Assembly: GCA_016183615.1 (NCBI GenBank)
Contig: JACPEG010000030.1
Location: forward strand, 1 to 64,000
Origin: Betaproteobacteria bacterium
Lineage (GTDB): Bacteria; Pseudomonadota; Gammaproteobacteria; Burkholderiales; UBA6910
DNA length: 64,000 bases
Direction: 5' to 3'
Part shown: positions 1 to 64,000 of the stretch, one piece after another
Numbering within the stretch: position 1 is the first letter of the stretch
Layout of the letters: the number at the start of each line of letters is the position of its first letter
The notes under the pieces: model-generated
What the model saw: the letters and a program-made list of their open reading frames with translations, nothing else
Told to the model about the DNA's origin: nothing
Database searches by the model: none
Made by a program: the position numbers and the translations under genes

Positions 1-49
1 CCGATGATAGTAGGCAGCCCGCCTGCGAAAGTAGGTCATCGTCAGACTC
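1..49 (+). rRNA. rrf: 5S ribosomal RNA, 3' end (partial)
   Basis: The first ~49 bases read as the last third of a proteobacterial 5S rRNA, including the conserved GTAGGTCATCGTCAG stretch that pairs back with the 5' part of the molecule (CCGATGATAG is also present). The gene starts upstream of the window, so an rRNA operon ends here. The exact 3' end is uncertain by a few bases. A strong hairpin follows directly. Confidence 0.85.
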
Positions 50-58
50 CCACTAAAC

Positions 59-90
59 GCAAAGCCCCGACCGCAAGGCCGGGGCTTTCG
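59..90. terminator. Hairpin terminator of the rRNA operon, shared with pyk
   Basis: A 9-bp perfect stem (AAAGCCCCG / CGGGGCTTT) plus two inner CC/GG pairs and a GCAA loop lies 10 bases after the 5S end and 20 bases from the stop of the convergent pyk gene. The A run on one side and T run on the other make it usable from both strands. Confidence 0.85.
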
Positions 91-109
91 CGTTTGGAGC
101 GCCCGTTTC

Positions 110-1561
110 CTACACCCGCACCAGCTTCAGCGTCGGCTCGTTGAGGCTCGGGTTGTCGTGAAAGCCCGAGACCAGCAGCACGTTGTGCCCGGTGCGGGTG
201 AGGTTTGCCTTGCGGGCGACCGCGGTACAGACTTCGACCGAATCGTAGTCGTAGCGCTTCGGGATGAACATGGGCACGATGCCCCAGCACAGGGCAAGGC
301 GCCGGCAGACCGCCTCCTCATGGGCGATGGCCACCAGCGGCGCGGTGGGGCGGCGTGAGGAAATGATTCGGGCGGTGGTGCCGCCGCGGGTTGGAATGAC
401 GATGCCCTGGAGCTTCAGCTCCTGGGCCAGGGTCGACGCCGCATGGGCGAAGGCATCGCGCGTGACGAGTTCCTCTCCGGCCGCCTCCTCCCCGACGAAT
501 GCCCCCTTCTTCCACTGGTAGCCTTCCACCTCGCGCACGATGCGATCCATGGTCTGCACCGCCTGCAGCGGGTATTTCCCGCTCGCGCTCTCGGCGGAGA
601 GCATGACCGCATCGGCGCTGGCGAACGCCGCGTTTGCCACGTCACCCACCTCCGCCCGCGTCGGGCGCGCGTGGGTGATCATGGATTCCAGCATCTGGGT
701 CGCAACGATCACCGGTTTGTGGCGCATGCGCGCGAAGCGGATGAGCTGCTGCTGCACCAGCGGCACCGACTCCGCAGGCAACTCGATCCCCAGGTCGCCG
801 CGGGCCACCATGATCCCGTCCGAGGCATCGAGAATTCCCGCGATATTCTCCAGGCCCTCAGGCGTTTCGATCTTGGAGATAATGGGAATCGAGGCGCCAT
901 GCCGCGCCAGCAGCCGCTTCAGCGCCAGCACGTTTTGCCCGCTGCGCACGAAGCTCATGGCGACATAGTCGGCTCCCAGCTCCACGGCCAGCCGCGCGTC
1001 CTCCATGTCTTTTTTTGGAATCGCCGGCGCGGAAACCTTGGAATCCGGTAGATTGATGCCCTTGTGGTCCTTCAGCGGGCCGCCGTACACCACCCGACAA
1101 TGGACCCGGTGGTCTTTCACCCGCAGGACCTTTAGCTCCAGGTTGCCGTCGTCGAGCAGCACCCGCTGGCCCGGTCTCACGTCCTTGTGGATCAGGCGGT
1201 ACTGGGAGGGAATGAGCCCTTCCCGGCCCACCTCCGCCCGGGCGTCTACCACCACCTCCTGGCCCGGATTGAGCTCGATGGCGCCGCCGGGGAAGCGGCC
1301 GGTGCGGATCTTCGGGCCGCACAGGTCCATGAGAATCGCCACGTGGCGTCCCATGTTCTTGGCCGCGGCGCGGATGTGGTGGAACAGTGCCCGGTGACCC
1401 GCGTGATCCCCATGGGACATGTTCAGCCGCATCACGTCCACGCCGGCCTCCAGCAGACCGCGGATCGCCGCCGGGGTCGAGGTAGCGGGTCCGAGCGTCG
1501 CGACGATCTTGGTGCGGCGCCAGTGCAGATGAACGCGTCCGGCGAGCGGGCCGTGGGACAT
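110..1561 (-). CDS. pyk: Pyruvate kinase
   Basis: Converts phosphoenolpyruvate and ADP to pyruvate and ATP, the last step of glycolysis, in the cytosol. At 483 residues the length is normal. The N-terminal barrel motif RRTKIVATLGPATS is followed by the substrate loop RLNMSHGDH, the metal/PEP site region SKIETPEGLENI with MVARGDLGIELP, and the ATQMLESM signature; the C-terminal domain ends in EPTLKLVRV. I chose the ATG at 1561 because AAGGAGA lies just upstream in mRNA sense; a longer in-frame start at 1624 has no such site. It converges on the rRNA operon and shares its terminator. Function by family is secure; the allosteric type (PykA or PykF) cannot be told from sequence alone. Confidence 0.95.
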   Translation of the reverse strand: MSHGPLAGRVHLHWRRTKIVATLGPATSTPAAIRGLLEAGVDVMRLNMSHGDHAGHRALFHHIRAAAKNMGRHVAILMDLCGPKIRTGRFPGGAIELNPGQEVVVDARAEVGREGLIPSQYRLIHKDVRPGQRVLLDDGNLELKVLRVKDHRVHCRVVYGGPLKDHKGINLPDSKVSAPAIPKKDMEDARLAVELGADYVAMSFVRSGQNVLALKRLLARHGASIPIISKIETPEGLENIAGILDASDGIMVARGDLGIELPAESVPLVQQQLIRFARMRHKPVIVATQMLESMITHARPTRAEVGDVANAAFASADAVMLSAESASGKYPLQAVQTMDRIVREVEGYQWKKGAFVGEEAAGEELVTRDAFAHAASTLAQELKLQGIVIPTRGGTTARIISSRRPTAPLVAIAHEEAVCRRLALCWGIVPMFIPKRYDYDSVEVCTAVARKANLTRTGHNVLLVSGFHDNPSLNEPTLKLVRV

Positions 1562-1764
1562 GGTTTCTCCTTGTTTCGTATCCGGATGCCTGGGTTGGTC
1601 GAGTATACCCGATTGTGTTTCCATTCCTGTCGGCGGGGCCGGCCACCGACCCGCGCGATTCTGCTGGGCCGGCGGCCGAATCAGTCGCCTTCGAGGCCAA
1701 TTTGTCCTATCCTAATGCCCCGGGCGGATTTCCCGCCTTCCGCAGACCGCGAAACCCGATCAGG

Positions 1765-3189
1765 ATGAACATTTCACGCCGCAATTTTCTCCAAGGGACC
1801 GGTGCCGCCTTGGGCATGTGGGCGCTGCCCCCGGCCCTGGTCCGTGCCGCGTCCCCCACGTCCCTCGAATTGCGGGCGGGCGTATTCCGGCAGCAGGTGA
1901 TGCCGAAAGGGCCGCGGACCCCGGTGTGGGGATTCAACGGCTCGGTGCCCGGGCCGGTACTACGTTACCGCCGCGGCGATCAGGTGCGAATGACCGTGGT
2001 CAATGATTTGCCCCAGGAAACCACGGTGCACTGGCATGGCTTGCGCATTCCCAACGCCATGGATGGCGTGCCCTTCGTCACCCAGATCCCCATTCCCAGG
2101 GGAGAAAAATTCGATTACGCGTTCCAGGTACCCGATTCCGGGACGTTCTGGTATCACCCCCACCAGAGCAGCTTCGAGCAGGTTCCCCGCGGGCTGTACG
2201 GCGCCCTAATCGTCGAGGAAGACAAGCCCATCGAAGTGGACCGGGAAGTCCTCTGGGTGCTTTCGGACTTCAAGCTGCAGCCCGACAACCAGCACGTGGA
2301 GGACTTCGGCAGCGTCCGCGACTTCGGCGGCATCGGCCGCATCGGCAACGTGGTGACCCTCAACGGGCGTGCGGTGGGCGAAGGCTCCGGCCTGGAGGTG
2401 CGCTCCGGCGAGCGCATCCGCCTGCGCATCCTCAACGCCGCCTCGGCGCGGATCTTCAGCCTGCAGTTCCTCGGCCACTGGCCCGTGGTGATCGCCTTCG
2501 ACGGACAGGCGGTGGAGCCGCACACCCGGCCCAGCAGCCAGCTGGTGCTGGGGCCGGGGATGCGCGCGGACCTGGTCCTCGACTGCATGAAGGCCCCGGG
2601 CGAGCGCTTCTCGGTGATCGACAACTGGGAGAAGACCAGCGAGATCGCAAAGATCGTCTACCGGGACGAAAAGCCGCTCCGGACCAAGCCCCTCGGCGCG
2701 CCGATGGAGCTGGAACCCAACGCGCTTCCGGAACCCGACCTCAGGAAAGCCAATGAGCACTACATCCTGTTCCAGGGCGGAGTGGTGGGCGAGCCCATCC
2801 TGGGCATGGTGGACGGCAAGCCCACCGGAATCTACAACCTGCTCAACAAGCACGGGCTGGCGTGGACCATGAACTACACGGCAGCCCACGAGCACGCGCT
2901 GATGCACCAGCCTTTCCTGCACCTCACGAAGGGCGAGCACGTGGTGCTCAAGATGATCAACGACACCGACTTCATCCACCCCATGCACCTGCACGGCCAC
3001 CTGTTTCGGGTGATCGCCGTCGACGGCAAGCCCCAGAAATACCGGGAGTGGCGCGACACCGTGCTGATGGCGCCGAAGGAAACCATAGACATCGCCTTCG
3101 TCGCCGACAATCCGGGCGAGTGGATGTTCCACTGCCACATCCTGGAGCACGCCGCCGGCGGCATGATGGGCACCATCGCCGTCGAATGA
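1765..3189 (+). CDS. Multicopper oxidase, Tat-exported (CumA/CopA-like)
   Basis: A periplasmic copper oxidase of 474 residues. The start at 1765 gives a twin-arginine signal (SRRNFLQGTG followed by a hydrophobic segment ending near ALVRAAS), so it is exported folded with its copper. All four copper motifs are visible: HWHG near residue 89, WYHPHQSS near 130, HPMHLHGHLF near 405, and HCHILEHAAGGMM near 457; the last carries the type-1 Cys/His set. These bind one type-1 copper and the trinuclear centre that reduces O2 to water. The family oxidises Cu(I), Mn(II) or phenols; the substrate cannot be decided here. It is divergent from pyk and stands alone, with no copper-resistance genes beside it. 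Confidence 0.9.
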   Translation: MNISRRNFLQGTGAALGMWALPPALVRAASPTSLELRAGVFRQQVMPKGPRTPVWGFNGSVPGPVLRYRRGDQVRMTVVNDLPQETTVHWHGLRIPNAMDGVPFVTQIPIPRGEKFDYAFQVPDSGTFWYHPHQSSFEQVPRGLYGALIVEEDKPIEVDREVLWVLSDFKLQPDNQHVEDFGSVRDFGGIGRIGNVVTLNGRAVGEGSGLEVRSGERIRLRILNAASARIFSLQFLGHWPVVIAFDGQAVEPHTRPSSQLVLGPGMRADLVLDCMKAPGERFSVIDNWEKTSEIAKIVYRDEKPLRTKPLGAPMELEPNALPEPDLRKANEHYILFQGGVVGEPILGMVDGKPTGIYNLLNKHGLAWTMNYTAAHEHALMHQPFLHLTKGEHVVLKMINDTDFIHPMHLHGHLFRVIAVDGKPQKYREWRDTVLMAPKETIDIAFVADNPGEWMFHCHILEHAAGGMMGTIAVE

Positions 3190-3204
3190 CGGCGCGGCCG
3201 GCGC

Positions 3205-3386
3205 TCAACCGGGCGGCCGCCGCTTGAGCGCCTGGGTCATCTTGAAGCTCAGCACCGGCTCCCCGCCGCCGTTCACCACCTCGTAGCGAAACGTGGCGAT
3301 TCCCTGCCCGGGCTTCGATCGGGACGGACGCGCTTCGAGCAACGTGAAACGGCAGCGCAGCGCGTCCCCGGGCCGCAGGGTGATTA
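3205..3386 (-). pseudogene. 3' remnant of a MaoC-like dehydratase
   Basis: About 60 codons on the minus strand match the C-terminal half of a MaoC/hotdog enoyl-CoA hydratase: a GDALRCRFTLLEARPS segment, then the FRYEVVNGGGEPVLSF strand pattern and a basic tail, with a stop at 3205. There is no start codon and the N-terminal half, including the catalytic Asp/His hydratase motif, is missing. Upstream of residue ITLRPGD the frame becomes unrelated sequence that serves as the leader of the divergent ttuC-like gene. I read it as a decayed gene cut by the rearrangement that placed the tartrate dehydrogenase gene here. Confidence 0.6.
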
Positions 3387-3453
3387 TACTTTTACGGCAA
3401 AGGCGGATAATCAAGACCGCGGCGTCCCACACCATCAGGAGGGGAAGACACCG

Positions 3454-4518
3454 ATGCAGAACTATCGCATTGCCGTCATTCCCGGCGACGGCATAGGCAA
3501 GGAAGTGGTGCCGGAGGGAATCCGCGTGCTCGATGCCGCGGCGACCCGTTATGGATTCGGCTTCCAATGGGACGTTTTCCCCTGGAGCTGCGAATACTAC
3601 GCCAGGCACGGGTGCATGATGCCCGATGACGGGATCGAGCGCATCCGCCGTCACGACGCGATTTTTCTCGGTGCGGTGGGCTTCCCCGGGGTGCCCGACC
3701 ACGTTTCGCTTTGGGGATTGCTGATTCCGATCCGCCGGCAGTTCCAGCAATACGCCAACGTCCGTCCGGTGCGGCTCATGCCGGGCGTGAAATCGCCGCT
3801 GGCGGGACGCCAGGTGGGGGACATCGACTTCGTCGTGGTGCGGGAGAACAACGAGGGCGAATACTCCTCCATCGGCGGCAGGATCTACGAGGGGACCGAC
3901 CACGAGGTCTGCGTGCAGCAGAGCACCTTCACCCGGCGCGGGGTGGATCGCATCCTGAAATACGCCTTTGATCTGGCGCAAAGCCGTCCGAGGAAGCACC
4001 TGACTTCGGCCACCAAGTCGAACGGCATTTCGATCACCATGCCCTACTGGGACGAGCGGGTGAGGGCCATGGCCGCAAACTATCCCGAGGTGAAGACCGA
4101 CCAGTACCACATCGACATCCTCACCGCCCACTTCGTGCAGCATCCGGACTGGTTCGACGTGGTGGTGGGCTCCAATCTTTTCGGCGACATCCTGTCGGAC
4201 CTGGGCCCGGCCTGCACCGGCACCATCGGCATCGCACCCTCTGCCAATCTCAATCCGGCACGGGAATTTCCGTCCATGTTCGAGCCGGTGCACGGCTCCG
4301 CCCCTGACATCTGCGGCAAGGGCGTCGCCAACCCCATCGGCCAGATCTGGTCCGGGGCGATGATGCTCGAACACCTGGGGCAGAAGGCGGCGGCCGACGC
4401 CGTGGTGCGCGCGATCGAGTCCGTGCTCGTCGAGGGACCGCGTACCCCGGACCTGGGCGGGAAGGCGACCACCTGCGATCTCGGCAAGGCGGTCGTCGAG
4501 GCCCTCGCGGCGGGCTGA
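3454..4518 (+). CDS. ttuC: Tartrate dehydrogenase/decarboxylase (isopropylmalate-dehydrogenase family)
   Basis: A 354-residue beta-decarboxylating dehydrogenase. The start IAVIPGDGIGKEVVPEG and the NAD-binding end EPVHGSAPDICGKG are family signatures. The substrate-loop sequence AVGFPGVPDHVSLWG and the short VRPVRLMPGVKSPLA arm are those of the tartrate/D-malate dehydrogenase subgroup rather than LeuB or Icd. These enzymes oxidise L- or meso-tartrate or D-malate with NAD+ and a divalent metal, held by the Asp pair in VGSNLFGDILSDL. A site reading GAGGGGAAG precedes the ATG. The exact substrate (tartrate or D-malate) is not settled by sequence. It is monocistronic, between a MaoC remnant and the HPF gene. 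Confidence 0.85.
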   Translation: MQNYRIAVIPGDGIGKEVVPEGIRVLDAAATRYGFGFQWDVFPWSCEYYARHGCMMPDDGIERIRRHDAIFLGAVGFPGVPDHVSLWGLLIPIRRQFQQYANVRPVRLMPGVKSPLAGRQVGDIDFVVVRENNEGEYSSIGGRIYEGTDHEVCVQQSTFTRRGVDRILKYAFDLAQSRPRKHLTSATKSNGISITMPYWDERVRAMAANYPEVKTDQYHIDILTAHFVQHPDWFDVVVGSNLFGDILSDLGPACTGTIGIAPSANLNPAREFPSMFEPVHGSAPDICGKGVANPIGQIWSGAMMLEHLGQKAAADAVVRAIESVLVEGPRTPDLGGKATTCDLGKAVVEALAAG

Positions 4519-4668
4519 CCGGGCTGCCGCGCTGGAAAAAACGAACAAGTTCTCAAGCGGTTGCGCGGTACCCCGGGCGTCACCGCCGCGGATTGTCTAG
4601 AATGGAACTGAGGGGGGCCGGTGGTTTCAGAGGGAGAGCTCCCGTCAACCGGACGCAGGAAACCCATC

Positions 4669-5217
4669 ATGCAAGAAGCGCTGCAAATCACCCTTCGGGA
4701 CATTCCGCAATCGGACGCGCTGGATGCGCATATCCGTGAGAAGGCAGGCAAGCTCGAGCTGTTTTATCCGCACATCCAGAGTTGCCGCGTCGTCGTCGAA
4801 ATGCCCCACAAGCACAAGCACCAGGGCAAGGTATTCGCCGTGAGCATCGATCTGCGGGTGCCGGGGGGCGAGCTGGTCGTGAACCGCGACCGGCACGAAG
4901 ACGTCTACGTGGCCCTGCGGGACGCGTTCGACCATGCCCGGCGCAAGCTCGAGGATTATGGGCGGCGTCAGCGCGGCGACGTGAAAGCCCATGCGGCGGA
5001 GAACCGGGGGCGCGTGGCGAGAACGTTTCCGGAGCAGGGGTACGGGTTCATCGAGACGTCCGACGGCCGCGAGCTGTATTTCCACCGCGACAACCTGGTG
5101 ACACCCGATTTCGACCAGCTGGAAATCGGCGCCGAGGTCCAGTTCGTCGAGGACCGGGGTGCCGAGGGCCCGCAGGCGAAGCGAGTCAGCGTCGGCAAGC
5201 ACCATGTGTCAGGCTGA
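4669..5217 (+). CDS. HPF/RaiA-like ribosome-associated protein fused to a cold-shock domain
   Basis: A 182-residue protein with two domains. Residues ~1-105 follow the hibernation-promoting factor/YfiA fold, with a beta strand LQITLRDIPQSD, helix, CRVVVEMPHKHKHQGKVF, and the helix DVYVALRDAFDHARRKLEDY. Residues ~115-182 form a cold-shock OB fold with the RNP1-like EQGYGFIETSDGRELYFHRDN. HPF domains sit in the ribosomal A/P site; cold-shock domains bind single-stranded RNA. This pairing is not the classic short or long HPF, whose C-terminal domain is a different dimerisation fold. The ATG at 4669 has CAGGAAA upstream. A possible -10 box (TAGAAT) is near 4597. The role, probably stress-time ribosome or mRNA protection, is inference. 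Confidence 0.85.
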   Translation: MQEALQITLRDIPQSDALDAHIREKAGKLELFYPHIQSCRVVVEMPHKHKHQGKVFAVSIDLRVPGGELVVNRDRHEDVYVALRDAFDHARRKLEDYGRRQRGDVKAHAAENRGRVARTFPEQGYGFIETSDGRELYFHRDNLVTPDFDQLEIGAEVQFVEDRGAEGPQAKRVSVGKHHVSG

Positions 5218-5277
5218 CGCTTTTCGGGGCCGACCTCCGGTCCCGGCACGATAGGCGCCATGTTCATATGACGCCTC

Positions 5278-5304
5278 GGGAACCCGCCTGATCAGCGGGT
5301 TCCC
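5278..5304 (+). terminator. Hairpin after the HPF-CSD gene
   Basis: A perfect 10-bp stem GGGAACCCGC / GCGGGTTCCC with a 7-base loop lies 60 bases after the stop codon at 5217. There is no good T run, so it may act as an mRNA-end stabiliser or need Rho. It also lies downstream of the convergent AsmA-like gene. Confidence 0.55.
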
Positions 5305-5432
5305 GTCCGTGCATCCAGCCCGGGAAACCCTTGCGGCGGGTTCGACGCAGGCGTGCGCCCAGCCCGGTTGCAGCCGCGCGGCGCTCGCGGGAGTCTCCGG
5401 CGCGGCACTGCTCGCTGCCGCGCTCTGGGTCG

Positions 5433-6146
5433 CTATTTGAACCAGCCCTTGACGGTGTCCGCGGCGCTGCCCGCGCCCTTCTTGACGGATTCGGCAGCGG
5501 AACTGGCGGCGCGGGTCACCCCGCCCACCATCGCGCTCATCACCTGTTTCGTGACCTCCCCCGCCGTGGCGCCGTTGCTTTTCTTGCCTACGTCCCGGAG
5601 ATGAACCATGGGAAGCGAGGTGGTCATGGTGCTCTCGCCCAGCATTCCGCCGGTCAGCGTGATCCGGCCGTCGCGGATGTAGAGGTTCTCGATGATCATC
5701 CTGGTCCCGGACTTCTTTTCCGCCGGGCCCGAGTGCGCCTTCACGTAGCGGTCCACGTTGCGCTGGATGGCATCGAGGTTCGTGGTGCTGCCCGCCTTCT
5801 CGTAGGTGATCTCGGGCGCATTGATCACGAGCTCCTTGATGACCACCACGTCCCCGGCAAGGCTCGCCGGTTCCACGGTCAGACTGATCTCGCCGAGCCT
5901 GAGGGCGGTCGGCGCCTTGAATCCCCTGGGGTTGCCGAGGACCAGCCCGCGGATCGCCCCCTTGCCGTCGGTTGCTGAGATGCTCACGCCGCCGATCTCG
6001 ACCGTGACGCCGGTGATTTCCGGCCCGAAGGTCTCGATCGCGGATTCGACGATGGAATCCAGCGAGGAGGCGAGCCAGGCAACGGCGCCGGCGATGACCG
6101 CCACGATGATGCCGACGGCGATAAGGAGCTTGCTCCCGGTTGTCAT
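5433..6146 (-). CDS. AsmA-like membrane-anchored protein of unknown function
   Basis: A 237-residue protein with one N-terminal membrane anchor (LLIAVGIIVAVIAGAVAWLA, residues ~6-25) and a periplasmic beta-rich part. The body has the repeated strand pattern of AsmA/DUF748-type proteins, for example VTVEIGGVSISATDGKGAIRG, VIKELVINAPEITYE and MIIENLYIRDGRITLTG. The C-terminal 50 residues are Ala/Ser/Lys-rich and probably helical. AsmA-like proteins act in outer-membrane lipid or protein homeostasis, but this one is much shorter than AsmA and I do not assign a process. It is transcribed alone, divergent from glnA. The start at 6146 (ATG) places the anchor at the very N-terminus. Confidence 0.75.
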   Translation of the reverse strand: MTTGSKLLIAVGIIVAVIAGAVAWLASSLDSIVESAIETFGPEITGVTVEIGGVSISATDGKGAIRGLVLGNPRGFKAPTALRLGEISLTVEPASLAGDVVVIKELVINAPEITYEKAGSTTNLDAIQRNVDRYVKAHSGPAEKKSGTRMIIENLYIRDGRITLTGGMLGESTMTTSLPMVHLRDVGKKSNGATAGEVTKQVMSAMVGGVTRAASSAAESVKKGAGSAADTVKGWFK

Positions 6147-6292
6147 GTATTGTCCTGGCGTTCAGACTGATGGCGGGAAATCGCTCCCGTCGATTCCGGA
6201 ACGGCGCGGTAAACCCTGTTTTCGTCGCACCTATTTTACCGGTTCCGCGCCGCACCCGGAGCGTCCCCGGCACCGGCCCCGGAACAACCCGC

Positions 6293-6321
6293 TTGATTTG
6301 CGACCGTCCGCTTCCTATTTT
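6293..6321 (+). promoter_or_regulatory. Candidate sigma-70 promoter for glnA
   Basis: TTGATT, a 17-bp spacer and TATTTT lie about 95 bases before the glnA start. Each box matches four of six consensus bases. I looked for but did not find a sigma-54 box in front of glnA, which is of interest because the urea operon in this window does have one. Confidence 0.4.
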
Positions 6322-6420
6322 TAGGTAGAGAGCCGGTTCCCCGGTTGTTTCAGGTTCAACCCCTTCCGTTGATTCCCGTTACGGCGCCGCACCATGCGCC
6401 GGTTCGAGCAGGAGGCTCCT

Positions 6421-7845
6421 ATGACTCCCCAAGACGTCATCAAGCTGGCAAAGGAGAAATCCGCCAGGATCGTGGATCTCCGCTTCATCGACCTTCCGGG
6501 TTTGTGGCAGCACTTCTCGATCCCGGCGGAGGACCTGAATGAGGAGTTGTTCGAGGAGGGCATCGGTTTTGACGGCTCCTCCATCCGCGGGTTCCAGAGC
6601 ATTCATGAATCCGACATGCTTCTGATCCCGGACCCGGATACGGCGGCGATGGACCCGTTTACCCAGGTCCCGACCCTGGTGCTTATCTGCAACGTGCGGG
6701 ATCCGGTGACGGAGCAGGCCTACAGCCGCGATCCGCGTTACGTGGCCCAGAAGGCGGAGCTCCACCTCAAGGGCTCGGGGGTGGCCGACACCGTGTATAT
6801 CGGCCCCGAGCTGGAGTTTTTCTTTTTCGACGAAATCCGCTTCGACCAGACCTACAACTGCGGCTACTACTTCATCGACTCGGAAGCGGGCTTCTGGAAT
6901 TCCGGGAAGCAGGGTACGCCGGAGCGCCCCAACCTGGGCTACAAGCCGCGCTACAAGCAGGGCTACTTTCCGGTGCCGCCGATGGACAAGTTCCAGGACA
7001 TCCGCTCGGACATGGTGCTGGCGCTGCAGTCGGTGGGCGTCAAGGTGGAGGTGCACCATCACGAGGTGAGCACCGCCGGACAGACCGAAGTGGACATGCG
7101 CTTCAACACGCTAACCAAGATGGCCGATAGCGTGATGTGGTACAAGTACTGCGCCAAGAATACGGCGTTGAAGCACGGCAAGACCGCCACCTTCATGCCC
7201 AAGCCCATCTTTCAGGACAACGGTTCGGGCATGCACACCCACCAGTCCCTGTGGAAGAACGGCAAGAACCTGTTCTTCGCGCCGGGGTCCTACGGCGACA
7301 TCTCGGATGCCTGCCGCTGGTACATCGGCGGCATCCTGAAACACGCCCCGGCGCTGTGCGCGATCTGCGCGCCGACCACCAGCTCCTACCGCAGGCTGGT
7401 GCCGGGGTACGAGGCGCCGATCAACCTGGTGTATAGCCGTCGCAACCGCTCCGCCTGCGTGCGCATCCCCGTGTACTCCCGCTCCGAAAAGGCGAAGCGC
7501 ATCGAGTTCCGCACCCCGGACAACTCCTGCAATCCCTATCTCTCGTTCTCGGCCTGCCTGCTCGCGGGCCTCGACGGGATCGCCAACCGGATGGATCCCG
7601 GCGACCCCATCGACAAGGACCTCTACGACCTGCCGCCCGAGGAGGCGAAGGCGGTGAAGCATCTGCCGGGATCGCTGGAAGAGGTGCTCGATGCGCTGGA
7701 GGGGGATCACGACTTCCTGCTGCGGGGGGACGTGTTCACCCGGGACCTGATCGAGACCTGGATCGACTACAAGCGCAGGAACGAAGTGGACGCCATCCGG
7801 CTGCGACCTCATCCCTGGGAGTTCGCGCTGTATTTCGACATTTGA
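6421..7845 (+). CDS. glnA: Glutamine synthetase, type I (adenylylated form)
   Basis: Joins ammonia to glutamate with ATP, the main ammonia-assimilation step, as a cytosolic dodecamer. The 474-residue length and motifs are typical: [17 protein letters not shown], the metal/ATP region [38 protein letters not shown], and [19 protein letters not shown]. Tyr402 in [10 protein letters not shown] is the adenylylation site, so activity is probably controlled by GlnE/PII. The ATG at 6421 follows GGAGG; an earlier in-frame ATG at 6394 lacks a site. The segment [22 protein letters not shown] differs slightly from the more usual RRIEVRFPDPAANPYLAF but keeps the key Arg and Glu. It fits with the urea gene set at 13-24 kb, which would supply ammonia. 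Confidence 0.96.
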
Positions 7846-7882
7846 CGCGCGGCCGGCTCCCGGGGGGTTTTTCGACAGCCTG

Positions 7883-9064
7883 CTAGATCCGCGCCTCCAA
7901 CACGCGGGCGACCTCTTCGTCGGTGAGCACAACGGGATTGGTCTTCATGCTGGAGCCGCGCGAATTCGCGACGACACGCGGCAGGTCCGACGTCCCAAAC
8001 CCATAGGCCGAGAGCCGCGGCAGTTCCAGCCGCACGGTCCATTCTTCCAGCCGGTCCACGAGAAACGCCCGCGCCCCCCGGTCGTCGCCCCGGGCGCCGA
8101 GCCGCCGCCCCACCTCCGCGTATTTGGCGAGGGACGGATTGCCGGGGTCCCGGGCCTCCATGGCCTCGATGTTGGCCCGGGTTGCGGCGGCCACCAGCGT
8201 ACCGCACACCACGCCGTGGGGGATCGGAAAGAACGCGCCCAGCGGCGAGGCAAGCCCATGGACCGAGCCCAGGCCCGCCTGGGCCAGCGTGATTCCGGAG
8301 AGCAGCGCCGCGTAGGCCATTTTTTCACGGCCTTCCGCGGCTCCCGCTCCGCCATCGTGCCAGGCGAGCAGCCCGTCCCGGGCGGCGGCGATCCCGGATA
8401 GCGCCAGCGCGTCGGTGAACCGGCTGGCGCGGGAGGACACAAAGGATTCCAGCAGCTGGGTGAACGCATCCATGCCGTTGGCCGCGATGAGCGGGCGCGG
8501 ACAGGTGGCGAGCAGGTCCGGGTCCACCACCGCGTACTCCGCCACCAGCAGGTCGTCGCGGAACGATTTCTTGAAGGCGTTCTCGCCGTGGCTGGACAGC
8601 ACCGCGTTCTTGGTGGCCTCGGATCCCGTCCCCGCGGTGGTCGGCACGGCGATGAAGGGCGTGGCGGGGCCGCGGTAGGGCTTCTCGGGCCCGATCCCTT
8701 CCAGGTGATCCGTTACCGAGTTGCCCGGTTTCAGCAGTCCGGCGATCGCCTTGGCGGCGTCCAGCGCGCTGCCGCCGCCGGCGCCGATCACCGCATCGAA
8801 TCCCGCGCCGCGCAGCCGCGCCACGGCCTCGTCCACGAATTGCGGAGAAGGCTCGCCCGAAACGCTCGCCAGCTCCCAGGAAAATCCCCGACTGACGAAA
8901 GCGCCGAGCAGCCAATCGCCGCGCGACGAGGCCGCGAAGGATCGCGCCCCCGTCACGAGCAGGAAGCGGCGCCCGTATCGCGCCGCGATATCGGGAAGCC
9001 TTGCCAGGGCGCCCGGGCCGAATTCGATGCGAGGAAGCCTCGCGACGGAAAAGTTCCGGGCCAC
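7883..9064 (-). CDS. Iron-containing alcohol dehydrogenase
   Basis: A 393-residue group III (Fe-dependent) alcohol dehydrogenase. The NAD(P) site GAGGGSALDAAKAIA and the loop PTTAGTGSEATKNAVL are clear, and the metal ligands are expected in GMDAFTQLLESF (Asp) and SVHGLASPLGAFFPIPHG (His residues). It begins with GTG two bases after the stop of the ABM monooxygenase gene, so the two form an operon. The family reduces or oxidises many alcohols and aldehydes; nothing here fixes the substrate. It converges on glnA with only 37 bases between the stop codons. Confidence 0.88.
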   Translation of the reverse strand: MARNFSVARLPRIEFGPGALARLPDIAARYGRRFLLVTGARSFAASSRGDWLLGAFVSRGFSWELASVSGEPSPQFVDEAVARLRGAGFDAVIGAGGGSALDAAKAIAGLLKPGNSVTDHLEGIGPEKPYRGPATPFIAVPTTAGTGSEATKNAVLSSHGENAFKKSFRDDLLVAEYAVVDPDLLATCPRPLIAANGMDAFTQLLESFVSSRASRFTDALALSGIAAARDGLLAWHDGGAGAAEGREKMAYAALLSGITLAQAGLGSVHGLASPLGAFFPIPHGVVCGTLVAAATRANIEAMEARDPGNPSLAKYAEVGRRLGARGDDRGARAFLVDRLEEWTVRLELPRLSAYGFGTSDLPRVVANSRGSSMKTNPVVLTDEEVARVLEARI

Positions 9065-9065
9065 G

Positions 9066-9362
9066 TCAGCCTGCCGGGAACAGTCCCCGGTACGGCACGC
9101 CCTGCCGCGGCGCTGCCATCATGGGAGCCACCGTGTCGCGCCACGCGGCGTAATGGGCGGTCAGCTTGTGGGCCGCCGCGTTTTCCGCCGACGAGTATGC
9201 CTCGTAAAGAACGAAGCGGGTCGGGTCATCGGCCGATTGCAGCACGTCGAAGCGCCGGTTGCCGGCCTCCCGCAGCGACGCCTCGTGGTTGGCGCGGGTC
9301 GCCGCGATGAAGCCCTCCACGCATTCCGGCTTGACCTGGACGTGAACGAGCGTGACCTGCAT
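9066..9362 (-). CDS. ABM-family antibiotic biosynthesis monooxygenase (YgiN/LsrG-like)
   Basis: A 98-residue small ferredoxin-like-fold protein. The pattern TLVHVQVKPECVEGFIAATRANHEASLREAG, then RFDVLQSADDPTRFVLYEAYSS and AAHKLTAHYAAWRD is typical of ABM-domain quinol monooxygenases and related isomerases, which act as dimers without cofactor. It is the first gene of a two-gene operon with the iron alcohol dehydrogenase, so the pair may handle a small quinone or aldehyde. That pairing is an inference from context only. Confidence 0.82.
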   Translation of the reverse strand: MQVTLVHVQVKPECVEGFIAATRANHEASLREAGNRRFDVLQSADDPTRFVLYEAYSSAENAAAHKLTAHYAAWRDTVAPMMAAPRQGVPYRGLFPAG

Positions 9363-9495
9363 GGCTTACCTCCCTGGACAGGCGCCTATTTTCCCGCGGG
9401 CGTCCCCGGGTCGGCAACCCAGCGGGCTTTTCCGGATACGGAGCCGAGTCCCAGCCGGCCGTTATCCGATATTGAAGCGGAGGATGCGGCACCCG

Positions 9496-9909
9496 CTAGT
9501 CAAGGACCCGCAGCCATGGCGACGGGCATTGCCTGACGTCGGGGAAGAACAGCCGGAAATCCGGGCAGAAAAACCGGATGCCGGGGCCATCCCGCGACAC
9601 GCCTCGCGGATGGATGCGGAAGGGCGGGGGAGACACGACGTCATGGCGGAACGCCGCCCCCGGGCGAATCGTGTCGTGCGGAGACAGGTGGACTCCCCGT
9701 GGCGGGGAATGGATCACGGCGGGCCCGGGGACCAACACGTACCCCGGGTGCGGACGGGGATGAAACTGCCCACGATGCCCTTGGTGCTGCGGGGTGGCGA
9801 TGGAAATGACGATCCGCACGCCGGCGTCCCGCCCGCCGGCCCAGACGTCGTCACCCCAGGCCCCGGCCGCCAAGGCCAGCGCAACCACCGGAAAAGCGAA
9901 GGTTTTCAT
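9496..9909 (-). CDS. Small secreted Pro/Arg/His-rich hypothetical protein
   Basis: A 137-residue protein that I do not recognise. The first 25 residues (MKTFAFPVVALALAAGAWG) form a signal peptide. The rest is rich in Pro, His, Arg and Phe with no repeated domain that I can name, for example RGQFHPRPHPGYVLVPGPAV. A near-ideal AGGAGG sits six bases before the ATG at 9909, which supports translation; a GTG two codons earlier overlaps that site and is unlikely to be the start. It lies alone between the ABM gene and the ACP-FAAL-PlsC gene, divergent from the latter. Confidence 0.55.
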   Translation of the reverse strand: MKTFAFPVVALALAAGAWGDDVWAGGRDAGVRIVISIATPQHQGHRGQFHPRPHPGYVLVPGPAVIHSPPRGVHLSPHDTIRPGAAFRHDVVSPPPFRIHPRGVSRDGPGIRFFCPDFRLFFPDVRQCPSPWLRVLD

Positions 9910-10132
9910 GTCCACCTCCTGGGCGCCCCGTCGGGCCCGTTCCCTTCCGGGGCATTGGGGCGATAATCCTTCGACCGGCCCGGGCGGGGGAAATTGCGCC
10001 CCGGCGGTAGAATGGACCCAACCGCGGCGTATTCGTCAATCCGGCGCAGGCCTGAACCCGGACTCCAACAAGCCAACGGACTACGGCCTGGTTGCGACTA
10101 CAGCGTACGTCGACGCGCCCGAGGAGACCCCC

Positions 10133-10207
10133 ATGCTCAAGCTCTACGGCTGTCCCAACACGCGCTCCTTCCGCGCCCTATGGGCCCTGGAGGAGGCCGG
10201 CGGGTGA
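10133..10207 (+). pseudogene. N-terminal relic of a glutathione S-transferase, now a 24-codon leader
   Basis: Twenty-four codons (MLKLYGCPNTRSFRALWALE then EAGG and stop) match the start of a bacterial glutathione S-transferase: beta strand 1, the Cys/Ser-x-x-Ser/Thr glutathione site loop and helix 1. The rest of the gene is gone. Its stop codon overlaps the GTG start of the next gene as GTGA, so ribosomes translating the relic (site GAGGAG before its ATG) could re-start on the large gene. I read it as a fossil end of a deletion that has become a translated leader; whether it is used is not shown. Confidence 0.55.
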
Positions 10208-13038
10208 GCGGGCGGATTACCGAGGGCATGCCGGTCCCGGAAACGGAGGCGGGCGCGGCCGGTGCGCTGCTGCACACGGTGAGCCGGCTTGCCGCCGAGC
10301 TGCATCCCCATCGGGCGGTCTCCGCGCCGGTCACGCTCGACAGCGCCCTGGAGCGGGATCTCGGGTTCGATAGCCTGGGGCGGGTGGAATTGCTGCTGCG
10401 CCTGGAGCGCGCCTTCGGGGTGAGCCTGCCGGAGCAGGCGCTGGTGAGCAGCGAAACTCCGCGCGATCTGCTGCGGGCGGTGCTCGCAGCGGTCGCGGCG
10501 CCGGGGCTGGCGGCGCCGCCGGAGATGAAGCACCTCGCTCCGGAGCGGGCCGAGGCGGCGCCGGTGCAGGCGGCCACGCTGGCGGAGGTGCTGGAGTGGC
10601 ATGCCGCCGCCCATCCCACTCGAGTCCACCTGGTGGTGGAAGGGACAAGGGGCGAGGAGCAGGAGATCGGCTACGGCACACTGCGGGAGCGGGCCCGGGC
10701 GGTGGCGGCGAGTCTGCAGGCGCGGGGCCTCGGGCCGGGCCAGACGGTGGCGATCATGCTGCCCACGGGCCCCGATTATTTCTACAGCTTCCTCGGGGTG
10801 CTGCTCGCCGGCGCAATCCCGGTGCCGATCTACCCGCCGGTGCGCCTCGGCCAGATGGAGGAGCACCTTGCCCGCCACGCGGCGATTCTGGCGAACGCGC
10901 TGGCGACGATGCTGATTGCGGTCCCCGAAGCGAAACCGCTGGCGGCGGGGCTGCGCTCCCGGGTGGGCGGGCTGCGCGAGATCGTCACGCCGGCGGAGCT
11001 CGCCGGGCCCGAGGCGGCGCCGGCGCGCCCCGCGATCGGCGCGAGCGACATCGCGCTGCTGCAATACACCTCCGGCAGCACCGGCAGCCCCAAGGGCGTG
11101 GTGCTCACCCACGCCAACCTGCTCGCCAACATCCGTGCCATGGGGCAGGCCGCGCAGGTGACGCCCGGGGACGTGTTCGTGAGCTGGCTGCCGCTTTACC
11201 ACGACATGGGCCTCATCTGCGCCTGGCTTACCAGCCTGCACTACGCCTGCCGCTTCGTCGTCATGTCGCCGCTCGCGTTCCTGGCGCGGCCGGCGCGCTG
11301 GCTGCGGGCGATCCACCGGCACCGGGGCACCATCTCCGGCGCGCCCAATTTTGCCTATGAGCTGTGCCTGCGCAAGATCGAGGACGCACAGCTCGCCGGA
11401 CTGGATCTCGGTTCCTGGCGCATCGCCTTCAACGGTGCCGAGCCGGTGAGCCCCGAGACCATCACCGGGTTTCAGGAACGCTTCGGGAAATACGGGCTGC
11501 GCCCGGAGGCCGTCGCCCCGGTGTACGGGCTCGCGGAATGCTGCGTGGGGCTTGCCTACACGCCGGGGCGCGGGCCGGTCATCGACCGCATCCGGCGCGC
11601 CGAATTCGTGACCTCCGGCCGCGCGCTGCCCGCCGCTGCCGAGGAGTCCGACGCCCTGCGCTTCGTGGGCTGCGGCCGGCCCCTGCCTGGCCACGAGATC
11701 CGCGTCGTCGATGGAACGGGCCACGAGGTCGGGGAGCGCCAGGAGGGGCGGCTCGAGTTCCGGGGGCCGTCGGCGACCAGCGGCTACTTCCGCAATCCTG
11801 AGGCGACCCGCAGGCTGTTCCGGGGCGATTGGCTTGACTCGGGAGACTACGCCTACACGGTCGCCGGCGAAATCTACGTGACCGGCCGCGCCAAGGACGT
11901 GATCATCCGCGCCGGGCGCAACGTCTATCCCCAGGAACTGGAGGAGGCGGTCGGCAATATCCCAGGCATCCGCCAGGGCAGCGTCGCGGTGTTCGGCTGC
12001 CCCGATCCCGCCGCCGGCACCGAGCGCCTGGTGGTGCTGGCGGAAACGCGGGAAGCCGCCCCCGCCGCGCTGGAGCGGCTGCGCGGCGCCATCGGCAACG
12101 CGACCGTGGATCTGCTGGGGGCGCCGCCCGATGACATCGTGCTTACCGCGGCCCACGCGGTGCTCAAGACCTCCAGCGGCAAGGTCCGGCGCGCGGCCAC
12201 CCGCGAGCTCTACTTGCGGGGATTCAGGGGTCGGTGGGCGCTGTGGCTCGAGGCGGCGCGCCTGGCCTGGCGCGAGGCGGCAGGGCGGCTTCGCCGCAGC
12301 TCGGCCGCCGCCTCCGGCTTGCTTTACGCCGCCTATGCCTGGACCCTGTTCTGGCTGCTGGCAACGCCCACCTGGACCATGGCGTCGCTCCTGCCGCGTC
12401 CGGCCTGGAGCTGGGCCGTGAGCCGAATCGGCGCGCGCCTGCTGGCTCGTGCCACGCGCACGCCATTTTTCGTGGAGGGTCTGGAGCATCTGCCCCAAGC
12501 GGCACCCTGCGTGCTGGTGGCGAACCACGCCAGCTATCTCGATGGCATCGTGCTGGTGGCCGCCCTGCCGCGGCGGGGATTCAGCTTCGTCGCCAAGCGG
12601 GAGCTGCGGGAGCGCCCGGTCTCCCGGGTCTATCTCGAGCACCTGGGCGCGGAGTTTGTCGAGCGCTTCGAGGCCCGGGAGGGCGCAGCCGACACGGCGC
12701 GCCTGGCCCAGGCGCTGCGCGGGGGGCGGTCCCTGATTTTTTTTGCCGAGGGCACCTTCGGCCGCGTGCCGGGGCTGGCGGCATTCCGCATGGGCGCGTT
12801 CGTGGCCGCCGCCCAGGCCGGGGTGCCGGCGCTGCCGGTCACCATCCGCGGCACCCGTCCCGTGCTGCGGGCCGGTCATTGGTTCCCGCGGCATGGCGCC
12901 ATCAGCGTCATCGTCGGCCGTCCCATCCTTCCGCAAGGGACCGACTGGACCGCCGCGGTGGGGCTGCGGGATGCGGTTCGCGCGGAGATCCTGCGCCGCT
13001 GCGGCGAGCCCGACCTGGCCGGGCCATCCGGAGGGTGA
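10204..13038 (+). CDS. ACP - fatty acyl-AMP ligase - PlsC acyltransferase fusion
   Basis: A 944-residue protein with three enzymes in one chain. Residues ~10-90 are an acyl-carrier domain with the phosphopantetheine Ser57 in GFDSLGR. Residues ~125-670 are an adenylating domain of the FAAL type: YTSGSTGSPKGVVLTHANLL, then LPLYHDMGLICAWL and SGAPNFAYELCLRKI. After a membrane-like helical stretch (~700-750), residues ~755-940 are a PlsC/LPLAT acyltransferase with NHASYLD (His775, Asp780) and FAEGTFGRVPGL. The likely reaction is activation of a free fatty acid as acyl-AMP, loading on the internal ACP and transfer to a lysophospholipid or similar acceptor. The start may be GTG 10204, overlapping the GST relic, or ATG 10228. 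Aas of E. coli joins related activities but in another order and without a FAAL domain. Confidence 0.85.
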   Translation: MSGRITEGMPVPETEAGAAGALLHTVSRLAAELHPHRAVSAPVTLDSALERDLGFDSLGRVELLLRLERAFGVSLPEQALVSSETPRDLLRAVLAAVAAPGLAAPPEMKHLAPERAEAAPVQAATLAEVLEWHAAAHPTRVHLVVEGTRGEEQEIGYGTLRERARAVAASLQARGLGPGQTVAIMLPTGPDYFYSFLGVLLAGAIPVPIYPPVRLGQMEEHLARHAAILANALATMLIAVPEAKPLAAGLRSRVGGLREIVTPAELAGPEAAPARPAIGASDIALLQYTSGSTGSPKGVVLTHANLLANIRAMGQAAQVTPGDVFVSWLPLYHDMGLICAWLTSLHYACRFVVMSPLAFLARPARWLRAIHRHRGTISGAPNFAYELCLRKIEDAQLAGLDLGSWRIAFNGAEPVSPETITGFQERFGKYGLRPEAVAPVYGLAECCVGLAYTPGRGPVIDRIRRAEFVTSGRALPAAAEESDALRFVGCGRPLPGHEIRVVDGTGHEVGERQEGRLEFRGPSATSGYFRNPEATRRLFRGDWLDSGDYAYTVAGEIYVTGRAKDVIIRAGRNVYPQELEEAVGNIPGIRQGSVAVFGCPDPAAGTERLVVLAETREAAPAALERLRGAIGNATVDLLGAPPDDIVLTAAHAVLKTSSGKVRRAATRELYLRGFRGRWALWLEAARLAWREAAGRLRRSSAAASGLLYAAYAWTLFWLLATPTWTMASLLPRPAWSWAVSRIGARLLARATRTPFFVEGLEHLPQAAPCVLVANHASYLDGIVLVAALPRRGFSFVAKRELRERPVSRVYLEHLGAEFVERFEAREGAADTARLAQALRGGRSLIFFAEGTFGRVPGLAAFRMGAFVAAAQAGVPALPVTIRGTRPVLRAGHWFPRHGAISVIVGRPILPQGTDWTAAVGLRDAVRAEILRRCGEPDLAGPSGG

Positions 13039-13080
13039 AGCTGTCGCCGCCCCATGCCGCGGGAGACGGTCGACCGGTGC

Positions 13081-13130
13081 GTAGGAGCGAATTCATTCGC
13101 GACCCCGGTCGGGGATAAATCCCCTCCTAC
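13081..13130. repeat. Palindromic repeat family B (single full unit)
   Basis: GTAGGAGCGAATTCATTCGC followed by GACCCCGGTCGGGGATAAATCCCCTCCTAC. The outer GTAGGAG/CTCCTAC arms pair and two inner palindromes are nested inside. Further copies are at 54496, 59181 and 61207. It lies between the convergent ACP-FAAL-PlsC and ureG genes and may act as an mRNA end. Confidence 0.85.
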
Positions 13131-13184
13131 AAACCCCTGCGCACCGCTCTTGAATCAGGGTGAAGCCGGCCGCACTCGCGGCGC

Positions 13185-13814
<630 letters not shown>

Positions 13815-13909
13815 CGATTCCTCCCGGAAATGCAGCCACCGGGAATCCGCAGAATGACCGGTCTAGCCATCGTTGCCCCGTGGTTCCCGTGCGTTTGGTG
13901 GCGAAGCGA

Positions 13910-14593
13910 TCATGAACGGAAGATGCGGCTGCCCTGGGTTTCGTGCAGGCAGCTCGCGATCGCCAGCCCCGGCGCGAAGCCTGCAATATCATCGTCGTCC
14001 ATGGTGAGCGCCGCCGCCGCGAGCCCGGGCAGCCCCGCCGCGAGCTCCTGCAGCATCGCCTGGCCCGCCGTCTGTCCGAGGGGCGCCGCCTTGAGGGCCG
14101 CGAGCACCTGGTTCTCCGCCCAGGCCCACAGGTAGCCGACGAGGGCGGCCTGCTGCGGCACGCCCCAGTCGCATGCCGCCAGGGCAAATGCCGCGGGAAA
14201 CGCGGGCGGCAGCGATTTCAGGGCGGCGATTCGGCGCGGCTCGACGCTTCCCAGCTGCTCCAGCAGGCGCGCCAGCGAAAAACCCATCTGCAGGGTCTCG
14301 GCGCGGAACTCGGCGGAGTCGCGGCTGGCGACGAAGAATTCGTTCCAGCGGCCCACCGCTTCGATGTCGCCGGCACGCCAGGCCCGATGCAGCCGCGCCA
14401 GCACCGGTGCCTCGCAGCGCGCCACACAGAATTCCAGATGATCGCCGATCCATCCGGCGATGGCCCCGCGTTCGGGCGGCAGGCCGGAGGCGAGCGCCCC
14501 CTCCAGTCCCTGGGAATAGCTGTAAGCCCCGACCGGGAGGCTGGGGCTCACGAGCTGCAGCAGGCGCAGCAGGGCGGAATCGGCGAGCGGCAT
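13910..14593 (-). CDS. ureF: Urease accessory protein UreF
   Basis: A 227-residue all-helical urease chaperone. It starts with LLRLLQLVSPSLPVGAYSYS and GLEGALASG, the conserved UreF entry, and has the PVLARLHRAWRAGD and RDSAEFRAETLQMG segments. UreF forms the UreD-UreF-UreG complex and gates GTP hydrolysis by UreG during nickel insertion. Its ATG overlaps the ureE stop by one base, which indicates coupled translation. Confidence 0.95.
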   Translation of the reverse strand: MPLADSALLRLLQLVSPSLPVGAYSYSQGLEGALASGLPPERGAIAGWIGDHLEFCVARCEAPVLARLHRAWRAGDIEAVGRWNEFFVASRDSAEFRAETLQMGFSLARLLEQLGSVEPRRIAALKSLPPAFPAAFALAACDWGVPQQAALVGYLWAWAENQVLAALKAAPLGQTAGQAMLQELAAGLPGLAAAALTMDDDDIAGFAPGLAIASCLHETQGSRIFRS

Positions 14594-15105
14594 CAGTCGT
14601 GACGATGCCCGGGTCCGGCGGCGCGATGAATCCGCGGGTGGTGGGCCGCGTCGTCGTGGTGATGGTGGCCGCCGCCGTAGGCGCCGGCCTCGGGCTGGAA
14701 CGGGGCCATCTCCCGTTCCACGTGGGCGCCTAGGCCCTCCAGCATGGCCTTCAGCACCGGATCCTCCAGGATGCGCAGGGTGTGGTGGCCCCCGGCTGCG
14801 CCCAGGAGCTGGACCGGGGTATGGCGATTCCCGAGATGGAAGGCGCAGCGCGCGAACTGGACAGCGTCATGGCACTCGACGCGGTAGACCTGTTCCGCCG
14901 CCGCCACCACCCTTACCACCCGGCCGTCTTCGCCGCGCAGGTGGTCGCCGTCGGCAAGGACCGTGCCCCGGGGCAGGAACAGCGCCACTTCCTCGCCGGA
15001 AGCGAGGCGCACGCGCAGGCGGCTGCGGCTGCGGCCGTCGTAGGGCAGCACCAGCGTGCCGTAGGGTGCGCCGGCAGGCGGGCAGCGCTCGCTCAGGGTC
15101 AGCAT
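14593..15105 (-). CDS. ureE: Urease nickel metallochaperone UreE
   Basis: A 170-residue nickel-binding chaperone. It has the UreE N-terminal peptide-binding domain (YDGRSRSRLRVRLASGEE, LPRGTVLADGDHL), the metal-binding domain with LGNRHTPVQ and a C-terminal His-rich tail (GGGHHHHDDAAHH, ending GHRHD) that stores extra nickel. It hands nickel to UreG. It lies one base after the ureC stop and overlaps ureF. Confidence 0.96.
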   Translation of the reverse strand: MLTLSERCPPAGAPYGTLVLPYDGRSRSRLRVRLASGEEVALFLPRGTVLADGDHLRGEDGRVVRVVAAAEQVYRVECHDAVQFARCAFHLGNRHTPVQLLGAAGGHHTLRILEDPVLKAMLEGLGAHVEREMAPFQPEAGAYGGGHHHHDDAAHHPRIHRAAGPGHRHD

Positions 15106-15106
15106 G

Positions 15107-16809
<1,703 letters not shown>

Positions 16810-16813
<4 letters not shown>

Positions 16814-17154
16814 TTCTTCCCCCGCTTCTTCGTCTTTGCCGCCTTGCCCCTAAGGGCGCCCATCACTTTCCCCTGGAAGCCGTAGACCCGGCGCGCCCCG
16901 GCCAGCACCACCAGTTCCACGGTACGGGTCTGCCCGGGCTCGAAACGCACCGCGGTGCCGGCGGCGATGTTGAGGCGGAAGCCGCGCGCGGCCTCGCGGT
17001 CGAATTCCAGCGCGCCGTTGGTTTCGTAAAAGTGGTAGTGGGAACCCACCTGGATCGGGCGGTCGCCCCGGTTCGCCACCCTGAGCGTGATGGTCTTGCG
17101 CCCCGCGTTGAGGGCAATCTCGCCGTCCTTCACCCTGACTTCGCCCGGGATCAT
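16810..17154 (-). CDS. ureB: Urease beta subunit
   Basis: A 114-residue structural subunit: [44 protein letters not shown] and the [21 protein letters not shown] strand set are standard UreB. It packs on UreC in the (UreABC)3 enzyme. The C-terminal tail is lysine-rich. It sits 8 bases after ureA and overlaps ureC by four bases. Confidence 0.96.
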
Positions 17155-17162
17155 CTCGCCTC

Positions 17163-17465
17163 CTATACGATGGGATGGTGCACGGTGACGAGCTTGGAAC
17201 CGTCGGGAAAGGTGGCTTCCACCTGGATCTCGGGGATCATCTCGGCGACGCCCTCCATGACCTCTTCGCGCTTGAGCAGCGTGGCGCCGTAACTCATGAG
17301 CTCGGCGACGCTCCTGCCGTCGCGGGCGCCTTCCATGATGGCGGCGCTGATCAGGGCGACCGCCTCCGGGTAGTTCAGCTTCAGGCCGCGGGCCCGGCGC
17401 CGCTCGGCGAGCAGCGCCGCGGTGAAGATGAGAAGCTTGTCCTTTTCCCTGGGGGTGAGTTCCAT
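17163..17465 (-). CDS. ureA: Urease gamma subunit
   Basis: Exactly 100 residues, the usual UreA length. [41 protein letters not shown] and VHHPIV at the C-terminus are family signatures. A longer in-frame opening towards 17777 is the shadow of ureD, so the start is the ATG at 17465. The gene begins 10 bases after the ureD stop. Confidence 0.97.
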
Positions 17466-17475
17466 CGGTTTCCCT

Positions 17476-18396
17476 TCATGTGCTCCAGATGCGCGGCGGC
17501 GTTGCCGGCCGTCCGGCGAGCCCGGGCCGCAACTCCACCCACAGGGCGGAAAAAAGCGCCCGGCAATGCTCGCCCGAGGTTCCGAGGTAGCGCGCCACAA
17601 ACACCTCGGGCAGCAGGCTGACCGCGGCGCGGCTCGCGCCTTCGCAGAAACGCGCCGCAATGGCGCGGCAGCGATCGAGCACCGCCGCGTCCGGCAGCCG
17701 GCCCGCCGCCACCAGCGTCCCGGCCACCGGCAGCCCCGCCAGCCCCAGCGCAGACCCGAACAGGCGATCCGCCGCATCGAGCCGGGAGCGCTCGTTCCAG
17801 ATCAGGCGGCCATCGGCGCGGATCGCGGTTACTTGGCGCAGGTGGCCGAGTCCGAAGCGCTCGCCGGAAGCAACGCGGCCGAAACAGCAGATTTCCCAGC
17901 CCAGGTAGCAGGACTCCTGCGCCAGCTCGATCTCGGTCTCGATCCGCGCCCGCGCGGCGTCGAACAGAATGGTCTCCTGGGGCAGCCACTCGAGCAGGCC
18001 GCCGGGGCCGAGCCGCAGGCGCACCCGCTGCGCCGCCTCGCGGCCGTTCGCCTTGTACCACTTGGCCGCGCCGGGCGTGGTCACCAGCATCCGGGCCCGC
18101 GCCTCCAGCGCGATATCGATGTCCAGCCGGTCGCCGCCGGCGATGCCCCCCGGCGGATGCACGACGATCACGTGGCACACCTCCGGGCCCTCCGGGTAGA
18201 GGGGTTTCTGCACCGCCAGCGGTCCTTCGTGGGCGCGGGCGACGAGAGCGCTGCGGCCGGCCCGCCGCGCGCAGGCCAGCGTCAGCCTGGCGTGCCAGGC
18301 CTGGGGCCCGGTTTCTGCCGCACGCGCGAGCGCGGCGCTCGATGAGTCCAACGGATACGGCTCCTGCGATTCCGGCCACGCCGGCCGGCGCGTCAA
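17476..18396 (-). CDS. ureD: Urease accessory protein UreD (UreH)
   Basis: A 306-residue chaperone that binds the urease apoenzyme and provides the tunnel for nickel from UreG. Conserved parts include [35 protein letters not shown] and [15 protein letters not shown]. The only start that keeps the full N-terminus is TTG at 18396, overlapping the urtE stop as TTGA, so translation is probably coupled to the transporter ATPase. It joins the transporter and urease halves of the operon. Confidence 0.92.
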
Positions 18397-19091
18397 ACGG
18401 CGAGGAAGCGCCGCACGTTGTCGCTGTCCATGCTGGCGCCCAATCCGCTCGCCACCACCTCGCCCCGCGACATCACCACGTAGCGGTCGGCGAGCGACCT
18501 GGCGAAATCATAATACTGCTCGACCAGCAGAATCGCCATATCGCCGCGGGCCAGGAGGCTGCGGATCGCGCGCTCGATGTCCTTGATGATGGAGGGCTGA
18601 ATGCCTTCCGTCGGCTCGTCGAGGATCAGCAGCCTGGGCTCCGAGACCAGCGCCCGCGCGATGGCGAGCTGCTGCTGCTGGCCCCCCGACAGGTCGCCGC
18701 CGCGGCGGCGCAGCATTTCCTTCAGCACCGGAAACATCTCGAACACGTAGCCCGGCACCGACCCGGCCAGAGCGCGCGGCTTGGCGGCCATCCCCATCAG
18801 CAGGTTCTCCTCGACCGTGAGCCGGGCGAAGATTTCGCGCCCCTGGGGCACGTAGCCCAGGCCCAGGGCCGCGCGCTGGCTGGGCGCGAGCCGCGCGATG
18901 TCGCGTCCGGCGAAGCCCACCCGGCCCCGGGCCACCGGCAGCAGGCCCATGATGCATTTGAGCAGCGTGCTCTTGCCCACCCCGTTGCGCCCGAGCAGCG
19001 CCGTGCACTTGCCGGCCGGGGCCTCGAAGGACACGTCGCGCAGGGTGTGGCTGCCGCCGTAGTACTGGTTGAGCTGCTCGACCGTCAGCAT
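18393..19091 (-). CDS. urtE: Urea ABC transporter ATP-binding protein UrtE
   Basis: A 232-residue ABC ATPase of the branched-chain amino acid/urea (LivF) type. Walker A GRNGVGKSTLLKCIMG, signature LSGGQQQQLAIARAL, and Walker B LLILDEPTEGIQPSI are intact. It powers urea import with UrtD. The specific link to urea comes from its place in urtABCDE and next to urease, since LivF-like ATPases are otherwise hard to tell apart. It overlaps ureD downstream. Confidence 0.94.
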   Translation of the reverse strand: MLTVEQLNQYYGGSHTLRDVSFEAPAGKCTALLGRNGVGKSTLLKCIMGLLPVARGRVGFAGRDIARLAPSQRAALGLGYVPQGREIFARLTVEENLLMGMAAKPRALAGSVPGYVFEMFPVLKEMLRRRGGDLSGGQQQQLAIARALVSEPRLLILDEPTEGIQPSIIKDIERAIRSLLARGDMAILLVEQYYDFARSLADRYVVMSRGEVVASGLGASMDSDNVRRFLAV

Positions 19092-19092
19092 A

Positions 19093-19926
19093 TTAGCGCC
19101 CGAGGTAGACCTCGATCACCCGCTCGTTGTTCTGAATCGCGGCCATGTCGCCCTCGGCGAGGACGCTGCCCTCGTGCAGCACCGTGACCTTGCGCGCGAT
19201 GCGGGCGACAAAATCCATGTCGTGCTCGACCACGATCACCGAGTGCCGGCCCGCGAGCTGCAGCAGGAGCTCGGCGGTGTGGTCGGTCTCTGCATCGGTC
19301 ATGCCGGCCACCGGCTCGTCGAGCAGCAGCAGCTTCGGCTCCTGGATCAGCAGCATGCCGATCTCCAGCCACTGCTTCTGCCCGTGGGACAGCAGGCCGG
19401 CCGGCCGGCCGGCCTGGTCGGTGAGCTGGATCGTCTCCAGCACCTCGGCGATCGCCTCGCGCTGGGCGGCGTTGAGCCGCGCCAACAGCGTGGGCCTCAC
19501 CCGCTTGTCGCATTTCAGGGCCAGCTCCAGGTTCTCGAACACCGTGTGGTTCTCGAACACCGTGGGCTTCTGGAACTTGCGCCCGATGCCGGCGTGGGCG
19601 ATCTCGGCCTCGGTCATGCGCGTAAGGTCCAGGCTCTGGCCGAAGAAGGCGCTGCCCGAGTCCGGGCGCGTCTTGCCGGTGATGACGTCCATCATGGTGG
19701 TCTTGCCGGCGCCGTTGGGCCCGATGATGCAGCGCAGCTCCCCGGCGCTGATGTCGAGGGAGAGCCGGTTCAGGGCCTTGAAGCCGTCGAAGCTCACCGT
19801 GATGTCCTCGAGGTAGAGGATGGCGCCGTGGGAGACGTCCACCTCGCCCGGGGCGAGCACGCGCCCGTAGCTCGCCAGGTCCTCCCAGCCGCCGCCCTGC
19901 GTGCGCTCTTCCACCAGTTCGCTCAT
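19093..19926 (-). CDS. urtD: Urea ABC transporter ATP-binding protein UrtD
   Basis: A 277-residue LivG-type ABC ATPase. An N-terminal extension of about 35 residues precedes the ATPase core with Walker A GPNGAGKTTMMDVITG and KPTVFENHTVFENLELALK, signature LSHGQKQWLEIGMLL (LSHGQ is the UrtD-typical variant of LSGGQ), and Walker B LLLLDEPVAGMTDAE. The start is ATG 19926, overlapping the urtC stop as ATGA. Confidence 0.94.
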   Translation of the reverse strand: MSELVEERTQGGGWEDLASYGRVLAPGEVDVSHGAILYLEDITVSFDGFKALNRLSLDISAGELRCIIGPNGAGKTTMMDVITGKTRPDSGSAFFGQSLDLTRMTEAEIAHAGIGRKFQKPTVFENHTVFENLELALKCDKRVRPTLLARLNAAQREAIAEVLETIQLTDQAGRPAGLLSHGQKQWLEIGMLLIQEPKLLLLDEPVAGMTDAETDHTAELLLQLAGRHSVIVVEHDMDFVARIARKVTVLHEGSVLAEGDMAAIQNNERVIEVYLGR

Positions 19927-21017
19927 GACGGCCTGCGCCCGCCCAGCAGCCCGACGATGCCCCGCGGCAGGAACAGCGTCACCAGGATGAACACCAGCCC
20001 CAGGGCGTAAAGCCAGTATTCGGGAAAGACATTGGTGAACCAGCTCTTGGCGCCGTTCACCGCGACCGCCCCCAGGATCGCGCCCGAAAGCGTCCCGCGC
20101 CCGCCCACGGCGACCCAGATCGCCGCCTCGATGGAATTGGCGGGCGACATCTCGCTCGGGTTGATGATGCCGACCTGGGGCACGTAGAGCGCTCCGGCGA
20201 TGCCGCAGAGGACGGCGGAGAAGGTCCACACGAACAGCTTGAACCACAGCGGGTTGTAGCCGCAGAACATGAGGCGCGATTCGCTGTCGCGGATGGCGGC
20301 GAGCACCCGTCCCAGCTTGCAGGTGACGATGTAGCGGCAGGCGAGCAATGCGGCGAGCAGCGCCGTCGCGGTGATCATGAACAGCGCGGTCTTGGTTTCG
20401 GGAGCGGTGATGGTGTATCCCAGGACGCGCTTGAAGTCGGTGAACCCGTTGTTGCCGCCGAACCCGAGGTTGTTGCGGAAGAACAGCAGCATGGCGGCGA
20501 AAGTGAGGGCCTGGGTGATGATCGAGAAGTACACCCCCTTGATGCGCGAGCGGAACGCGAAGTAGCCGAAGACGAAGGCCAGCAGCCCCGGAACCAGCAC
20601 CACCAGCAGCATCGCGTACCACCAGTGCTCGGTGAACGACCAGTACCAGGGATACTCCTTCCAGTCGAGGAATACCATGAAGTCGGGCAGGTTGCTCTGG
20701 TAGACCCCGTCGCGGCCGATGGCGCGCATCAGGTACATGCCGTGGGCGTAGCCGCCCAGCGCGAAGAACAGCCCGTGGCCGAGGGACAGGATTCCGGTGT
20801 AGCCCCAGATGAGATCGAGGGCGATGGCCACCATGGCGTAGCACATGATCTTGCCCGCCAGGTTGATCCAGAACGCCGAGAGGTGCAGCGGATGGTCCGC
20901 CGGCAGCGCCAGGTGCGCCACCGGCATCGCCACCAGCAGCAGGGCCATCAGTGCGCCGATCGCGGCCCAGCGGCGCGCCGTGTACAGGCCCACCAGGGCG
21001 CGGGTGAAGGGGGTCAT
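19923..21017 (-). CDS. urtC: Urea ABC transporter permease UrtC
   Basis: A 364-residue LivM-type inner-membrane permease with about ten hydrophobic segments. GYTGILSLGHGLFFALGGYA and the conserved EAA-like end GGRGTLSGAILGAVAVN are visible. Pairs with UrtB to form the urea channel of the ABC importer. The start is ATG 21017, overlapping urtB by four bases. Confidence 0.95.
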   Translation of the reverse strand: MTPFTRALVGLYTARRWAAIGALMALLLVAMPVAHLALPADHPLHLSAFWINLAGKIMCYAMVAIALDLIWGYTGILSLGHGLFFALGGYAHGMYLMRAIGRDGVYQSNLPDFMVFLDWKEYPWYWSFTEHWWYAMLLVVLVPGLLAFVFGYFAFRSRIKGVYFSIITQALTFAAMLLFFRNNLGFGGNNGFTDFKRVLGYTITAPETKTALFMITATALLAALLACRYIVTCKLGRVLAAIRDSESRLMFCGYNPLWFKLFVWTFSAVLCGIAGALYVPQVGIINPSEMSPANSIEAAIWVAVGGRGTLSGAILGAVAVNGAKSWFTNVFPEYWLYALGLVFILVTLFLPRGIVGLLGGRRPS

Positions 21018-22621
21018 GCCTCGGCGCTCCGGCCCTTGAGGGCGAACAGGCCCTGGGGCCGCTTCTGGATGAACAGGATGATGAATACCAGCACGGCGAT
21101 CTTGGCCAGCACCGCCCCCGCATAGGGCTCGAGAAACTTGTTCACTTCCCCGAGGCCGATGGCGGCGATGATGGTGCCCGCGAGCTGCCCGACCCCGCCC
21201 AGCACCACCACCATGAAGGAGTCCACGATGTACTGCTGGCCCAGCTCGGGGCCGACATTGCCGATCTGGGACAGCGCCACGCCGCCCAGCCCGGCGATGC
21301 CGCTGCCGACGCCGAAGGTGAGGGTGTCCACCCGGCGCGTGGGCACGCCGAGGCAGTCGGCCATGGCGCGGTTCTGGGTGACGGCGCGCACGAACAGCCC
21401 GAGGCGGGTGCGGTTGAGCATGAGCCACACCAGCGCCAGCACCAGGGCGGCGAAGACAATGATGAAAATCCGGTTCCAGGGCAGCACCAGGCCGCCGGCG
21501 AGGGCGATGCCGCCCGACATCCAGCCGGGGTTGGCGACTTCCACGTTCTGCGCGCCGTAGAGGGTGCGCACCGTCTGGATGAGGAGCAGGCTGATGCCCC
21601 AGGTGGCGAGCAGCGTCTCCAGCGGCCGGCCGTAGAGCCAGCGGATCACGCTGCGCTCGAGCACCATTCCGATCGCCGCCGCGGCGAGGAACGCGGACGG
21701 GACCGCCGCCGCGAGATACCAGTCGACGTGGGCGGGCAGCCAGGCCTTGAAGGCCTGCTGCACCGAGTAGGTGGCGTAGGCGCCGATCATCAGCAGCTCG
21801 CCGTGGGCCATGTTGATGATCCCCATCAGGCCGAAAGTGATGGCGAGCCCGAGCGCCGCCAGCAGCAGCACGCTGCCGAGCGACAGGCCGTAGAACAGGT
21901 TGCCGACGGATTCGAGCTTGGAGAGCCGGGCGTCGATTTCCTTGAGGGCGGCGCGGATCTCATCGCGCACTTTGGCATCGGGCTCGTTGAAATTTCCGTC
22001 CCCGGTTTTTTCCAGCATGGTGCTGAGGAGCAGCTTGACGCCCGGATTGTCGCTGGCGGCGAGGGTCCTGACGGCGGCGAGCCGCACCGCGGGGTCGCCG
22101 CTCTTCAGGCTGGCGGAGGCCTCGGTAAGGGCCAGGATGGCGCGGATTTCGGGATCGGCTTCCTTCTCCAGCGCGCGCTTGATGAGGGGCAGAAGCTCCG
22201 GCTCCGCGCTGTTCTGCAGCTCCCTGGCGGAGGCGAGCCGGATGGCGCGCTCCGGCGCCGTGAGCTTGAGCGCGGCGATGGCGGTGTTGATCTCGCGGCG
22301 CACCCGGTTATTGATGGCGATGGCGTCGCGGCTCTCTGGCACCGGCGTGATCTCGACCCCGGTGGCCGCGTCATGCATCCGCTCGCCGGCGAAAATCGCC
22401 ACCCGGCCGTCCGCCAGGACATAGAGCACGTCGTCGGCGAGGGCCTGCAGCACGGCGAGAGCCTGCGGCTCGGCCGACTCGGCGATCCGGGCAATGGCCT
22501 GGATCTTCTCGTCGGTGTCCTCGGCGGCGAGCCGGTTCACGGTTGGAGCGTCGAGCGCGGCCGCGGCGAATCGCGGCGCGAGCAATGCCCAGGCCAGCAT
22601 CACGGCGGCCAGCAGCTTCAT
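21014..22621 (-). CDS. urtB: Urea ABC transporter permease UrtB with periplasmic N-terminal domain
   Basis: A 535-residue protein. Residues 1-21 are a signal peptide. Residues ~25-230 are a soluble helical-repeat domain (AESAEPQALAVLQALADD and several Ala/Leu/Arg repeats) that UrtB proteins carry and LivH proteins do not. Residues ~235-535 are the LivH-type membrane domain with GLMGIINMAHGELLMIGAYA and GSGIAGLGGVALSQIGNVG. The extra domain is a good marker of urea specificity. A strong hairpin terminator precedes this gene, so it is probably expressed at a lower level than urtA. Confidence 0.95.
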   Translation of the reverse strand: MKLLAAVMLAWALLAPRFAAAALDAPTVNRLAAEDTDEKIQAIARIAESAEPQALAVLQALADDVLYVLADGRVAIFAGERMHDAATGVEITPVPESRDAIAINNRVRREINTAIAALKLTAPERAIRLASARELQNSAEPELLPLIKRALEKEADPEIRAILALTEASASLKSGDPAVRLAAVRTLAASDNPGVKLLLSTMLEKTGDGNFNEPDAKVRDEIRAALKEIDARLSKLESVGNLFYGLSLGSVLLLAALGLAITFGLMGIINMAHGELLMIGAYATYSVQQAFKAWLPAHVDWYLAAAVPSAFLAAAAIGMVLERSVIRWLYGRPLETLLATWGISLLLIQTVRTLYGAQNVEVANPGWMSGGIALAGGLVLPWNRIFIIVFAALVLALVWLMLNRTRLGLFVRAVTQNRAMADCLGVPTRRVDTLTFGVGSGIAGLGGVALSQIGNVGPELGQQYIVDSFMVVVLGGVGQLAGTIIAAIGLGEVNKFLEPYAGAVLAKIAVLVFIILFIQKRPQGLFALKGRSAEA

Positions 22622-22637
22622 CAGTCGAAAGGCCTTT

Positions 22638-22675
22638 CAAAAAAGCCGGGCTGCGCTCTGGCCGCGCAGCCCGGC
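22638..22675 (-). terminator. Internal terminator/attenuator between urtA and urtB
   Basis: On the minus strand a perfect 12-bp stem GCCGGGCTGCGC / GCGCAGCCCGGC with a 7-base loop is followed by TTTTTTG, a textbook Rho-independent terminator. It sits in the 78-base gap between the urtA stop and urtB start. Such a partial stop is common after binding-protein genes and would give high UrtA and lower levels of the permease, ATPase and urease genes. Confidence 0.85.
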
Positions 22676-22699
22676 AGTTTGCGCTACATTTGTTTCAGC

Positions 22700-23950
22700 T
22701 TAGAGTTTCTGCTTGCCTTCGTTGCCGGCGATGAACGGGCTCCAGGGCTGGGCGCGGACCGGGCCCTTGGTCTTCCACACGATGTTGAACTGGCCGTCCG
22801 CCTTCACTTCGCCGATGTAGACCGGTTTGTGCAGGTGATGGTTGGTCGGGTCCATCGTCAGCGTGAAGCCGGAAGGCGCCTTGAAGGTCTGCCCGCCCAT
22901 GGCCGCGATCACCTTGTCCACGTCGGTGGACTTGGCCTTCTCGACCGCCTGCTTCCACATATAGATGCCGACATAAGTGGCCTCCATGGGGTCGTTGGTC
23001 ACTGCCTTGTCGGCGTTGGGCAGCTTTTTCTTCTTGGCGTACTCCTTCCACTTCTTGACGAACGCGTCGTTCTCCTTGGCCTTGACCGACTGGAAGTAGT
23101 TCCACGCGGCCAGGTGCCCGACCAGGGGCTTGGTGTCAACGCCGCGCAGCTCCTCTTCGCCCACCGAGAACGCCACCACCGGCACTTCGGTCGCCTTGAG
23201 GCCGGCGTTGCCGAGCTCCTTGTAGAACGGCACGTTGGAATCGCCGTTGATGGTGGAGATCACCGCGGTCTTGCCGCCGCCGGCGAACTTCTTGATGTTG
23301 GCGACAATGGTCTGATAGTCGCTGTGACCGAACGGCGTGTACACCTCCTCGATGTCCTTCTCGGCGACGCCCTTGGACTTGAGGAACGCCCGCAGGATCT
23401 TGTTGGTGGTGCGCGGATACACGTAGTCGGTGCCGAGCAGGAAGAAGCGCTTGGCGCCGCCGCCTTCCTTGCTCATCAGGTACTCGACGGCGGGGATGGC
23501 CTGCTGGTTTGGCGCGGCCCCGGTGTAGAACACGTTCTTCTCCAGCTCTTCGCCCTCGTACTGCACCGGGTAGAACAGCAGGCCGTTCAACTCCTTGAAC
23601 ACCGGCAGCACGGACTTGCGCGACACCGACGTCCAGCAGCCGAACACGGCCGCGACCTTGTCCTGGGTGATGAGCTGGCGGGCCTTTTCCGCGAACAGCG
23701 GCCAGTTGGAGGCGGGATCCACCACCACCGGCTCGAGCTTCTTGCCCAGGACGCCGCCGTTGGCGTTGATTTCCTCGATCGCCATCAGCGCCGTGTCCTT
23801 GAGGGTGGTTTCGGAGATGGCCATGGTGCCCGAGAGCGAATGCAGGATGCCGACCTTGATGGTTTCGGCGGCCTGCGCGTTCACCGTCAGGCCGATGGCG
23901 GATAGCGATGCTGCAAGCGTGAGTGCCTTCAGAAATTTCCGGCGTCGCAT
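22700..23950 (-). CDS. urtA: Urea ABC transporter substrate-binding protein UrtA
   Basis: A 416-residue periplasmic binding protein of the Leu/Ile/Val/urea class. The N-terminus MRRRKFLKALTLAASLSAIG is Tat-like (RRKFLK), then KVGILHSLSGTMAISETTLKD opens the first lobe. The part FGCWTSVSRKSVLPVFKELN and the ending PWSPFIAG match UrtA. ATG 23950 is the start, with AGGGGA upstream; a longer in-frame opening to 24007 would run into the promoter. First gene of the operon, under the sigma-54 promoter at 24017-24032. Confidence 0.95.
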   Translation of the reverse strand: MRRRKFLKALTLAASLSAIGLTVNAQAAETIKVGILHSLSGTMAISETTLKDTALMAIEEINANGGVLGKKLEPVVVDPASNWPLFAEKARQLITQDKVAAVFGCWTSVSRKSVLPVFKELNGLLFYPVQYEGEELEKNVFYTGAAPNQQAIPAVEYLMSKEGGGAKRFFLLGTDYVYPRTTNKILRAFLKSKGVAEKDIEEVYTPFGHSDYQTIVANIKKFAGGGKTAVISTINGDSNVPFYKELGNAGLKATEVPVVAFSVGEEELRGVDTKPLVGHLAAWNYFQSVKAKENDAFVKKWKEYAKKKKLPNADKAVTNDPMEATYVGIYMWKQAVEKAKSTDVDKVIAAMGGQTFKAPSGFTLTMDPTNHHLHKPVYIGEVKADGQFNIVWKTKGPVRAQPWSPFIAGNEGKQKL

Positions 23951-24016
23951 GTTGTGGTCCCCTAGAGATGTGTCGTTGGATGAGCGCTGCCCGTTTGATG
24001 ACAGCACAAAGAACCT

Positions 24017-24032
24017 AGCGACGGTCGTGCCA
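24017..24032 (-). promoter_or_regulatory. Sigma-54 promoter of the urt-ure operon
   Basis: On the minus strand the sequence TGGCACGACCGTCGCT matches the -24/-12 consensus TGGCACG-N4-TTGCW with one mismatch. The invariant GG and GC are present with exactly ten bases between them. Transcription would start near 24006, giving a 56-base leader before urtA. Nitrogen-limited expression via NtrC is the expected mode. Confidence 0.82.
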
Positions 24033-24120
24033 GGTTGCGGCCGGCGCGGTATTGCCGCTAATAGACAAGGGGTTAGTCTGGGACCGCGATCCGCGGGGAG
24101 GCGGTGATCGCGACGGTGTC

Positions 24121-24137
24121 GGCACCAAAACCGTGCG
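24121..24137. promoter_or_regulatory. NtrC-like enhancer site 1
   Basis: GGCACCAAAACCGTGCG is an imperfect 17-bp dyad close to the NtrC consensus TGCACC-N5-GGTGCA (GCAC and GTGC half-sites in the right register). Its centre is about 123 bases upstream of the predicted sigma-54 start. Confidence 0.6.
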
Positions 24138-24151
24138 CCGCGCCGCCCTTT

Positions 24152-24168
24152 TGCATCAAAGTTGGGCG
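24152..24168. promoter_or_regulatory. NtrC-like enhancer site 2 (weaker)
   Basis: TGCATCAAAGTTGGGCG keeps one good half-site (TGCAtCA) and a degenerate second half. It is centred 31 bases (three helical turns) from site 1, about -154 from the predicted start. The spacing, more than the sequence, makes it credible. Confidence 0.4.
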
Positions 24169-24211
24169 CGCAGGATCGCGCGGCGGATATGAAAACATCG
24201 GCCGGGCCAAG

Positions 24212-24520
24212 CTAGCGCTGCAGCTCGCGGCAGCCGGTATAGGACTTGCGGCCTTCCATTTCCACCATCGCGTCGCGGCCCTTGGTGCGGAGCGTGAGGA
24301 CCTCGCAGGTATAGGCGGCGCCCGAAGCGGAAGGCTCCCGGATCAGCGCAAAGCGCATGCGCTCGATCTCGATGATCGCGCTCTCGCCCTCGGAATCGTA
24401 GGTCACGCTGAAGGCGCGTCCGTCCTCGCAGGCATAGTGCACGGGCTTCAGGGCGCGCGGTTCAACCGGGGCGCAGCCGGCGAGGGCGACAATAACGAAA
24501 GCGAGGAGGAGGGTACGCAT
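24212..24520 (-). CDS. MliC-like lipoprotein (C-type lysozyme inhibitor family)
   Basis: A 102-residue lipoprotein. The signal ends in the lipobox LAGC, so it is lipid-anchored. The body follows the MliC/YcfL fold: HYACEDGRAFSVTYDSEG, a PSASGAAYTCEVLTLRTKG stretch and YTGCREL, with cysteines placed as in the family. MliC proteins protect against host lysozyme or act in the envelope. The serine/lysine inhibitory loop cannot be confirmed by eye. The ATG at 24520 gives the signal peptide; an upstream ATG at 24544 would spoil it. Confidence 0.7.
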   Translation of the reverse strand: MRTLLLAFVIVALAGCAPVEPRALKPVHYACEDGRAFSVTYDSEGESAIIEIERMRFALIREPSASGAAYTCEVLTLRTKGRDAMVEMEGRKSYTGCRELQR

Positions 24521-24550
24521 CGGAGGAAGTCCGGATTCCGGCAATGCGTC

Positions 24551-25408
24551 TCACGCGCTGGCGGGATCGGCGCGCCGGCGCCGGGATTCCGAAGGCTTCG
24601 CCTCGCGCGCTCCGGCCGGACCTGCCATACCCGTGCCCGTTTCCGGCTGATCGAAGGTGGCCGCCATCGCCTGCGCAGCGCGGCGCAGCGCGGGCACATG
24701 ATCCATGGCGCGGGTGACCGAAAGGCGCGCCACCGGAGCCTGTACCGCCAGGGAAGCAAGTACGCGTTCGTCCCGGCCGAGCACCGGGACCGCCACGCAC
24801 ACCAGTCCCGCCAGATATTCTTCGTTGTCCACCGCCACCTGATGGTTACGGACCCGGTCCAGCTCGGCCTCCAGCAGCCCGGCGTCGGTGATGGTGTTAT
24901 CGGTGAAGCGGGTCAGCGCCAGGTTTGCCAGCAGGGCGCGGCGCCGGCCCCGCGGAAGCCGTGCCAGAAACAGCTTGCCGCTGGCGCTGGCGTGGAGGGG
25001 AACCCGGGAGCCCGGCTTGAGATCGATGCGCAGGGGCCAGGGCGAGTCCACCCGGTCCAGGTAAACCACTTCGCCGCCGTCCTGCATGGTGAGATTGCAG
25101 GTCTCGCCAACCTCGTCCACCAGCCGCTGAAGGATGGCGTGACGCTGGGCCCGCACCGTGCCGTTCATCATGACGGCGAGACCGAAGCGGGCCAGCCGCG
25201 GGCCGACGGTGTAGCTCTTGCCGTCCGGCTCGCGCACCAGCAGCCCGGCGGCCTCCAGCAGGGTGAGGATGCGGTACACGGTGGGCTTGGGCAGCCCGAC
25301 CCGGTCCATTACTTCGGTCATCGATACCGGACGGTCCGCGCCGACGATGTGCTCCAGGATCAGGAAGGCGCGGAGGGTCGCGGAACTGGACTCGGATTTC
25401 TTGGCCAT
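24551..25408 (-). CDS. IclR-family transcriptional regulator (SauR-like by context)
   Basis: A 285-residue regulator with an N-terminal winged helix (SSATLRAFLILEHIVGADRP, SMTEVMDRVGLPKPTVYRIL) and a GAF-like effector domain (residues ~85-250). It is divergent from the xsc operon with a 118-base shared control region that carries two GAAAC-N5-GTTTC type dyads, so it most probably controls the sulfonate genes and itself. Its effector is unknown; sulfoacetate or sulfoacetyl-CoA would be logical. The C-terminal 30 residues are Arg-rich and disordered-looking. Confidence 0.88.
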   Translation of the reverse strand: MAKKSESSSATLRAFLILEHIVGADRPVSMTEVMDRVGLPKPTVYRILTLLEAAGLLVREPDGKSYTVGPRLARFGLAVMMNGTVRAQRHAILQRLVDEVGETCNLTMQDGGEVVYLDRVDSPWPLRIDLKPGSRVPLHASASGKLFLARLPRGRRRALLANLALTRFTDNTITDAGLLEAELDRVRNHQVAVDNEEYLAGLVCVAVPVLGRDERVLASLAVQAPVARLSVTRAMDHVPALRRAAQAMAATFDQPETGTGMAGPAGAREAKPSESRRRRADPASA

Positions 25409-25426
25409 GGCTTTATTCTAGAAAAT

Positions 25427-25441
25427 GAAACCAATTGTTGC
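25427..25441. promoter_or_regulatory. Candidate IclR-type operator, proximal to the regulator
   Basis: GAAACCAATTGTTGC, a dyad with GAAAC and GTTgC arms around five bases. It starts 19 bases before the regulator's start codon and exactly 60 bases from the second copy. Known IclR-family sites such as the KdgR box also use GAAAC/GTTTC arms. Confidence 0.5.
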
Positions 25442-25486
25442 AATGCCGCTTGCTTTTGCTATGGATGTATGATATCAATAAAAAAC

Positions 25487-25501
25487 GAAACATATGGTTT
25501 C
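25487..25501. promoter_or_regulatory. Candidate IclR-type operator, proximal to xsc
   Basis: GAAACATATGGTTTC, a perfect 5-bp dyad (GAAAC/GTTTC) with a 5-base spacer, ending 25 bases before the xsc start. The region is AT-rich unlike its surroundings, with TATGATATC just upstream as a possible -10. Binding here would block or overlap the xsc promoter. Confidence 0.6.
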
Positions 25502-25526
25502 ATTTTATAACATTTTTGGAGGCCCC

Positions 25527-27314
25527 ATGGGCAACGAAGCGGTAATCCAACGGACGATGGTGAGCGGCAAGACGCGTATGACGCCCAGCGAGGCGTTTGT
25601 GGAGACGCTGGTGGCCAATGGCGTGAAGCACGTGTTCGGCATCGTCGGTTCGGCCTGCATGGACGCCCTCGATCTGTTCCCGGCGGCGGGCATCCGCTAC
25701 GTTCCGGTGGTGCACGAGCAGGGCGCCGGCCATATGGCCGATGGTTACTCCCGGGTCTCCGGGCGCCATGGCGTATGCATTGCCCAGAACGGGCCCGGGA
25801 TCACCAACTTCGTCACCGCGGTGGCCGCGGCCTACTGGGCCCACAGCCCGGTGGTGGTGATCACCCCCGAGGCCGGCACCATGACCATGGGCCTGGGCGG
25901 GTTCCAGGAAACCGACCAGCTGCCGATCTTCTCCAGGATCACCAAATACCAGGGGCACGTGAACAACCCGCGCCGCATGGCCGAGATCGCGGGCCGCTGC
26001 TTCGACCGGGCGATGCTGGAGATGGCGCCGGCCCAGCTCAACATCCCCCGCGACTACTTCTACGGGGACTACGAATTCGAGATCCCGCAGCCGATTGTCG
26101 TCGAGCGCGGCGCCGGCGGCGAGAGAAGCGTGAACGAAGCCGCCGATCTGCTCGCCTCGGCCCGGTTCCCGGTCATCATAGCGGGCGGCGGCGTCATCAT
26201 GGGCGAGGGCGTCAACGCCTGCGTCGCCCTGGCGGAGCTGCTCGGCGCGCCGGTGGTGAACAGCTACCTCCACAACGACTCCTTCCCCGCCGGCCATCCC
26301 CTGTGGTGCGGCGCGCTGGGTTATCAGGGATCGAAGGCGGGCATGAAACTCATCTCCCGGGCCGACGTGGTGCTGGCGCTGGGCACCCGCCTGGGGCCGT
26401 TCGGCACCCTGCCCCAGCACGGCCTCGACTACTGGCCCAAGGATGCCAGGATCATCCAGGTGGATGCAGACCCCCGGATGCTGGGCCTGGTGAAGAAAAT
26501 CACCGTGGGCATCTGCGGCGATGCGAAGGCCGCCGCCGCGGCCCTGACCGCGCGCCTCAAGGGACGGGCCCTCGCCGGGCAAGCCAACAAGGACGGCCGT
26601 CTGGCGGAAATCCGCAAGGAGAAGGAGGCCTGGGAGAAGGAACTCGCCGAGTGGGCGCACGAGCGCGATCCCTATTCCCTCGAAGTGGCACGCAACGCCA
26701 AGGAAATGCACCCGCGCCAGATGCTGCGCGAGCTGGAGCAGGCGATGCCGCGCGACGCCATGGTGTCCACCGACATCGGCAATATCTGCTCGGTCGCCAA
26801 CAGCTACCTGCGCTTCGATCGCCCGCGAAGCATGTTTGCCGCCATGAGCTTCGGCAATTGCGGCTATGCCTTTCCCACCGTCATCGGCGCCAAGCTGGCC
26901 GCCCCGGACCGGCCGGCCGTTGCCTACGTGGGGGACGGGGCCTGGGGCATGAGCTTCGGCGAAATCCTGACCTGCGTGCGGGACAATATCCCGGTCACCA
27001 CGGTGGTGTTCAACAACCGGCAATGGGGCGCGGAGAAGAAGAACCAGGTGGATTTTTACAGCCGCCGCTTCGTCGGCACCGACCTCGTAAACCCGAGCTT
27101 TGCAGCGATTGCCCGGGCCATGGGAGCGGAAGGCCGGGTAATCGACAAGCTCTCCGACGTGGGCCCGGCGCTGGCCGCCGCCTGCGCGGCGCAGCGGGAG
27201 GGCAAGACCACCATCCTGGAGATGATGGTCACCCGTGAACTGGGCGATCCGTTCCGGCGCGACGCCCTGTCGAAACCGGTGCGCTTCCTGGCGAAATACC
27301 AGGACTATATTTAG
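25527..27314 (+). CDS. xsc: Sulfoacetaldehyde acetyltransferase
   Basis: A 595-residue thiamine diphosphate enzyme that turns sulfoacetaldehyde and phosphate into acetyl phosphate and sulfite, the C-S bond cleavage step of C2 sulfonate use. N-terminal domain: MTPSEAFVETLVANGVKHVF, VPVVHEQGAGHMADGYSR with the catalytic Glu; C-terminal ThDP motif YVGDGAWGMSFGEI ending at VVFNN. The family mark NNRQWGAEKKNQVDFYSRRF and end LAKYQDYI point to Xsc rather than acetolactate synthase. The ATG at 25527 follows GGAGG; a longer opening to 25494 would overlap the operator. It is the first gene of the operon and sits next to genes for both neighbouring steps. Confidence 0.95.
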   Translation: MGNEAVIQRTMVSGKTRMTPSEAFVETLVANGVKHVFGIVGSACMDALDLFPAAGIRYVPVVHEQGAGHMADGYSRVSGRHGVCIAQNGPGITNFVTAVAAAYWAHSPVVVITPEAGTMTMGLGGFQETDQLPIFSRITKYQGHVNNPRRMAEIAGRCFDRAMLEMAPAQLNIPRDYFYGDYEFEIPQPIVVERGAGGERSVNEAADLLASARFPVIIAGGGVIMGEGVNACVALAELLGAPVVNSYLHNDSFPAGHPLWCGALGYQGSKAGMKLISRADVVLALGTRLGPFGTLPQHGLDYWPKDARIIQVDADPRMLGLVKKITVGICGDAKAAAAALTARLKGRALAGQANKDGRLAEIRKEKEAWEKELAEWAHERDPYSLEVARNAKEMHPRQMLRELEQAMPRDAMVSTDIGNICSVANSYLRFDRPRSMFAAMSFGNCGYAFPTVIGAKLAAPDRPAVAYVGDGAWGMSFGEILTCVRDNIPVTTVVFNNRQWGAEKKNQVDFYSRRFVGTDLVNPSFAAIARAMGAEGRVIDKLSDVGPALAAACAAQREGKTTILEMMVTRELGDPFRRDALSKPVRFLAKYQDYI

Positions 27315-27426
27315 GCAGCAAGGGCGGTCGCCTCGCGGCGCCGCCTGAAGGCAATATGAACGGAGCCGACCCAATAACGACACGCGGCGCCGTATCCACC
27401 AACTGTTGAGGATGAAGGAGGAGTGT

Positions 27427-28389
27427 ATGGAAGCCCGGCTTGTACGCTTTGGCGCCGCTATTGCGGCCGCAACCACCCTGCTGGCAGGGTCCATCGGAAC
27501 CGCGCTGGCCCAGGAAAAATATCCGTCCCGCCCGGTCGAATTCATTGTCCCGTGGGGTCCCGGAGGGGGCGCAGACCAGCTTGCGCGCCTCACCGGCAAG
27601 CTCCTGGAAGCCGAGCTCAAGACCTCGTTCCCCGTGGTCAACGTGCCCGGAGCCACAGGCGGCACCGGCATGGCCAAGCTGTTGGCGGCGCCTCCCGATG
27701 GCTACGCCATGGCCGTCTATATCGCCGACTCCCATGCCCTGCTGGCCGCGCCGAATGCGCGCTGGAGCATCAGCGACGTCGTTCCGGTGGCGGTCATGAT
27801 CAAGGCCCCGTCCTTTTTGTTCGTCGCCAAGGACAGCAGGTTCAAGACCTGGGCGGACTTCGAGCGCGAGGCCAAGGCCAATCCCGGCAAGCTCAAGGTG
27901 GCCACCCTCGGCTTCGGGAGCGTGGATGACTTCACTCTGAGCTACCTGGAAGCCAAGGGGATCAAAGTGACCCAGGTGCCCTACGCCAAGCCGGGCGAGC
28001 GCTATGTGTCGGTGCTGGGCGGGCACGTGGACGCCCTCTATGAACAGGCGGGAGACGTGGCGCAGTTCCTGAAGAGCAACCAGATGCGCCCGATCATCGT
28101 GTTCGGCAAGGAACGCTACCCGGCGTTCAGGGATGTGCCGAGCTCCCAGGAGCTGGGCTATGACATCGCTCTGCCGCAGTTCCGCTCGATCGTGGTGCGC
28201 GCGGGCACACCCCCCGAGCGCATCAAGGCGCTCTCCGGCGCGCTGGCCAAGGTGGCGGCGAGCGGCGAGTACAGGAGCTTCCTTCAGGAGCAGTTCGCCC
28301 ACAGCGACAGCTTCCTGGACAGCTCGCAGGGGGCGGCCTTCGTCCAGGCGCAGCTCGATGACATGAAGCGGGCGGCGCCCAAGCGCTGA
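27427..28389 (+). CDS. tctC: Tripartite tricarboxylate transporter (TTT) binding protein, TctC/Bug family
   Basis: A 320-residue periplasmic binding protein with signal peptide (AAIAAATTLLAGSIGTALAQ). YPSRPVEFIVPWGPGGGADQLARL and PGATGGTGMAKLLAAPPDGY are Bug-family marks. It would bind an organic acid and hand it to TctA/TctB. Context (between xsc and sauST) predicts sulfoacetate as ligand. ATG 27427 has AGGAGG upstream. In the described sulfoacetate pathway of Cupriavidus the importer is, to my knowledge, a single MFS protein (SauU), so a TTT system here is different. Confidence 0.88.
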   Translation: MEARLVRFGAAIAAATTLLAGSIGTALAQEKYPSRPVEFIVPWGPGGGADQLARLTGKLLEAELKTSFPVVNVPGATGGTGMAKLLAAPPDGYAMAVYIADSHALLAAPNARWSISDVVPVAVMIKAPSFLFVAKDSRFKTWADFEREAKANPGKLKVATLGFGSVDDFTLSYLEAKGIKVTQVPYAKPGERYVSVLGGHVDALYEQAGDVAQFLKSNQMRPIIVFGKERYPAFRDVPSSQELGYDIALPQFRSIVVRAGTPPERIKALSGALAKVAASGEYRSFLQEQFAHSDSFLDSSQGAAFVQAQLDDMKRAAPKR

Positions 28390-28422
28390 AGCCCGCGTCC
28401 CGAACGACACAAGGAGAAGGTC

Positions 28423-29028
28423 ATGCCGTCGTCGCCGATCCCCGCTTCCCTTGTTCCGAAACGGAGCCTGAAGCTCATGGACACGAACAAGCTGAAGAAA
28501 GCCGGCCCCTATGCCGTGGTGCTGGTTGTCACCGCCGCCCTGTATGGGCTGGCGGGGCAAATCGACTACACCCCGAGGCACGCCCAGCTCGGTCCCGATT
28601 TCTGGCCCAAGCTGTGCCTGGCGCTGGCCGCTCTGACATGTCTCTACGAAATCGGCCGCGCGTTACTGAGGAAGGAGGACGCGGCCGAGGTCAGCGGCAT
28701 CGCCGAGGCCCTCGACCACGATCAGATCGAGGCCGAGGCGCCGCCAAAGGAGTATCCCGCTCTGCTGGCTGCCGGTGCAGGCCTCACCCTGGCTTACGCC
28801 GTGCTGGTGTCGGTGCTGGGGTTCGTGCTGGCGACCTTCGGCTATCTCGTCGCGTTCATGTACTTCGGCCGCTACCGCAACCATCTGGTGATCTGGATCG
28901 CGAGCCTCGCCGGCACCTTCGCCTTCGCCGCCGTCTTCCTGAAGCTGGTATACGTGTCGCTGCCGCGCGGCGAGGAGCCGTTTGCCCAGGTCACGCAGCT
29001 GGTAATGAACCTGCTCGGCGTGCGCTGA
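28423..29028 (+). CDS. tctB: TTT transporter small membrane subunit TctB
   Basis: A 201-residue membrane protein with four hydrophobic helices (VVLVVTAALYGLAG, FWPKLCLALAALTCLYEI, LTLAYAVLVSVLGFVLATF, IWIASLAGTFAFAAVFLKLV) separated by an acidic cytosolic loop. The GPDFWPKLC motif is typical of TctB. AAGGAGAAGGTC precedes ATG 28423; ATG 28477 is an alternative start with a less good site. Confidence 0.85.
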   Translation: MPSSPIPASLVPKRSLKLMDTNKLKKAGPYAVVLVVTAALYGLAGQIDYTPRHAQLGPDFWPKLCLALAALTCLYEIGRALLRKEDAAEVSGIAEALDHDQIEAEAPPKEYPALLAAGAGLTLAYAVLVSVLGFVLATFGYLVAFMYFGRYRNHLVIWIASLAGTFAFAAVFLKLVYVSLPRGEEPFAQVTQLVMNLLGVR

Positions 29029-29053
29029 GCGAGCCTGATGCGGAGTCGCTGCC

Positions 29054-30556
29054 ATGATTGAAATACTTACGCAACTTGGGGCCGGACTGGCAAACTGCTT
29101 CACCCCGGCCACCTTCGCCATGCTCGCAGCAGGCATCGTGGTCGGCCTGCTGGTGGGCGTGCTGCCGGGGCTGACCCTGGTAATGGGGGTGATCCTGGTG
29201 CTGCCCTTCACCTACAAGATGGACGTGACTGCCTCGGTGGTGCTGCTCACCGCCATGTACATATCGGGCACTTACGGCGGGGCGTTCACCTCGATCCTGT
29301 TCCGCATCCCGGGCGAGCCCATCCACGTGCCGCTGCTATGGGACGGTTACGCCATGGCGCGGCGCGGACAGCCGGCCAAGGCGCTGGGCTGGACCCTGGT
29401 GGCGGCCCTCGGCGGCGGCCTGCTTTCAGCCGTCATCATGGTGCTGTTGACCCAGCCCATGGCGACCTTCGCCCTGCGCTTTTCCTCGCCCGAGTACTTC
29501 GCCATCGTGCTGTTCGGCCTGGCGAGCGTGATCGCCCTTGGCCGCGGCTCGCTGGCCAACGCGCTCATCAGCCTGTTCCTGGGGCTCATGATCGGGACCG
29601 TGGGGGTTGATGCCATCTATGGCAGCCACCGCTACACCTTCGGCATGCCGCTGCTCGCCGACGGCATCGAGTTCCTGGTGGTGATGGTGGGCGCGTACGG
29701 GGTGGGCGAGGTGCTGCTCCGGCTCGAACGGGGCTTCGCCAGCAAGCCCATCGGCAAGGTGGAAAACGCCCGCACCGAGCTGCCGAGCATGAAGGAGATC
29801 GGCGCGCTGAAAGGCACGTTTCTGCGCAGCACGATCCTCGGCAACATTATCGGCATCGTCCCCGGGGCCGGCGCCACCATCGCCTCGTTTGTGTGCTACG
29901 GCATCGAGTCCCAGTACGGCAGGCGCAAGAAGGAGATGGGCTCGGGCGTCCCGGAGGGTATTGTCGCGCCCCAGGCCGCGGCTACCGCGTCGGTGGGCGG
30001 CGCTCTGGTGCCGTTGCTCGCGCTGGGCATTCCGGGCAGCGGGGCGACCGCCGTCATCCTGGGCGCGTTCATGCTGCACGGGGTGCAGCCGGGGCCGCAA
30101 GTGCTGCTCTCCTCCGGGCCCATGGTCTACACTATCTTCGCCTCGGTGTTCCTCGGCATCCTGCTCATGTGCCTGCTCGGCTTCTTCGCCATCCGGCCGC
30201 TGGTGAAGATTCTGGACTTCCCGGAGGCGGTGGTGTCGGCCTTCGTGATGATCCTGTGCTTCGTGGGCGCGCTCTCGATCCGCAACAACGTGACGGACCT
30301 TTGGCTCATGATCGGCTTCGGCGGAGTGGGCTACGCCTTCGAAAAGCTCAAGTTCCCGATTGCGCCGCTGGTGCTCGGGGCCATACTCGGGCCGCTGGCC
30401 GAGGAATCGTTCATGAATTCCATGATCAGCTTCAGCAATGACTGGACCGTGTTTTTCACCCGGCCGATCTCGGCGCTGGTGATGATGTTGACCGCGATCG
30501 CCCTGGTGCTGCCCGCGATCAATCAGATGCGCGCGCGGCGCGGGGCCCGGGCATGA
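29054..30556 (+). CDS. tctA: TTT transporter large membrane subunit TctA
   Basis: A 500-residue permease with about 11-12 membrane segments. GVLPGLTLVMGVILVLPFTY near residue 38 is the first TctA motif, and IIGIVPGAGATIASFVCYGI near 265 is its internal repeat; GIPGSGATAVILGAFMLHG is another mark. It carries out secondary (ion-driven) transport of the acid delivered by TctC. Its stop overlaps an ATG at 30553, but the next gene more probably starts at 30589. Confidence 0.93.
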   Translation: MIEILTQLGAGLANCFTPATFAMLAAGIVVGLLVGVLPGLTLVMGVILVLPFTYKMDVTASVVLLTAMYISGTYGGAFTSILFRIPGEPIHVPLLWDGYAMARRGQPAKALGWTLVAALGGGLLSAVIMVLLTQPMATFALRFSSPEYFAIVLFGLASVIALGRGSLANALISLFLGLMIGTVGVDAIYGSHRYTFGMPLLADGIEFLVVMVGAYGVGEVLLRLERGFASKPIGKVENARTELPSMKEIGALKGTFLRSTILGNIIGIVPGAGATIASFVCYGIESQYGRRKKEMGSGVPEGIVAPQAAATASVGGALVPLLALGIPGSGATAVILGAFMLHGVQPGPQVLLSSGPMVYTIFASVFLGILLMCLLGFFAIRPLVKILDFPEAVVSAFVMILCFVGALSIRNNVTDLWLMIGFGGVGYAFEKLKFPIAPLVLGAILGPLAEESFMNSMISFSNDWTVFFTRPISALVMMLTAIALVLPAINQMRARRGARA

Positions 30557-30588
30557 GCTGCGCGGCTGGAATGCGAGCAGGAGCGGCT

Positions 30589-31989
30589 ATGAGCGCGAAC
30601 GGCGTGATGGATCTGGTGGCTGACCGGATGGAGCGGGCGCGTGCCGCCCAGCAGGTCTTCGAGAGGTACACACAAGAGCAGGTGGACGAAGTGGTCACGG
30701 CGGTCGGCTGGGCAATCGTCCATCCCGAGCGCAACCGCGCGCTCGCCGAGCTCGCGGTCAAGAGCACAGGGCTCGGCAACGTGGCTGACAAAGTCGTCAA
30801 AAACCGGCGCAAGACCATGGGCCTGCTGCGGGACCTGCGCGGCGCTAAAACGGTGGGCGTGATCGCCGAATATCCGGAGCAGGGCATCGTGGAAATTGCC
30901 CGGCCGGTGGGGGTGGTCGGAGCGGTGGTGCCCTCCACCAACCCGGCGGCAACCCCCGCCAACAAGACGATCAACGCTCTCAAGGGGCGCAATGCCGTGA
31001 TCCTCGCCCCCTCCCCCAAGGGCGCGGGCACCTGCGCGAAGCTGCTGGAGTTCATTCACGCGGAGCTTGGCCGGGTGGGCGCGCCGCCGGACCTGGTGCA
31101 GATGCTTCCGCTTCCGGTTACCAAGGAGCTTACGCTGGAGCTCATGCGCCAGGTGGACCTGGTGGTGGTCACCGGCTCCCAGAGCAACGTGCGCGCCGCC
31201 TATTCCAGCGGCACGCCGGCCATCGGCGTGGGCGCCGGCAACGTGGTGTCCATCGTGGAGGAGAGCGCCGACCTCGCCGCTGCGGCGGCCAACATCCGGC
31301 GCTCCAAGATTTTCGACAATGCCACCAGCTGCTCCTCGGAAAATTCGGTGGTGATCCTCGACGCCGTGTACGCGCCGACGGTGGCGGCGCTGGAGCGCGA
31401 GGGCGGCGTGATGCTCACCGCCGCCGAGAAGGCGCGGCTCCAGTCGGTCATGTGGCCGGACCGGAAGCTCTCCGCGGCGGTGACCGCCAAGGCAGCACCG
31501 GAGATCGCCAGGCTCGCCGGAATCGAGCGCGCGCGGGAGGCCCGATTCCTGATGGTGGAGGATGACGGCGCCGGGCCCGACCACCCGTTCTCCGGAGAAA
31601 AACTCTCGCCGGTGCTGACCGTGTACCGCGCCCGCGGCTTCGAGCACGCCATGGACATCGCCCGGGCGGTGTACCGCTACCAGGGCGCTGGGCACTCCAT
31701 CGGCATTCACACCCGCAACGACGAGCACGTGCTGCGCCTCGGACTGGAGCTGCCGGTGTGCCGGGTGATCGTGAACCAGGCCCACTGCATCGCCAATGGC
31801 GGGAGCTTCGACAACGGACTGCCGTTCTCGCTCTCCATGGGCTGCGGCACCTGGGGCCGCAACAGCATTTCCGACAATTTGAACTACCGGCATTTCCTCA
31901 ACATCACCCGCGTCGCCCGGCCGATCCCGCCGGTGGAGCCCACCGAGGAGGAATTGTTCGGGGCCTACCGCAGGAAATATGGAGCCTGA
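30589..31989 (+). CDS. sauS: Acylating sulfoacetaldehyde dehydrogenase (SauS-like)
   Basis: A 466-residue CoA-acylating aldehyde dehydrogenase. The Rossmann region VGVVGAVVPSTNPAATPANK, GVGAGNVVSIVEESADL and the catalytic Cys248 in DNATSCSSENSVV are intact. In sulfoacetate breakdown the SauS enzyme reduces sulfoacetyl-CoA to sulfoacetaldehyde. Other members of the family work on acetyl-CoA or succinyl-CoA, so the substrate rests on the adjacent xsc, CoA ligase and pta genes. I chose ATG 30589 (CAGGAG nine bases upstream); ATG 30553, overlapping the tctA stop, adds 12 residues. The 3' end overlaps the ligase gene by 11 bases. Confidence 0.88.
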   Translation: MSANGVMDLVADRMERARAAQQVFERYTQEQVDEVVTAVGWAIVHPERNRALAELAVKSTGLGNVADKVVKNRRKTMGLLRDLRGAKTVGVIAEYPEQGIVEIARPVGVVGAVVPSTNPAATPANKTINALKGRNAVILAPSPKGAGTCAKLLEFIHAELGRVGAPPDLVQMLPLPVTKELTLELMRQVDLVVVTGSQSNVRAAYSSGTPAIGVGAGNVVSIVEESADLAAAAANIRRSKIFDNATSCSSENSVVILDAVYAPTVAALEREGGVMLTAAEKARLQSVMWPDRKLSAAVTAKAAPEIARLAGIERAREARFLMVEDDGAGPDHPFSGEKLSPVLTVYRARGFEHAMDIARAVYRYQGAGHSIGIHTRNDEHVLRLGLELPVCRVIVNQAHCIANGGSFDNGLPFSLSMGCGTWGRNSISDNLNYRHFLNITRVARPIPPVEPTEEELFGAYRRKYGA

Positions 31990-33508
31990 CGTGCGCACGG
32001 TGCGCCACCACATCGATTCGCGGGCGGCGTCCCAGCCCGACGCGACCTACCTCGTCGCTCCCGAAACCGGGCGTGTCCTGACCTACGGAAAACTCCAGGC
32101 CAAATCCGTCGCGCTGGCCCGCTTCCTGCGCGGCCAGGGTCTGCGCAAGGGCGACAAGGTGGGGCTCATGATGCACAACGGCTACCAGACCGCGCGGCTG
32201 CTGCTGGGAGTGATGTACGGCGGCTACGTGGTGGTGCCGGTGAATCTGCTGTCCCAGCCCTCGCAACTGGAATACGTGATGGATCATTCCGACGTGCAGG
32301 TGATATTTTGCGCGGACGAATTCACGGAAAGGCTGCAGGCGGCGCTGGCCCGGGTGCGACGCACGGTGCGCGTGCTGATGATCGACCCCGACGCCGAGGA
32401 GGTCTTCGACGAGCAGGCCGTTCCCGAACTGCCCCCGTGGACCGTGGATGAGGAGGACGGCGCGCTGCTCATGTACACCTCCGGCACCACCGGCCTGCCG
32501 AAGGGAGTGATCCTCACCCACAGGAACGTGATTGCAGGTGGCGAATACACCGGCGCCGCTCATGCGCTGACCGTGGACGACCGCGTTCTCTGTTCGCTCC
32601 CGCTCTACCACATCAACGGCCAGATCGTGACCACCGTGGCGCCCCTGGTGCACGGGGGCAGCGTGGTGATGCCCCACCGCTTCAGCGTGTCCGGCTTCTG
32701 GGAGCTGGTATCGGAGCACGGCTGCACCTGGATCAACGTGGTGCCTACCATCATTGCCTACCTGCTGAACGGTCCCGACCCGCGCGCGGCCGGCAGCGGG
32801 CTGCGGCTCGCGCAGCTGCGCTTCGGACGTTCCGCCTCGGCGCCGCTGCCGCCGGCGCTGCACCGGCAGTTCGAGCAGAAATTCGGCATCGGCGTGATCG
32901 AGACCTTCGGCATGACCGAGACTGCGGCCCCGTGCTTTTCCAACCCGCTGGATCCGGCGCGGCGCAAGTACGGCAGCCCGGGGCAGGCCTTCGGCAACGA
33001 GGCGAAGATCATCCACCCCAAGACGGGGGCGAGGCTTGCGGCAGGCGAGGTGGGCGAGATCATGGTGCGGGGCGACAACGTGATGACCGGCTATTACAAA
33101 GCGGCCGATATCACCGCCAGGACCCTGGAGCGGGACGGCTGGATGCACACCGGTGATCTGGGCTATATGGATGCAGACGGTTTCGTGTTCGTCACGGGGC
33201 GGCTCAAGGAACTCATCATCAAGGGTGGCGAAAACATCGCACCGCGGGAGATCGACGAGGCGCTGCTCAAGCATCCGGCGGTGCTGGAAGCGGCGGCGGT
33301 GGGGATTCCCGACCAGAACTACGGGCAGGAGATCATGGCCTGCGTGGTATTGAAACCTGATTGCCGCTGCTCCGAGCAGGATCTCGCGGAGTTCTGCCGC
33401 AGCGAGCTCGGACAATACAAGACTCCCAAGATCATCAAACTCGTGGCGGCGCTTCCCAAGGGCCCCTCGGGCAAGGTCCAGCGGCTGAAACTCCTCGACG
33501 CGGCATAG
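31979..33508 (+). CDS. sauT: Acyl-CoA ligase, probable sulfoacetate-CoA ligase (SauT-like)
   Basis: A 509-residue AMP-forming ligase. Motif MYTSGTTGLPKGVILTHRN binds ATP, ETFGMTETAAP and GWMHTGDLGYMDADGF are core motifs, GRLKELIIKGGENIAPREI is the hinge and PKGPSGKVQRLKL carries the final catalytic Lys. In the sulfoacetate route it would make sulfoacetyl-CoA, which SauS then reduces. The overlap with sauS (start at 31979, before its stop at 31989) supports linked expression. By sequence alone other small acids are possible (oxalate-, malonate- and coumarate-CoA ligase-like relatives exist). Confidence 0.83.
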   Translation: MEPDVRTVRHHIDSRAASQPDATYLVAPETGRVLTYGKLQAKSVALARFLRGQGLRKGDKVGLMMHNGYQTARLLLGVMYGGYVVVPVNLLSQPSQLEYVMDHSDVQVIFCADEFTERLQAALARVRRTVRVLMIDPDAEEVFDEQAVPELPPWTVDEEDGALLMYTSGTTGLPKGVILTHRNVIAGGEYTGAAHALTVDDRVLCSLPLYHINGQIVTTVAPLVHGGSVVMPHRFSVSGFWELVSEHGCTWINVVPTIIAYLLNGPDPRAAGSGLRLAQLRFGRSASAPLPPALHRQFEQKFGIGVIETFGMTETAAPCFSNPLDPARRKYGSPGQAFGNEAKIIHPKTGARLAAGEVGEIMVRGDNVMTGYYKAADITARTLERDGWMHTGDLGYMDADGFVFVTGRLKELIIKGGENIAPREIDEALLKHPAVLEAAAVGIPDQNYGQEIMACVVLKPDCRCSEQDLAEFCRSELGQYKTPKIIKLVAALPKGPSGKVQRLKLLDAA

Positions 33509-33606
33509 CCGATCCAGGGGGCGCGATCCGTTAGGCGCCTTCCTGCCGGAAGCGGACCGTGTTTTCCTTGATCGCGGTCGTCGGGAAAATCATTAAGGAA
33601 TAGAGC

Positions 33607-34653
33607 ATGCGACGGACAGCCCGTTTGCGCCAGGCTCAGCGCGCTTCGAATTCTGAAAGAGACTTCGCCATGCTAGTTGAAGAACGAGAATGTGCCACGC
33701 AGCGTGGCCAGGACCTGCTGTCGGATCGCCCCCACCTCTGCCGCCTGCGGGATGCGGCCCGTGCCTCGGGTTCCCTGCCGGTTGCGGTGGCGTACCCTTG
33801 CGATGCCACCGCCGTCGAGGGCGCCCTGGCCGCGTGGAAAGAGGGTTTCATCGAGCCGATCCTGGTGGGCCCGCGCGCACGGGTGGAGCGAATCGTCGGG
33901 CAGTTCGACATTGATTCCGCGTCGCTTGCCATCATGGATTGCGCGGACGACCCCGAAGCCGCGGCGGCGGCGGCGGTCGAGCTGTGCAGGAGGGGAACTG
34001 CGGCGGCACTCATGAAGGGCAGCCTGCATACCGATGCGCTGCTGGGTGCGGCGCTCTCGAGGGAAAAGGGATTGAGGGCGGGGCGCCGGATCAGCCACGT
34101 GTTTGTTCTCGATATCCCCAGCGTGCCGCGGCCGCTGCTTGTTACGGATTGCGTCGTGAACATTTCGCCGGGGCTTCAGGACAAACGCGACATCGTGCAG
34201 AACGCGATCGATTTCGCCCACGCCATAGGAATAGAGCGGCCCTACGTCGCGATCCTGTCGGCGGTAGAGACGATCAATCCAGCCATACCCGGAACCCTGG
34301 ACGCTGCGGCCCTATGCAAAATGGCAGACCGCAAGCAGATCAGGGGCGCGGTCCTCGACGGGCCCCTGGCATTCGACAACGCGATTTCCGAACGTTCGGC
34401 GAAAAACAAGGACATTCAATCGCCGGTTGCGGGTCGCCCCGACATCCTGATCGTGCCGAACCTGGAGGCGGGGAACATCATCTACAAGCAGCTGGTTTAC
34501 CTCGCTGGCGCCGAGTGCGCGGGTATCGTGCTGGGGACTACGGTGCCCATTATCCTGACGAGTCGTTCCGATTCGGTCCCGAGTCGTGTTGCCTCCTGCG
34601 CGCTTGCTGTCATTCAGGCACGCGCCCGGCAGACCAACAAGCGGCCGGTCTAG
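33607..34653 (+). CDS. pta: Phosphate acetyltransferase (Pta, phosphate acetyl/butyryl transferase family)
   Basis: A PTA/PTB-family enzyme of 348 residues (327 if started at ATG 33670). Motifs: ALMKGSLHTDALLGAAL, RRISHVFVLDIPSVPRPLLV, DCVVNISPGLQDKRDIVQNA, and DGPLAFDNAISERSAKNKDI with NLEAGNIIYKQLVYLAGAEC at the CoA/phosphate site. It would convert acetyl phosphate from Xsc to acetyl-CoA, closing the route. A site reading AAGGA lies before ATG 33607, a weaker one before 33670. It follows sauT by 98 bases without an obvious terminator between, so it is probably the last gene of the operon. Confidence 0.9.
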   Translation: MRRTARLRQAQRASNSERDFAMLVEERECATQRGQDLLSDRPHLCRLRDAARASGSLPVAVAYPCDATAVEGALAAWKEGFIEPILVGPRARVERIVGQFDIDSASLAIMDCADDPEAAAAAAVELCRRGTAAALMKGSLHTDALLGAALSREKGLRAGRRISHVFVLDIPSVPRPLLVTDCVVNISPGLQDKRDIVQNAIDFAHAIGIERPYVAILSAVETINPAIPGTLDAAALCKMADRKQIRGAVLDGPLAFDNAISERSAKNKDIQSPVAGRPDILIVPNLEAGNIIYKQLVYLAGAECAGIVLGTTVPIILTSRSDSVPSRVASCALAVIQARARQTNKRPV

Positions 34654-34781
34654 CTGGCCTTGGCAGTCATCGTCATGCCTTCCCCAGGCCGTTCTCGCGC
34701 CTGATCCGCCCGCTCCCGGAGCGACACAGAAGCCCCGATCAGGCGTAGAGTATAGCCGGCACGAACAACGGGGGGCTGTCC

Positions 34782-35294
34782 ATGGCGGAAGCGAACTTCG
34801 ACGCGCGAATAAAAGGTCTGAGCGACGGCCAGGGCCGGTTCTCGGACCAGATCCACGCGATGATCGAACGGCTGCCGATGTTCATGAAGTGCAGCCGCGA
34901 GGAAATCGAGGCGCTGGCCGCGATCATGAAGGTCTACCAGGCGCCGCCGGGAGTGGCCCTGGTGGAGGAGGGCGAGCACAGCGATTTCATGATGGTGCTG
35001 CTGGAAGGGGGCGTGCGCATCGTCAAGGAGGACAGCCATCACCAGCGCAAGATCATCGCGTCCGTGGTAGGCGCAGGGACGCTGCTGGGGGAAATGTCCA
35101 TGGCCGACGGCGAGCCGCGCTTCGCCACCTGCGTGACGACCTCGCCTACCACGTTCGCAGTGCTGACGCGGGACAGCCTGGACCGGATCATCCAGGAGCG
35201 ACCGGCTCTCGGCGTGAGAATCCTGGAGCAGATCGTGAAAATCCTTACCCAGCGTTTGCGCCAGACCGGCTCCAAGTTCGCGGAGTACCTCTAG
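34782..35294 (+). CDS. Cyclic nucleotide-binding domain protein without DNA-binding domain
   Basis: A 170-residue protein made almost only of a cNMP-binding beta roll: LPMFMKCSREEIEALAAIM, VALVEEGEHSDFMMVLLEGG, and GAGTLLGEMSMADGEPRFAT, which holds the phosphate-binding GEM...R stretch, then helices ending at KILTQRLRQ. It lacks the helix-turn-helix of Crp/Fnr regulators, so it is not a DNA-binding regulator in the usual sense; it may bind cAMP or c-di-GMP and act through protein partners. It stands alone after the sulfonate operon. Confidence 0.82.
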   Translation: MAEANFDARIKGLSDGQGRFSDQIHAMIERLPMFMKCSREEIEALAAIMKVYQAPPGVALVEEGEHSDFMMVLLEGGVRIVKEDSHHQRKIIASVVGAGTLLGEMSMADGEPRFATCVTTSPTTFAVLTRDSLDRIIQERPALGVRILEQIVKILTQRLRQTGSKFAEYL

Positions 35295-35322
35295 CAGCCT
35301 GTCGGACGCGGTGGCCAGGAGC

Positions 35323-35420
35323 GGTGCGCAGGGCGCACCCTACGAAAGCGCCGAGCGTGCCGCGTACAGCGTGTCCCAGGCACCGAATGGCCGAATGGGC
35401 AGGGTGCGTCCCACGCACCG
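35323..35420. repeat. Palindromic repeat family A (inverted pair)
   Basis: GGTGCGCAGGGCGCACCCTACG at 35323 and AGGGTGCGTCCCACGCACCG at 35401 form a pair of facing palindromes about 57 bases apart, in the gap between the cNMP-binding gene and the DUF3567 gene. Same family as the repeats around the RAYT gene at 53064. Confidence 0.85.
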
Positions 35421-35434
35421 GTCGACTCAGTGCC

Positions 35435-35668
35435 TCAGTGCAGCACGACCTTCTGGGTCATCCAGGGCCGGAAGTTGCCGAGGAATTCCTCGAACTCCTC
35501 CGGCGAAGGTTCCTTGGCGATTACAATCTCCAGCGATTCCCGGAACCGGTCCGCCACATCGCCGCGGATGAAGGCGCCGAATCCGGCTTCCTTGTCCAGC
35601 AGCTCGAAGCCTGCCTCGGCGGAATATTCCACCACCTGGTAGTGCGGGCTGTTGTAGAGAATCTTCAT
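35435..35668 (-). CDS. DUF3567-family protein
   Basis: A 77-residue protein beginning MKILYNSPHYQVVEYSAE with the acidic helix EPSPEEFEEFLGNF. Proteins of this length and start belong to DUF3567, found mostly in betaproteobacteria; their function is unknown. The ATG at 35668 starts the conserved part; the in-frame opening further upstream is unrelated low-complexity sequence. It ends 14 bases from a family A repeat, which may serve as its mRNA end. Confidence 0.8.
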   Translation of the reverse strand: MKILYNSPHYQVVEYSAEAGFELLDKEAGFGAFIRGDVADRFRESLEIVIAKEPSPEEFEEFLGNFRPWMTQKVVLH

Positions 35669-35969
35669 GCGGCGTCGGCTCCGGTAGCAGGTCGGGAGCG
35701 GCAAACCGCCGCCCCATGGCTCGTACATGGAGCCGGGTCGTGGGATTTCAAGCGCAGGCGTCGGCTCCACGGGAGGCCCAGGTGTTGGTCCGGTTCCCGG
35801 GGCCCACGGCATGCCTCCTCCGCGCCTCCTCGGGAATTTCCCTGGCCGTTCCCGGGAATTTCCCGATTTTCCCCCGGACCTCGCCCCGGTATCGTGGGAA
35901 GCGTCCCGAGAGCTCTTGTCCCTCTCGGCGCGTGGCCCGGCGGGAAACCCTTCCGGCAAGGAGGCGAAT

Positions 35970-36086
35970 ATGACGCAGACGCTCAGGGAACAGGTCGGAT
36001 GGGGCGGTCTGCTGGGCGTCCTGACCCTGATGGCGTGCCTGTTCCGCGGAGCTTCCGGACGGCGGGCCGACGCTAACGGGGCCTGA
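35970..36086 (+). CDS. Predicted 38-residue membrane peptide
   Basis: A short reading frame with an excellent site (AAGGAGG, six bases before ATG) coding for MTQTLREQVGWGGLLGVLTL followed by MACLFRG and a polar tail. One hydrophobic segment of about 16 residues suggests a single-pass membrane peptide. I do not recognise a family. The 140 bases in front contain two GGGAATTTCCC palindromes and much CCGG-rich sequence. It converges on the diguanylate cyclase gene. Confidence 0.45.
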   Translation: MTQTLREQVGWGGLLGVLTLMACLFRGASGRRADANGA

Positions 36087-36103
36087 CTCCGTTCAAGGCG
36101 GGC

Positions 36104-38005
36104 TCAGGCGCCTGCAGCGACCCGCGAGCAGCTGCGCCCCGCGGACTTGGCCGCGTACATGGCCGCGTCGGCGCGCCGGAGCAGCTGCTCGGGTCCGGAG
36201 CCATCCTCGATAAGATGGGCGATGCCGATGCTCGCGCCCGTCTGTACGGCGCCCGACTCGAGCTCGAACGGGCGGCCAAGCTCCGCCACCAGCTTGTCCG
36301 CCACCGCCTCGGCTTCCTGCGACTCGTGCAAGTCCTCCAGGACCACCACGAATTCATCGCCGCCGTAGCGCGCCACGGTGTCCGCTTCCCGAACATTTTC
36401 CGAAAGGCGGCGGGCCACCGCGACCAGCAGCTGATCGCCCACCGCATGGCCATGCGCGTCGTTCACCGCCTTGAAGCCGTCCAGGTCCATGAGCAGCAGC
36501 GCCGCGCCCCGCTTGTAGCGCTGGGCCCGGGCGGTGGCGCGGGCGATGCGGTCGTTGAGCAGGGTGCGGTTCGGGAGCCCGGTCAGGGGATCGTGGCGCG
36601 CCATGTGTTCGAGCTCCCGCTCCTTCTCGCGCAGCTGGACGTTGGCTGCTTCGAGGGCATGGGTGCGCTCCGCCACCCGTGACTCCAGCTCATGCTCCGA
36701 CCGGAGCAGGGCGTCGACCATCGCCTGCTTGGCATCGAGCGCCACCTGGTTGGCGTGATCCTTTTCGCGACGCAGCGCGGCGACCCGGTCGGCGAGCGCG
36801 AACGCGAGCAGCATCATCTCCAGCGCCGAGCCGATCTGCATCGCGTACAGGGTGAGCGCCGTGGTGGGCAGCCAGCCCATGTTGCGCATGGCCAGTACCG
36901 CCACGCCCGCCAGAAGCACCGTCCACGCCAGGAGGAAATAGCGGGCGCCGGGATGGTTCTTCGAAAGGCAATACACGCCCCCGGCCACGGCGACGGCGGA
37001 GAACGCGAGGCCCGTGATCGAGGTGAAAATCGCCGCGAACCGGTACGACAGCGCGGCGGGCGAGAGCGCCGAGCAGGCGAATGCCGCGGCGAGAACCAGG
37101 ATCACCCGGTCGAGCCGCGGGAACGCTTGCCGCGTGCCCAGGAACAGGCGGGTGAACAGGGCGCCGAAGAAACCGGTCGCGGACATGCCCGACGGCAGTG
37201 CCACGTTGCCCCACTGGGGCCAATCCGGCCACAGGAACTGGTTGCCCAAGCCGTTCATGGATGCCTGTCCCACCGCCATGCTGGCGACGAAGGCGGCGTA
37301 GGCGATGAACACCGGATCCCGGATCGAGAAGAACAGCAGCAGGCTGTAGATCAGCAGCGCGGCCAGGACTCCGTAGTAGAGGCTGAGCAGCGCATAGCTC
37401 TGCTGGTCATGGCGATGCAGGGCTTTGCGCCACCACAGGGTGGCCGGAATGGTGAGATTGCCGCCGGACTCAACCCGGAGGTAGACCGTCTGCGTGGCGC
37501 CGGGCGCGAGCGCCAGCGGAAACACCAGATTGCGGTGGGGGAAGGGACGCAGGCTGAAGGGCTGCAGGTCGCCGGCGACCTGCCGGTCGAATCCGCCGCC
37601 CGGGCGCGGGCTGTAGACCTCCACCCGGTCGAGGGAAGGATAGCCCACTTCGAGGAGCCACTGCGATGGCGCGTCCGCATCGAGCCGCAGCGGCAGCGCC
37701 AGCCAGAAGGCGGAACCCGAATAGCCGAAGTTGATGTCGATGCCCGGGGACGAGGCGGGGCGGAAGCGCGCCGCCGTCGCGGGGGCCGCCACGGCCTCGA
37801 CGGTGAGCCGGCGCTCCGCGTCCTCCAGATAAAGCAGGTGCCCGGACAAGGGGTGGCGGTCGCCGGAGCTTCCAATGGCCAGGGCGTGCGCCGCCGGTCC
37901 TGAGCCGCTTGCCGCAACCGGCAGGAACCCCAGCGCCGCCGCCATCAGCAGGGCGGCGGTCTGCCAGAGAGCGGCGAGTTGAATATTGCGGCGAGGGCGG
38001 ATCAC
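36104..38005 (-). CDS. Membrane diguanylate cyclase with 7TMR-DISM sensor
   Basis: A 633-residue signalling protein. Signal peptide (to about residue 35), periplasmic 7TMR-DISM extracellular domain 2 (~residues 40-180, with INFGYSGSAFWLALPLRLDA and LLEVGYPSLDRVEVYSP), seven membrane helices (~200-400), a coiled coil (~410-460) and a GGDEF domain with the intact catalytic loop RYGGDEFVVVLED. It should make c-di-GMP in response to a periplasmic ligand. There is no EAL domain. The product inhibition site RxxD is not clear at the usual place. The start is GTG 38005, directly after the LysR stop, so both are likely co-transcribed. Confidence 0.88.
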   Translation of the reverse strand: MIRPRRNIQLAALWQTAALLMAAALGFLPVAASGSGPAAHALAIGSSGDRHPLSGHLLYLEDAERRLTVEAVAAPATAARFRPASSPGIDINFGYSGSAFWLALPLRLDADAPSQWLLEVGYPSLDRVEVYSPRPGGGFDRQVAGDLQPFSLRPFPHRNLVFPLALAPGATQTVYLRVESGGNLTIPATLWWRKALHRHDQQSYALLSLYYGVLAALLIYSLLLFFSIRDPVFIAYAAFVASMAVGQASMNGLGNQFLWPDWPQWGNVALPSGMSATGFFGALFTRLFLGTRQAFPRLDRVILVLAAAFACSALSPAALSYRFAAIFTSITGLAFSAVAVAGGVYCLSKNHPGARYFLLAWTVLLAGVAVLAMRNMGWLPTTALTLYAMQIGSALEMMLLAFALADRVAALRREKDHANQVALDAKQAMVDALLRSEHELESRVAERTHALEAANVQLREKERELEHMARHDPLTGLPNRTLLNDRIARATARAQRYKRGAALLLMDLDGFKAVNDAHGHAVGDQLLVAVARRLSENVREADTVARYGGDEFVVVLEDLHESQEAEAVADKLVAELGRPFELESGAVQTGASIGIAHLIEDGSGPEQLLRRADAAMYAAKSAGRSCSRVAAGA

Positions 38006-38007
38006 GA

Positions 38008-38907
38008 TTACGCGGTCGCGGTTTCGGCGGGCAGCCCCCAGGTTTCCCGCAGCACCTCCAGCAGCGCCGTGATCGGCGGGTCGTCGGCGCGGCTCGCCGG
38101 ATGGATGAACCACAGCGTGGTGCGGGGCCGGACCTTGTCCCAGACCACGACTTCGCCCGCCTGCTGTTTCTCCAGCGCCACTTCCTCGCGCATGAGGGAG
38201 AGCCCCACGCCGGAGGCGACGAGATTGGCGATCACCAGCTCGTTGTCTGCCTCGATGAGTCGCGCCGGCGCCACGCCGTGCTCGGCAAACAGCGCCCGCG
38301 CGAGACCGGTCATGGTGCTGATGGCGGGCGGCAGGATCCACGGCTGCGCCGCGATCTGCGCCCAGTCGGCGCCGCGCACCCGGTCGGCCCACTCGGCGGG
38401 GGCGGTGACGCGGTACGCCAGCTCCCGGAGCGCGAGCCCGCTCACCTCGGCGTGGGCGATGTCGCCGAAGTAGAAGCTCGCGTCCAGTTCCCCCGCGCGC
38501 ACCGCCTCCAGCGCCGCGCCGGACACCTCATGGTGCACTTCCAGGTCGAGGCCCGGATGGCGCTCCACCGCGCGGCTCAGAAAATCCCCGAGCCGCAGGA
38601 AATCCGGGTCGATCACGCTGCCGATGCGCAGGTGCGCCGTGATCTCTCCCTTCAACGCCCGCGCCGCCCGCCGCAGGTTTTCCACCGCGGCGAGCACCCG
38701 ATCCGCATGGCGGAGCAGCTCGCGCCCGGCATGGGTGAGCACCATGCCGCTCGAGGTGCGCTCGAACAGCCGGACTCCCAGCTCGTCCTCCAGCGCCTTC
38801 ACGTGGGCGCTGACGGCGGGCTGGCTCAAATGCAGGCGCTCGGCGGCCCGGGTCAGGTGCCCCAGCTCGGCCACCGCGGCGAAGGTCTTGATCTGGTACA
38901 ACTCCAT
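38008..38907 (-). CDS. LysR-family transcriptional regulator
   Basis: A 299-residue LysR regulator. The N-terminal helix-turn-helix reads MELYQIKTFAAVAELGHLTR, AAERLHLSQPAVSAHVKALE with DELGVRLFERTSSGMVLT, followed by the periplasmic-binding-protein-like effector domain (~residues 90-295). The target is unknown. It ends two bases before the GTG of the diguanylate cyclase, which is unusual for a LysR regulator and suggests that it controls its own operon. Divergent from the small gene at 39079 with a 171-base shared region containing TAGATATCATCTGA. Confidence 0.9.
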   Translation of the reverse strand: MELYQIKTFAAVAELGHLTRAAERLHLSQPAVSAHVKALEDELGVRLFERTSSGMVLTHAGRELLRHADRVLAAVENLRRAARALKGEITAHLRIGSVIDPDFLRLGDFLSRAVERHPGLDLEVHHEVSGAALEAVRAGELDASFYFGDIAHAEVSGLALRELAYRVTAPAEWADRVRGADWAQIAAQPWILPPAISTMTGLARALFAEHGVAPARLIEADNELVIANLVASGVGLSLMREEVALEKQQAGEVVVWDKVRPRTTLWFIHPASRADDPPITALLEVLRETWGLPAETATA

Positions 38908-39011
38908 GGGGTTTCCGGCGACTTTCCGCTATTGTAGGGGAATTTTCGTTTTCCGGATGAATAGGTTAGATATCATCTGAAATTCTGATGGCACGCATCC
39001 GTACATACGAT

Positions 39012-39040
39012 TTGAAAGGGTGCTCCCCCCGCCCTATATT
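39012..39040 (+). promoter_or_regulatory. Sigma-70 promoter of the DUF3563-like gene
   Basis: TTGAAA, a 17-base spacer and TATATT: close to consensus in both boxes and spacing. Transcription would start near 39047, leaving a leader of about 32 bases to the ATG at 39079. One of the best standard promoters in the window. Confidence 0.7.
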
Positions 39041-39078
39041 GGTTGTGCATCGCAACAAAACTGAGTCAGGAGTCTAAC

Positions 39079-39381
39079 ATGTTACTGCGCGAACCCTTGT
39101 ACACAGGCGTTCATCGGCCGGCCCGGCCCGCAGCCGCGCCGCTGTTCAAGAGCCCCGAAATGTCGGCCCTGGATCTCGCTGCCATCGAGCGCCGGGCCCA
39201 CAAGCTGCGGGCGCTGGAAATCGGCGCGCTCATCGAGCGCTTCCTGGTGTGGCTGGAACGGACCGTGGAGCGCGCCTACCGCAAGCCGGTGGACGAATAC
39301 CTTGCCCAAGCGACGGACCATGCCGACCTGGAGCGCCGCCAGCGCCAGGTCGACCGCAGCCGCCGTCCCCTGATCTTCTAA
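39079..39381 (+). CDS. Small DUF3563-like protein
   Basis: A 100-residue protein. The C-terminal half RKPVDEYLAQATDHADLERR with basic residues after it resembles the short DUF3563/DUF1127-type proteins, which have a Tyr-Leu-Ala-x-Ala/Ser-x-Asp-x-Ala-Asp-Leu-Glu-Arg core. Function is unknown; relatives are often stress- or RNA-related. A CAGGAG site precedes ATG 39079 and a strong promoter lies upstream, so it is probably well expressed. The N-terminal half has no recognisable domain. Confidence 0.65.
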   Translation: MLLREPLYTGVHRPARPAAAPLFKSPEMSALDLAAIERRAHKLRALEIGALIERFLVWLERTVERAYRKPVDEYLAQATDHADLERRQRQVDRSRRPLIF

Positions 39382-39500
39382 CGCCGCCTCCCACCGGCGC
39401 ACAGCGTTCCGAGCTGCGCCGGGTCCGACGCCGGTGGTTCCGCTTCCTCCTCCTCCTCGTGGAACCCCGCCGGGCCCGGCGCAGCGCCGGAGCCTCCAAC

Positions 39501-39528
39501 AAAAACGGGGAAGCCCTCGCTTCCCCGT
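39501..39528. terminator. Hairpin between the DUF3563-like and cspA genes, stronger on the minus strand
   Basis: A perfect 10-bp stem ACGGGGAAGC / GCTTCCCCGT with a CCTC loop. On the minus strand it is followed by TTTTGTT, on the plus strand only by TCCG. It may end transcription of the gene that stops at 39381 or catch read-through from cspA. The remaining 360-base gap between the two genes shows no open reading frame that I can support. Confidence 0.6.
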
Positions 39529-39691
39529 TCCGCCCGCGGGTGACTCCACCCCGCCCCGTTCACCGCCGATTGCAAATTACATTGCGCAGTGCCACGCGAG
39601 GGGGTCTATTCGCGGATTCGCAGGTAACCGCCGCAATGGGCGGGGATCGGATATCCCGCGACCAGGGGTCGGTTGCTGTATGCGGAGGGCG

Positions 39692-39720
39692 AAAAAAAGC
39701 CCGGTTGCCCGGGCCTTTTT
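39692..39720. terminator. Terminator of the cold-shock gene
   Basis: GCCCGG-TTGC-CCGGGC stem flanked by AAAAAAA on one side and CTTTTT on the other, 19 bases after the csp stop codon (minus strand). The symmetric A and T runs make it work in both directions. Confidence 0.85.
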
Positions 39721-39738
39721 GTCCACCGAGGGCGGTTC

Positions 39739-39942
39739 TTAAAGCGGCTTGATGTTCACCGCTTGCTCGCCCTTGGGGCCGGTCGTGACGTCGAACGACA
39801 CCTTCTGGTTTTCCCGCAGGGTCTTGAATCCGCTGTCCTGGATTGCCGAGAAGTGCGCGAAGAGATCCTTGCCGCCGCTGTCCGGGGTGATAAAGCCGAA
39901 CCCTTTGGCGTCGTTGAACCATTTGACGGTACCTGTGCTCAT
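39739..39942 (-). CDS. cspA: Cold-shock protein (CspA family)
   Basis: A 67-residue single cold-shock domain: [20 protein letters not shown] holds RNP1 (KGFGFI), [10 protein letters not shown] holds RNP2. It binds single-stranded nucleic acid and melts RNA structure. The extended opening upstream is the shadow of the leader; ATG 39942 is the start. About 250 bases of untranslated sequence separate it from the PP2C gene, room for a structured cold-shock leader, but no specific element is visible. Confidence 0.96.
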
Positions 39943-40195
39943 GTCTACTTTTCCTAGTAATGATGAAAATGGGCTTTCGCCCGGGTGCGAGACCTTCAAG
40001 GGAAGGGAAATGGCGACCAGAGCAGTACCGCGAATGCGGCTACAACGGACCAGGGATTTCGCTGCTTGAGGAACCTGCACCGCCTTTGTACGTGGATAAC
40101 CCCGCCCGGTCAAGCGAATTCGGCGGATTTGGAGGGGCAGGGGCGCGAATCAGCCCCCCCTTGATTGCTCCTCAAACCGGTCCCGGGATGAGCGG

Positions 40196-41017
40196 TCAGT
40201 CACCGCAGGCATCCACCCGGGCAACGAGCGCCGTGGCATCGTTGCAGCCCAGGTAGCGCCGCTGGATTGCGACGGCCCGGGCCACCAGCTCGCTCGCCGC
40301 CATCTGCGGATCGGAATGGCGCTTCGCGGTTTCATTGACCTCGCGGGTTCCGAGCACCTCCCACACCCCGTCGGAGAGCAGCATGAACACGTCGCCGGGC
40401 CGGAGCTCGCCCTCCGCAAAGTCGATCACCGGGTGCAGGTCGAGCCCGACCGCGCGTCTCAGCATGTTGTGCATCGCCCGCCCCGGCCACACGTGGTCGG
40501 TGGTGAGCTGCTCGAGGACGCCGTCCCGCAGGCAGTAGACCCGGGTGTCGCCCACGTGGGCCAGGTGATAGCGGCTGCCCCGGAGGACCAGGACGCTGAG
40601 CGTCGTGACCATTCCCTCGAGTTCCGGACGGCGGCGGCTTTCCGCCATGAGCCAGGTGTTGGCGGCGCCGACCAGCTTGTCGAGCGCATAGGGAATGTCC
40701 CAGGTCTCGGGGGTGGCGAAATAATCGGCAAGGAGACTGCGCACCGTGGTTTCCGCGGCGATTCGGCCCCCGCCGCCCCCGGTGATTCCGTCGGCGATGG
40801 CGAGCAGGGCTCCCTTGGCACGGAGCGCTTCGGCGCCGGGGATGGCGACGCCGAAGAAATCCTCGTTGCGCCATCGGCCGCGGGTTTCGCTCGCATGCCC
40901 CAGGCTGAGCCGGAGCGGAGGATTTTCCGCGGCCGGCCCGGGGCCCGCCGGACGGGGCGTGAGCAATGCTGCGTTTTCCTTCTTCACCAGCGTCAACCGT
41001 CGTGTCGAACGATTCAT
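40196..41017 (-). CDS. PP2C-type serine/threonine phosphatase
   Basis: A 273-residue metal-dependent protein phosphatase. Motifs: GRWRNEDFFGVAIP (metal-binding Asp), AIADGITGGGGGR (DGxxG-like), LAHVGDTRVYCLRDG and FMLLSDGVWEVLG, then CNDATALVARVD with the last metal Asp region. GITGGGGG is an enlarged glycine loop compared with the common DGMGGH. Partner kinases are not in the window, so targets are unknown. The 5' end is uncertain because no good ribosome site precedes ATG 41017. Confidence 0.87.
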   Translation of the reverse strand: MNRSTRRLTLVKKENAALLTPRPAGPGPAAENPPLRLSLGHASETRGRWRNEDFFGVAIPGAEALRAKGALLAIADGITGGGGGRIAAETTVRSLLADYFATPETWDIPYALDKLVGAANTWLMAESRRRPELEGMVTTLSVLVLRGSRYHLAHVGDTRVYCLRDGVLEQLTTDHVWPGRAMHNMLRRAVGLDLHPVIDFAEGELRPGDVFMLLSDGVWEVLGTREVNETAKRHSDPQMAASELVARAVAIQRRYLGCNDATALVARVDACGD

Positions 41018-41437
41018 ATCCCGGATTCACGCCCCACCGGAGCAGGACCGGGGCCGCTCTCTTCGTTAAAGCCAGAACCGTGCCATGGCGGGCCGGCGCT
41101 GAATTTCAGCAGGATAAGGGGAGCGCAGGAGGTCTGCCGGGACTCCGGCAGGCGCGACGACGGTGCGTGGAGAACGGCGGCCGCCTCATGTTGAGGCATG
41201 ATCGGGAGCGGCAGCCTCGGGACACGACAGCCCGGGGGCGATCCACCGCGGGGCTGGGTCACCGGCTCAGGGGCCGGCGCCGGAGTTTCCGTCAGTTCGG
41301 CGATCGGGCCCGCGCAGGCCCGCGGCGAGAATTGCCCCGAGATTGCGCTCGGCCGGCCCCACCGGGGTGCGTCCCGCGCATACTCCTGCGAGCGTCGCGC
41401 CGAAGCCGAACGCCGGGCCTTCGGCCCGTCCCCCTGG
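41018..41437. other. Intergenic region without a supported gene
   Basis: About 420 bases between the PP2C and hemolysin III genes. Reading frames here are all short or shadows of GC-rich sequence. It contains a perfect 7-bp hairpin CTGCCGG-GACT-CCGGCAG (41133-41150 region), a small CCTCA/TGAGG dyad and a degenerate family A repeat (GGGTGCGTCCCGCGCAT near 41366). I see no RNA gene or mobile element. Confidence 0.5.
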
Positions 41438-42055
41438 TCAAGCCACGTACAGCAGGATGGCGAAGTAATGAACGGCGCTGCCGGCGACCACGAACAGGTG
41501 CCAGATGCCGTGCCAGTGGGTGAACTTCTCGTCGTAGAGGTAGAACACGATGCCGGCGGTGTAGATCACGCCGCCGGCCGCGACCCAGGCGAAGCCCCCC
41601 CACCCCAATGCCTCCGCCAGCGGTGCGACGGCGACCAGCCCGACCCACCCCATGAGAATGTAAATCGCGAGCGACAGCATCCGCGTCTTCTTGCCCAGCA
41701 GGATCTCCTGCAGGATGCCCAGCGCCGCCAGCCCCCAGATCACGCCGAACAGCGACCAGCCCCAGGGCCCGCGCAAACTCACCAGGGTGAAGGGCGTGTA
41801 GGTGCCGGCGATCAGGAGGTAGATGGCATTGTGATCCAGCCGGCGGAAGAAATCCTTAACCCTCCCGCGGGTGCTGTGGTAGAGCGTGGACAAGCCGTAC
41901 AGCAGGACCAGCGTCGCGCCGTAGATCGCGAAACTGACCACCTTCCAGGGATCGGCCCGCAGCGCGCCCAGCACCACCAGCACCACGGCGCCCGAGAGCG
42001 CGAGCAAAGCCCCCGCCAGATGGGTGTAGCTGTTGAATCTTTCCCCGTAATACAC
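41438..42055 (-). CDS. Hemolysin III/YqfA-type PAQR membrane protein
   Basis: A 205-residue membrane protein with seven predicted helices. The start YYGERFNSYTHLAGALLAL, the motif STLYHSTRGRVKDFFRRLDH, AGTYTPFTLVSL and the end THWHGIWHLFVVAGSAVHYF give the conserved Ser/His/Asp and the His-x3-His metal site of the HlyIII/PAQR superfamily. Real function in bacteria is unclear despite the name; it probably relates to membrane lipid homeostasis. GTG 42055 has GGAGC upstream and starts at the conserved part; a TTG at 42076 is an alternative. A family A repeat cluster lies just upstream. Confidence 0.88.
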   Translation of the reverse strand: MYYGERFNSYTHLAGALLALSGAVVLVVLGALRADPWKVVSFAIYGATLVLLYGLSTLYHSTRGRVKDFFRRLDHNAIYLLIAGTYTPFTLVSLRGPWGWSLFGVIWGLAALGILQEILLGKKTRMLSLAIYILMGWVGLVAVAPLAEALGWGGFAWVAAGGVIYTAGIVFYLYDEKFTHWHGIWHLFVVAGSAVHYFAILLYVA

Positions 42056-42120
42056 CGTTGCTCCGCTCCGCGCCAAAATGAATCAATTCTACTCCAGCGC
42101 CCACAGCGGAAGCGCGCGGC

Positions 42121-42263
42121 CTACGCGCAGGGTGCGGCCCACGCACCGCCTGAACGGGTAGGGTGCGTCCCACGCACCGATCGGAAGCGCCGTAAAAGCC
42201 GGTGCGCAGGGCGCACCCTACGAGAAGGCGGTGGTGACGCGTAGGGTGCGTCCCACGCACCGC
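42121..42263. repeat. Palindromic repeat family A cluster (four copies)
   Basis: Four palindrome units in 140 bases, in alternating orientation: GGGTGCGGCCCACGCACCG, GTAGGGTGCGTCCCACGCACCG, GGTGCGCAGGGCGCACCCTA and GTAGGGTGCGTCCCACGCACCG. It fills the divergent gap between the hemolysin III and YdcH-like genes. Confidence 0.9.
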
Positions 42264-42328
42264 CTCGCTCTCCGCCGCCCCCCGGCTGGGTTAAAATTCC
42301 CCCAGCACCAGACCGAGGAGAAGCGCCC

Positions 42329-42580
42329 ATGTACGTTGATCCGCACGACCTGCCCCACGAGTTCCCCGAGTTCGTCCAGGCCATCGAGGAGCTGAGAAAC
42401 GGGAACCAGCAATTCCGCCGCCTGTTCGACGATTACAACCGGGCCAACGACGCCGTGGTGAACGCGGAGCAAGCGGACATCCCCATGTCCGACTTCGCCT
42501 TCGAGGAGCTGAAGAAAATGCGCCTGCGGCTGAAGGACGAGATTTACCGGCTGCTCAGGGCCCATGCCGGGTACGGCTGA
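42329..42580 (+). CDS. YdcH/DUF465-family protein
   Basis: An 83-residue protein. HDLPHEFPEFVQAIEELRNG at the start and FEELKKMRLRLKDEIYRLLR at the end form the two-helix coiled coil of the DUF465 family. These are small cytosolic proteins of unknown function. GAGGAG precedes the ATG, and a TTAAAAT box about 40 bases upstream may be its -10 region. Confidence 0.85.
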   Translation: MYVDPHDLPHEFPEFVQAIEELRNGNQQFRRLFDDYNRANDAVVNAEQADIPMSDFAFEELKKMRLRLKDEIYRLLRAHAGYG

Positions 42581-42664
42581 GGCACGCTCACGGGCAATTC
42601 CCCCTCCTCGCCAGGGAGGGAGGCAGCGAAGCTGCCGGGGCGGTCCGGCCCCACCCATCGCCGC

Positions 42665-43243
42665 CTAAGCCTTCTTCCCCTCGCGCCGGATCCGCTCCTG
42701 GTACTTTCCCGTCGCCACCTCCACCTTCACGATATCCCCCTCCTTGATGAACTGGGGCGCGAGCACCTCCATCCCGTTCTCCAGGGTCACGCTCTTGAAA
42801 GTGGAAACGTCGTGTTCGCGCAGCGGCGCCGGGGCGGTCACCACCGCCAGCTCGACCGCCTCCGGCAACACCACGTTCACCGGCCGGCCCTCGTGCAGCT
42901 CCACCGGAATGCGGGCATTGGGCTTGAGAAACGGCTGGTAGGCCCCGATCGCCTCCTTCGGCAGGCCGATCTGCTCGAAGGTGTCCGGGTTCATGAAAAA
43001 GAACTCGGCGCCGTCGGTGTAGAGATATTCCATGTCCTTGCGCTCGAGCTCCACGTCATCGAGCTTGTCGTCGGGATGAAACCGCAGCTCGCGGATGTGA
43101 TTGGTCGAGAGCCCCTTGGCCCGGGCGAACACCATGCTGCCGAATTTGCCGCTGCCGGCGTGATACTCGGCGCTGAGGACGCTATGCAGCTTACCGTCGA
43201 GAACGATGACCGTGCCCGCTCGGAGTTCGGAAGCCGGGATCAT
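42665..43243 (-). CDS. EF-P paralogue (elongation factor P-like protein)
   Basis: A 192-residue protein with the three beta-barrel domains of EF-P: N-terminal KOW-like MIPASELRAGTVIVLDGKLH, then DDVELERKDMEYLYTDGAEF and FFMNPDTFEQIGLPKEAI, and OB domain VELAVVTAPAPLREHD with LENGMEVLAPQFIKEGDIV. The tip loop that reaches the ribosomal P site reads HAGSGKFGSMVF instead of PGKGQAF or PGRGQAF, with a Lys close to the usual modified position. It should relieve stalling at proline-rich stretches or do a related job; the modification, if any, is unknown. ATG 43243 is chosen because the conserved domain starts there. Confidence 0.85.
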   Translation of the reverse strand: MIPASELRAGTVIVLDGKLHSVLSAEYHAGSGKFGSMVFARAKGLSTNHIRELRFHPDDKLDDVELERKDMEYLYTDGAEFFFMNPDTFEQIGLPKEAIGAYQPFLKPNARIPVELHEGRPVNVVLPEAVELAVVTAPAPLREHDVSTFKSVTLENGMEVLAPQFIKEGDIVKVEVATGKYQERIRREGKKA

Positions 43244-43556
43244 TGGAGTGCCTCCGGTTGTTGGAAACGCCTGGCCCAATGCTGTGAAGCTTATGTTACG
43301 CCGGAGAGGCCTTCACCTCCCATTACCAATGGTAGACCACGGCGACTGCCGCCCGGTACCGGACCTCAATTGCGGGGTAATCTGCCGGAACGCCGCGCCG
43401 GTATTGGCTTTGCGGTCATGAGCGTCGCTCGCGGGGTCAGCCGGTGCGCGGGGAGTTGGTGCCGGACCTGAAAGCGCGTAATCTAATTCAATCCGGCTCC
43501 AGTACCTTCAACCTGCCGCCCATTGTCCCTCCATGACCGCAGTACCGGAGGCCACC
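43244..43556. other. Divergent intergenic region between the EF-P-like and CBS genes
   Basis: About 310 bases with no gene. It holds a perfect dyad CCATTACCAATGG at 43320-43332, and several GCCGG-rich stretches. It must contain both divergent promoters, but I cannot assign boxes with confidence. Confidence 0.4.
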
Positions 43557-43991
43557 ATGCCACACCGACCGATCAGACAGATCATCGAAAACCAGACCGT
43601 TCTCACCGCGCCCGCGGACACCACCGTCCGGGAGGCCGCCCGGCTCATGACCCAGTGCCGGGTCGGCGCCGTCATGGTGGTGGAGCACGGGCGGCTGGTG
43701 GGCGTGTTCACCGAGCGCGACGCGCTGTTTCGTGTGATTGCCGAGGGGCGGGACGCCGGGACCACGCGGCTCGCCGAGGTGATGACCCCCAACCCGCAGA
43801 CCATCGAGCCCGACCGGCCCTTCGGCCACGCGCTGCACCTGATGTACGAGGGCGGCTTCCGCCACGTGCCGGTGGTCGAGGGGGGCAAGCCCATCGGCAT
43901 GGTCTCGGCCCGCGACGCCCTCGGCGCGGAACTGGAAGAGTTCGCTTCGGAACTGCGCCGCAAGGAGCACATCGGCGAGATACTCGGGTAG
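43557..43991 (+). CDS. Tandem CBS-domain protein
   Basis: A 144-residue protein with two CBS modules: VREAARLMTQCRVGAVMVVE through VGVFTERDALFRVI, and MTPNPQTIEPDRPFGHALHL through GFRHVPVVEGGKPIGMVSA. The SARDAL/TERDAL ends are typical nucleotide-binding pockets. Such stand-alone CBS proteins bind adenine nucleotides and regulate partners, which are not identified here. GGAG lies before ATG 43557; an ATG 24 bases earlier has no site. Family A repeats follow the gene. Confidence 0.88.
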   Translation: MPHRPIRQIIENQTVLTAPADTTVREAARLMTQCRVGAVMVVEHGRLVGVFTERDALFRVIAEGRDAGTTRLAEVMTPNPQTIEPDRPFGHALHLMYEGGFRHVPVVEGGKPIGMVSARDALGAELEEFASELRRKEHIGEILG

Positions 43992-44013
43992 GCACCTCCC
44001 GCGCCTGGGGGTT

Positions 44014-44115
44014 CGTAGGGTGCGTCCCACGCACCATTCAAATCACGGATTCGGTGCGCGAGGCGCACCGTACGCGCGGGCGGATGGCGATGGGTAGGGT
44101 GCGTCCCACGCACCG
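44014..44115. repeat. Palindromic repeat family A cluster (three copies)
   Basis: GTAGGGTGCGTCCCACGCACC at 44015, GGTGCGCGAGGCGCACCGTACG at 44053 (opposite orientation) and GTAGGGTGCGTCCCACGCACCG at 44094. It lies between the CBS gene and the SRPBCC gene. Confidence 0.9.
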
Positions 44116-44139
44116 TTCCTACTGCCCAGGAGAACGATC

Positions 44140-44559
44140 ATGGCGACAATCAAAATGCGAACCCAGGTGGCCGCCTCCGCCGACGAACTCTGGAAAACCA
44201 TCGGCGGATTCAACGCCCTGCCGTCGTGGCACCCGGCCATCGAAAAAAGCGAAAGCACCGGCCAGACCGCGGGCGCCGTGCGCACCCTGCGGCTCGCGGG
44301 CGGCGGCACGGTCATCGAGCGCCTGGAACACTACAGCGACGTGGAGCGGGTGTATCGCTACAGCATCATCGACAGCCCCCTGCCGGTAGCGAACTACGCG
44401 GCGGAAATCCGCGTCATCGACAACGGCGACGGCACCTCCACCGTCGAATGGTCAAGCGAGTTCGCGCCAGCGACGGGAGCGGAAAGCGATGCTGTCAAGA
44501 CCATCCAGGGGATCTACCAGGCGGGGTTCGATAACCTGAAGAAGATGTTCGGGGGGTAG
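44140..44559 (+). CDS. SRPBCC (START-like/polyketide cyclase) family protein
   Basis: A 139-residue helix-grip protein. TQVAASADELWKTIGGFNAL and PSWHPAIEKSEST begin the domain, with RLEHYSDVERVYRYSIIDSP and TSTVEWSSEFAPA following, and a long C-terminal helix. The family binds small hydrophobic ligands; the ligand is unknown. CAGGAGA precedes the ATG. It is the last ordinary gene before the IS256/defence region. Confidence 0.85.
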   Translation: MATIKMRTQVAASADELWKTIGGFNALPSWHPAIEKSESTGQTAGAVRTLRLAGGGTVIERLEHYSDVERVYRYSIIDSPLPVANYAAEIRVIDNGDGTSTVEWSSEFAPATGAESDAVKTIQGIYQAGFDNLKKMFGG

Positions 44560-44642
44560 AAATCAACGGTGTGCGAGTTTGGTTGCCCTTTGCGGGCACG
44601 TCGATCCGCGTAGCCTAGCCCATAAGTTTCCGGAATTCATCC

Positions 44643-44825
44643 AAGCTTCCCAGCGACGAGGCCCTCTTGAAGCTCTTCTACCTGGCCCTGCGCAATATCA
44701 GCCGGAAATGGACGATGCCGATCCGGGACTGGAAAGCGGCGCTCACCCGGTTTACCATCCAGTTCGAAGACCGGATGCCACAGCGTTAAACGAAAACCCG
44801 TTTACACAAAATCCCGGACACCCTC
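44643..44825 (+). mobile_element. IS256-family element, right-end remnant
   Basis: The last 48 codons of an IS256-type transposase (KLPSDEALLKLFYLALRNIS then RKWTMPIRDWKAAL) with its stop at 44787, followed by TTTACACAAAATCCCGGACACCCTC (44801-44825), which reads as the element's terminal inverted repeat. The catalytic DDE domain and left end are missing. The repeat abuts another IS256-type gene on the opposite strand. Confidence 0.8.
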
Positions 44826-45052
44826 GGGATCTTGAGCGTAACGGTCCCGGCGCGCGTCTCCCAGATGCGGTCCAGGTAGCCATTGCGGGAGTTCGAGCGC
44901 TCGGTGCTTCTCTCTCCGTAGCCGGCGCTGCAGAGCTCCTCGACATCGACGTTCATCAAGCGCTGCGCGACGAATCCGATCACCTCGCGCAGCAAATCGA
45001 CGTCGGACCCCTTCTCAATGAGCTCGGCCAATGCCATCCTGTCGTCGGTCAT
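44826..45052 (-). mobile_element. IS256-family transposase, N-terminal remnant
   Basis: About 76 codons from ATG 45052 (site AGGAGA upstream): MTDDRMALAELIEKGSDVDL, RNGYLDRIWETRAGTVTLKI. This is the start of an IS256-type transposase, which then runs straight into the terminal repeat of the plus-strand remnant; the codons after LKIP come from that repeat. No left inverted repeat is visible upstream, so this copy is broken at both ends. Confidence 0.8.
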
Positions 45053-45227
45053 CGTGATTCTCCTTTCGGTTGGTTGAAGCTTCGCAACTGCAACCATACC
45101 GAAAACCACGATGACCACCCGATTCCGGGAAGTCGCCGCGCCCGCCCTGCGGGCCGGGCACGGCGACGTAACCCTTCAACTCATACACCACGTCCGGGGA
45201 CACAAGCCTACGGGCGAGCGTTTGGGA

Positions 45228-48053
45228 TCAGAATCCGTACTTGTCCAGCCGGAGCTTGAACGCCTTTTCTCCGCCCTCCATCACGGTCTTGATGGTGTCG
45301 CGGATTTCCGGAATGTCGATAGCTCCCTCGTTGGCAATCCGCCCACGGGAATAGTCGCCGGCGACGCGATAGTCACACCACACAACGAGTTCGGAATCAC
45401 CATTAACGACTAGATTTGCGTTGTGGCTTGAAAAGATCAACTGACGCCGGGTCTTCGCCCGCCAGACCCGTGTCACGATGTCGAAGATGATCTGATTGTC
45501 CAAGTCATCCTCCGGCTGGTCGATGACAAGGGGCGGACCGGGCTGGTTTAGGAGTGTGATGACAAGCGCGGTTGCCTGCTGTCCGGCCGAGGCGTTTTCA
45601 AAAGGAATGTATTCCTGCTCTTTGGTCCGATATTCAAAGGTCGTTTCGTCCTCCAACGACGTAAGCGCCAGCTCAAGCCAAGTCTCGGGAACAAGTTTCT
45701 CCGCCAGCTTCGCAAGGTCGCTATCGCCGAACCCGGACTGCGCGAGCGCAGGCGACTCCGGCCGTGCGGAGGGCTGGTCGGCCGAAGGCTTATAGTCCGC
45801 CAGCCTTTCGAGCTCATCGAGGATACCGTCCCACAACGCGATCGGATCGTCTGATTCCCCAATGGTTCGGAGCAGTTCCTCGATTTTCGCTGCGCGAAGG
45901 CCAGAGCCTTTCATGATAGATTTCATCTGGCTATCCACGGCGTTCATGTTTGCGCCGCGCAGCGCGGTTGCACGAATTATCCCGTCCGAAAGCTCTGTCA
46001 GCTTGGCGCACTGCTGCGCATAGAGGTCACCCCGCTGCCGGTGGAGTTGTCGCCACTGCTCGCGCAAGCTGCGGAATGATGATTCGGGATCTCCAAGGGT
46101 CGCTATCTCGCTCTCAGCCGCGCTAATGCGCTCACTGATCGTTTGGATCTTCTGCTCGAGGTCCGCGAGGGATTTCAATTGCGACTCATGAGACGAAGCC
46201 GCGTTCTTTGCAGCTTTGTAAGATTCATCGAAAGCCCCTTTGACGTTGACCCATTCAGCACGCGCGGCCCCGTAATCGCCCTTGAAATTTCCTTGTGCAT
46301 CGATGACCTCTGCGAGAAGATCATTCATTTTCTTCGCAAGCCCGGAAAGTGCCGTGACCCGCTCCTGAAGGACATTCTGGAGTTTGGAAAGTACGCCTTT
46401 CTCTGGATGGTCATCGAGGGAGACTTTGGGCTTGGTCGGCAACCCGGACAGTCGCTGCGACAGATTCGCAGTCGCAGTCCGCAAGTCGCGGACATCACCG
46501 TCCCACTTTCCGACGAGTAGGTCCGCTTCAAGATAAATGGGTTGCTTCGCCAACAATTGCTGCTGCTCCGGAGACAGTCCCGTCAGCGAGTCACGAATGC
46601 TTTTCGCTTGCTTGGAAAGTGACTGGAGCGACAGCCGGTCTTCGCGAAGCGTCTGCTCGACCGCCTGCTTACGACGGACGTGGCTGTAGATCTGCCGCAA
46701 CTGAGACGCCAGCGAACGTATCTGCGCGTCGATGGAATCGAGCTCCGTCTTGATACCTGATCGCACGAAGCGATTCAGCTCATCGACGCGATGGCCGACC
46801 CTGCTGAGCTGCTTCTGGCTGTAAGCTTGGATCGGAAGCAGCGTTCGGATGTCTTCCTTTGTGCACGGCTGAAGCTCGGCGTCACCAATGCGCAGAAGGA
46901 TTTCTCCCGTTGCGCTCCTTCGTCTGACAAGGTGAGGAACGCCGTTGACTTCAAATCGGATTTCCACGGTCGCCTCATACTTCTTGAGCGTGTTGTCTAC
47001 AAGACGTTGCTGGCGAACGCCGACAGATTCGGTATCGGCTTCATCTTCGACTGCGTCGTGCTCATCACACAGCCCCCATCTGAGGTACTCAAGAATCGTG
47101 GACTTGCCGGTGCCCCGGCTACCAATGAGCGCCGTGTATTGCGGATTGAGGTAGAGATCGACCGGCCCCATAAACTCGCTGTTTGATACGTGCAATGACC
47201 GGATAATGACGGACGGTAGTTGCGGGGTCTCTTGCGAGATTCGTGAATCTTGCGCAAGGCAGGCTTGCCGCAACGCCTCGGCGGTCGCCGTAGCCCACTT
47301 AACCCAAGTGGAACACTCCCCGAGATTGGCGTGATCTTCCGAGCGAGAGTCAGATGTCTGAAACAATGCAATGCGCTTGTTGCCGTACTTCTTGTCTTCG
47401 CCGTTCAGGATCTTGGCATCGCCGACTTTGCACTTCGCGATCGACCCATCAAGGTATCCGCCGACGCAGGGCATAGTTTTATATTTCTGCGCGACGCCAT
47501 CTCTCAGGAGCGTCGAATTCCCGCCGCTGGTCACGTTCGGGAGGATGATGTAACGGTCCCGCAGGAAATCATGCTCGTCCAGCTTTCGTTTTAACTCCTC
47601 GAGCGTCGTGACGGAGTTGAGCCTTTCGACTTCGGCTGCCTTCGGCTCGGAATCAGGCGCGGGTGTGATCGCGAGCACAGTCAGAACTTGGGGCAGAAGC
47701 GTTTCCGGGAAATCCGAGTCGAGGATGAGGATGGCCTGACAAGGGACGTTGAGGGTCAGTTCAACTGCGGGGAATACGACGAGCTTTTGATCGGCCGGTA
47801 GCTCTTTGCCGCTGGCATCGGTTTCGTGCGCCGCCGCGTCTTTGATGTAAGGGAAGAAGCAGAGATCGTGATGATCGGTGATCGCAATGCCCTTGAGGGG
47901 TCGAGCGCGGCATGCCTCCACGAGCTTTTGCGCATAGGCCCGTCGATCCTCGGACGAGGTGTATGCTTTTCCCTTCCACGCCCGATCTCTGGGTGTATGG
48001 ACCTGAAAATCACATCGGAAGAAATGTGCTCCCTTATCCTTCTGGTCGCTCAT
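45228..48053 (-). CDS. PHP-domain/SMC-like AAA ATPase (Ppl/TrlF-like, probable defence protein)
   Basis: A 941-residue protein. Residues ~10-260 are a PHP phosphoesterase domain (CDFQVHTPRDRAWKG, AITDHHDLCFFP, PAVELTLN). Residues ~285-941 form an SMC/RecN-like ATPase: Walker A IGSRGTGKSTILEYLRWG, Q-loop PIQAYSQKQLS, two long coiled-coil arms (~420-720), signature FENASAGQQATALVITLL, and Walker B PPLVIDQPEDDLDN with a D-loop and HNANLVV. The PHP plus ATPase pairing matches TrlF-family proteins and the antiphage gene called Ppl. Base use is less GC-rich than the neighbours, indicating transfer. ATG 48053 (GGGGA upstream) is preferred to GTG 48065. Confidence 0.85.
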   Translation of the reverse strand: MSDQKDKGAHFFRCDFQVHTPRDRAWKGKAYTSSEDRRAYAQKLVEACRARPLKGIAITDHHDLCFFPYIKDAAAHETDASGKELPADQKLVVFPAVELTLNVPCQAILILDSDFPETLLPQVLTVLAITPAPDSEPKAAEVERLNSVTTLEELKRKLDEHDFLRDRYIILPNVTSGGNSTLLRDGVAQKYKTMPCVGGYLDGSIAKCKVGDAKILNGEDKKYGNKRIALFQTSDSRSEDHANLGECSTWVKWATATAEALRQACLAQDSRISQETPQLPSVIIRSLHVSNSEFMGPVDLYLNPQYTALIGSRGTGKSTILEYLRWGLCDEHDAVEDEADTESVGVRQQRLVDNTLKKYEATVEIRFEVNGVPHLVRRRSATGEILLRIGDAELQPCTKEDIRTLLPIQAYSQKQLSRVGHRVDELNRFVRSGIKTELDSIDAQIRSLASQLRQIYSHVRRKQAVEQTLREDRLSLQSLSKQAKSIRDSLTGLSPEQQQLLAKQPIYLEADLLVGKWDGDVRDLRTATANLSQRLSGLPTKPKVSLDDHPEKGVLSKLQNVLQERVTALSGLAKKMNDLLAEVIDAQGNFKGDYGAARAEWVNVKGAFDESYKAAKNAASSHESQLKSLADLEQKIQTISERISAAESEIATLGDPESSFRSLREQWRQLHRQRGDLYAQQCAKLTELSDGIIRATALRGANMNAVDSQMKSIMKGSGLRAAKIEELLRTIGESDDPIALWDGILDELERLADYKPSADQPSARPESPALAQSGFGDSDLAKLAEKLVPETWLELALTSLEDETTFEYRTKEQEYIPFENASAGQQATALVITLLNQPGPPLVIDQPEDDLDNQIIFDIVTRVWRAKTRRQLIFSSHNANLVVNGDSELVVWCDYRVAGDYSRGRIANEGAIDIPEIRDTIKTVMEGGEKAFKLRLDKYGF

Positions 48054-48207
48054 GCAGTTCCCCACTCCGGGCTAATTCTGCCACTTTTTTAACATATTCT
48101 GGCCAAACTGGTAGGCCTGCTCGCGCAGCTACTCCGGCCCCCGCAAATAAAATGGGATTTGCCGCCTCGCCAAAAAACGCAACGATGCTCTTTGCAATGT
48201 CTGACAT
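48034..48207 (-). pseudogene. N-terminal fragment of a SIR2-domain protein
   Basis: A 57-codon frame: MSDIAKSIVAFFGEAANPIL, then FAGAGVAARAGLPVWPEYVK and a short tail, stopping at 48034. GAGVAARAGLPVW is the NAD-binding start of SIR2 domains (GAGVSxxxGLPxW). The remaining ~200 residues, including the catalytic His region, are absent. The fragment overlaps the first codons of the PHP-ATPase in another frame. SIR2 domains are common NAD-depleting effectors in phage defence, so this is probably the relic of a partner or neighbour gene. Confidence 0.6.
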
Positions 48208-48266
48208 ATCATTAAGGGCGGGAATTCGCTCTTGAAGTATTCGTAGGATCTGCTGGCCGCACTTTC

Positions 48267-48411
48267 CTACTCTGTTTCGCTGTCGGTCTTTGGGTGATGT
48301 CCATCGTCTGCCGGTTCCGTTTCAGGTCGAACTTCACCGTAAAAAAAGCCATTACGCCATGAAGCGACGTGTTCCAGCCACGCAGCCTTCGTACACTCGC
48401 AAGGAGCGCAG
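48267..48411 (-). other. Possible short Cys-rich C-terminal coding remnant
   Basis: One minus-strand frame between the nuclease stop and the SIR2 fragment reads CCAPCECTKAAWLEHVASWR followed by NGFFYGE, an acidic tail and a stop at 48267. No start codon is visible, and I recognise no family. The Cys cluster and natural-looking tail suggest the end of a former gene. The rest of the 350-base gap has no other support for coding. Confidence 0.25.
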
Positions 48412-48417
48412 CACCTT

Positions 48418-49149
48418 CTACACCCGCTGCCGTACATAAGCCTCAGCCCGCGCCGTCAGTGATATCGCAAAGTTCCTGAAATTCAGTTCCTCCGCCGGCT
48501 CGGAGTAACTTCCTTTCAGGCCACCTTTGCGGTCGGACAACAGAAAACAAGTCGCGTCGTACAGGCGCTCGCGCACGAGCCGCTCGCAAAAGAGCTGGTA
48601 GCGCTTCGCGTAGGAGGCGTCACGGAATTCCTCGAAGACCTTGAAGTGCGGTTCCTGCACCGATACCGGCGAAGTTGAGCGGGGCTCGTCCTCCAGCAGC
48701 ATGAAGTACCCGAGCCAAGGACGCTGGGAGGGTTTGAAGGCGCCTTCGCGGTAGGCGATCCACAGGTCGGTGGCGCTGCCCAGGGCTTCCTCGACGCGGT
48801 TGTTGAAGTTGTTGCCGTAGGAGGGGCCGGCCTGTGATTTGAATTCGATGCCGGCGAACAGATTGCCGTCTACCACGGCCACGAGGTCCCATTCCTTGGT
48901 GGGGCGGAAGAATCCCGGAATCACCGTCTGCTGGGTGTGGATCGTCGCATCGGGAATGCCGCTTTCCGCCAGCAGCGCGCGCATGAGCTTTACGAAGCCG
49001 TCCAACTGGGCGCCGCCGGTTACCGCGGCCCGGTTGCCCTGGTCTTTTCTCCCGGCCCGCGCGCCCTGGCGCTTGTCCTGGGCGAGGCGGGTTTTCCAGT
49101 AGTGGCGGACCGCCTCAGCCAGCCTTTTGTCTAGCGGTTTTTGGCTCAC
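48418..49149 (-). CDS. Type II restriction endonuclease, PaeR7I/XhoI-like
   Basis: A 243-residue nuclease. TQQTVIPGFFRPTKEWDLVA with GNLFAGIEFKSQAGPSYGNN is the PD-(D/E)xK-type core (Asp in WDLV, then E-x-K) seen in the PaeR7I/XhoI family, and NFNNRVEEALGSATDLW follows. Family members cut CTCGAG. It begins with GTG 35 bases inside the end of the methyltransferase gene, so the pair is co-transcribed with the methylase first, as needed for safe establishment. CTCGAG does occur in this window (for example 4948 and 19807), so if that is the target it must be methylated. Confidence 0.82.
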   Translation of the reverse strand: MSQKPLDKRLAEAVRHYWKTRLAQDKRQGARAGRKDQGNRAAVTGGAQLDGFVKLMRALLAESGIPDATIHTQQTVIPGFFRPTKEWDLVAVVDGNLFAGIEFKSQAGPSYGNNFNNRVEEALGSATDLWIAYREGAFKPSQRPWLGYFMLLEDEPRSTSPVSVQEPHFKVFEEFRDASYAKRYQLFCERLVRERLYDATCFLLSDRKGGLKGSYSEPAEELNFRNFAISLTARAEAYVRQRV

Positions 49150-50128
49150 TCCCCTTCCCCTTAAGCCGGATGGTCGCCCCGTCGAACAGCGACGCGGTCT
49201 CCTGGTAGAGCCGCTTCGAGGCCATATCGAAGTAGTGGGGATCGATTTCCACGCCCACGCTGTTCCTGCCCCACCGGGCCGCGGCGACGCTGGTGGTCCC
49301 GGTTCCCATGAACGGGTCGAGGACCGTGTCGCCCACGAAGCTGAACATGCGGATCAGCCGCTCGGCCAGTTCCAGGGGATAGGGCGCGGGGTGCTGCTTG
49401 GTCGAGGCGCCGGTGACGCCGGTCCAGATCTGCTGGAACCATTGCTTGTGCTTGTCCCCGGGGATCACGCTCAGCACGCGAACCGGCAGCGTCGGCGAGC
49501 GGTAGCCGCCGGGCTTTCTTTCCATCAGGATGAACTCGATGTCGTTCTTGATGACGGCGTTGGGCTCGTAGGGCTTGCCGAGGAAGCCGCCCGATCCGTT
49601 TTCCACTTCGTAATTCGCATTGGCGATCTTGTGCCAGATGATCGGGGCGAGGTTGCGGAAGCCGAGGGCCCGGCAATGCTCCTGGATCGAGGCGTGAAGG
49701 GGGATCACGGTGTGCTCGCCGCTGTTCTTGCGGCGCGACAGGCAGACGTCGCCCACCACGCAAATGAGGCGCCCGCCCGGCACCAGCGCGTCTAAGCACT
49801 GGCGCCACACCTTGTCGAGGGCGGCGAGGAACGCTTCGTAATCCTCCACGTAGCCGAGCTGCCCCTCGGAGCGCCGGTATTCCTTGAGCGTCCAGTACGG
49901 CGGGGACGTGAGCACCAAGTGAACGCTCTCCGGCTCCAGGAACGGCATCGCCCGGGCGTCGCCGATGTGCAGATCGTGAACCGTGGGGATGCGGTGCACC
50001 GCCTGCTCAATTTGGGCGACCAGCCTCGGGTCCTTGGCGATGGCGGGCAGCGCGCTCTGGGCGTTGCCCAGGGCGCCCAGCCCCTCGGGCAGAAAGGCGG
50101 TCAGATCGAGAATAGGGGCGGATGCCAC
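49115..50128 (-). CDS. DNA methyltransferase of the type II system (beta-class, TSPPYW)
   Basis: A 337-residue amino-methyltransferase. The catalytic motif IV LVLTSPPYWTLKEYR lies early (~residue 75) and the AdoMet-binding motif I DPFMGTGTTSVAAARWGRNS late (~285), with the target region between, the order of beta-class enzymes. TSPPYW favours N4-cytosine methylation, though N6-adenine cannot be ruled out. The start is GTG 50128; no strong ribosome site is visible. It overlaps the nuclease gene and should protect its site. Confidence 0.87.
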   Translation of the reverse strand: MASAPILDLTAFLPEGLGALGNAQSALPAIAKDPRLVAQIEQAVHRIPTVHDLHIGDARAMPFLEPESVHLVLTSPPYWTLKEYRRSEGQLGYVEDYEAFLAALDKVWRQCLDALVPGGRLICVVGDVCLSRRKNSGEHTVIPLHASIQEHCRALGFRNLAPIIWHKIANANYEVENGSGGFLGKPYEPNAVIKNDIEFILMERKPGGYRSPTLPVRVLSVIPGDKHKQWFQQIWTGVTGASTKQHPAPYPLELAERLIRMFSFVGDTVLDPFMGTGTTSVAAARWGRNSVGVEIDPHYFDMASKRLYQETASLFDGATIRLKGKGSEPKTARQKAG

Positions 50129-50214
50129 GGCCGTCGTGTCAGCGAGTTAAAGGGGGCGGAGTAGGTTTCTTCCGGGAAACCTTGGCGCCGCGCCATCCCC
50201 GCATTTTCTCACCC

Positions 50215-50595
50215 TTACCTCGCCCCCGCCCGCGCGGCGGCCGCGAGGCGCTTGTCGAGGGTCACTAGTTCCGCCCCGAGCGCCCGGGCAAGCCACAGGT
50301 AGCTCGCGTCATATGCGGTGATCCGGGCGCGCTCGGCCAACCCCACAACCTCGCCCTGGTCGACTTCTATGGACTCGATACCCATCTCCGCGAGGAGATG
50401 AAACTGGGCCACGAGCGCGTCGCGCTGCTTAGGATGGTGTTTCATCTTGGTGAGGCACACGTTGGCGACCTCGAATGGCAGGAGTGCGGGGGCGGCCAGA
50501 CGCGATTCGCCGAGCCGGGAGGCTAACGCGTCGGCCCCGGGCTCGGCAAACAGGACCGCGGCGACCGCCGAAGCGTCCACGACCTTAACGGCCAT
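50215..50595 (-). CDS. vapC: PIN-domain toxin (VapC/FitB-like)
   Basis: A 126-residue PIN-domain RNase. KVVDASAVAAVLFAEPGADA has the first catalytic Asp, PFEVANV the Glu, and ITAYDASYLWLARALGAELV with TLDKRLAAA the remaining acids. Such toxins cleave tRNA or rRNA when freed from their antitoxin. It overlaps the antitoxin gene by 11 bases, the standard toxin-antitoxin arrangement. Confidence 0.9.
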   Translation of the reverse strand: MAVKVVDASAVAAVLFAEPGADALASRLGESRLAAPALLPFEVANVCLTKMKHHPKQRDALVAQFHLLAEMGIESIEVDQGEVVGLAERARITAYDASYLWLARALGAELVTLDKRLAAAARAGAR

Positions 50596-50821
50596 CGCGG
50601 TCGGCCCGAACGATGGCGGCTGCCTCCTTGGGGGTTGCCAGTTTCCGGCGCCGCGCCTGTTCCAGCGCCTCGGCCGGGGTCAGCCTCCTGTTGCCGCTCA
50701 CCGCCTCTTCGATGATGGCCATGAGTTCGCCCTGGAGGGAGCGGTGGTGGCGCTCGGCGCGGGCCTTGAGACGCCGAACCACGTCGTCGGGTGCGTTTTT
50801 GATGGAAAGGGTTACGGGCAT
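50585..50821 (-). CDS. Ribbon-helix-helix antitoxin (FitA-like)
   Basis: A 78-residue antitoxin. VTLSIKNAPDDVVRRLKARA then ERHHRSLQGELMAIIEEAV is a ribbon-helix-helix DNA-binding domain of the Arc/FitA type, and the C-terminal LTPAEALEQARRRKLA binds the PIN toxin. It should repress its own operon. The 290 bases upstream (50822-51110) show no gene; they contain mixed GC-rich sequence and probably the promoter. Confidence 0.87.
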   Translation of the reverse strand: MPVTLSIKNAPDDVVRRLKARAERHHRSLQGELMAIIEEAVSGNRRLTPAEALEQARRRKLATPKEAAAIVRADRDGR

Positions 50822-51110
50822 GGGGGTATCCAGTTTGGCGCCAGAATGGAGCTATTGTAGGGCTCGCCGACCCTCCGGGCAATTCGAAATTCACCGACTT
50901 GGCGTCTGATGTGCCATTTCGCTACCCCAAGCAAGGGTATTTTCCGCGGTCGGCTGCCACCGCAGGACGGCGGGCGGACGGCGAGGGACGACCCAGGTGG
51001 CGGGTTCTTCCACTCGGTGCGGGTTTTCAGGGGTCGAAACGGCATTCTTCCTCGCAATGTCGGCACGTCGAATCCACAAAGATGTAGCAGGGATCGCTAT
51101 CGCCTCGCGG

Positions 51111-51533
51111 TCACTTGCACTCCCCCACCCGCTTCCCGCTCCACGACTGGGTCATTTCCATCGTCTGCTTGCCGTCCTTCATCCTGCTCCTGACGCTGCC
51201 GCTGTAGGAGGTGGCGTTCACCGTCATGGTGCCGGTGCCGGTCATGGCGTTCTCGCCCTTGCACTGGATGGTCCAGGTGACGGTGTTGCCCCTGGCGTCG
51301 AAGTTGGTGATCTGGCAGTTCCTGTCCTGGCTCTGGGGGACGGTTTTCTTTTCGTCCTGCAGGTCCTTTTGGGTGTAGCAATGGCGGATCGTCTGCGCGG
51401 GCATGGCCATGGGCATGCCGGCGATGTCGGTTTTCATGGTGACTTCCCACAGGCCGGGCTGCATCGGGGACGAGCCGGCGAGGGCGGCGCCGGTGATGAA
51501 CAGGAAGGGCAAGGCAGCGAGCTTTGAGTTCAT
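51111..51533 (-). CDS. DUF3617-family periplasmic protein
   Basis: A 140-residue exported protein with signal peptide (LAALPFLFITGAALAG). MQPGLWEVTMKTDIAGMPMA, IRHCYTQKDLQ and NCQITNFDARGNTVTWTIQC are the DUF3617 pattern with conserved Cys residues; the C-terminal MTQSWSGKRVGECK is typical. Function unknown. GGGGAGG lies seven bases before the ATG. It is divergent from the PhaC-like gene. Confidence 0.85.
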   Translation of the reverse strand: MNSKLAALPFLFITGAALAGSSPMQPGLWEVTMKTDIAGMPMAMPAQTIRHCYTQKDLQDEKKTVPQSQDRNCQITNFDARGNTVTWTIQCKGENAMTGTGTMTVNATSYSGSVRSRMKDGKQTMEMTQSWSGKRVGECK

Positions 51534-51654
51534 ATTCGGACCTCCCCGGGGAACGGCGTGGGCGCATTATAGTCCTGCGGCAGGGGGGCGCCACGGGCGA
51601 GTTGCACCGGACCTGCTAGGATGAATTGAGGGCCGCGCCTCAGGATGCGCAGCC

Positions 51655-52818
51655 GTGCCTCCACTGCCGCCGATTCCAATGCCCAGGGTTCCCATCATGC
51701 TTGGCCCGGGCGATTTCAATCCCGAAGAGGTCCTGTCCTGGATGCGACAAGGCAGGGGCCTGCCCCACGCCTACTTCGAGCAGATGGACCGGTCGCGCCG
51801 CCTCCAGGGGGCGATGTTCGACGCCCTGGGGCTGGGGCCGGTGGAGACTCCCTCGCGGGTCGTGCTCTCGAAGCCATGCGTCACGCTGAAGGCCTACGGC
51901 GACAACGCCGCAGGGCCTGCGGCGCTCCTCGTGCCCGCGCCCATCAAGCGCGCCTACATCTGGGACCTGGCGCCGGAGCTGAGCGCGGTGCGCCGCTGCC
52001 TCGACGGCGGGCTGCGCGTCTATCTCGCCCAGTGGGAGGCGCCGGGGGAGGAGCAGCAGCAGCTCGGGCTCGACGACTACTGCGAGCGCCTGCCGCTTGC
52101 CTGCGTGGAGGCGATCGAGCGCGAAACCGGCGAGCGGAGCGTGTTCGTGCTGGCCCATTCCCTGGGTGGGACCCTTGCCACGCTGTTCGCCGCCCTGCAT
52201 CCGGAGCGGGTGCGCGGGCTGGCGCTGTTCGCTTCGCCCATCCGCTTCGGCCCCGGCATCGGCATCTTCGGCCAGCTCGTGAGCGCCGTCCACGGCACGC
52301 GGGAATTCCTGGACCGGGGCGGGAACTTCCCGGGCTCGTTTCTCAGCATGGTGAGCTACCTCGCCGCGCCCGAGACCTTCGGCTGGGAGCGCCAGGCCGA
52401 CTGGATTGCGAGCCTCGCCGACCCCGGGGCGATGCGCTCCCATCTGCTGGTGCAGCGCTGGACGCTCGACGAGATGCCGCTGGCGCGCCGCTTCTGCGAG
52501 GAGGTGGTGGAGTGGCTGCTCCGCGAGAACCGCTTCATGGGCAACCGGCTCGAGATCGGCGGGGCGAAGGCGCGGCCCGAGGACGTGCAGGCGCCGCTGT
52601 TCTGCGTCGCCGACCGGCGCTGCAAGGTGGTGCCGCCGGAAGCGGTGGTGCCGTTCTACGAACGCGCCGCCGGAGACAAGCGGCTGCTGTGGTACGGCGG
52701 GGACACGGGCGTCGCGCTCCAGCACGTGGGCATGCTGGTGGGGGAAAGCGCCCACCGCAGCCTGTGGCCGGACGTGCTGCAATGGGTCGGCCGAGTGGCC
52801 GGGGAGAAAGGCGGGTAG
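51655..52818 (+). CDS. PhaC-like alpha/beta hydrolase with Ser nucleophile
   Basis: A 387-residue protein related to class III polyhydroxyalkanoate synthases (LVPAPIKRAYIWDLAPE, LRVYLAQWEAPG, LDDYCERLPLACVEAIERET). True PhaC uses a Cys in GxCxGG; here the elbow reads LAHSLGGTLATLFAALHPER with a Ser near residue 169, as in ordinary hydrolases. The Asp (CVADRRCKVVPPEA) and His (ALQHVGMLVG) positions remain. It may be an esterase, a depolymerase or an acyltransferase. Start GTG 51655 has AGGA upstream; ATG 51679 and 51697 are alternatives. A family A repeat cluster follows. Confidence 0.75.
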   Translation: MPPLPPIPMPRVPIMLGPGDFNPEEVLSWMRQGRGLPHAYFEQMDRSRRLQGAMFDALGLGPVETPSRVVLSKPCVTLKAYGDNAAGPAALLVPAPIKRAYIWDLAPELSAVRRCLDGGLRVYLAQWEAPGEEQQQLGLDDYCERLPLACVEAIERETGERSVFVLAHSLGGTLATLFAALHPERVRGLALFASPIRFGPGIGIFGQLVSAVHGTREFLDRGGNFPGSFLSMVSYLAAPETFGWERQADWIASLADPGAMRSHLLVQRWTLDEMPLARRFCEEVVEWLLRENRFMGNRLEIGGAKARPEDVQAPLFCVADRRCKVVPPEAVVPFYERAAGDKRLLWYGGDTGVALQHVGMLVGESAHRSLWPDVLQWVGRVAGEKGG

Positions 52819-52883
52819 GACGCGTCGCCGCACCGCACCGTCGGCTGCTTCCGGCGCACGGAAATTGGCTTAAAACCTACGAC

Positions 52884-53054
52884 CGGTGCGCAGGGCGCAC
52901 CCTACGAGGGGTGGTGGAGATGCGTAGGGTGCGTCCCATGCACCGGTCGGAAGCACCGAAAAATGCTGGTGCGCAGGGCGCACCCTACGAGGGGTGGTGG
53001 AGATGCGTAGGGTGCGTCCCACGCACCGGTCCGCTGGCTGCGTCCCACGCATCG
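52884..53054. repeat. Family A repeats downstream of the RAYT gene (tandem 83-bp period)
   Basis: A ~65-base unit (GGTGCGCAGGGCGCACCCTA, a spacer with GGGGTGGTGGAGATGC, then GTAGGGTGCGTCCCACGCACC) occurs twice with an exact 83-base period, at 52885 and 52968; the first copy has CATG for CACG. A half unit follows at 53039. It abuts the 3' end of the RAYT gene. Confidence 0.92.
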
Positions 53055-53063
53055 CCCCGGTTG

Positions 53064-53615
53064 TCATTCCCCGAACGTCTTGCCGTCCTGGTTTTCCGCT
53101 CCGCCGCCGCCCCAATCAATCGGATAGACGCCGCGCACGACCAACCGGTGAAACGTGGAATGGGGCCAGTCGGCGACCCTTGCGACGTGGCCGTGCTTCA
53201 CCGGGTTCCAGTGCAGGTAATCCATGCAGCGCTGCAAATCCGCTTCGTCGCGCACCATGTGTTCCCAGTAGCGGCGCTGCCACACGCCCGATTCGCGGCG
53301 GGCATGCCGGGAATCGCTCAGATGGGTGCCGTTGGTCAGGCGTTCGCCCATGGCCTTGCTCACGCGCCGCTTGATGACGGCCCAGCGCGAGGCGTAATCC
53401 GAATCGCCGTCGGGCAGGGTCCAGATGCAATGCAGATGATCCGGGAGGAGCACCCAGGCGTCGATCCGGAACGGGTGGGATTGGCGGGTGCCTTCGATCG
53501 CGTCGCGAAGCGCATGGCGGACGGGTTCGTCAATGAGAATCGGCGCCCGGCCGTGGGTCACCACGGTGAAGAAATAGGTACCGCCCGGGATGAAGGCGCG
53601 GCGATAGTTGGGCAA
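53064..53615 (-). CDS. REP-associated tyrosine transposase (RAYT)
   Basis: A 183-residue Y1 transposase-like protein (IS200/IS605-related, COG1943). YRRAFIPGGTYFFTVVTHGR opens the fold, LLPDHLHCIWTLPDGDSDY has the catalytic His-x-His, and YWEHMVRDEADLQRCMDYLH then WNPVKHG carries the tyrosine helix. RAYTs are single-copy, domesticated enzymes that cut and join REP palindromes. The gene is flanked on both sides by clusters of the same palindrome (family A). There is no second transposon gene and no intact IS boundary. Confidence 0.92.
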   Translation of the reverse strand: MPNYRRAFIPGGTYFFTVVTHGRAPILIDEPVRHALRDAIEGTRQSHPFRIDAWVLLPDHLHCIWTLPDGDSDYASRWAVIKRRVSKAMGERLTNGTHLSDSRHARRESGVWQRRYWEHMVRDEADLQRCMDYLHWNPVKHGHVARVADWPHSTFHRLVVRGVYPIDWGGGGAENQDGKTFGE

Positions 53616-53681
53616 ATGCGGCGTCCGGAAAAGATCTGCGGGGCGGTCGATTCACCTATCGTACATCGGACACGGCGGAAA

Positions 53682-53829
53682 TGGTGCGTGGGACGCACCC
53701 TACCCACCGTTCCGCGTTCGTGCGTAGTGCGTAGGGTGCGTCCCACGCACCAAACGGAAGCGCCAGAAAATCCGGCGCGCAGGGCGCACCCTGCGAGGGG
53801 AATCGCGTAGGGTGCGTCCCACGCACCGG
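53682..53829. repeat. Family A repeats upstream of the RAYT gene (four copies)
   Basis: GGTGCGTGGGACGCACCCTACC, GTAGGGTGCGTCCCACGCACC, GGCGCGCAGGGCGCACCCTGCG and GTAGGGTGCGTCCCACGCACCG in alternating orientation over 148 bases, just upstream of the RAYT start. Together with 52884-53054 this encloses the gene. Confidence 0.92.
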
Positions 53830-53856
53830 TTCGCTTCGTCCCGCGCCGTGGGCGCG

Positions 53857-54219
53857 CTACTCCCAGCTCACCGTCGCCGACAGAATGTAGCCCGCGCCAT
53901 AGACCGTCTTGATGAGGCGCGGGTCCTGGGGGTCGGCCTCGATCTTGCGCCGCAGGCGCGAGATGCACACATCGATGGTGCGGTCGGTGGGAGAGGTGTT
54001 GCGGAAATTGAGCAGGTAGTCGCGTGACAGCACCCGGTTGGGTGAGCGCAGCAGCGCCAGCAGGATCTGCGCCTCGGAGGCGCTGAGCGCCGCCTGGCGC
54101 CCGTCGGGGGCGGTGAGCTGATAGCCCTGGGCGTCGAAGCGCCATCCGGAGAAGCAGGCGACGCGGCGCGCCGCCGCCGTTTCCGCTGACGCCGCGCCCG
54201 GGCTGAAGGCGGAGGTGTC
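53857..54219 (-). pseudogene. C-terminal (DNA-binding) remnant of an OmpR/PhoB response regulator
   Basis: A minus-strand frame with no start codon codes for a complete winged-helix effector domain: FSGWRFDAQGYQLTAPDGRQ, ALSASEAQILLALLRSPNRV, DRTIDVCISRLRRKIEADP and TVYGAGYILSATVSWE with a stop at 53857. The receiver domain (about 120 residues) is missing: the frame meets a TAG in the sequence of the oppositely oriented FixH-like fragment. I read this as a truncated gene joined to foreign sequence near 54216. Confidence 0.75.
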
Positions 54220-54499
54220 GTGCCGGCCCGCCGGCGAGCGCCTGGTCTATGATTGCCGGATCCGGCTCAGCGAGGCGGGCAGCGGGAATCCCCTCAATGG
54301 CGCTTCGGTGTCGGTGGGCGCCGACATGCCCTCGATGCCCATGGCCCACAACGCACATCCCGTGGCCGCCAAGCCGGCAGGGGAACCGGGGTCGTATCGT
54401 GCCCGCCTGCGCCTGGAAATGCCCGGCGAGTGGGCGCTCCGGATTCGGGTGAGCGGACCGGTCCGCGACCAGTTGCGCCAGGTGCAGCGCTTCGAGTAG
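54215..54499 (+). pseudogene. FixH/YtkA-like periplasmic domain, N-terminally truncated
   Basis: About 90 codons with a YtkA/FixH-type immunoglobulin-like domain: GERLVYDCRIRLSEAG, GASVSVGADMPSMPMAHNAH, then GSYRARLRLEMPGEWALRIR. Met/His-rich MPSMPMAH suggests copper contact, as in relatives near heavy-metal efflux genes. The signal peptide expected for this family is missing and the frame opens only at the junction with the response-regulator remnant, so it is probably dead. Its stop codon TAG lies inside a family B repeat (GTAGGGGGGATTC). Confidence 0.6.
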
Positions 54500-54608
54500 G
54501 GGGGATTCATCCCCGACCTCCCCGCATCCCCGACCGGGGTCGCGAATGAATTCGCTCCTACGCCGGGAGGTTGGCCATTGCGGGGGTCGCGAATGAATTC
54601 GCTCCTAC
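54496..54608. repeat. Palindromic repeat family B (one and a half units)
   Basis: GTAGGGGGGATTCATCCCCG, then CCCGACCGGGGTCGCGAATGAATTCGCTCCTAC, then a second GGGGGTCGCGAATGAATTCGCTCCTAC at 54580. Lies after the FixH-like fragment. Confidence 0.88.
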
Positions 54609-54620
54609 GCCAAGGCCCGG

Positions 54621-54648
54621 GGCGCGGGTGCGTCCCACGCACCGATTC
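54621..54648. repeat. Palindromic repeat family A (single copy)
   Basis: CGGGTGCGTCCCACGCACCG directly after the family B cluster and 17 bases before the glnS stop codon; the two families sit side by side here. Confidence 0.8.
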
Positions 54649-54664
54649 GGAAACACCGGGCGAA

Positions 54665-56536
<1,872 letters not shown>

Positions 56537-56635
56537 TCGGCAGGGTCCTGGATTCGGAAGGCATCGATGCGGGAGCCGGAATTTTCGCCTATTCGCGCGG
56601 GGGAAACAACCTTTGGACGCGGCGCGCACAGACCC

Positions 56636-56722
56636 GTAGGTTGGGCTCCGCTTGCGGAGCCCAACGCGTGGGTTGATCGCGGTGGTTGGTTGTTGGGCTT
56701 CGCACGGCGAAGCCCAACCTAC
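56636..56722. repeat. Palindromic repeat family C (inverted pair)
   Basis: GTAGGTTGGGCTCCGCTTGCGGAGCCCAAC and TTGGGCTTCGCACGGCGAAGCCCAACCTAC, two hairpins whose outer GTAGGTTGGGCT/AGCCCAACCTAC arms are also complementary to each other. It fills the divergent glnS-birA gap. Only one instance in the window. Confidence 0.8.
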
Positions 56723-56806
56723 CCGTACCGCAATGCCTGCCCCCTTTGCCCAAACGGGGATGAACAAGGCTTTACATCCTCCCACCGCCTCCCTATCCTT
56801 GCCGCG

Positions 56807-57784
56807 ATGAATCGCTACACCCTTCCCGCCCTGCGCCTGCTCTCCGGCGGCGAATTCCGCTCCGGCGAGGAGATCGCCCGCCGGCTGGGCGTCACCCGGG
56901 CGAGCGTCTCCAACGCCCTCAAGGACCTGGGAGAGGCGGGCCTCAAGGTGTTCAAGGTGCGCGGCCGCGGCTATCGCCTGGCGGAGCCAGTGGCGTGGCT
57001 CGACCGGGACCAGGTGCTCTCGGCGCTCGGCCCCAAGGCGCGGCTGTTCGACCTCGCCGTTCTCGACGAAACCGAATCCACCAACACCCTGCTCATGGCG
57101 GAGGCCGGACACGGCGCAGCGAGCGGGCGGGTGATCGTCGCCGAAGCCCAGACCCACGGCCGCGGCCGCCTGGGGCGGCCCTGGCATTCCGGGCTCGGCG
57201 GCGCCCTCACGTTTTCGCTGCTGTGGCGCTTCGACCAGGGCGTGGGCTTCCTGTCGGGCCTGAGTCTGGCGGTGGGCGTGGCGCTGACCCGGGCGCTGGA
57301 GGCCCAGGGCGTCACCGGCGTCGCGCTGAAATGGCCCAACGACGTGCTGCATGACGGCAAGAAGCTCGCCGGCATCCTGATCGAGCTGCAGGCCGACATG
57401 CTGGGGCCCAGCGTCGCGGTGATCGGCGTCGGGCTCAACGTGAAGCTGGCGAAACCGGTGCGCAGCCGCATCGACCAGGCCGCCACCGATCTGAGCTCCG
57501 CCGGCGCGGGGCGGTGGGACCGCAACACGCTGCTGGCGGCGCTGCTCCTGGCGCTGGCGGAGGCGATGCAGGAATTTGCGGCGACCGGCTTCAACGGCTT
57601 CCGCAAGGAATGGGAGTCCCGCCACGCCTACCAGGGCAAGCGGGTGCGGCTGGAGCTTCCCGATGGGGGCAGCGTCGAGGGCGTGGTGAAGGGCGCGAGC
57701 GCCGAAGGCGCGCTGGTGCTGGCGGTGGGCGGGGCCGAGCGCAAGTTCCTGTCGGGGGAGATCAGCCTGCGGGCGGCGCGATGA
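56807..57784 (+). CDS. birA: Bifunctional biotin ligase/biotin operon repressor
   Basis: A 325-residue protein. The N-terminal winged helix FRSGEEIARRLGVTRASVSN supports repressor function, and the ligase core has DETESTNTLLMAEAG, EAQTHGRGRLGRPWHSGLGG (GRGRRG-like ATP/biotin loop) and KWPNDVLHDGKKLAGILIEL. A C-terminal SH3-like domain ends the protein. It attaches biotin to acetyl-CoA carboxylase and uses biotinyl-AMP for repression. Its stop overlaps the ATG of coaX. Confidence 0.95.
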   Translation: MNRYTLPALRLLSGGEFRSGEEIARRLGVTRASVSNALKDLGEAGLKVFKVRGRGYRLAEPVAWLDRDQVLSALGPKARLFDLAVLDETESTNTLLMAEAGHGAASGRVIVAEAQTHGRGRLGRPWHSGLGGALTFSLLWRFDQGVGFLSGLSLAVGVALTRALEAQGVTGVALKWPNDVLHDGKKLAGILIELQADMLGPSVAVIGVGLNVKLAKPVRSRIDQAATDLSSAGAGRWDRNTLLAALLLALAEAMQEFAATGFNGFRKEWESRHAYQGKRVRLELPDGGSVEGVVKGASAEGALVLAVGGAERKFLSGEISLRAAR

Positions 57785-58500
57785 ACATCCTCGCCATCGA
57801 TTCGGGCAACACCCGCATCAAGTGGGGCCTGCACGACGGAAAATCCTGGGCGCGCCAGGGCGCCGTGGACCAGGGCGACCGGGCGGGTCTGCACAAGGAA
57901 TGGCGGGAGATCGCGGCGCCGGCGCAGGTGGTGGTGGCCAACGTGGCCGGGGACAACGCCCGGGCGCTGATTTCGGACCTGGTTTCGCGCTGGAAGGGAA
58001 GCCCGGGGTGGATCCGCAGCCAGGCGGCCCAGTGCGGCGTGAAGAACGGCTACCGGCTGCCCGAGCAGCTGGGCTGCGACCGCTGGGCCGCGGCGATCGG
58101 CGCCTGGCATTTGCTCAGGCGCGGCTGCGTGGTGGTGAACGTGGGCACCGCCATGACCGTGGACGTGCTTTCGGAGGAGGGCGTGTTCCGGGGCGGGATC
58201 ATCGTGCCGGGGGTGGCCCTCATGCAGCAGGCGCTGGTGGGCAACACCGCGGGCCTCAGGCAGCAGCCGGGCGCCTTCACGGCGTTTCCCGACAACACGG
58301 GTGACGCCATCGCGAGCGGCGCGGTGCAGGCCCTCGCCGGGGCGGTGGAGCGCATGGCGGTCGCGGGCAGCGTCACGCACTGCGTGCTCTCGGGGGGCGC
58401 GGCGGATGTGCTGGAGCCGCGGCTGCGGCTCGAGGTGACGCGGGTGGATCAACTGGTGCTGGAGGGGCTGGTGTGTATCGCGCTGGAGCGCAACCGGTAA
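57781..58500 (+). CDS. coaX: Type III pantothenate kinase
   Basis: A 239-residue ASKHA-fold kinase, the first step of CoA synthesis. LAIDSGNTRIKWGLHDG holds the phosphate-1 motif, GCDRWAAAIGAWHL the pantothenate region and VVNVGTAMTVDVLSEEGVFR the phosphate-2 motif (GTA[IM]T). CoaX needs a monovalent cation and is not inhibited by CoA. The start overlaps the birA stop as ATGA; birA-coaX adjacency is common in betaproteobacteria. Confidence 0.95.
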   Translation: MNILAIDSGNTRIKWGLHDGKSWARQGAVDQGDRAGLHKEWREIAAPAQVVVANVAGDNARALISDLVSRWKGSPGWIRSQAAQCGVKNGYRLPEQLGCDRWAAAIGAWHLLRRGCVVVNVGTAMTVDVLSEEGVFRGGIIVPGVALMQQALVGNTAGLRQQPGAFTAFPDNTGDAIASGAVQALAGAVERMAVAGSVTHCVLSGGAADVLEPRLRLEVTRVDQLVLEGLVCIALERNR

Positions 58501-59132
58501 GGTGGCTGTTCTTCCTGCTGCTGTCCGCGAATGCGGCGTTCGCGTTGTTCCTTTATTTCGGGCCGTCCCAGGGGGGTGGCGAGACCCCGGTGCAGCAGCA
58601 GATCAGCCCGGAGAAAATCAAGGTGCTGGCGCAGGGACCCCAGGCGCCGGCAAAACCCGTGAGGGTGCCGGCGGCGTGCGTGGAGTGGGGGCCCTTCGCG
58701 GGCAACGAGATGACCCGGGCCGAGGCAGCGCTCGCGGCACTGGCGCTGGGGGAGCGGCTGAGCCAGAAGAGCGTGGAGCGGGCCGTGGGCTACTGGGTGT
58801 ACGTGCCGCCCCTGAAGACCAGGCAGGACGCGGACAGGAAAATCGGCGAGCTGAAGGCGCGGAACGTGACCGATTATTTCCTGGTGCAGGACAGCCCGAA
58901 GTGGCGCAACGCCATTTCGCTGGGCATCTTCTCCACGCTGGAAGCAGCCGAGAACCGCCTCGCCGAGCTGAAGGAGAAGGGCGTCAAGTCCGCCATCGTC
59001 GGCGAGCGCGCCGATCTGGTGAAGCACGTCATGTTCGTGGTCCGCGAACCGGGCGAGGCGATCACCGCGAAACTGGTGGAGCTGCAGAAGAAGTTCCCCG
59101 GCAGCGAGCTCGCGGCGGAGGGGTGTAACTGA
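58473..59132 (+). CDS. SPOR-domain membrane protein
   Basis: A 219-residue protein with an N-terminal membrane anchor (WLFFLLLSANAAFALFLYFG) and a periplasmic SPOR domain (VGYWVYVPPLKTRQDADRKI, then AISLGIFSTLEAAENRLAEL). SPOR domains bind denuded peptidoglycan at the division site. It starts with GTG 28 bases inside coaX, so the three genes birA-coaX-SPOR are one operon. Exact role unknown. Confidence 0.85.
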   Translation: MYRAGAQPVRWLFFLLLSANAAFALFLYFGPSQGGGETPVQQQISPEKIKVLAQGPQAPAKPVRVPAACVEWGPFAGNEMTRAEAALAALALGERLSQKSVERAVGYWVYVPPLKTRQDADRKIGELKARNVTDYFLVQDSPKWRNAISLGIFSTLEAAENRLAELKEKGVKSAIVGERADLVKHVMFVVREPGEAITAKLVELQKKFPGSELAAEGCN

Positions 59133-59138
59133 CGGCTC

Positions 59139-59162
59139 CGGTGCGCGGGGCGCACCCGACCC
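59139..59162. repeat. Palindromic repeat family A (degenerate)
   Basis: CCGGTGCGCGGGGCGCACCCGAC, a degenerate unit seven bases after the SPOR gene and directly before family B copies. Confidence 0.65.
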
Positions 59163-59180
59163 ACGGTGACCGCATCCGCG

Positions 59181-59269
59181 GCGGGAGCGAATTCATTCGC
59201 GAACCCGGTCGGGGAGATCGGGGATGAATCCCCTCCTACAAGACCCCCGTAGGAGCGAATTTATTCGCG
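59181..59269. repeat. Palindromic repeat family B (two units)
   Basis: GCGGGAGCGAATTCATTCGCG, GGGGATGAATCCCCTCCTAC and GTAGGAGCGAATTTATTCGCG in the convergent gap between the SPOR gene and the GlcD-like gene. Confidence 0.88.
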
Positions 59270-59283
59270 CCCCGCGCCCCGGT

Positions 59284-60657
59284 TCAACCCTCCGGAAACA
59301 GCTTCCCCGGATTCAAAATCCGCTTCGGATCGAACACGCCTTTGATCCGGCGCATCAGGTCCAGCGTCACCGGGTCGATCTCCTTCGCCACGAACGCGCG
59401 CTTCTCGGCCCCGATGCCGTGTTCCCCCGAGAGCGTGCCGTTGAGCCGGATTACCAGGTCGAACACCTCGTCGAGGCACTTCGCCGCCCGCTCCATTTCC
59501 CCCTCCTGATCTGGGTTCGCCAGCAGGTTGACGTGGATGTTGCCGTTGCCGGCGTGGCCGAAGTTCACGTTGGCGATGGCATGGCGGCCGGTGATCTCCG
59601 CCAGGCCCGCCAGCAGCTCCGGGATGCGGGTCACCGGCACCACGATGTCCTCGTTGATCTTCCTGGGGGCGATGTCCCGCAGCAGGGGCGAGAGCGCCTT
59701 GCGCGCGGCCCACAGCGCCCGGCTCTCCGCCACGGCCTTTGCTTCCAGCAGGCCCGCCTTGCGGCAGGCATCGAGAATCGCGGCGCCCGCCTGCTCGATG
59801 TCGGAAGGCGTGCCGTCCACCTCGATCATGAGCAGCGCCTCGGCGCCCGCCGGTACCATGTCCGCGTAGTGGGTGCGCAGCAATCCCAGCGCGCCGGCAT
59901 CGAGAAATTCCAGGGCGCTGGGAATCAGGGGCTGGCCCATGATGGCGGAAATGGCGCCCGCGCAGCCGGCGGCGTCCCGGTACCAGGCCACGATGCCGGC
60001 GGTGCCGGCCGGAAGGGGCGTGAGCTTGAGCGTCGCCTCGACGATGACGGCGAGGGTGCCCTCGGAGCCGATGAGGAGCCGGGTGAGGTCGTAGCCCACC
60101 ACGCCCTTGGTGGTGTAGCAGCCGGTCTTGATCAGCTCGCCGGTGCCGGTGACCGCCTTCAGGCCCAGCACGTGGTCCCGGGCGGTGCCGTACTTCACGG
60201 CGTGGGGCCCGCCGGCGCAGGTGGCGAGATTGCCGCCCACGCTGCAGTAGGCGGCGCTGGATGGATCCGGCGGCCAGAACAGGCCGTCGCCGCGCACCGC
60301 GTCCTGCACCTCCTGGTTGAGCACGCCGGGCTCCACCACGATGGCGCGGTTGGCGGGATCGGCCGAGACGATGCGGGTCATGCGCTCCAGCGAAAGCACC
60401 AGGCCGCCGCGGTCGGGGATGCTGCCGCCGGCGGTGCCGGTGCCGCGGCCCCGGGCGGTGACGGGCACGCCGTGATCGTGGCACAGGCGCACGATCGCCT
60501 GTACCTGCGCCGCGTCCGTCGCGAAAGCGACGGCCTCCGGCGACGAAATGCGCCGCGAGTTGTCATAGGAATAGGCGTAGCAGTCCACCGGGTCGGTGAA
60601 CACCTGGTCCGGAGGAAGAAGGGACTGCAGCCGGTCGAGGAAAGCGGCGGAAAGCAT
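59284..60657 (-). CDS. FAD-linked oxidase, GlcD/D-lactate dehydrogenase type
   Basis: A 457-residue flavoprotein. The FAD-binding PCMH domain has PVTARGRGTGTAGGSIPDRG, PPDPSSAAYCSVGGNLATCA and GSEGTLAVIVEATL; the C-terminal half has NVNFGHAGNGNIHVNLL and SGEHGIGAEKRAFV, the metal/substrate His motifs of the 2-hydroxyacid oxidase group. It oxidises glycolate or D-lactate (or a related acid). No glcE/glcF genes are adjacent, which slightly favours a D-lactate dehydrogenase of the single-subunit type. The start is ATG 60657. Confidence 0.9.
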   Translation of the reverse strand: MLSAAFLDRLQSLLPPDQVFTDPVDCYAYSYDNSRRISSPEAVAFATDAAQVQAIVRLCHDHGVPVTARGRGTGTAGGSIPDRGGLVLSLERMTRIVSADPANRAIVVEPGVLNQEVQDAVRGDGLFWPPDPSSAAYCSVGGNLATCAGGPHAVKYGTARDHVLGLKAVTGTGELIKTGCYTTKGVVGYDLTRLLIGSEGTLAVIVEATLKLTPLPAGTAGIVAWYRDAAGCAGAISAIMGQPLIPSALEFLDAGALGLLRTHYADMVPAGAEALLMIEVDGTPSDIEQAGAAILDACRKAGLLEAKAVAESRALWAARKALSPLLRDIAPRKINEDIVVPVTRIPELLAGLAEITGRHAIANVNFGHAGNGNIHVNLLANPDQEGEMERAAKCLDEVFDLVIRLNGTLSGEHGIGAEKRAFVAKEIDPVTLDLMRRIKGVFDPKRILNPGKLFPEG

Positions 60658-60696
60658 ATAATCGAACGTAGATTTTATCCGAAAGCCGAAGCATCC

Positions 60697-61176
60697 ATGC
60701 CCGATATTCCCCTCGCAGTCACGCCCGTTGCCGCGTCGCCCGACATCGAAACGGTGCGCGAGCTGTTCCTGGAGTACCAGCGCTGGCTGGGTGTGGATCT
60801 GTGCTTCCAGGGCTTCGAGCAGGAACTCGCCGGGCTTCCCGGCGTCTATGCGCCGCCCGCGGGCCGGCTCTACCTGGCCCGCTGGAAGGGAGCGGTGGCC
60901 GGATGCATCGCGCTGCGCCCCCTCGATCGGGGCATCGGCGAAGTGAAGCGGCTCTACGTGCGGCCGGCCCACCGCGGCAAGCGCATCGGCGGCGCGCTGG
61001 TAGGGCAAATCGTCGCGGATGCGCGCGAGATCGGGTATCGGCGCCTGCGGCTCGACACGCTGCCGGGAATGGAGACAGCGCGCGCCGTGTACGCCGCCTT
61101 CGGCTTCCGGGAGATCGCGTCCTATTACGACAATCCCCTGCCGGGGGTGATCTACATGGAGCTCAGCCTGGGCTGA
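60697..61176 (+). CDS. GNAT-family N-acetyltransferase
   Basis: A 159-residue acetyltransferase. IGEVKRLYVRPAHRGKRIGG holds strand 4 and the acetyl-CoA loop (RPAHRGKRIGGAL, the Q/RxxGxG/A motif), followed by YRRLRLDTLPGMETARAVYA and a C-terminal strand. The substrate is unknown. It is divergent from the oxidase gene with 39 bases between the starts, so the two share a promoter region. Confidence 0.87.
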   Translation: MPDIPLAVTPVAASPDIETVRELFLEYQRWLGVDLCFQGFEQELAGLPGVYAPPAGRLYLARWKGAVAGCIALRPLDRGIGEVKRLYVRPAHRGKRIGGALVGQIVADAREIGYRRLRLDTLPGMETARAVYAAFGFREIASYYDNPLPGVIYMELSLG

Positions 61177-61206
61177 ACGGGACCTGCCGCGTCCGCCGCG
61201 CTCCCG

Positions 61207-61318
61207 GCGGGAGCGAATTCATTCGCGACCCCATCGCCGGGACCTGTCGTCGGGGATGAATCCCCTCCTGCATCCCCGTGGTGACGTTTTTCTTGTAGGA
61301 GCGAATTCATTCGCGACG
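61207..61318. repeat. Palindromic repeat family B (two units)
   Basis: GCGGGAGCGAATTCATTCGCG, GGGGATGAATCCCCTCCTGC, then GTAGGAGCGAATTCATTCGCG at 61297. It lies between the convergent GNAT and rfaE2 genes; a TTTTTCTT run between the units may help termination. Confidence 0.88.
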
Positions 61319-61334
61319 CCGCGCGGACGGGATG

Positions 61335-61823
61335 TTACAGGCGCCGGATTTTCTCCAGGGTCGCGGTGGTGGAGCGCTCATGGACGAAGGGAATGGAATG
61401 AACCCGTCCGCCCCATCCCGTCACCTCACGGCTGCCCACGATGTCTTCCACCTTCCAGTCGCCGCCCTTCACCAGGACCTCCGGGCGGCAGGCGAGGATG
61501 AGCCCGAGCGGCGTGTCCTCGTCGAACCAGGTCACCAGGCTCACCGATTCCAGCGCCGCGAGCACCGCCATGCGGTCCGCAAGGGAATTCACGGGACGGC
61601 CATCGCCCTTGCCGAGGCGTTTTACCGAGGCATCGGTGTTGACGCCCACCATCAGGTTCGCCCCCAGCGCCCGCGCCTGGGCCAGGTAGGTGACGTGGCC
61701 CCGGTGCAGGATGTCGAAGCAGCCGTTGGTGAAGACCAGCGGGCGGGAGATCTGCGTCAGGCGCGCGGCGAGCTGCGAAGGCTCGCAGAGCTTGGATTCG
61801 AAGGCGGGGGCAGAGCGCGTCAA
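61335..61823 (-). CDS. rfaE2: D-glycero-beta-D-manno-heptose 1-phosphate adenylyltransferase
   Basis: A 162-residue nucleotidyltransferase corresponding to the C-terminal half of E. coli HldE. LVFTNGCFDILHRGHVTYLA is the nucleotidyl-transfer HxGH motif, followed by LMVGVNTDASVKRLGKGDGR and EKIRRL at the end. It makes ADP-heptose for LPS core; GmhA in the same operon supplies the heptose precursor. The start that fits is TTG 61823, overlapping the dolP stop as TTGA. A separate E2 protein implies that the kinase half (RfaE1) is elsewhere. Confidence 0.92.
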   Translation of the reverse strand: MTRSAPAFESKLCEPSQLAARLTQISRPLVFTNGCFDILHRGHVTYLAQARALGANLMVGVNTDASVKRLGKGDGRPVNSLADRMAVLAALESVSLVTWFDEDTPLGLILACRPEVLVKGGDWKVEDIVGSREVTGWGGRVHSIPFVHERSTTATLEKIRRL

Positions 61824-62389
61824 TCCAGGTACTCGAACACCTTCACCACCTTCTGCACGCCGCCGGTGGTGCGGGCGATTTCCACCGCGTCGTCCGCCTC
61901 CTTGCGTTTCACCAGGCCCAGGAGATAGACCACGCCGTTCTCGCTGACCACCTTGACGTGCAGCGGATTGAACTTGTTGGCATCCACGAAGCGGGCCTTG
62001 ACCTTGGCGGTGAGCAGCGCGTCGCCGGAGCGGGAAGTGTAGGAGCTGGGCGCGGCGATCGTGAGCTCGTTCACCACGTTGCGCACGTTCTCCACCGAGC
62101 GGGTGATCTTCTCCACATCGGACCTGATCTGCTCGGAAGGGGTTTCGCCGGTGAGCAGCACGACGCGGTTGTAGCTCGTTGCGTTGACGTGGACCTGGTC
62201 GCGGAAGCGCTCGCTCACGCGGTTGCCGGTCTTGAGCTCGATGCCTTCGTCCTCGACATAGGTGCCGGTGGTGCGCCGGTCCTCGCTGGCGATCACGCCG
62301 GCGCCCACCCCTATCGCGATGGTTTCGGCGCATCCCTGGAGCAGCGTCACGGCGCAAGCCAGCGCGGCGATCATCAATGGTCTTTTCAT
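61820..62389 (-). CDS. dolP: BON-domain outer-membrane lipoprotein (DolP/YraP-like)
   Basis: A 189-residue lipoprotein (lipobox LLQGC) with two BON domains: FRDQVHVNATSYNRVVLLTG and LLTAKVKARFVDANKFNPLH with VVYLLGLVKRKEADD. DolP binds anionic phospholipids and supports outer-membrane integrity in E. coli. The operon context (lpoA, yraN, gmhA/diaA) is the same as in E. coli, which supports the assignment. It runs into rfaE2. Confidence 0.9.
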   Translation of the reverse strand: MKRPLMIAALACAVTLLQGCAETIAIGVGAGVIASEDRRTTGTYVEDEGIELKTGNRVSERFRDQVHVNATSYNRVVLLTGETPSEQIRSDVEKITRSVENVRNVVNELTIAAPSSYTSRSGDALLTAKVKARFVDANKFNPLHVKVVSENGVVYLLGLVKRKEADDAVEIARTTGGVQKVVKVFEYLD

Positions 62390-63013
<624 letters not shown>

Positions 63014-63039
63014 TTACCCGAAAACCCCGCCTTCCCGTT

Positions 63040-63384
63040 CTATTCCCCGAAAGCGTCCCGGATCCATTCCAGATTCCGGCCCTGCGGGTCGGCGAGCAGC
63101 ACCGCGTCGAAGCGGCATGGAGGGCTGTCTTTCCGGCGCCCCAGGTAATGGCGCGCGGTTTTGATCAGCCGCGCCTGCTTGGCGCGCGTGATGCTGGCGC
63201 CGGCTCCGCCGAAGCCGGAACCGGCGCGCAGCCTCACCTCGACGAACACGAGCGTGTCGCCGTCCGTCAGGATGAGATCGATCTCGCCGAAGCGGCAGCG
63301 GTAATTGCGCTCCAGGAGGCGCAAACCCCGGCGCTCCAGGTAGTCCGCGGCCACGGCTTCGGCCCGGGCGCCGTCAGCGCGCAC
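63040..63384 (-). CDS. yraN: YraN/UPF0102 nuclease-fold protein
   Basis: A 114-residue protein with a PD-(D/E)xK-like core: AEAVAADYLERRGLRLLERN, then YRCRFGEIDLILTDGDTLVF with VEVRLRAG. The Glu-Ile-Asp and Glu-Val-x residues are the presumed metal ligands. Function is unknown, perhaps DNA processing. It overlaps lpoA by 11 bases. Confidence 0.9.
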   Translation of the reverse strand: MRADGARAEAVAADYLERRGLRLLERNYRCRFGEIDLILTDGDTLVFVEVRLRAGSGFGGAGASITRAKQARLIKTARHYLGRRKDSPPCRFDAVLLADPQGRNLEWIRDAFGE

Positions 63385-64000
63385 CGGCCGGAATCTCCTG
63401 AACCTGGGCCTGGCCGTCGCGGAAGCGGGCGGGGACGAGCTCGCGCCGGAAGTGCTGGTCGCGCGCCGGACTGATGCGCCCGGTCACGCCATCCAGGCGC
63501 GGGAGCTCCCCGGAACCGGGGTTGCGCAGCAGGGCCTGGGCCAGGCGGTAGGCGTCGATGCCGAGGGCGTACAGGCGCTCCAGCTCCGCGGCCAGCGGCG
63601 GATCGGGCCGGCGGTAGACCATCACCGCCATGTGGTCCGGCTGCACCATCCACGGCATGTCCAGGAACCGGATGCCGTTCAGGTCGTAGTTGGCGAGGGT
63701 GCTGCTGTTGCCGCTGAATACCTGGGAGGTGGCGTAGGCGGGCGTGGCCGGATCGAGGAACGGGGCCACCAGCCGGGCGTTGGGGCCCTCAAGCGCGAGA
63801 AACACGATGGTGAAGGGAAGTTCGTTGATCTTCCTGCGCAGGGCGGGCAGGGCCGCGGTGTCGCCCGTGAACACGTATTCCATGGCAATGTCGCCGCCCT
63901 GGCGCGACCACTCGTCGGCGAAGGACTGGAGCATGCGTTTCTCGATGGCGCTCTCGCCGCTCACCAGCACCGCGCTTTTCAGTCCCTCGCCGGCGGCGAA
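63374..64000 (-). CDS. lpoA: Penicillin-binding protein activator LpoA (C-terminal part)
   Basis: The last 208 residues of an LppC/LpoA-type protein; the frame is open to the window edge, so the N-terminus (lipoprotein signal and helical repeats) is outside. AVLVSGESAIEKRMLQSFAD, FLALEGPNARLVAPFLDPAT and LYALGIDAYRLAQALLRNPG follow the periplasmic-binding-protein-like C-terminal domain of LpoA, which activates PBP1A. First gene seen of lpoA-yraN-gmhA-dolP-rfaE2. Confidence 0.88.
   Translation of the reverse strand, partial: FAAGEGLKSAVLVSGESAIEKRMLQSFADEWSRQGGDIAMEYVFTGDTAALPALRRKINELPFTIVFLALEGPNARLVAPFLDPATPAYATSQVFSGNSSTLANYDLNGIRFLDMPWMVQPDHMAVMVYRRPDPPLAAELERLYALGIDAYRLAQALLRNPGSGELPRLDGVTGRISPARDQHFRRELVPARFRDGQAQVQEIPAGAR

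Follow-up and report, generated by a model that had tools for sequence, protein, structure and literature searches.

A protein joining an acyl carrier domain, a fatty acyl-AMP ligase and a PlsC-fold acyltransferase: a candidate Aas-like lysolipid acyltransferase

The window, a 64,000-nucleotide stretch of a Betaproteobacteria bacterium contig, encodes a protein in which an acyl carrier domain (ACP), a fatty acyl-AMP ligase (FAAL) and a PlsC-fold acyltransferase follow one another, which raises the question of what such a chain acylates and how it relates to the known acyltransferase Aas. The initial annotation described ACP, FAAL-type ligase and acyltransferase within one 944-residue chain, and the Pfam matches agree with it in kind and order (PP-binding, E = 8.7e-10; AMP-binding, 3.1e-74; Acyltransferase PF01553, 6.7e-23), the length being 944 residues if translation starts at GTG. 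Relatives can be aligned over the entire chain at 51-68% identity, far beyond chance, and the gene is the sole full-length copy in the window's genome (3.7 Mb, 94% complete). The reading somewhat favoured here is that the protein is an Aas-like, CoA-independent, self-loading lysolipid acyltransferase.

The reading frame is open from 9994 to 13038 on the forward strand and offers two starts, GTG 10204 (944 aa) and ATG 10228 (936 aa). Homology makes the ATG the more likely of the two, because in a close relative (L009) a stop lies a few codons 5' of the ATG aligned with 10228, and the N-terminal start M-P-x-P-E is common to both proteins. A GGAGGAGG stretch, seen by eye 7 nt 5' of GTG 10204, makes that codon a possible alternative. 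Residues are numbered here from the ATG, Ser49 being the Ser57 of the initial annotation, which counted from the GTG. The short upstream frame (Table 1) occurs once in the genome, and its match to Pfam GST_N (E = 0.057) is below the cut-off. The fusion gene stands alone in the window, with frames resembling glnA and an alcohol dehydrogenase on its 5' side and convergent urease genes on its 3' side, all named by eye.

Table 1. Positions of the fusion gene, its domains and motifs, and adjoining elements in the window
Feature	Positions	Strand	Basis or remark
Upstream frame, 24 codons, like a glutathione S-transferase start	10133..10207	+	Stop overlaps GTG 10204 (GTGA)
ACP-FAAL-PlsC gene	10228..13038	+	936 aa from ATG; 944 aa with GTG 10204
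Acyl carrier domain, residues 7-87	10246..10488	+	Pfam PP-binding, model helices
Ser49 codon, putative phosphopantetheine site	10372..10374	+	S in 75/75 aligned members
FAAL domain, residues 112-666	10561..12225	+	Sequence and structure matches to FAALs
W320...M327, bulky CoA-pocket plug residues (EcFAAL W224, M231)	11185..11208	+	Alignment; passages of PMC8460268
FAAL-specific helix position, residues 348-354	11269..11289	+	Model helix 348-353, aligned to EcFAAL T252-R258
FAAL-specific insertion region, about residues 440-486	11545..11685	+	Nearly gapless alignment to EcFAAL
Pair of long helices preceding the acyltransferase core, residues 672-742, probably membrane-facing	12241..12453	+	Model
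PlsC-fold acyltransferase core, PF01553	12469..12846	+	Pfam; T. maritima PlsC 5kym, E = 1.8e-19
Motif I, N-H-A-S-Y-L-D (H767, D772)	12523..12543	+	H and D in 75/75
Motif III, E-G-T-F, residues 841-844	12748..12759	+	Phe in place of the Arg of LPA acyltransferases
Dispersed palindromic repeat just downstream of the gene	13081..13130	+	Possible transcript end, a putative function

Conservation across the family was judged from an alignment of 75 sequences out of 88; of the 80 loci collected from named records, 13 were omitted because they ran into contig ends or held in-frame stops (L024, L026, L031, L047, L056, L063, L064, L068, L069, L071, L076, L084 and L091). The serine of the ACP motif (GFDSLGR) is intact, as the initial annotation had noted, and one phosphopantetheinyl transferase match is present in the window's genome. 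No key catalytic residue is lost: the ACP serine and the acyltransferase residues H767, D772, R813, E841 and G842 are each invariant in all 75 members, and all three parts of the chain are therefore jointly under selection. The predicted model of the full protein has a mean pLDDT of 83.2. A structure search with the whole model spans the FAAL part only (residues 111-666), so the PlsC and ACP folds are assigned from sequence, and their being missing from the structure matches carries no meaning.

FAALs normally serve polyketide and non-ribosomal peptide synthases (PKS/NRPS), and in the E. coli enzyme, EcFAAL, the CoA pocket is plugged by W224, M231 and F279; a FAAL-specific helix (T252-R258) and pocket prolines including P226 are further features (passages of PMC8460268). 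The equivalents of the plug residues in this family are W320 (75/75), M327 (72/75) and F375 (75/75). Of the alternative-pocket prolines P107 and P226, an equivalent was placed for P226, namely P322, which is found in all 75 members. The model places a helix at residues 348-353, at the pocket entrance, and the FAAL-specific insertion region is also there (Table 1). Sequence comparison gives FAALs as the closest solved relatives of the ligase, and the model, over residues 108-668, matches the FAAL structures 3lnv, 3kxw, 3pbk and 7r7e/7r7f with Z of about 48.6-50.5 for the top six (TM-score against 3pbk, 0.90 by target). With EcFAAL (3PBK) and the FAAL of the Synechococcus olefin synthase (7R7E) the ligase shares 33% identity, the fold, the plug residues and the FAAL-specific helix; it differs in having an ACP fused on its N-terminal side and an acyltransferase on its C-terminal side, and a PKS/NRPS context was not found for it. 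The curated NCBIfam cut-off for FAALs was not reached (best, PRK09192, 415 bits against 600), but these models describe narrow subfamilies and the shortfall does not outweigh the residue tests. Judged by residue-level tests and predicted fold, the ligase domain is a FAAL, in keeping with the initial annotation.

The acyltransferase domain has both the PF01553 fold and HX4D. In PlsC from Thermotoga maritima (5KYM), R159 of the EGTR motif and K105 have been suggested to bind the phosphate of lysophosphatidate (LPA; passages of PMC6688108). The fusion proteins share with this enzyme the fold, HX4D and the lysine of the phosphate site (K790, equivalent to K105, is K in 74/75), and differ from it in motif III, which reads EGT[F/L] for EGTR: the arginine position holds F in 58, L in 15, C in one, I in one and R in none of the 75 members. 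Because the phosphate-binding arginine is missing throughout, the initial annotation's label of a lysophosphatidate-type acyltransferase is probably wrong for this domain. R846, two positions after the lost arginine (R in 68/75), could act as a stand-in phosphate ligand, and motif III thus makes LPA an unlikely rather than an impossible acceptor.

The altered motif also sets the fusion apart from other PF01553 proteins in genomes of the same order. Among 28 non-fusion control loci, a subset of the matches, 23 were readable and five gave no motif match; the readable loci comprise 10 with EGTT, 8 with EG[RK][IL]T, 2 with EGAT or EGST, 1 with EGTR and 2 doubtful readings (L106 and L118, likely wrong frames). 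EGTF occurs in 0/23 of these and in 4/4 fusion proteins in the same scan. Four of the EGTT/EGST loci lie within about 1 kb of a match to PF13444, the OlsB family (G004, G014, G017 and G002). The window's own genome holds two further PF01553 proteins, one with EGTT (L099) and one in which EGTR was read by eye (L100, among the five controls without a motif match). Ahead of the core, residues 672-742 probably face the membrane, by analogy with the two-helix motif of the T. maritima enzyme.

The domains, their order, their residues, their conservation and the adjacency of a transporter at some loci are observed; from these we infer a chemistry, an acceptor and a transporter role. The FAAL domain would use ATP to adenylate a free fatty acid, and the acyl group would pass in cis to the phosphopantetheine of the fused ACP. 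At the inner face of the membrane, where the helices of residues 672-742 would anchor it, the PlsC-fold domain at the C-terminus would then use the tethered acyl chain to acylate a lysolipid. The acceptor would probably be a head-group-bearing lysophospholipid or some other lysolipid that lacks a free phosphate monoester, and probably not lysophosphatidate; a head-group lysophospholipid is the best guess. In some lineages, the acceptor may be moved by an adjacent ATG22-like MFS protein, in the way that LplT serves Aas. The route put forward in the initial annotation, which leads from free fatty acid to acylated lipid without CoA, is thus backed in its parts, and as a route it is what these parts suggest.

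The nearest functional parallel is Aas of E. coli, whose synthetase domain makes acyl-ACP and whose acyltransferase domain uses it on lysophospholipid, and whose MFS partner LplT flips the lysolipid and binds the Aas acyltransferase domain (passages of PMC11416262). Like the fusion, Aas combines an adenylating domain and a PF01553 acyltransferase in one chain, and the same two steps through an acyl-ACP intermediate, described there for Aas, would apply to the fusion. The MFS partner of Aas also adjoins aas in the genome; beside the fusion gene, an MFS gene of a different family occurs in 11 of 80 loci, the window not being one of them. Aas has its acyltransferase first and its synthetase second and contains no ACP domain, whereas the fusion has the reverse order and an ACP. 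In an alignment with the MG1655 sequence, the W and M plug positions are A and F in Aas, F375 is kept and most of the FAAL insertion is missing; motif III of Aas is EGRI. Tested alongside, Aas fails most of the residue-level FAAL tests, which bears out the earlier statement that it is arranged differently and lacks the FAAL hallmark. At least three of 31 fusion carriers in a 300-genome sample also have a ligase-bearing Aas homologue (G212, G232 and G267), and the two proteins therefore do not simply replace each other. Mutual exclusion with Aas, hinted at by a sample of 60 genomes, was not upheld in the 300.

The architecture is neither unique nor unseen, and the family is widespread. Among 60 relatives (E 1e-100), 10 matched, the window's own genome included: eight at full length, one cut by a contig end and one with the FAAL alone. 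Three other members of the window's family (G001-G003) gave no match in that set, and the gene is therefore patchy. In 300 genomes of the order, again with the window's own included, 36 matched, 31 with the fusion and five with a FAAL only; 29 of the 31 span all domains, and two (G253 and G286) are cut at contig ends. The named collection yielded at least 593 relatives, of which 80 loci were kept, mostly from Pseudomonadota, with some from Thermodesulfobacteriota and one or a few from each of various other phyla. Cultured carriers include, by record title, Hahella, Zobellella, Massilia, Aromatoleum, Mycobacterium innocens and Rhodococcus aetherivorans; many of the remaining records come from MAGs, for which misbinning is possible. 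Of 106 plasmid records with a match, nine include 80% or more of the query, and these are annotated, where at all, as AMP-binding protein.

In 11 of the 80 loci, the immediate neighbour of the fusion gene encodes an ATG22-like MFS protein (PF11700), and none occurs elsewhere in the flanks; clustering found eight of these and a translated search of the same DNA brought them to 11. The MFS gene is upstream and divergent in four loci (L024, L083, L048, L061), downstream and co-directional in three (L065, L067, L096), downstream and convergent in two (L087, L068) and upstream and co-directional in two (L074, L079), that is, about seven lineages and four arrangements. The copy in L079 is a C-terminal remnant of 65-72 residues, and that in L068 is a distant member with about 25% identity. 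Malikia granosa and Pseudomaricurvus alkylphenolicus are among the cultured carriers in which the two genes are paired. The family call comes from Pfam ATG22 in the intact copies checked, NCBIfam being weak and mixed; a search by sequence found no solved relative, and the open-licence literature gave nothing usable on a role for a bacterial ATG22/UMF1 transporter. Together the flanks searched amount to 870 kb, 29% of which lies within 1.8 kb of the gene, and the chance of such adjacent placement is about 1e-6 for 11 cases or 2e-4 for 7 independent ones. On a quick tree without bootstrap (80 rows, the window plus 79 loci, L031 dropped), the MFS label changes seven times, six of them forced by well-supported branches, so the pairing has been gained or retained on several occasions.

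Adjacency was not seen in the other 69 of the 80 loci or at the window, whose genome has one unlinked MFS copy (contig C38). Among the 31 carriers of the order sample, none has the MFS gene within 5 kb (nearest 15 kb, G232); 11/80 against 0/31 differ at p = 0.03, and the two samples therefore disagree. Nor is the MFS gene significantly commoner in carriers (18/31) than in non-carriers (116/269, p = 0.13). When all flank frames of the 80 loci and the window were clustered in search of a conserved operon, the MFS was the sole family beside the gene in at least four loci, and neighbour orientation across the 80 loci is about even. The pairing resembles that of LplT with Aas. Since the ATG22-like proteins have no detectable similarity to LplT, any analogy would be functional. 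That ACP-FAAL-PlsC and an ATG22-like flippase form a second, independent lysolipid-remodelling machine, CoA-insulated, with a head-group lysolipid as acceptor (at which the altered motif III hints) and converging on LplT-Aas, is a tentative proposal with the odds against it.

Other acceptors would fit parts of the same evidence. The domain could make phosphatidic acid by acylating lysophosphatidate, so that fatty acids from outside or from recycling would enter phospholipid synthesis de novo; the PlsC fold with HX4D and the conserved lysine would suit this, and R846 could replace the motif III arginine, but that arginine is missing in 75/75 members and EGTR is found in another PF01553 protein of the genome (L100), so this course appears unlikely. 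Improbable too is O-acylation of an aminolipid such as lyso-ornithine lipid. Enzymes of the OlsA type resemble PlsC and, like the fusion, have no EGTR (PMC11631085; EGTT proteins beside PF13444 matches), yet their EGTT differs from the motif here, and the same review does not regard a role for FAALs in aminolipid synthesis as established (PMC11631085). An OlsB-like gene was not detected in the window's genome (94% complete), where the single PF13444 match lies beside a LuxR-like gene and reads, by eye, as LuxI; nor was one detected in the carrier G039, and G019 has a weak match only (E = 2.3e-4), in searches that covered the OlsB family. Strong PF13444 matches do occur in other carriers, OlsB being absent from some and not all. 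Because the sole match reads as LuxI, ornithine lipid, which the initial annotation had named as a possible acceptor, is unlikely in this organism.

A specialised product (glycolipid, lipopeptide or polyketide ester), for which FAAL-ACP would load a starter and the PlsC domain release it onto a non-lipid alcohol, would accord with the usual service of FAALs to PKS/NRPS. PKS/NRPS are, however, not among the 25 commonest Pfam families in 47 close co-directional neighbours and, the MFS aside, no biosynthetic neighbour is conserved in the 80 loci, which leaves this a distinctly doubtful alternative. The reading kept here is lysolipid acylation: the family probably re-attaches free fatty acids to lysolipid, much as Aas does, with different modules.

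Bacterial FAAL-like domains fused with lysophospholipid acyltransferases are mentioned in one phrase of the conclusions of Patil et al. (2021, eLife, PMC8460268), very likely the same family; no function is given there, and the passages used here do not contain the ACP domain, the acceptor motif or the MFS partner. No characterised member was found in the open-licence literature, this passing mention being the only trace of the architecture. The architecture is thus already known, though uncharacterised, and what is new is the change in the acceptor motif and an MFS neighbour that recurs across loci. With motif III altered, the question of the acceptor can be tested directly. If the proposed function holds, a broad set of bacteria would use free fatty acids to repair or remodel membrane lipid independently of the CoA pool, through one polypeptide with its own acyl carrier, which could serve as a compact single-chain enzyme for lipid engineering. 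FAALs would gain a bulk-membrane role outside PKS/NRPS, and a function would be suggested for ATG22-like MFS proteins in bacteria.

The gene encoding the fusion of an acyl carrier domain (ACP), a fatty acyl-AMP ligase and a PlsC-fold acyltransferase is followed on its 3' side by one copy of a dispersed palindromic repeat, and the stretch surrounding this copy is strongly folding (z -4.19). When up to three mismatches were allowed, seven copies were observed in the window versus none expected, and the same repeat occurs at L099, the locus of another PF01553 protein in this genome.

Features of the window
Feature	Position	Strand	Remark
Short frame, 24 codons	10133-10207		resembles first codons of glutathione S-transferase
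Palindromic repeat	13081-13102		3' of fusion gene
Palindromic repeat	54540-54561
Palindromic repeat	54587-54608
Palindromic repeat	59181-59202
Palindromic repeat	59249-59270
Palindromic repeat	61207-61228
Palindromic repeat	61295-61316
Consecutive genes	25494-34650		TPP enzyme, TctA transporter, aldehyde dehydrogenase, AMP-binding ligase, phosphate acetyltransferase
Protein, 945 residues	45231-48065	-	AAA_21 and AAA_23 matches; SMC-like matches weak

Elsewhere in the window, the row of consecutive genes is reminiscent of clusters for sulfoacetate degradation, which comprise Xsc, SauS, SauT and Pta, and G+C is reduced in the region that holds the gene for the 945-residue protein.

Plasmid-borne versions of the fusion gene are found in Cupriavidus and Paraburkholderia (L134 and L136), where it is immediately preceded by a gene for a second AMP-binding protein and has a universal stress protein gene nearby. 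The version on a Sinorhizobium fredii plasmid (L135, 4533-6818) spans about 760 codons and retains the ACP and the acyltransferase, with an apparently shortened ligase. Among the matches listed for the 300 genomes of the order, many genomes have a protein that matches only positions ~5-602 of PRK08633 (MFS and acyltransferase); judged by this coverage, these proteins are Aas-like fusions minus the ligase half.

On the 5' side of the fusion gene, the 24-codon frame terminates inside GTGA, overlapping the alternative GTG start at 10204. Its Pfam match to GST_N (E 0.057) is under the cut-off; no counterpart was found in the fetched relatives, and no second copy across the window's genome. This frame may be a gene remnant that acts as a translated leader.

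Follow-up and report, generated by a model that had tools for sequence, protein, structure and literature searches.

A single-copy RAYT gene and its probable cognate REP/BIME family: a REPtron of the E. coli type

The stretch of DNA analysed here (64 kb, hereafter the window) very probably harbors a REPtron, i.e., a single-copy RAYT gene together with a REP/BIME family recognised by the RAYT. A sequence-only reading of the window had proposed a RAYT/REP system around a transposase-like gene, and the gene family, the position of the repeats, the architecture of related loci, and the presence/absence pattern across genomes agree with this proposal. The features of the window are the following:

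35323–35419, no strand assigned: intergenic inverted Z/Y REP pair (copies at 35323 and 35399; pattern search)
42127–42261, no strand assigned: intergenic BIME of four REPs (42127, 42158, 42201, 42241; pattern search)
44015–44114, no strand assigned: intergenic BIME of three REPs (44015, 44053, 44094; pattern search)
52885–53027, no strand assigned: downstream BIME array, Z(−) 52885, Y(+) 52924, Z(−) 52968, Y(+) 53007, with an 83-nt period (pattern search)
53036–53059, plus strand: degenerate REP adjoining the RAYT stop codon (family D1, 79%)
53064–53615, minus strand: RAYT (TnpA-REP) gene, 183 aa, TTG start, intact frame (NF047646, Pfam Y1_Tnp, 4ER8 alignment)
53683–53703, minus strand: Y-type REP 5' of the RAYT start, GTAG reading in the direction of the gene (exact copy)
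53731–53827, no strand assigned: upstream BIME, Y(+) 53731, Z-like(−) 53774, Y(+) 53807 (pattern search)
54623–54643, plus strand: lone degenerate REP, GTAG foot lost (GGTGCGTGGGACGCACCCTAC-like search)
59140–59160, minus strand: lone degenerate REP, its GTAG foot likewise degenerate (GGTGCGTGGGACGCACCCTAC-like search)

The protein encoded at 53064–53615 on the minus strand scored 201 bits against the NCBIfam equivalog model NF047646, “REP-associated tyrosine transposase” (cut-off 80), and only 16.6 bits against the IS200 model (cut-off 55); it also matched Pfam Y1_Tnp and was aligned along its whole length with the E. coli TnpA-REP structure (PDB 4ER8, E = 1.5e-47). By this curated family and solved homologue, the transposase-like gene is a RAYT, in which the RAYT-specific signature accompanies an IS200/IS605-like HUH Y1 core. 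The published functional residues are conserved in the 4ER8 alignment: the HUH pair is kept as H60-L-H62, the catalytic tyrosine Y133 corresponds to Y115 of the E. coli enzyme (for its role, see PMC8266576), N137 to N119, and W112/Q113/R122 to W94/Q95/R104, which have been named in connection with GTAG recognition (PMC6006769). The gene is present once in the genome, showing no IS-like multiplication. An ordinary IS200-type TnpA, separate from the RAYTs, was also encountered (G000, C9:106788-107144). The neighbors of the RAYT gene are an alpha/beta hydrolase gene (51697–52818) and a partial OmpR-type regulator gene; the latter, a response-regulator fragment at 53857–54219 on the minus strand, comprises only the C-terminal DNA-binding domain (Trans_reg_C), with no in-frame receiver domain ahead of it. 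The notion of the RAYT as a typical phage or plasmid gene was rejected, since none of the phage records searched contained its relatives, and the plasmid collection yielded them in only 23 records, some of these being chromosome-sized.

Seventeen copies of the repeat lie in the window within three mismatches of GGTGCGTGGGACGCACCCTAC (100 shuffles gave none), and a degenerate Y/Z pattern raises the number to 19. The copies near the RAYT (52885–53007 and 53683–53807) enclose the gene on both sides, as had been described, and the further copies reported at 35323, 42121, 44014, 54621, and 59139 are placed correctly to within a few bases. Their location between genes holds as well, for predicted genes contain none of the 19. 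The description of a single repeat family proved incomplete: the family is real, but the window also holds a second one, family B (GTAG-tagged GTAGGAGCGAATTCATTCGCGA), in seven copies (13081, 54540, 54587, 59181, 59249, 61207, and 61295).

Two forms of the window repeat (family A) recur, Y (GTAG-GGTGCGT-CCC-ACGCACC) and Z (GTAG-GGTGCGC-CCT-GCGCACC), both predicted to fold as single-stranded DNA into a GTAG foot with a 7-bp stem and a 3-nt loop; none of 200 shuffles was equally stable. The genome-wide count of copies, which the sequence-only reading had suggested as a check, amounted to ~258 (133 + 125) by pattern searches of a 94% complete draft genome, with 2 (0 + 2) for the reversed-pattern control. 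In a 464-kb sample used for the placement statistics, consisting mostly of contigs known to carry copies, 32 pairs of opposite-facing neighbors were of the Y+Z type and a single pair was Y+Y, with a handful more having variant loops. None of the 81 sampled copies is inside a predicted gene at a coding fraction of 0.83, a value that is approximate because genes were called by a simple codon-usage script; likewise, 0/55 and 0/69 copies of families B and C (the latter described below) are intragenic. The repeats are thus GTAG REPs by their short 5'-GTAG palindrome, high copy number, and extragenic location.

The spacing within Y/Z pairs is mostly 33–44 nt, and the array periods are ~78–86 nt. Next to the RAYT, 52885–52948 and 52968–53031 are 98% identical over 64 nt and lie 83 nt apart. 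Hence, the reported 65-base unit with an 83-base period is real. It is the normal array unit here and not a peculiarity of the locus, since arrays of ~78–86 nt recur all over the genome, e.g., on C40 at 10/91/172/253 and on C5 at 41252/41331/41410. With this regular spacing and alternating orientation of the REPs, the repeat layout (inverted Y+Z pairs and ~80-bp arrays) is a BIME architecture.

Several lines of evidence bear on the question of whether the repeat is cognate to the RAYT. Y copies flank the minus-strand gene in inverted orientation, 53683(−) upstream and 53007(+) downstream, and inverted flanking REPs have been described as a constant layout for RAYTs (PMC2817692). Among the related RAYT loci with enough flank for comparison, 71 of 104 display an inward GTAG hairpin upstream and a matching reverse-facing one downstream, an arrangement found at none of the 192 control positions of those loci. 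That a transposase gene merely happens to sit among unrelated palindromes is scarcely credible against these figures; the abundance of the repeat in the genome is all that speaks for such a coincidence. Similarity of the proteins is correlated with similarity of the stems (Mantel r 0.32, 0/2000 permutations), a correlation that is inflated by the common descent of whole cassettes. The two nearest RAYT proteins (62% identity) are accompanied by the stem GGTGCGT; in one of the two cases, Y-like loops occur alongside Z-like ones.

The presence/absence of the repeat was followed with the pattern GTAGGGTGCG-N(3-20)-CGCACC in a genome collection containing only three same-family relatives. The RAYT-bearing source genome has 171 copies and the same-family genome G003, also with a RAYT, has 59; 6 were counted in G001, a congener of G003 lacking any RAYT match, and none in G002, where the RAYT matches are only partial. 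In a search of 60 relatives with the more specific pattern, no other genome exceeded 12 copies. Equal abundance in relatives lacking the RAYT, which the sequence-only reading had named as the outcome speaking against it, is contradicted by the counts for the source genome, G003, and G001. The G003 copies possess loops of their own, and the G003 RAYT is only 54% identical to that of the window and is not its sister on the tree. On the RAYT tree, the GGTGCG stem did not prove monophyletic and is scattered, with 6 changes. Such a stem, not confined to one clade, can recur or be shared, and together with the divergent G003 protein its scatter argues against a simple vertical lineage. Overall, it is supported that the window REPs are the cognate repeats of the window RAYT, because position, architecture in relatives, protein–stem specificity, and presence/absence across genomes agree.

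The probable mechanism can be modelled on the E. coli enzyme, whose assays provide the basis for binding via GTAG, cutting by the tyrosine, and rejoining (PMC8266576). In the single-stranded state, Y and Z would each form a hairpin (7-bp stem, 3-nt loop) with a GTAG foot on its 5' side. Recognition of the foot and the hairpin by the HUH enzyme would be followed by cleavage close by via its tyrosine, and the liberated Y–spacer–Z unit could then join a different exposed site or be duplicated locally, which would account for the scattered Y/Z pairs and the intergenic ~80-nt arrays. Cutting and rejoining by the window RAYT itself are presumed from the E. coli analogy. The spacers within GTAG-outward units are alike across loci (z = 23.6 vs. 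shuffles), and those between units show a weaker cross-locus likeness (z = 7.9), with near-identity mainly inside one array; to regard the between-unit spacers as fully locus-specific would be too strong in view of this weak likeness. The pattern of spacer likeness may mean that the Y–spacer–Z unit disperses first and is then duplicated locally.

The RAYT may be active at present: its intact frame and the many identical copies are consistent with continuing amplification. Alternatively, the RAYT could be defunct and the repeats relics, the ~80-nt arrays growing only by replication slippage or recombination. Near-identity of between-unit spacers mainly within one array is what local duplication would give, and a decayed RAYT does occur elsewhere in the genome (C6:44534), but the window gene has an unbroken reading frame and retains every known functional residue, and many dispersed copies are identical over the 21 nt searched, which makes this alternative rather unlikely.

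The decayed RAYT (C6:44534-44629) retains the HUH and C-terminal parts in an 81-residue frame from which the tyrosine part has been deleted. It could be the former partner of family B, with nothing linking the two, and no family B copy was found beside the relic. Family B numbers 220 copies genome-wide, often in same-facing arrays ~60–85 nt apart; none were found in 20 relatives, and a search of the 94% complete draft with NF047646 and PF01797 revealed no RAYT for it. Since family B is abundant with no RAYT found, copies can apparently persist without one, which would suit a host keeping the repeats for its own use (transcript ends, mRNA stability, gyrase/IHF sites), the RAYT being a passive neighbor or only the historical source. 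Strict intergenic placement and stable predicted hairpins would also suit such a use, and binding of gyrase and IHF by REPs is known from other systems (background in PMC2817692). Nevertheless, the repeat family of the window is almost absent from relatives, RAYT and stem vary together, and gene avoidance is equally expected for a selfish repeat under purifying selection, so that upkeep by the host appears unlikely as compared with the proposed REPtron.

A second intact RAYT (C29:86954-87388) is separated from the window RAYT on the tree, falling into the other main clade (support 97/98), and has a REP of its own, family C (GTAG-GGCGGAA...TTCCGCC), with 104 copies. About 59 of the 104 are found around the gene, within 50.5–107.8 kb of C29 (50484–107821, ~57 kb), a contig whose 50–117 kb stretch is devoid of families A and B. 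With the gene's own flanks excluded, 15 family C clusters occur in ~56 kb, up to ~37 kb either side of the gene, vs. ~32 clusters in the remaining 3.68 Mb (a hand count from a listing, allowing for a few unlisted places). The cluster density near this RAYT is thus ~30 times that elsewhere (P ~1e-17 under even placement). The G003 RAYT shows such crowding on a smaller scale, with 5 repeat clusters at distances of up to 8 kb and no cluster in the 60 kb used as control; local enrichment around the window RAYT was not found (0.036 vs. 0.053 clusters per kb).

Tentatively, the C29 and G003 loci might indicate that RAYTs spread repeats first around their own gene and later genome-wide, the window family being one without such a gradient. 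The C29 stretch has genes of the glycosyltransferase, Wzt, sulfotransferase, and RTX types, and its content is largely of the surface-polysaccharide and RTX type. Regions of this kind are often exchanged between strains, and therefore joint arrival of the gene and its repeats, i.e., an imported island, is as good an explanation of the C29 cluster as local spread. No clear break in composition was seen across the region, and a 15-kb part of it had no syntenic match at the DNA level in three relatives. A description of a repeat-density gradient around a RAYT was not found in the literature searched; still, PMC3116915 includes a figure on how close REPIN clusters lie to RAYT genes, so the gradient may not be new.

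The RAYT/REP pair of the window is a typical E. coli-type REPtron, a clean example of a known system. It shares with E. coli TnpA-REP (4ER8) and BIME-2 (PMC8266576, PMC2817692) the protein family, the residues, the 5' GTAG REPs, intergenic tandem arrays in which REP variants alternate and face opposite ways, and one gene serving many repeats, whereas its REPs have a perfect 7-bp stem and a 3-nt loop and those of E. coli are longer with a required bulge. Inverted flanking REPs, a short stem, copy number tracking the cognate RAYT, and several RAYT/REP pairs per genome are also known from the Stenotrophomonas/Pseudomonas RAYT/REP and REPIN systems (PMC2817692, PMC3116915, PMC3686654). The GTAG superfamily and its REPtrons (PMC3733652) exhibit GTAG-tagged short stem-loops, the REPtron layout, and multi-family genomes, with no difference in kind, and the window stem sequence was not found in the main text of that paper. 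The very short perfect hairpin and strict two-variant pairing make the pair useful for recognition assays. The interest lies mainly in comparing the three GTAG families of one genome, of which one is dispersed with an intact RAYT, one is concentrated round its RAYT, and one is abundant without a RAYT; this makes the genome well suited to studying how such families originate and by what they are maintained.

Most doublets in SBW25 contain a single REP type (PMC3116915), whereas the inverted pairs of the window genome nearly always combine two types. A G003 locus (C1:1500997-1501829) carries a RAYT with two hairpin types on the GGTGCG base, a long one (GTTGAGC...GAAACGCACC) and a short one (GCnnnnGCGCACC); two-variant pairing may therefore be common in the group. 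RAYT-family matches are unusually numerous in two genomes of the comparison, G067 (19) and G068 (13), and the hairpins flanking them differ.
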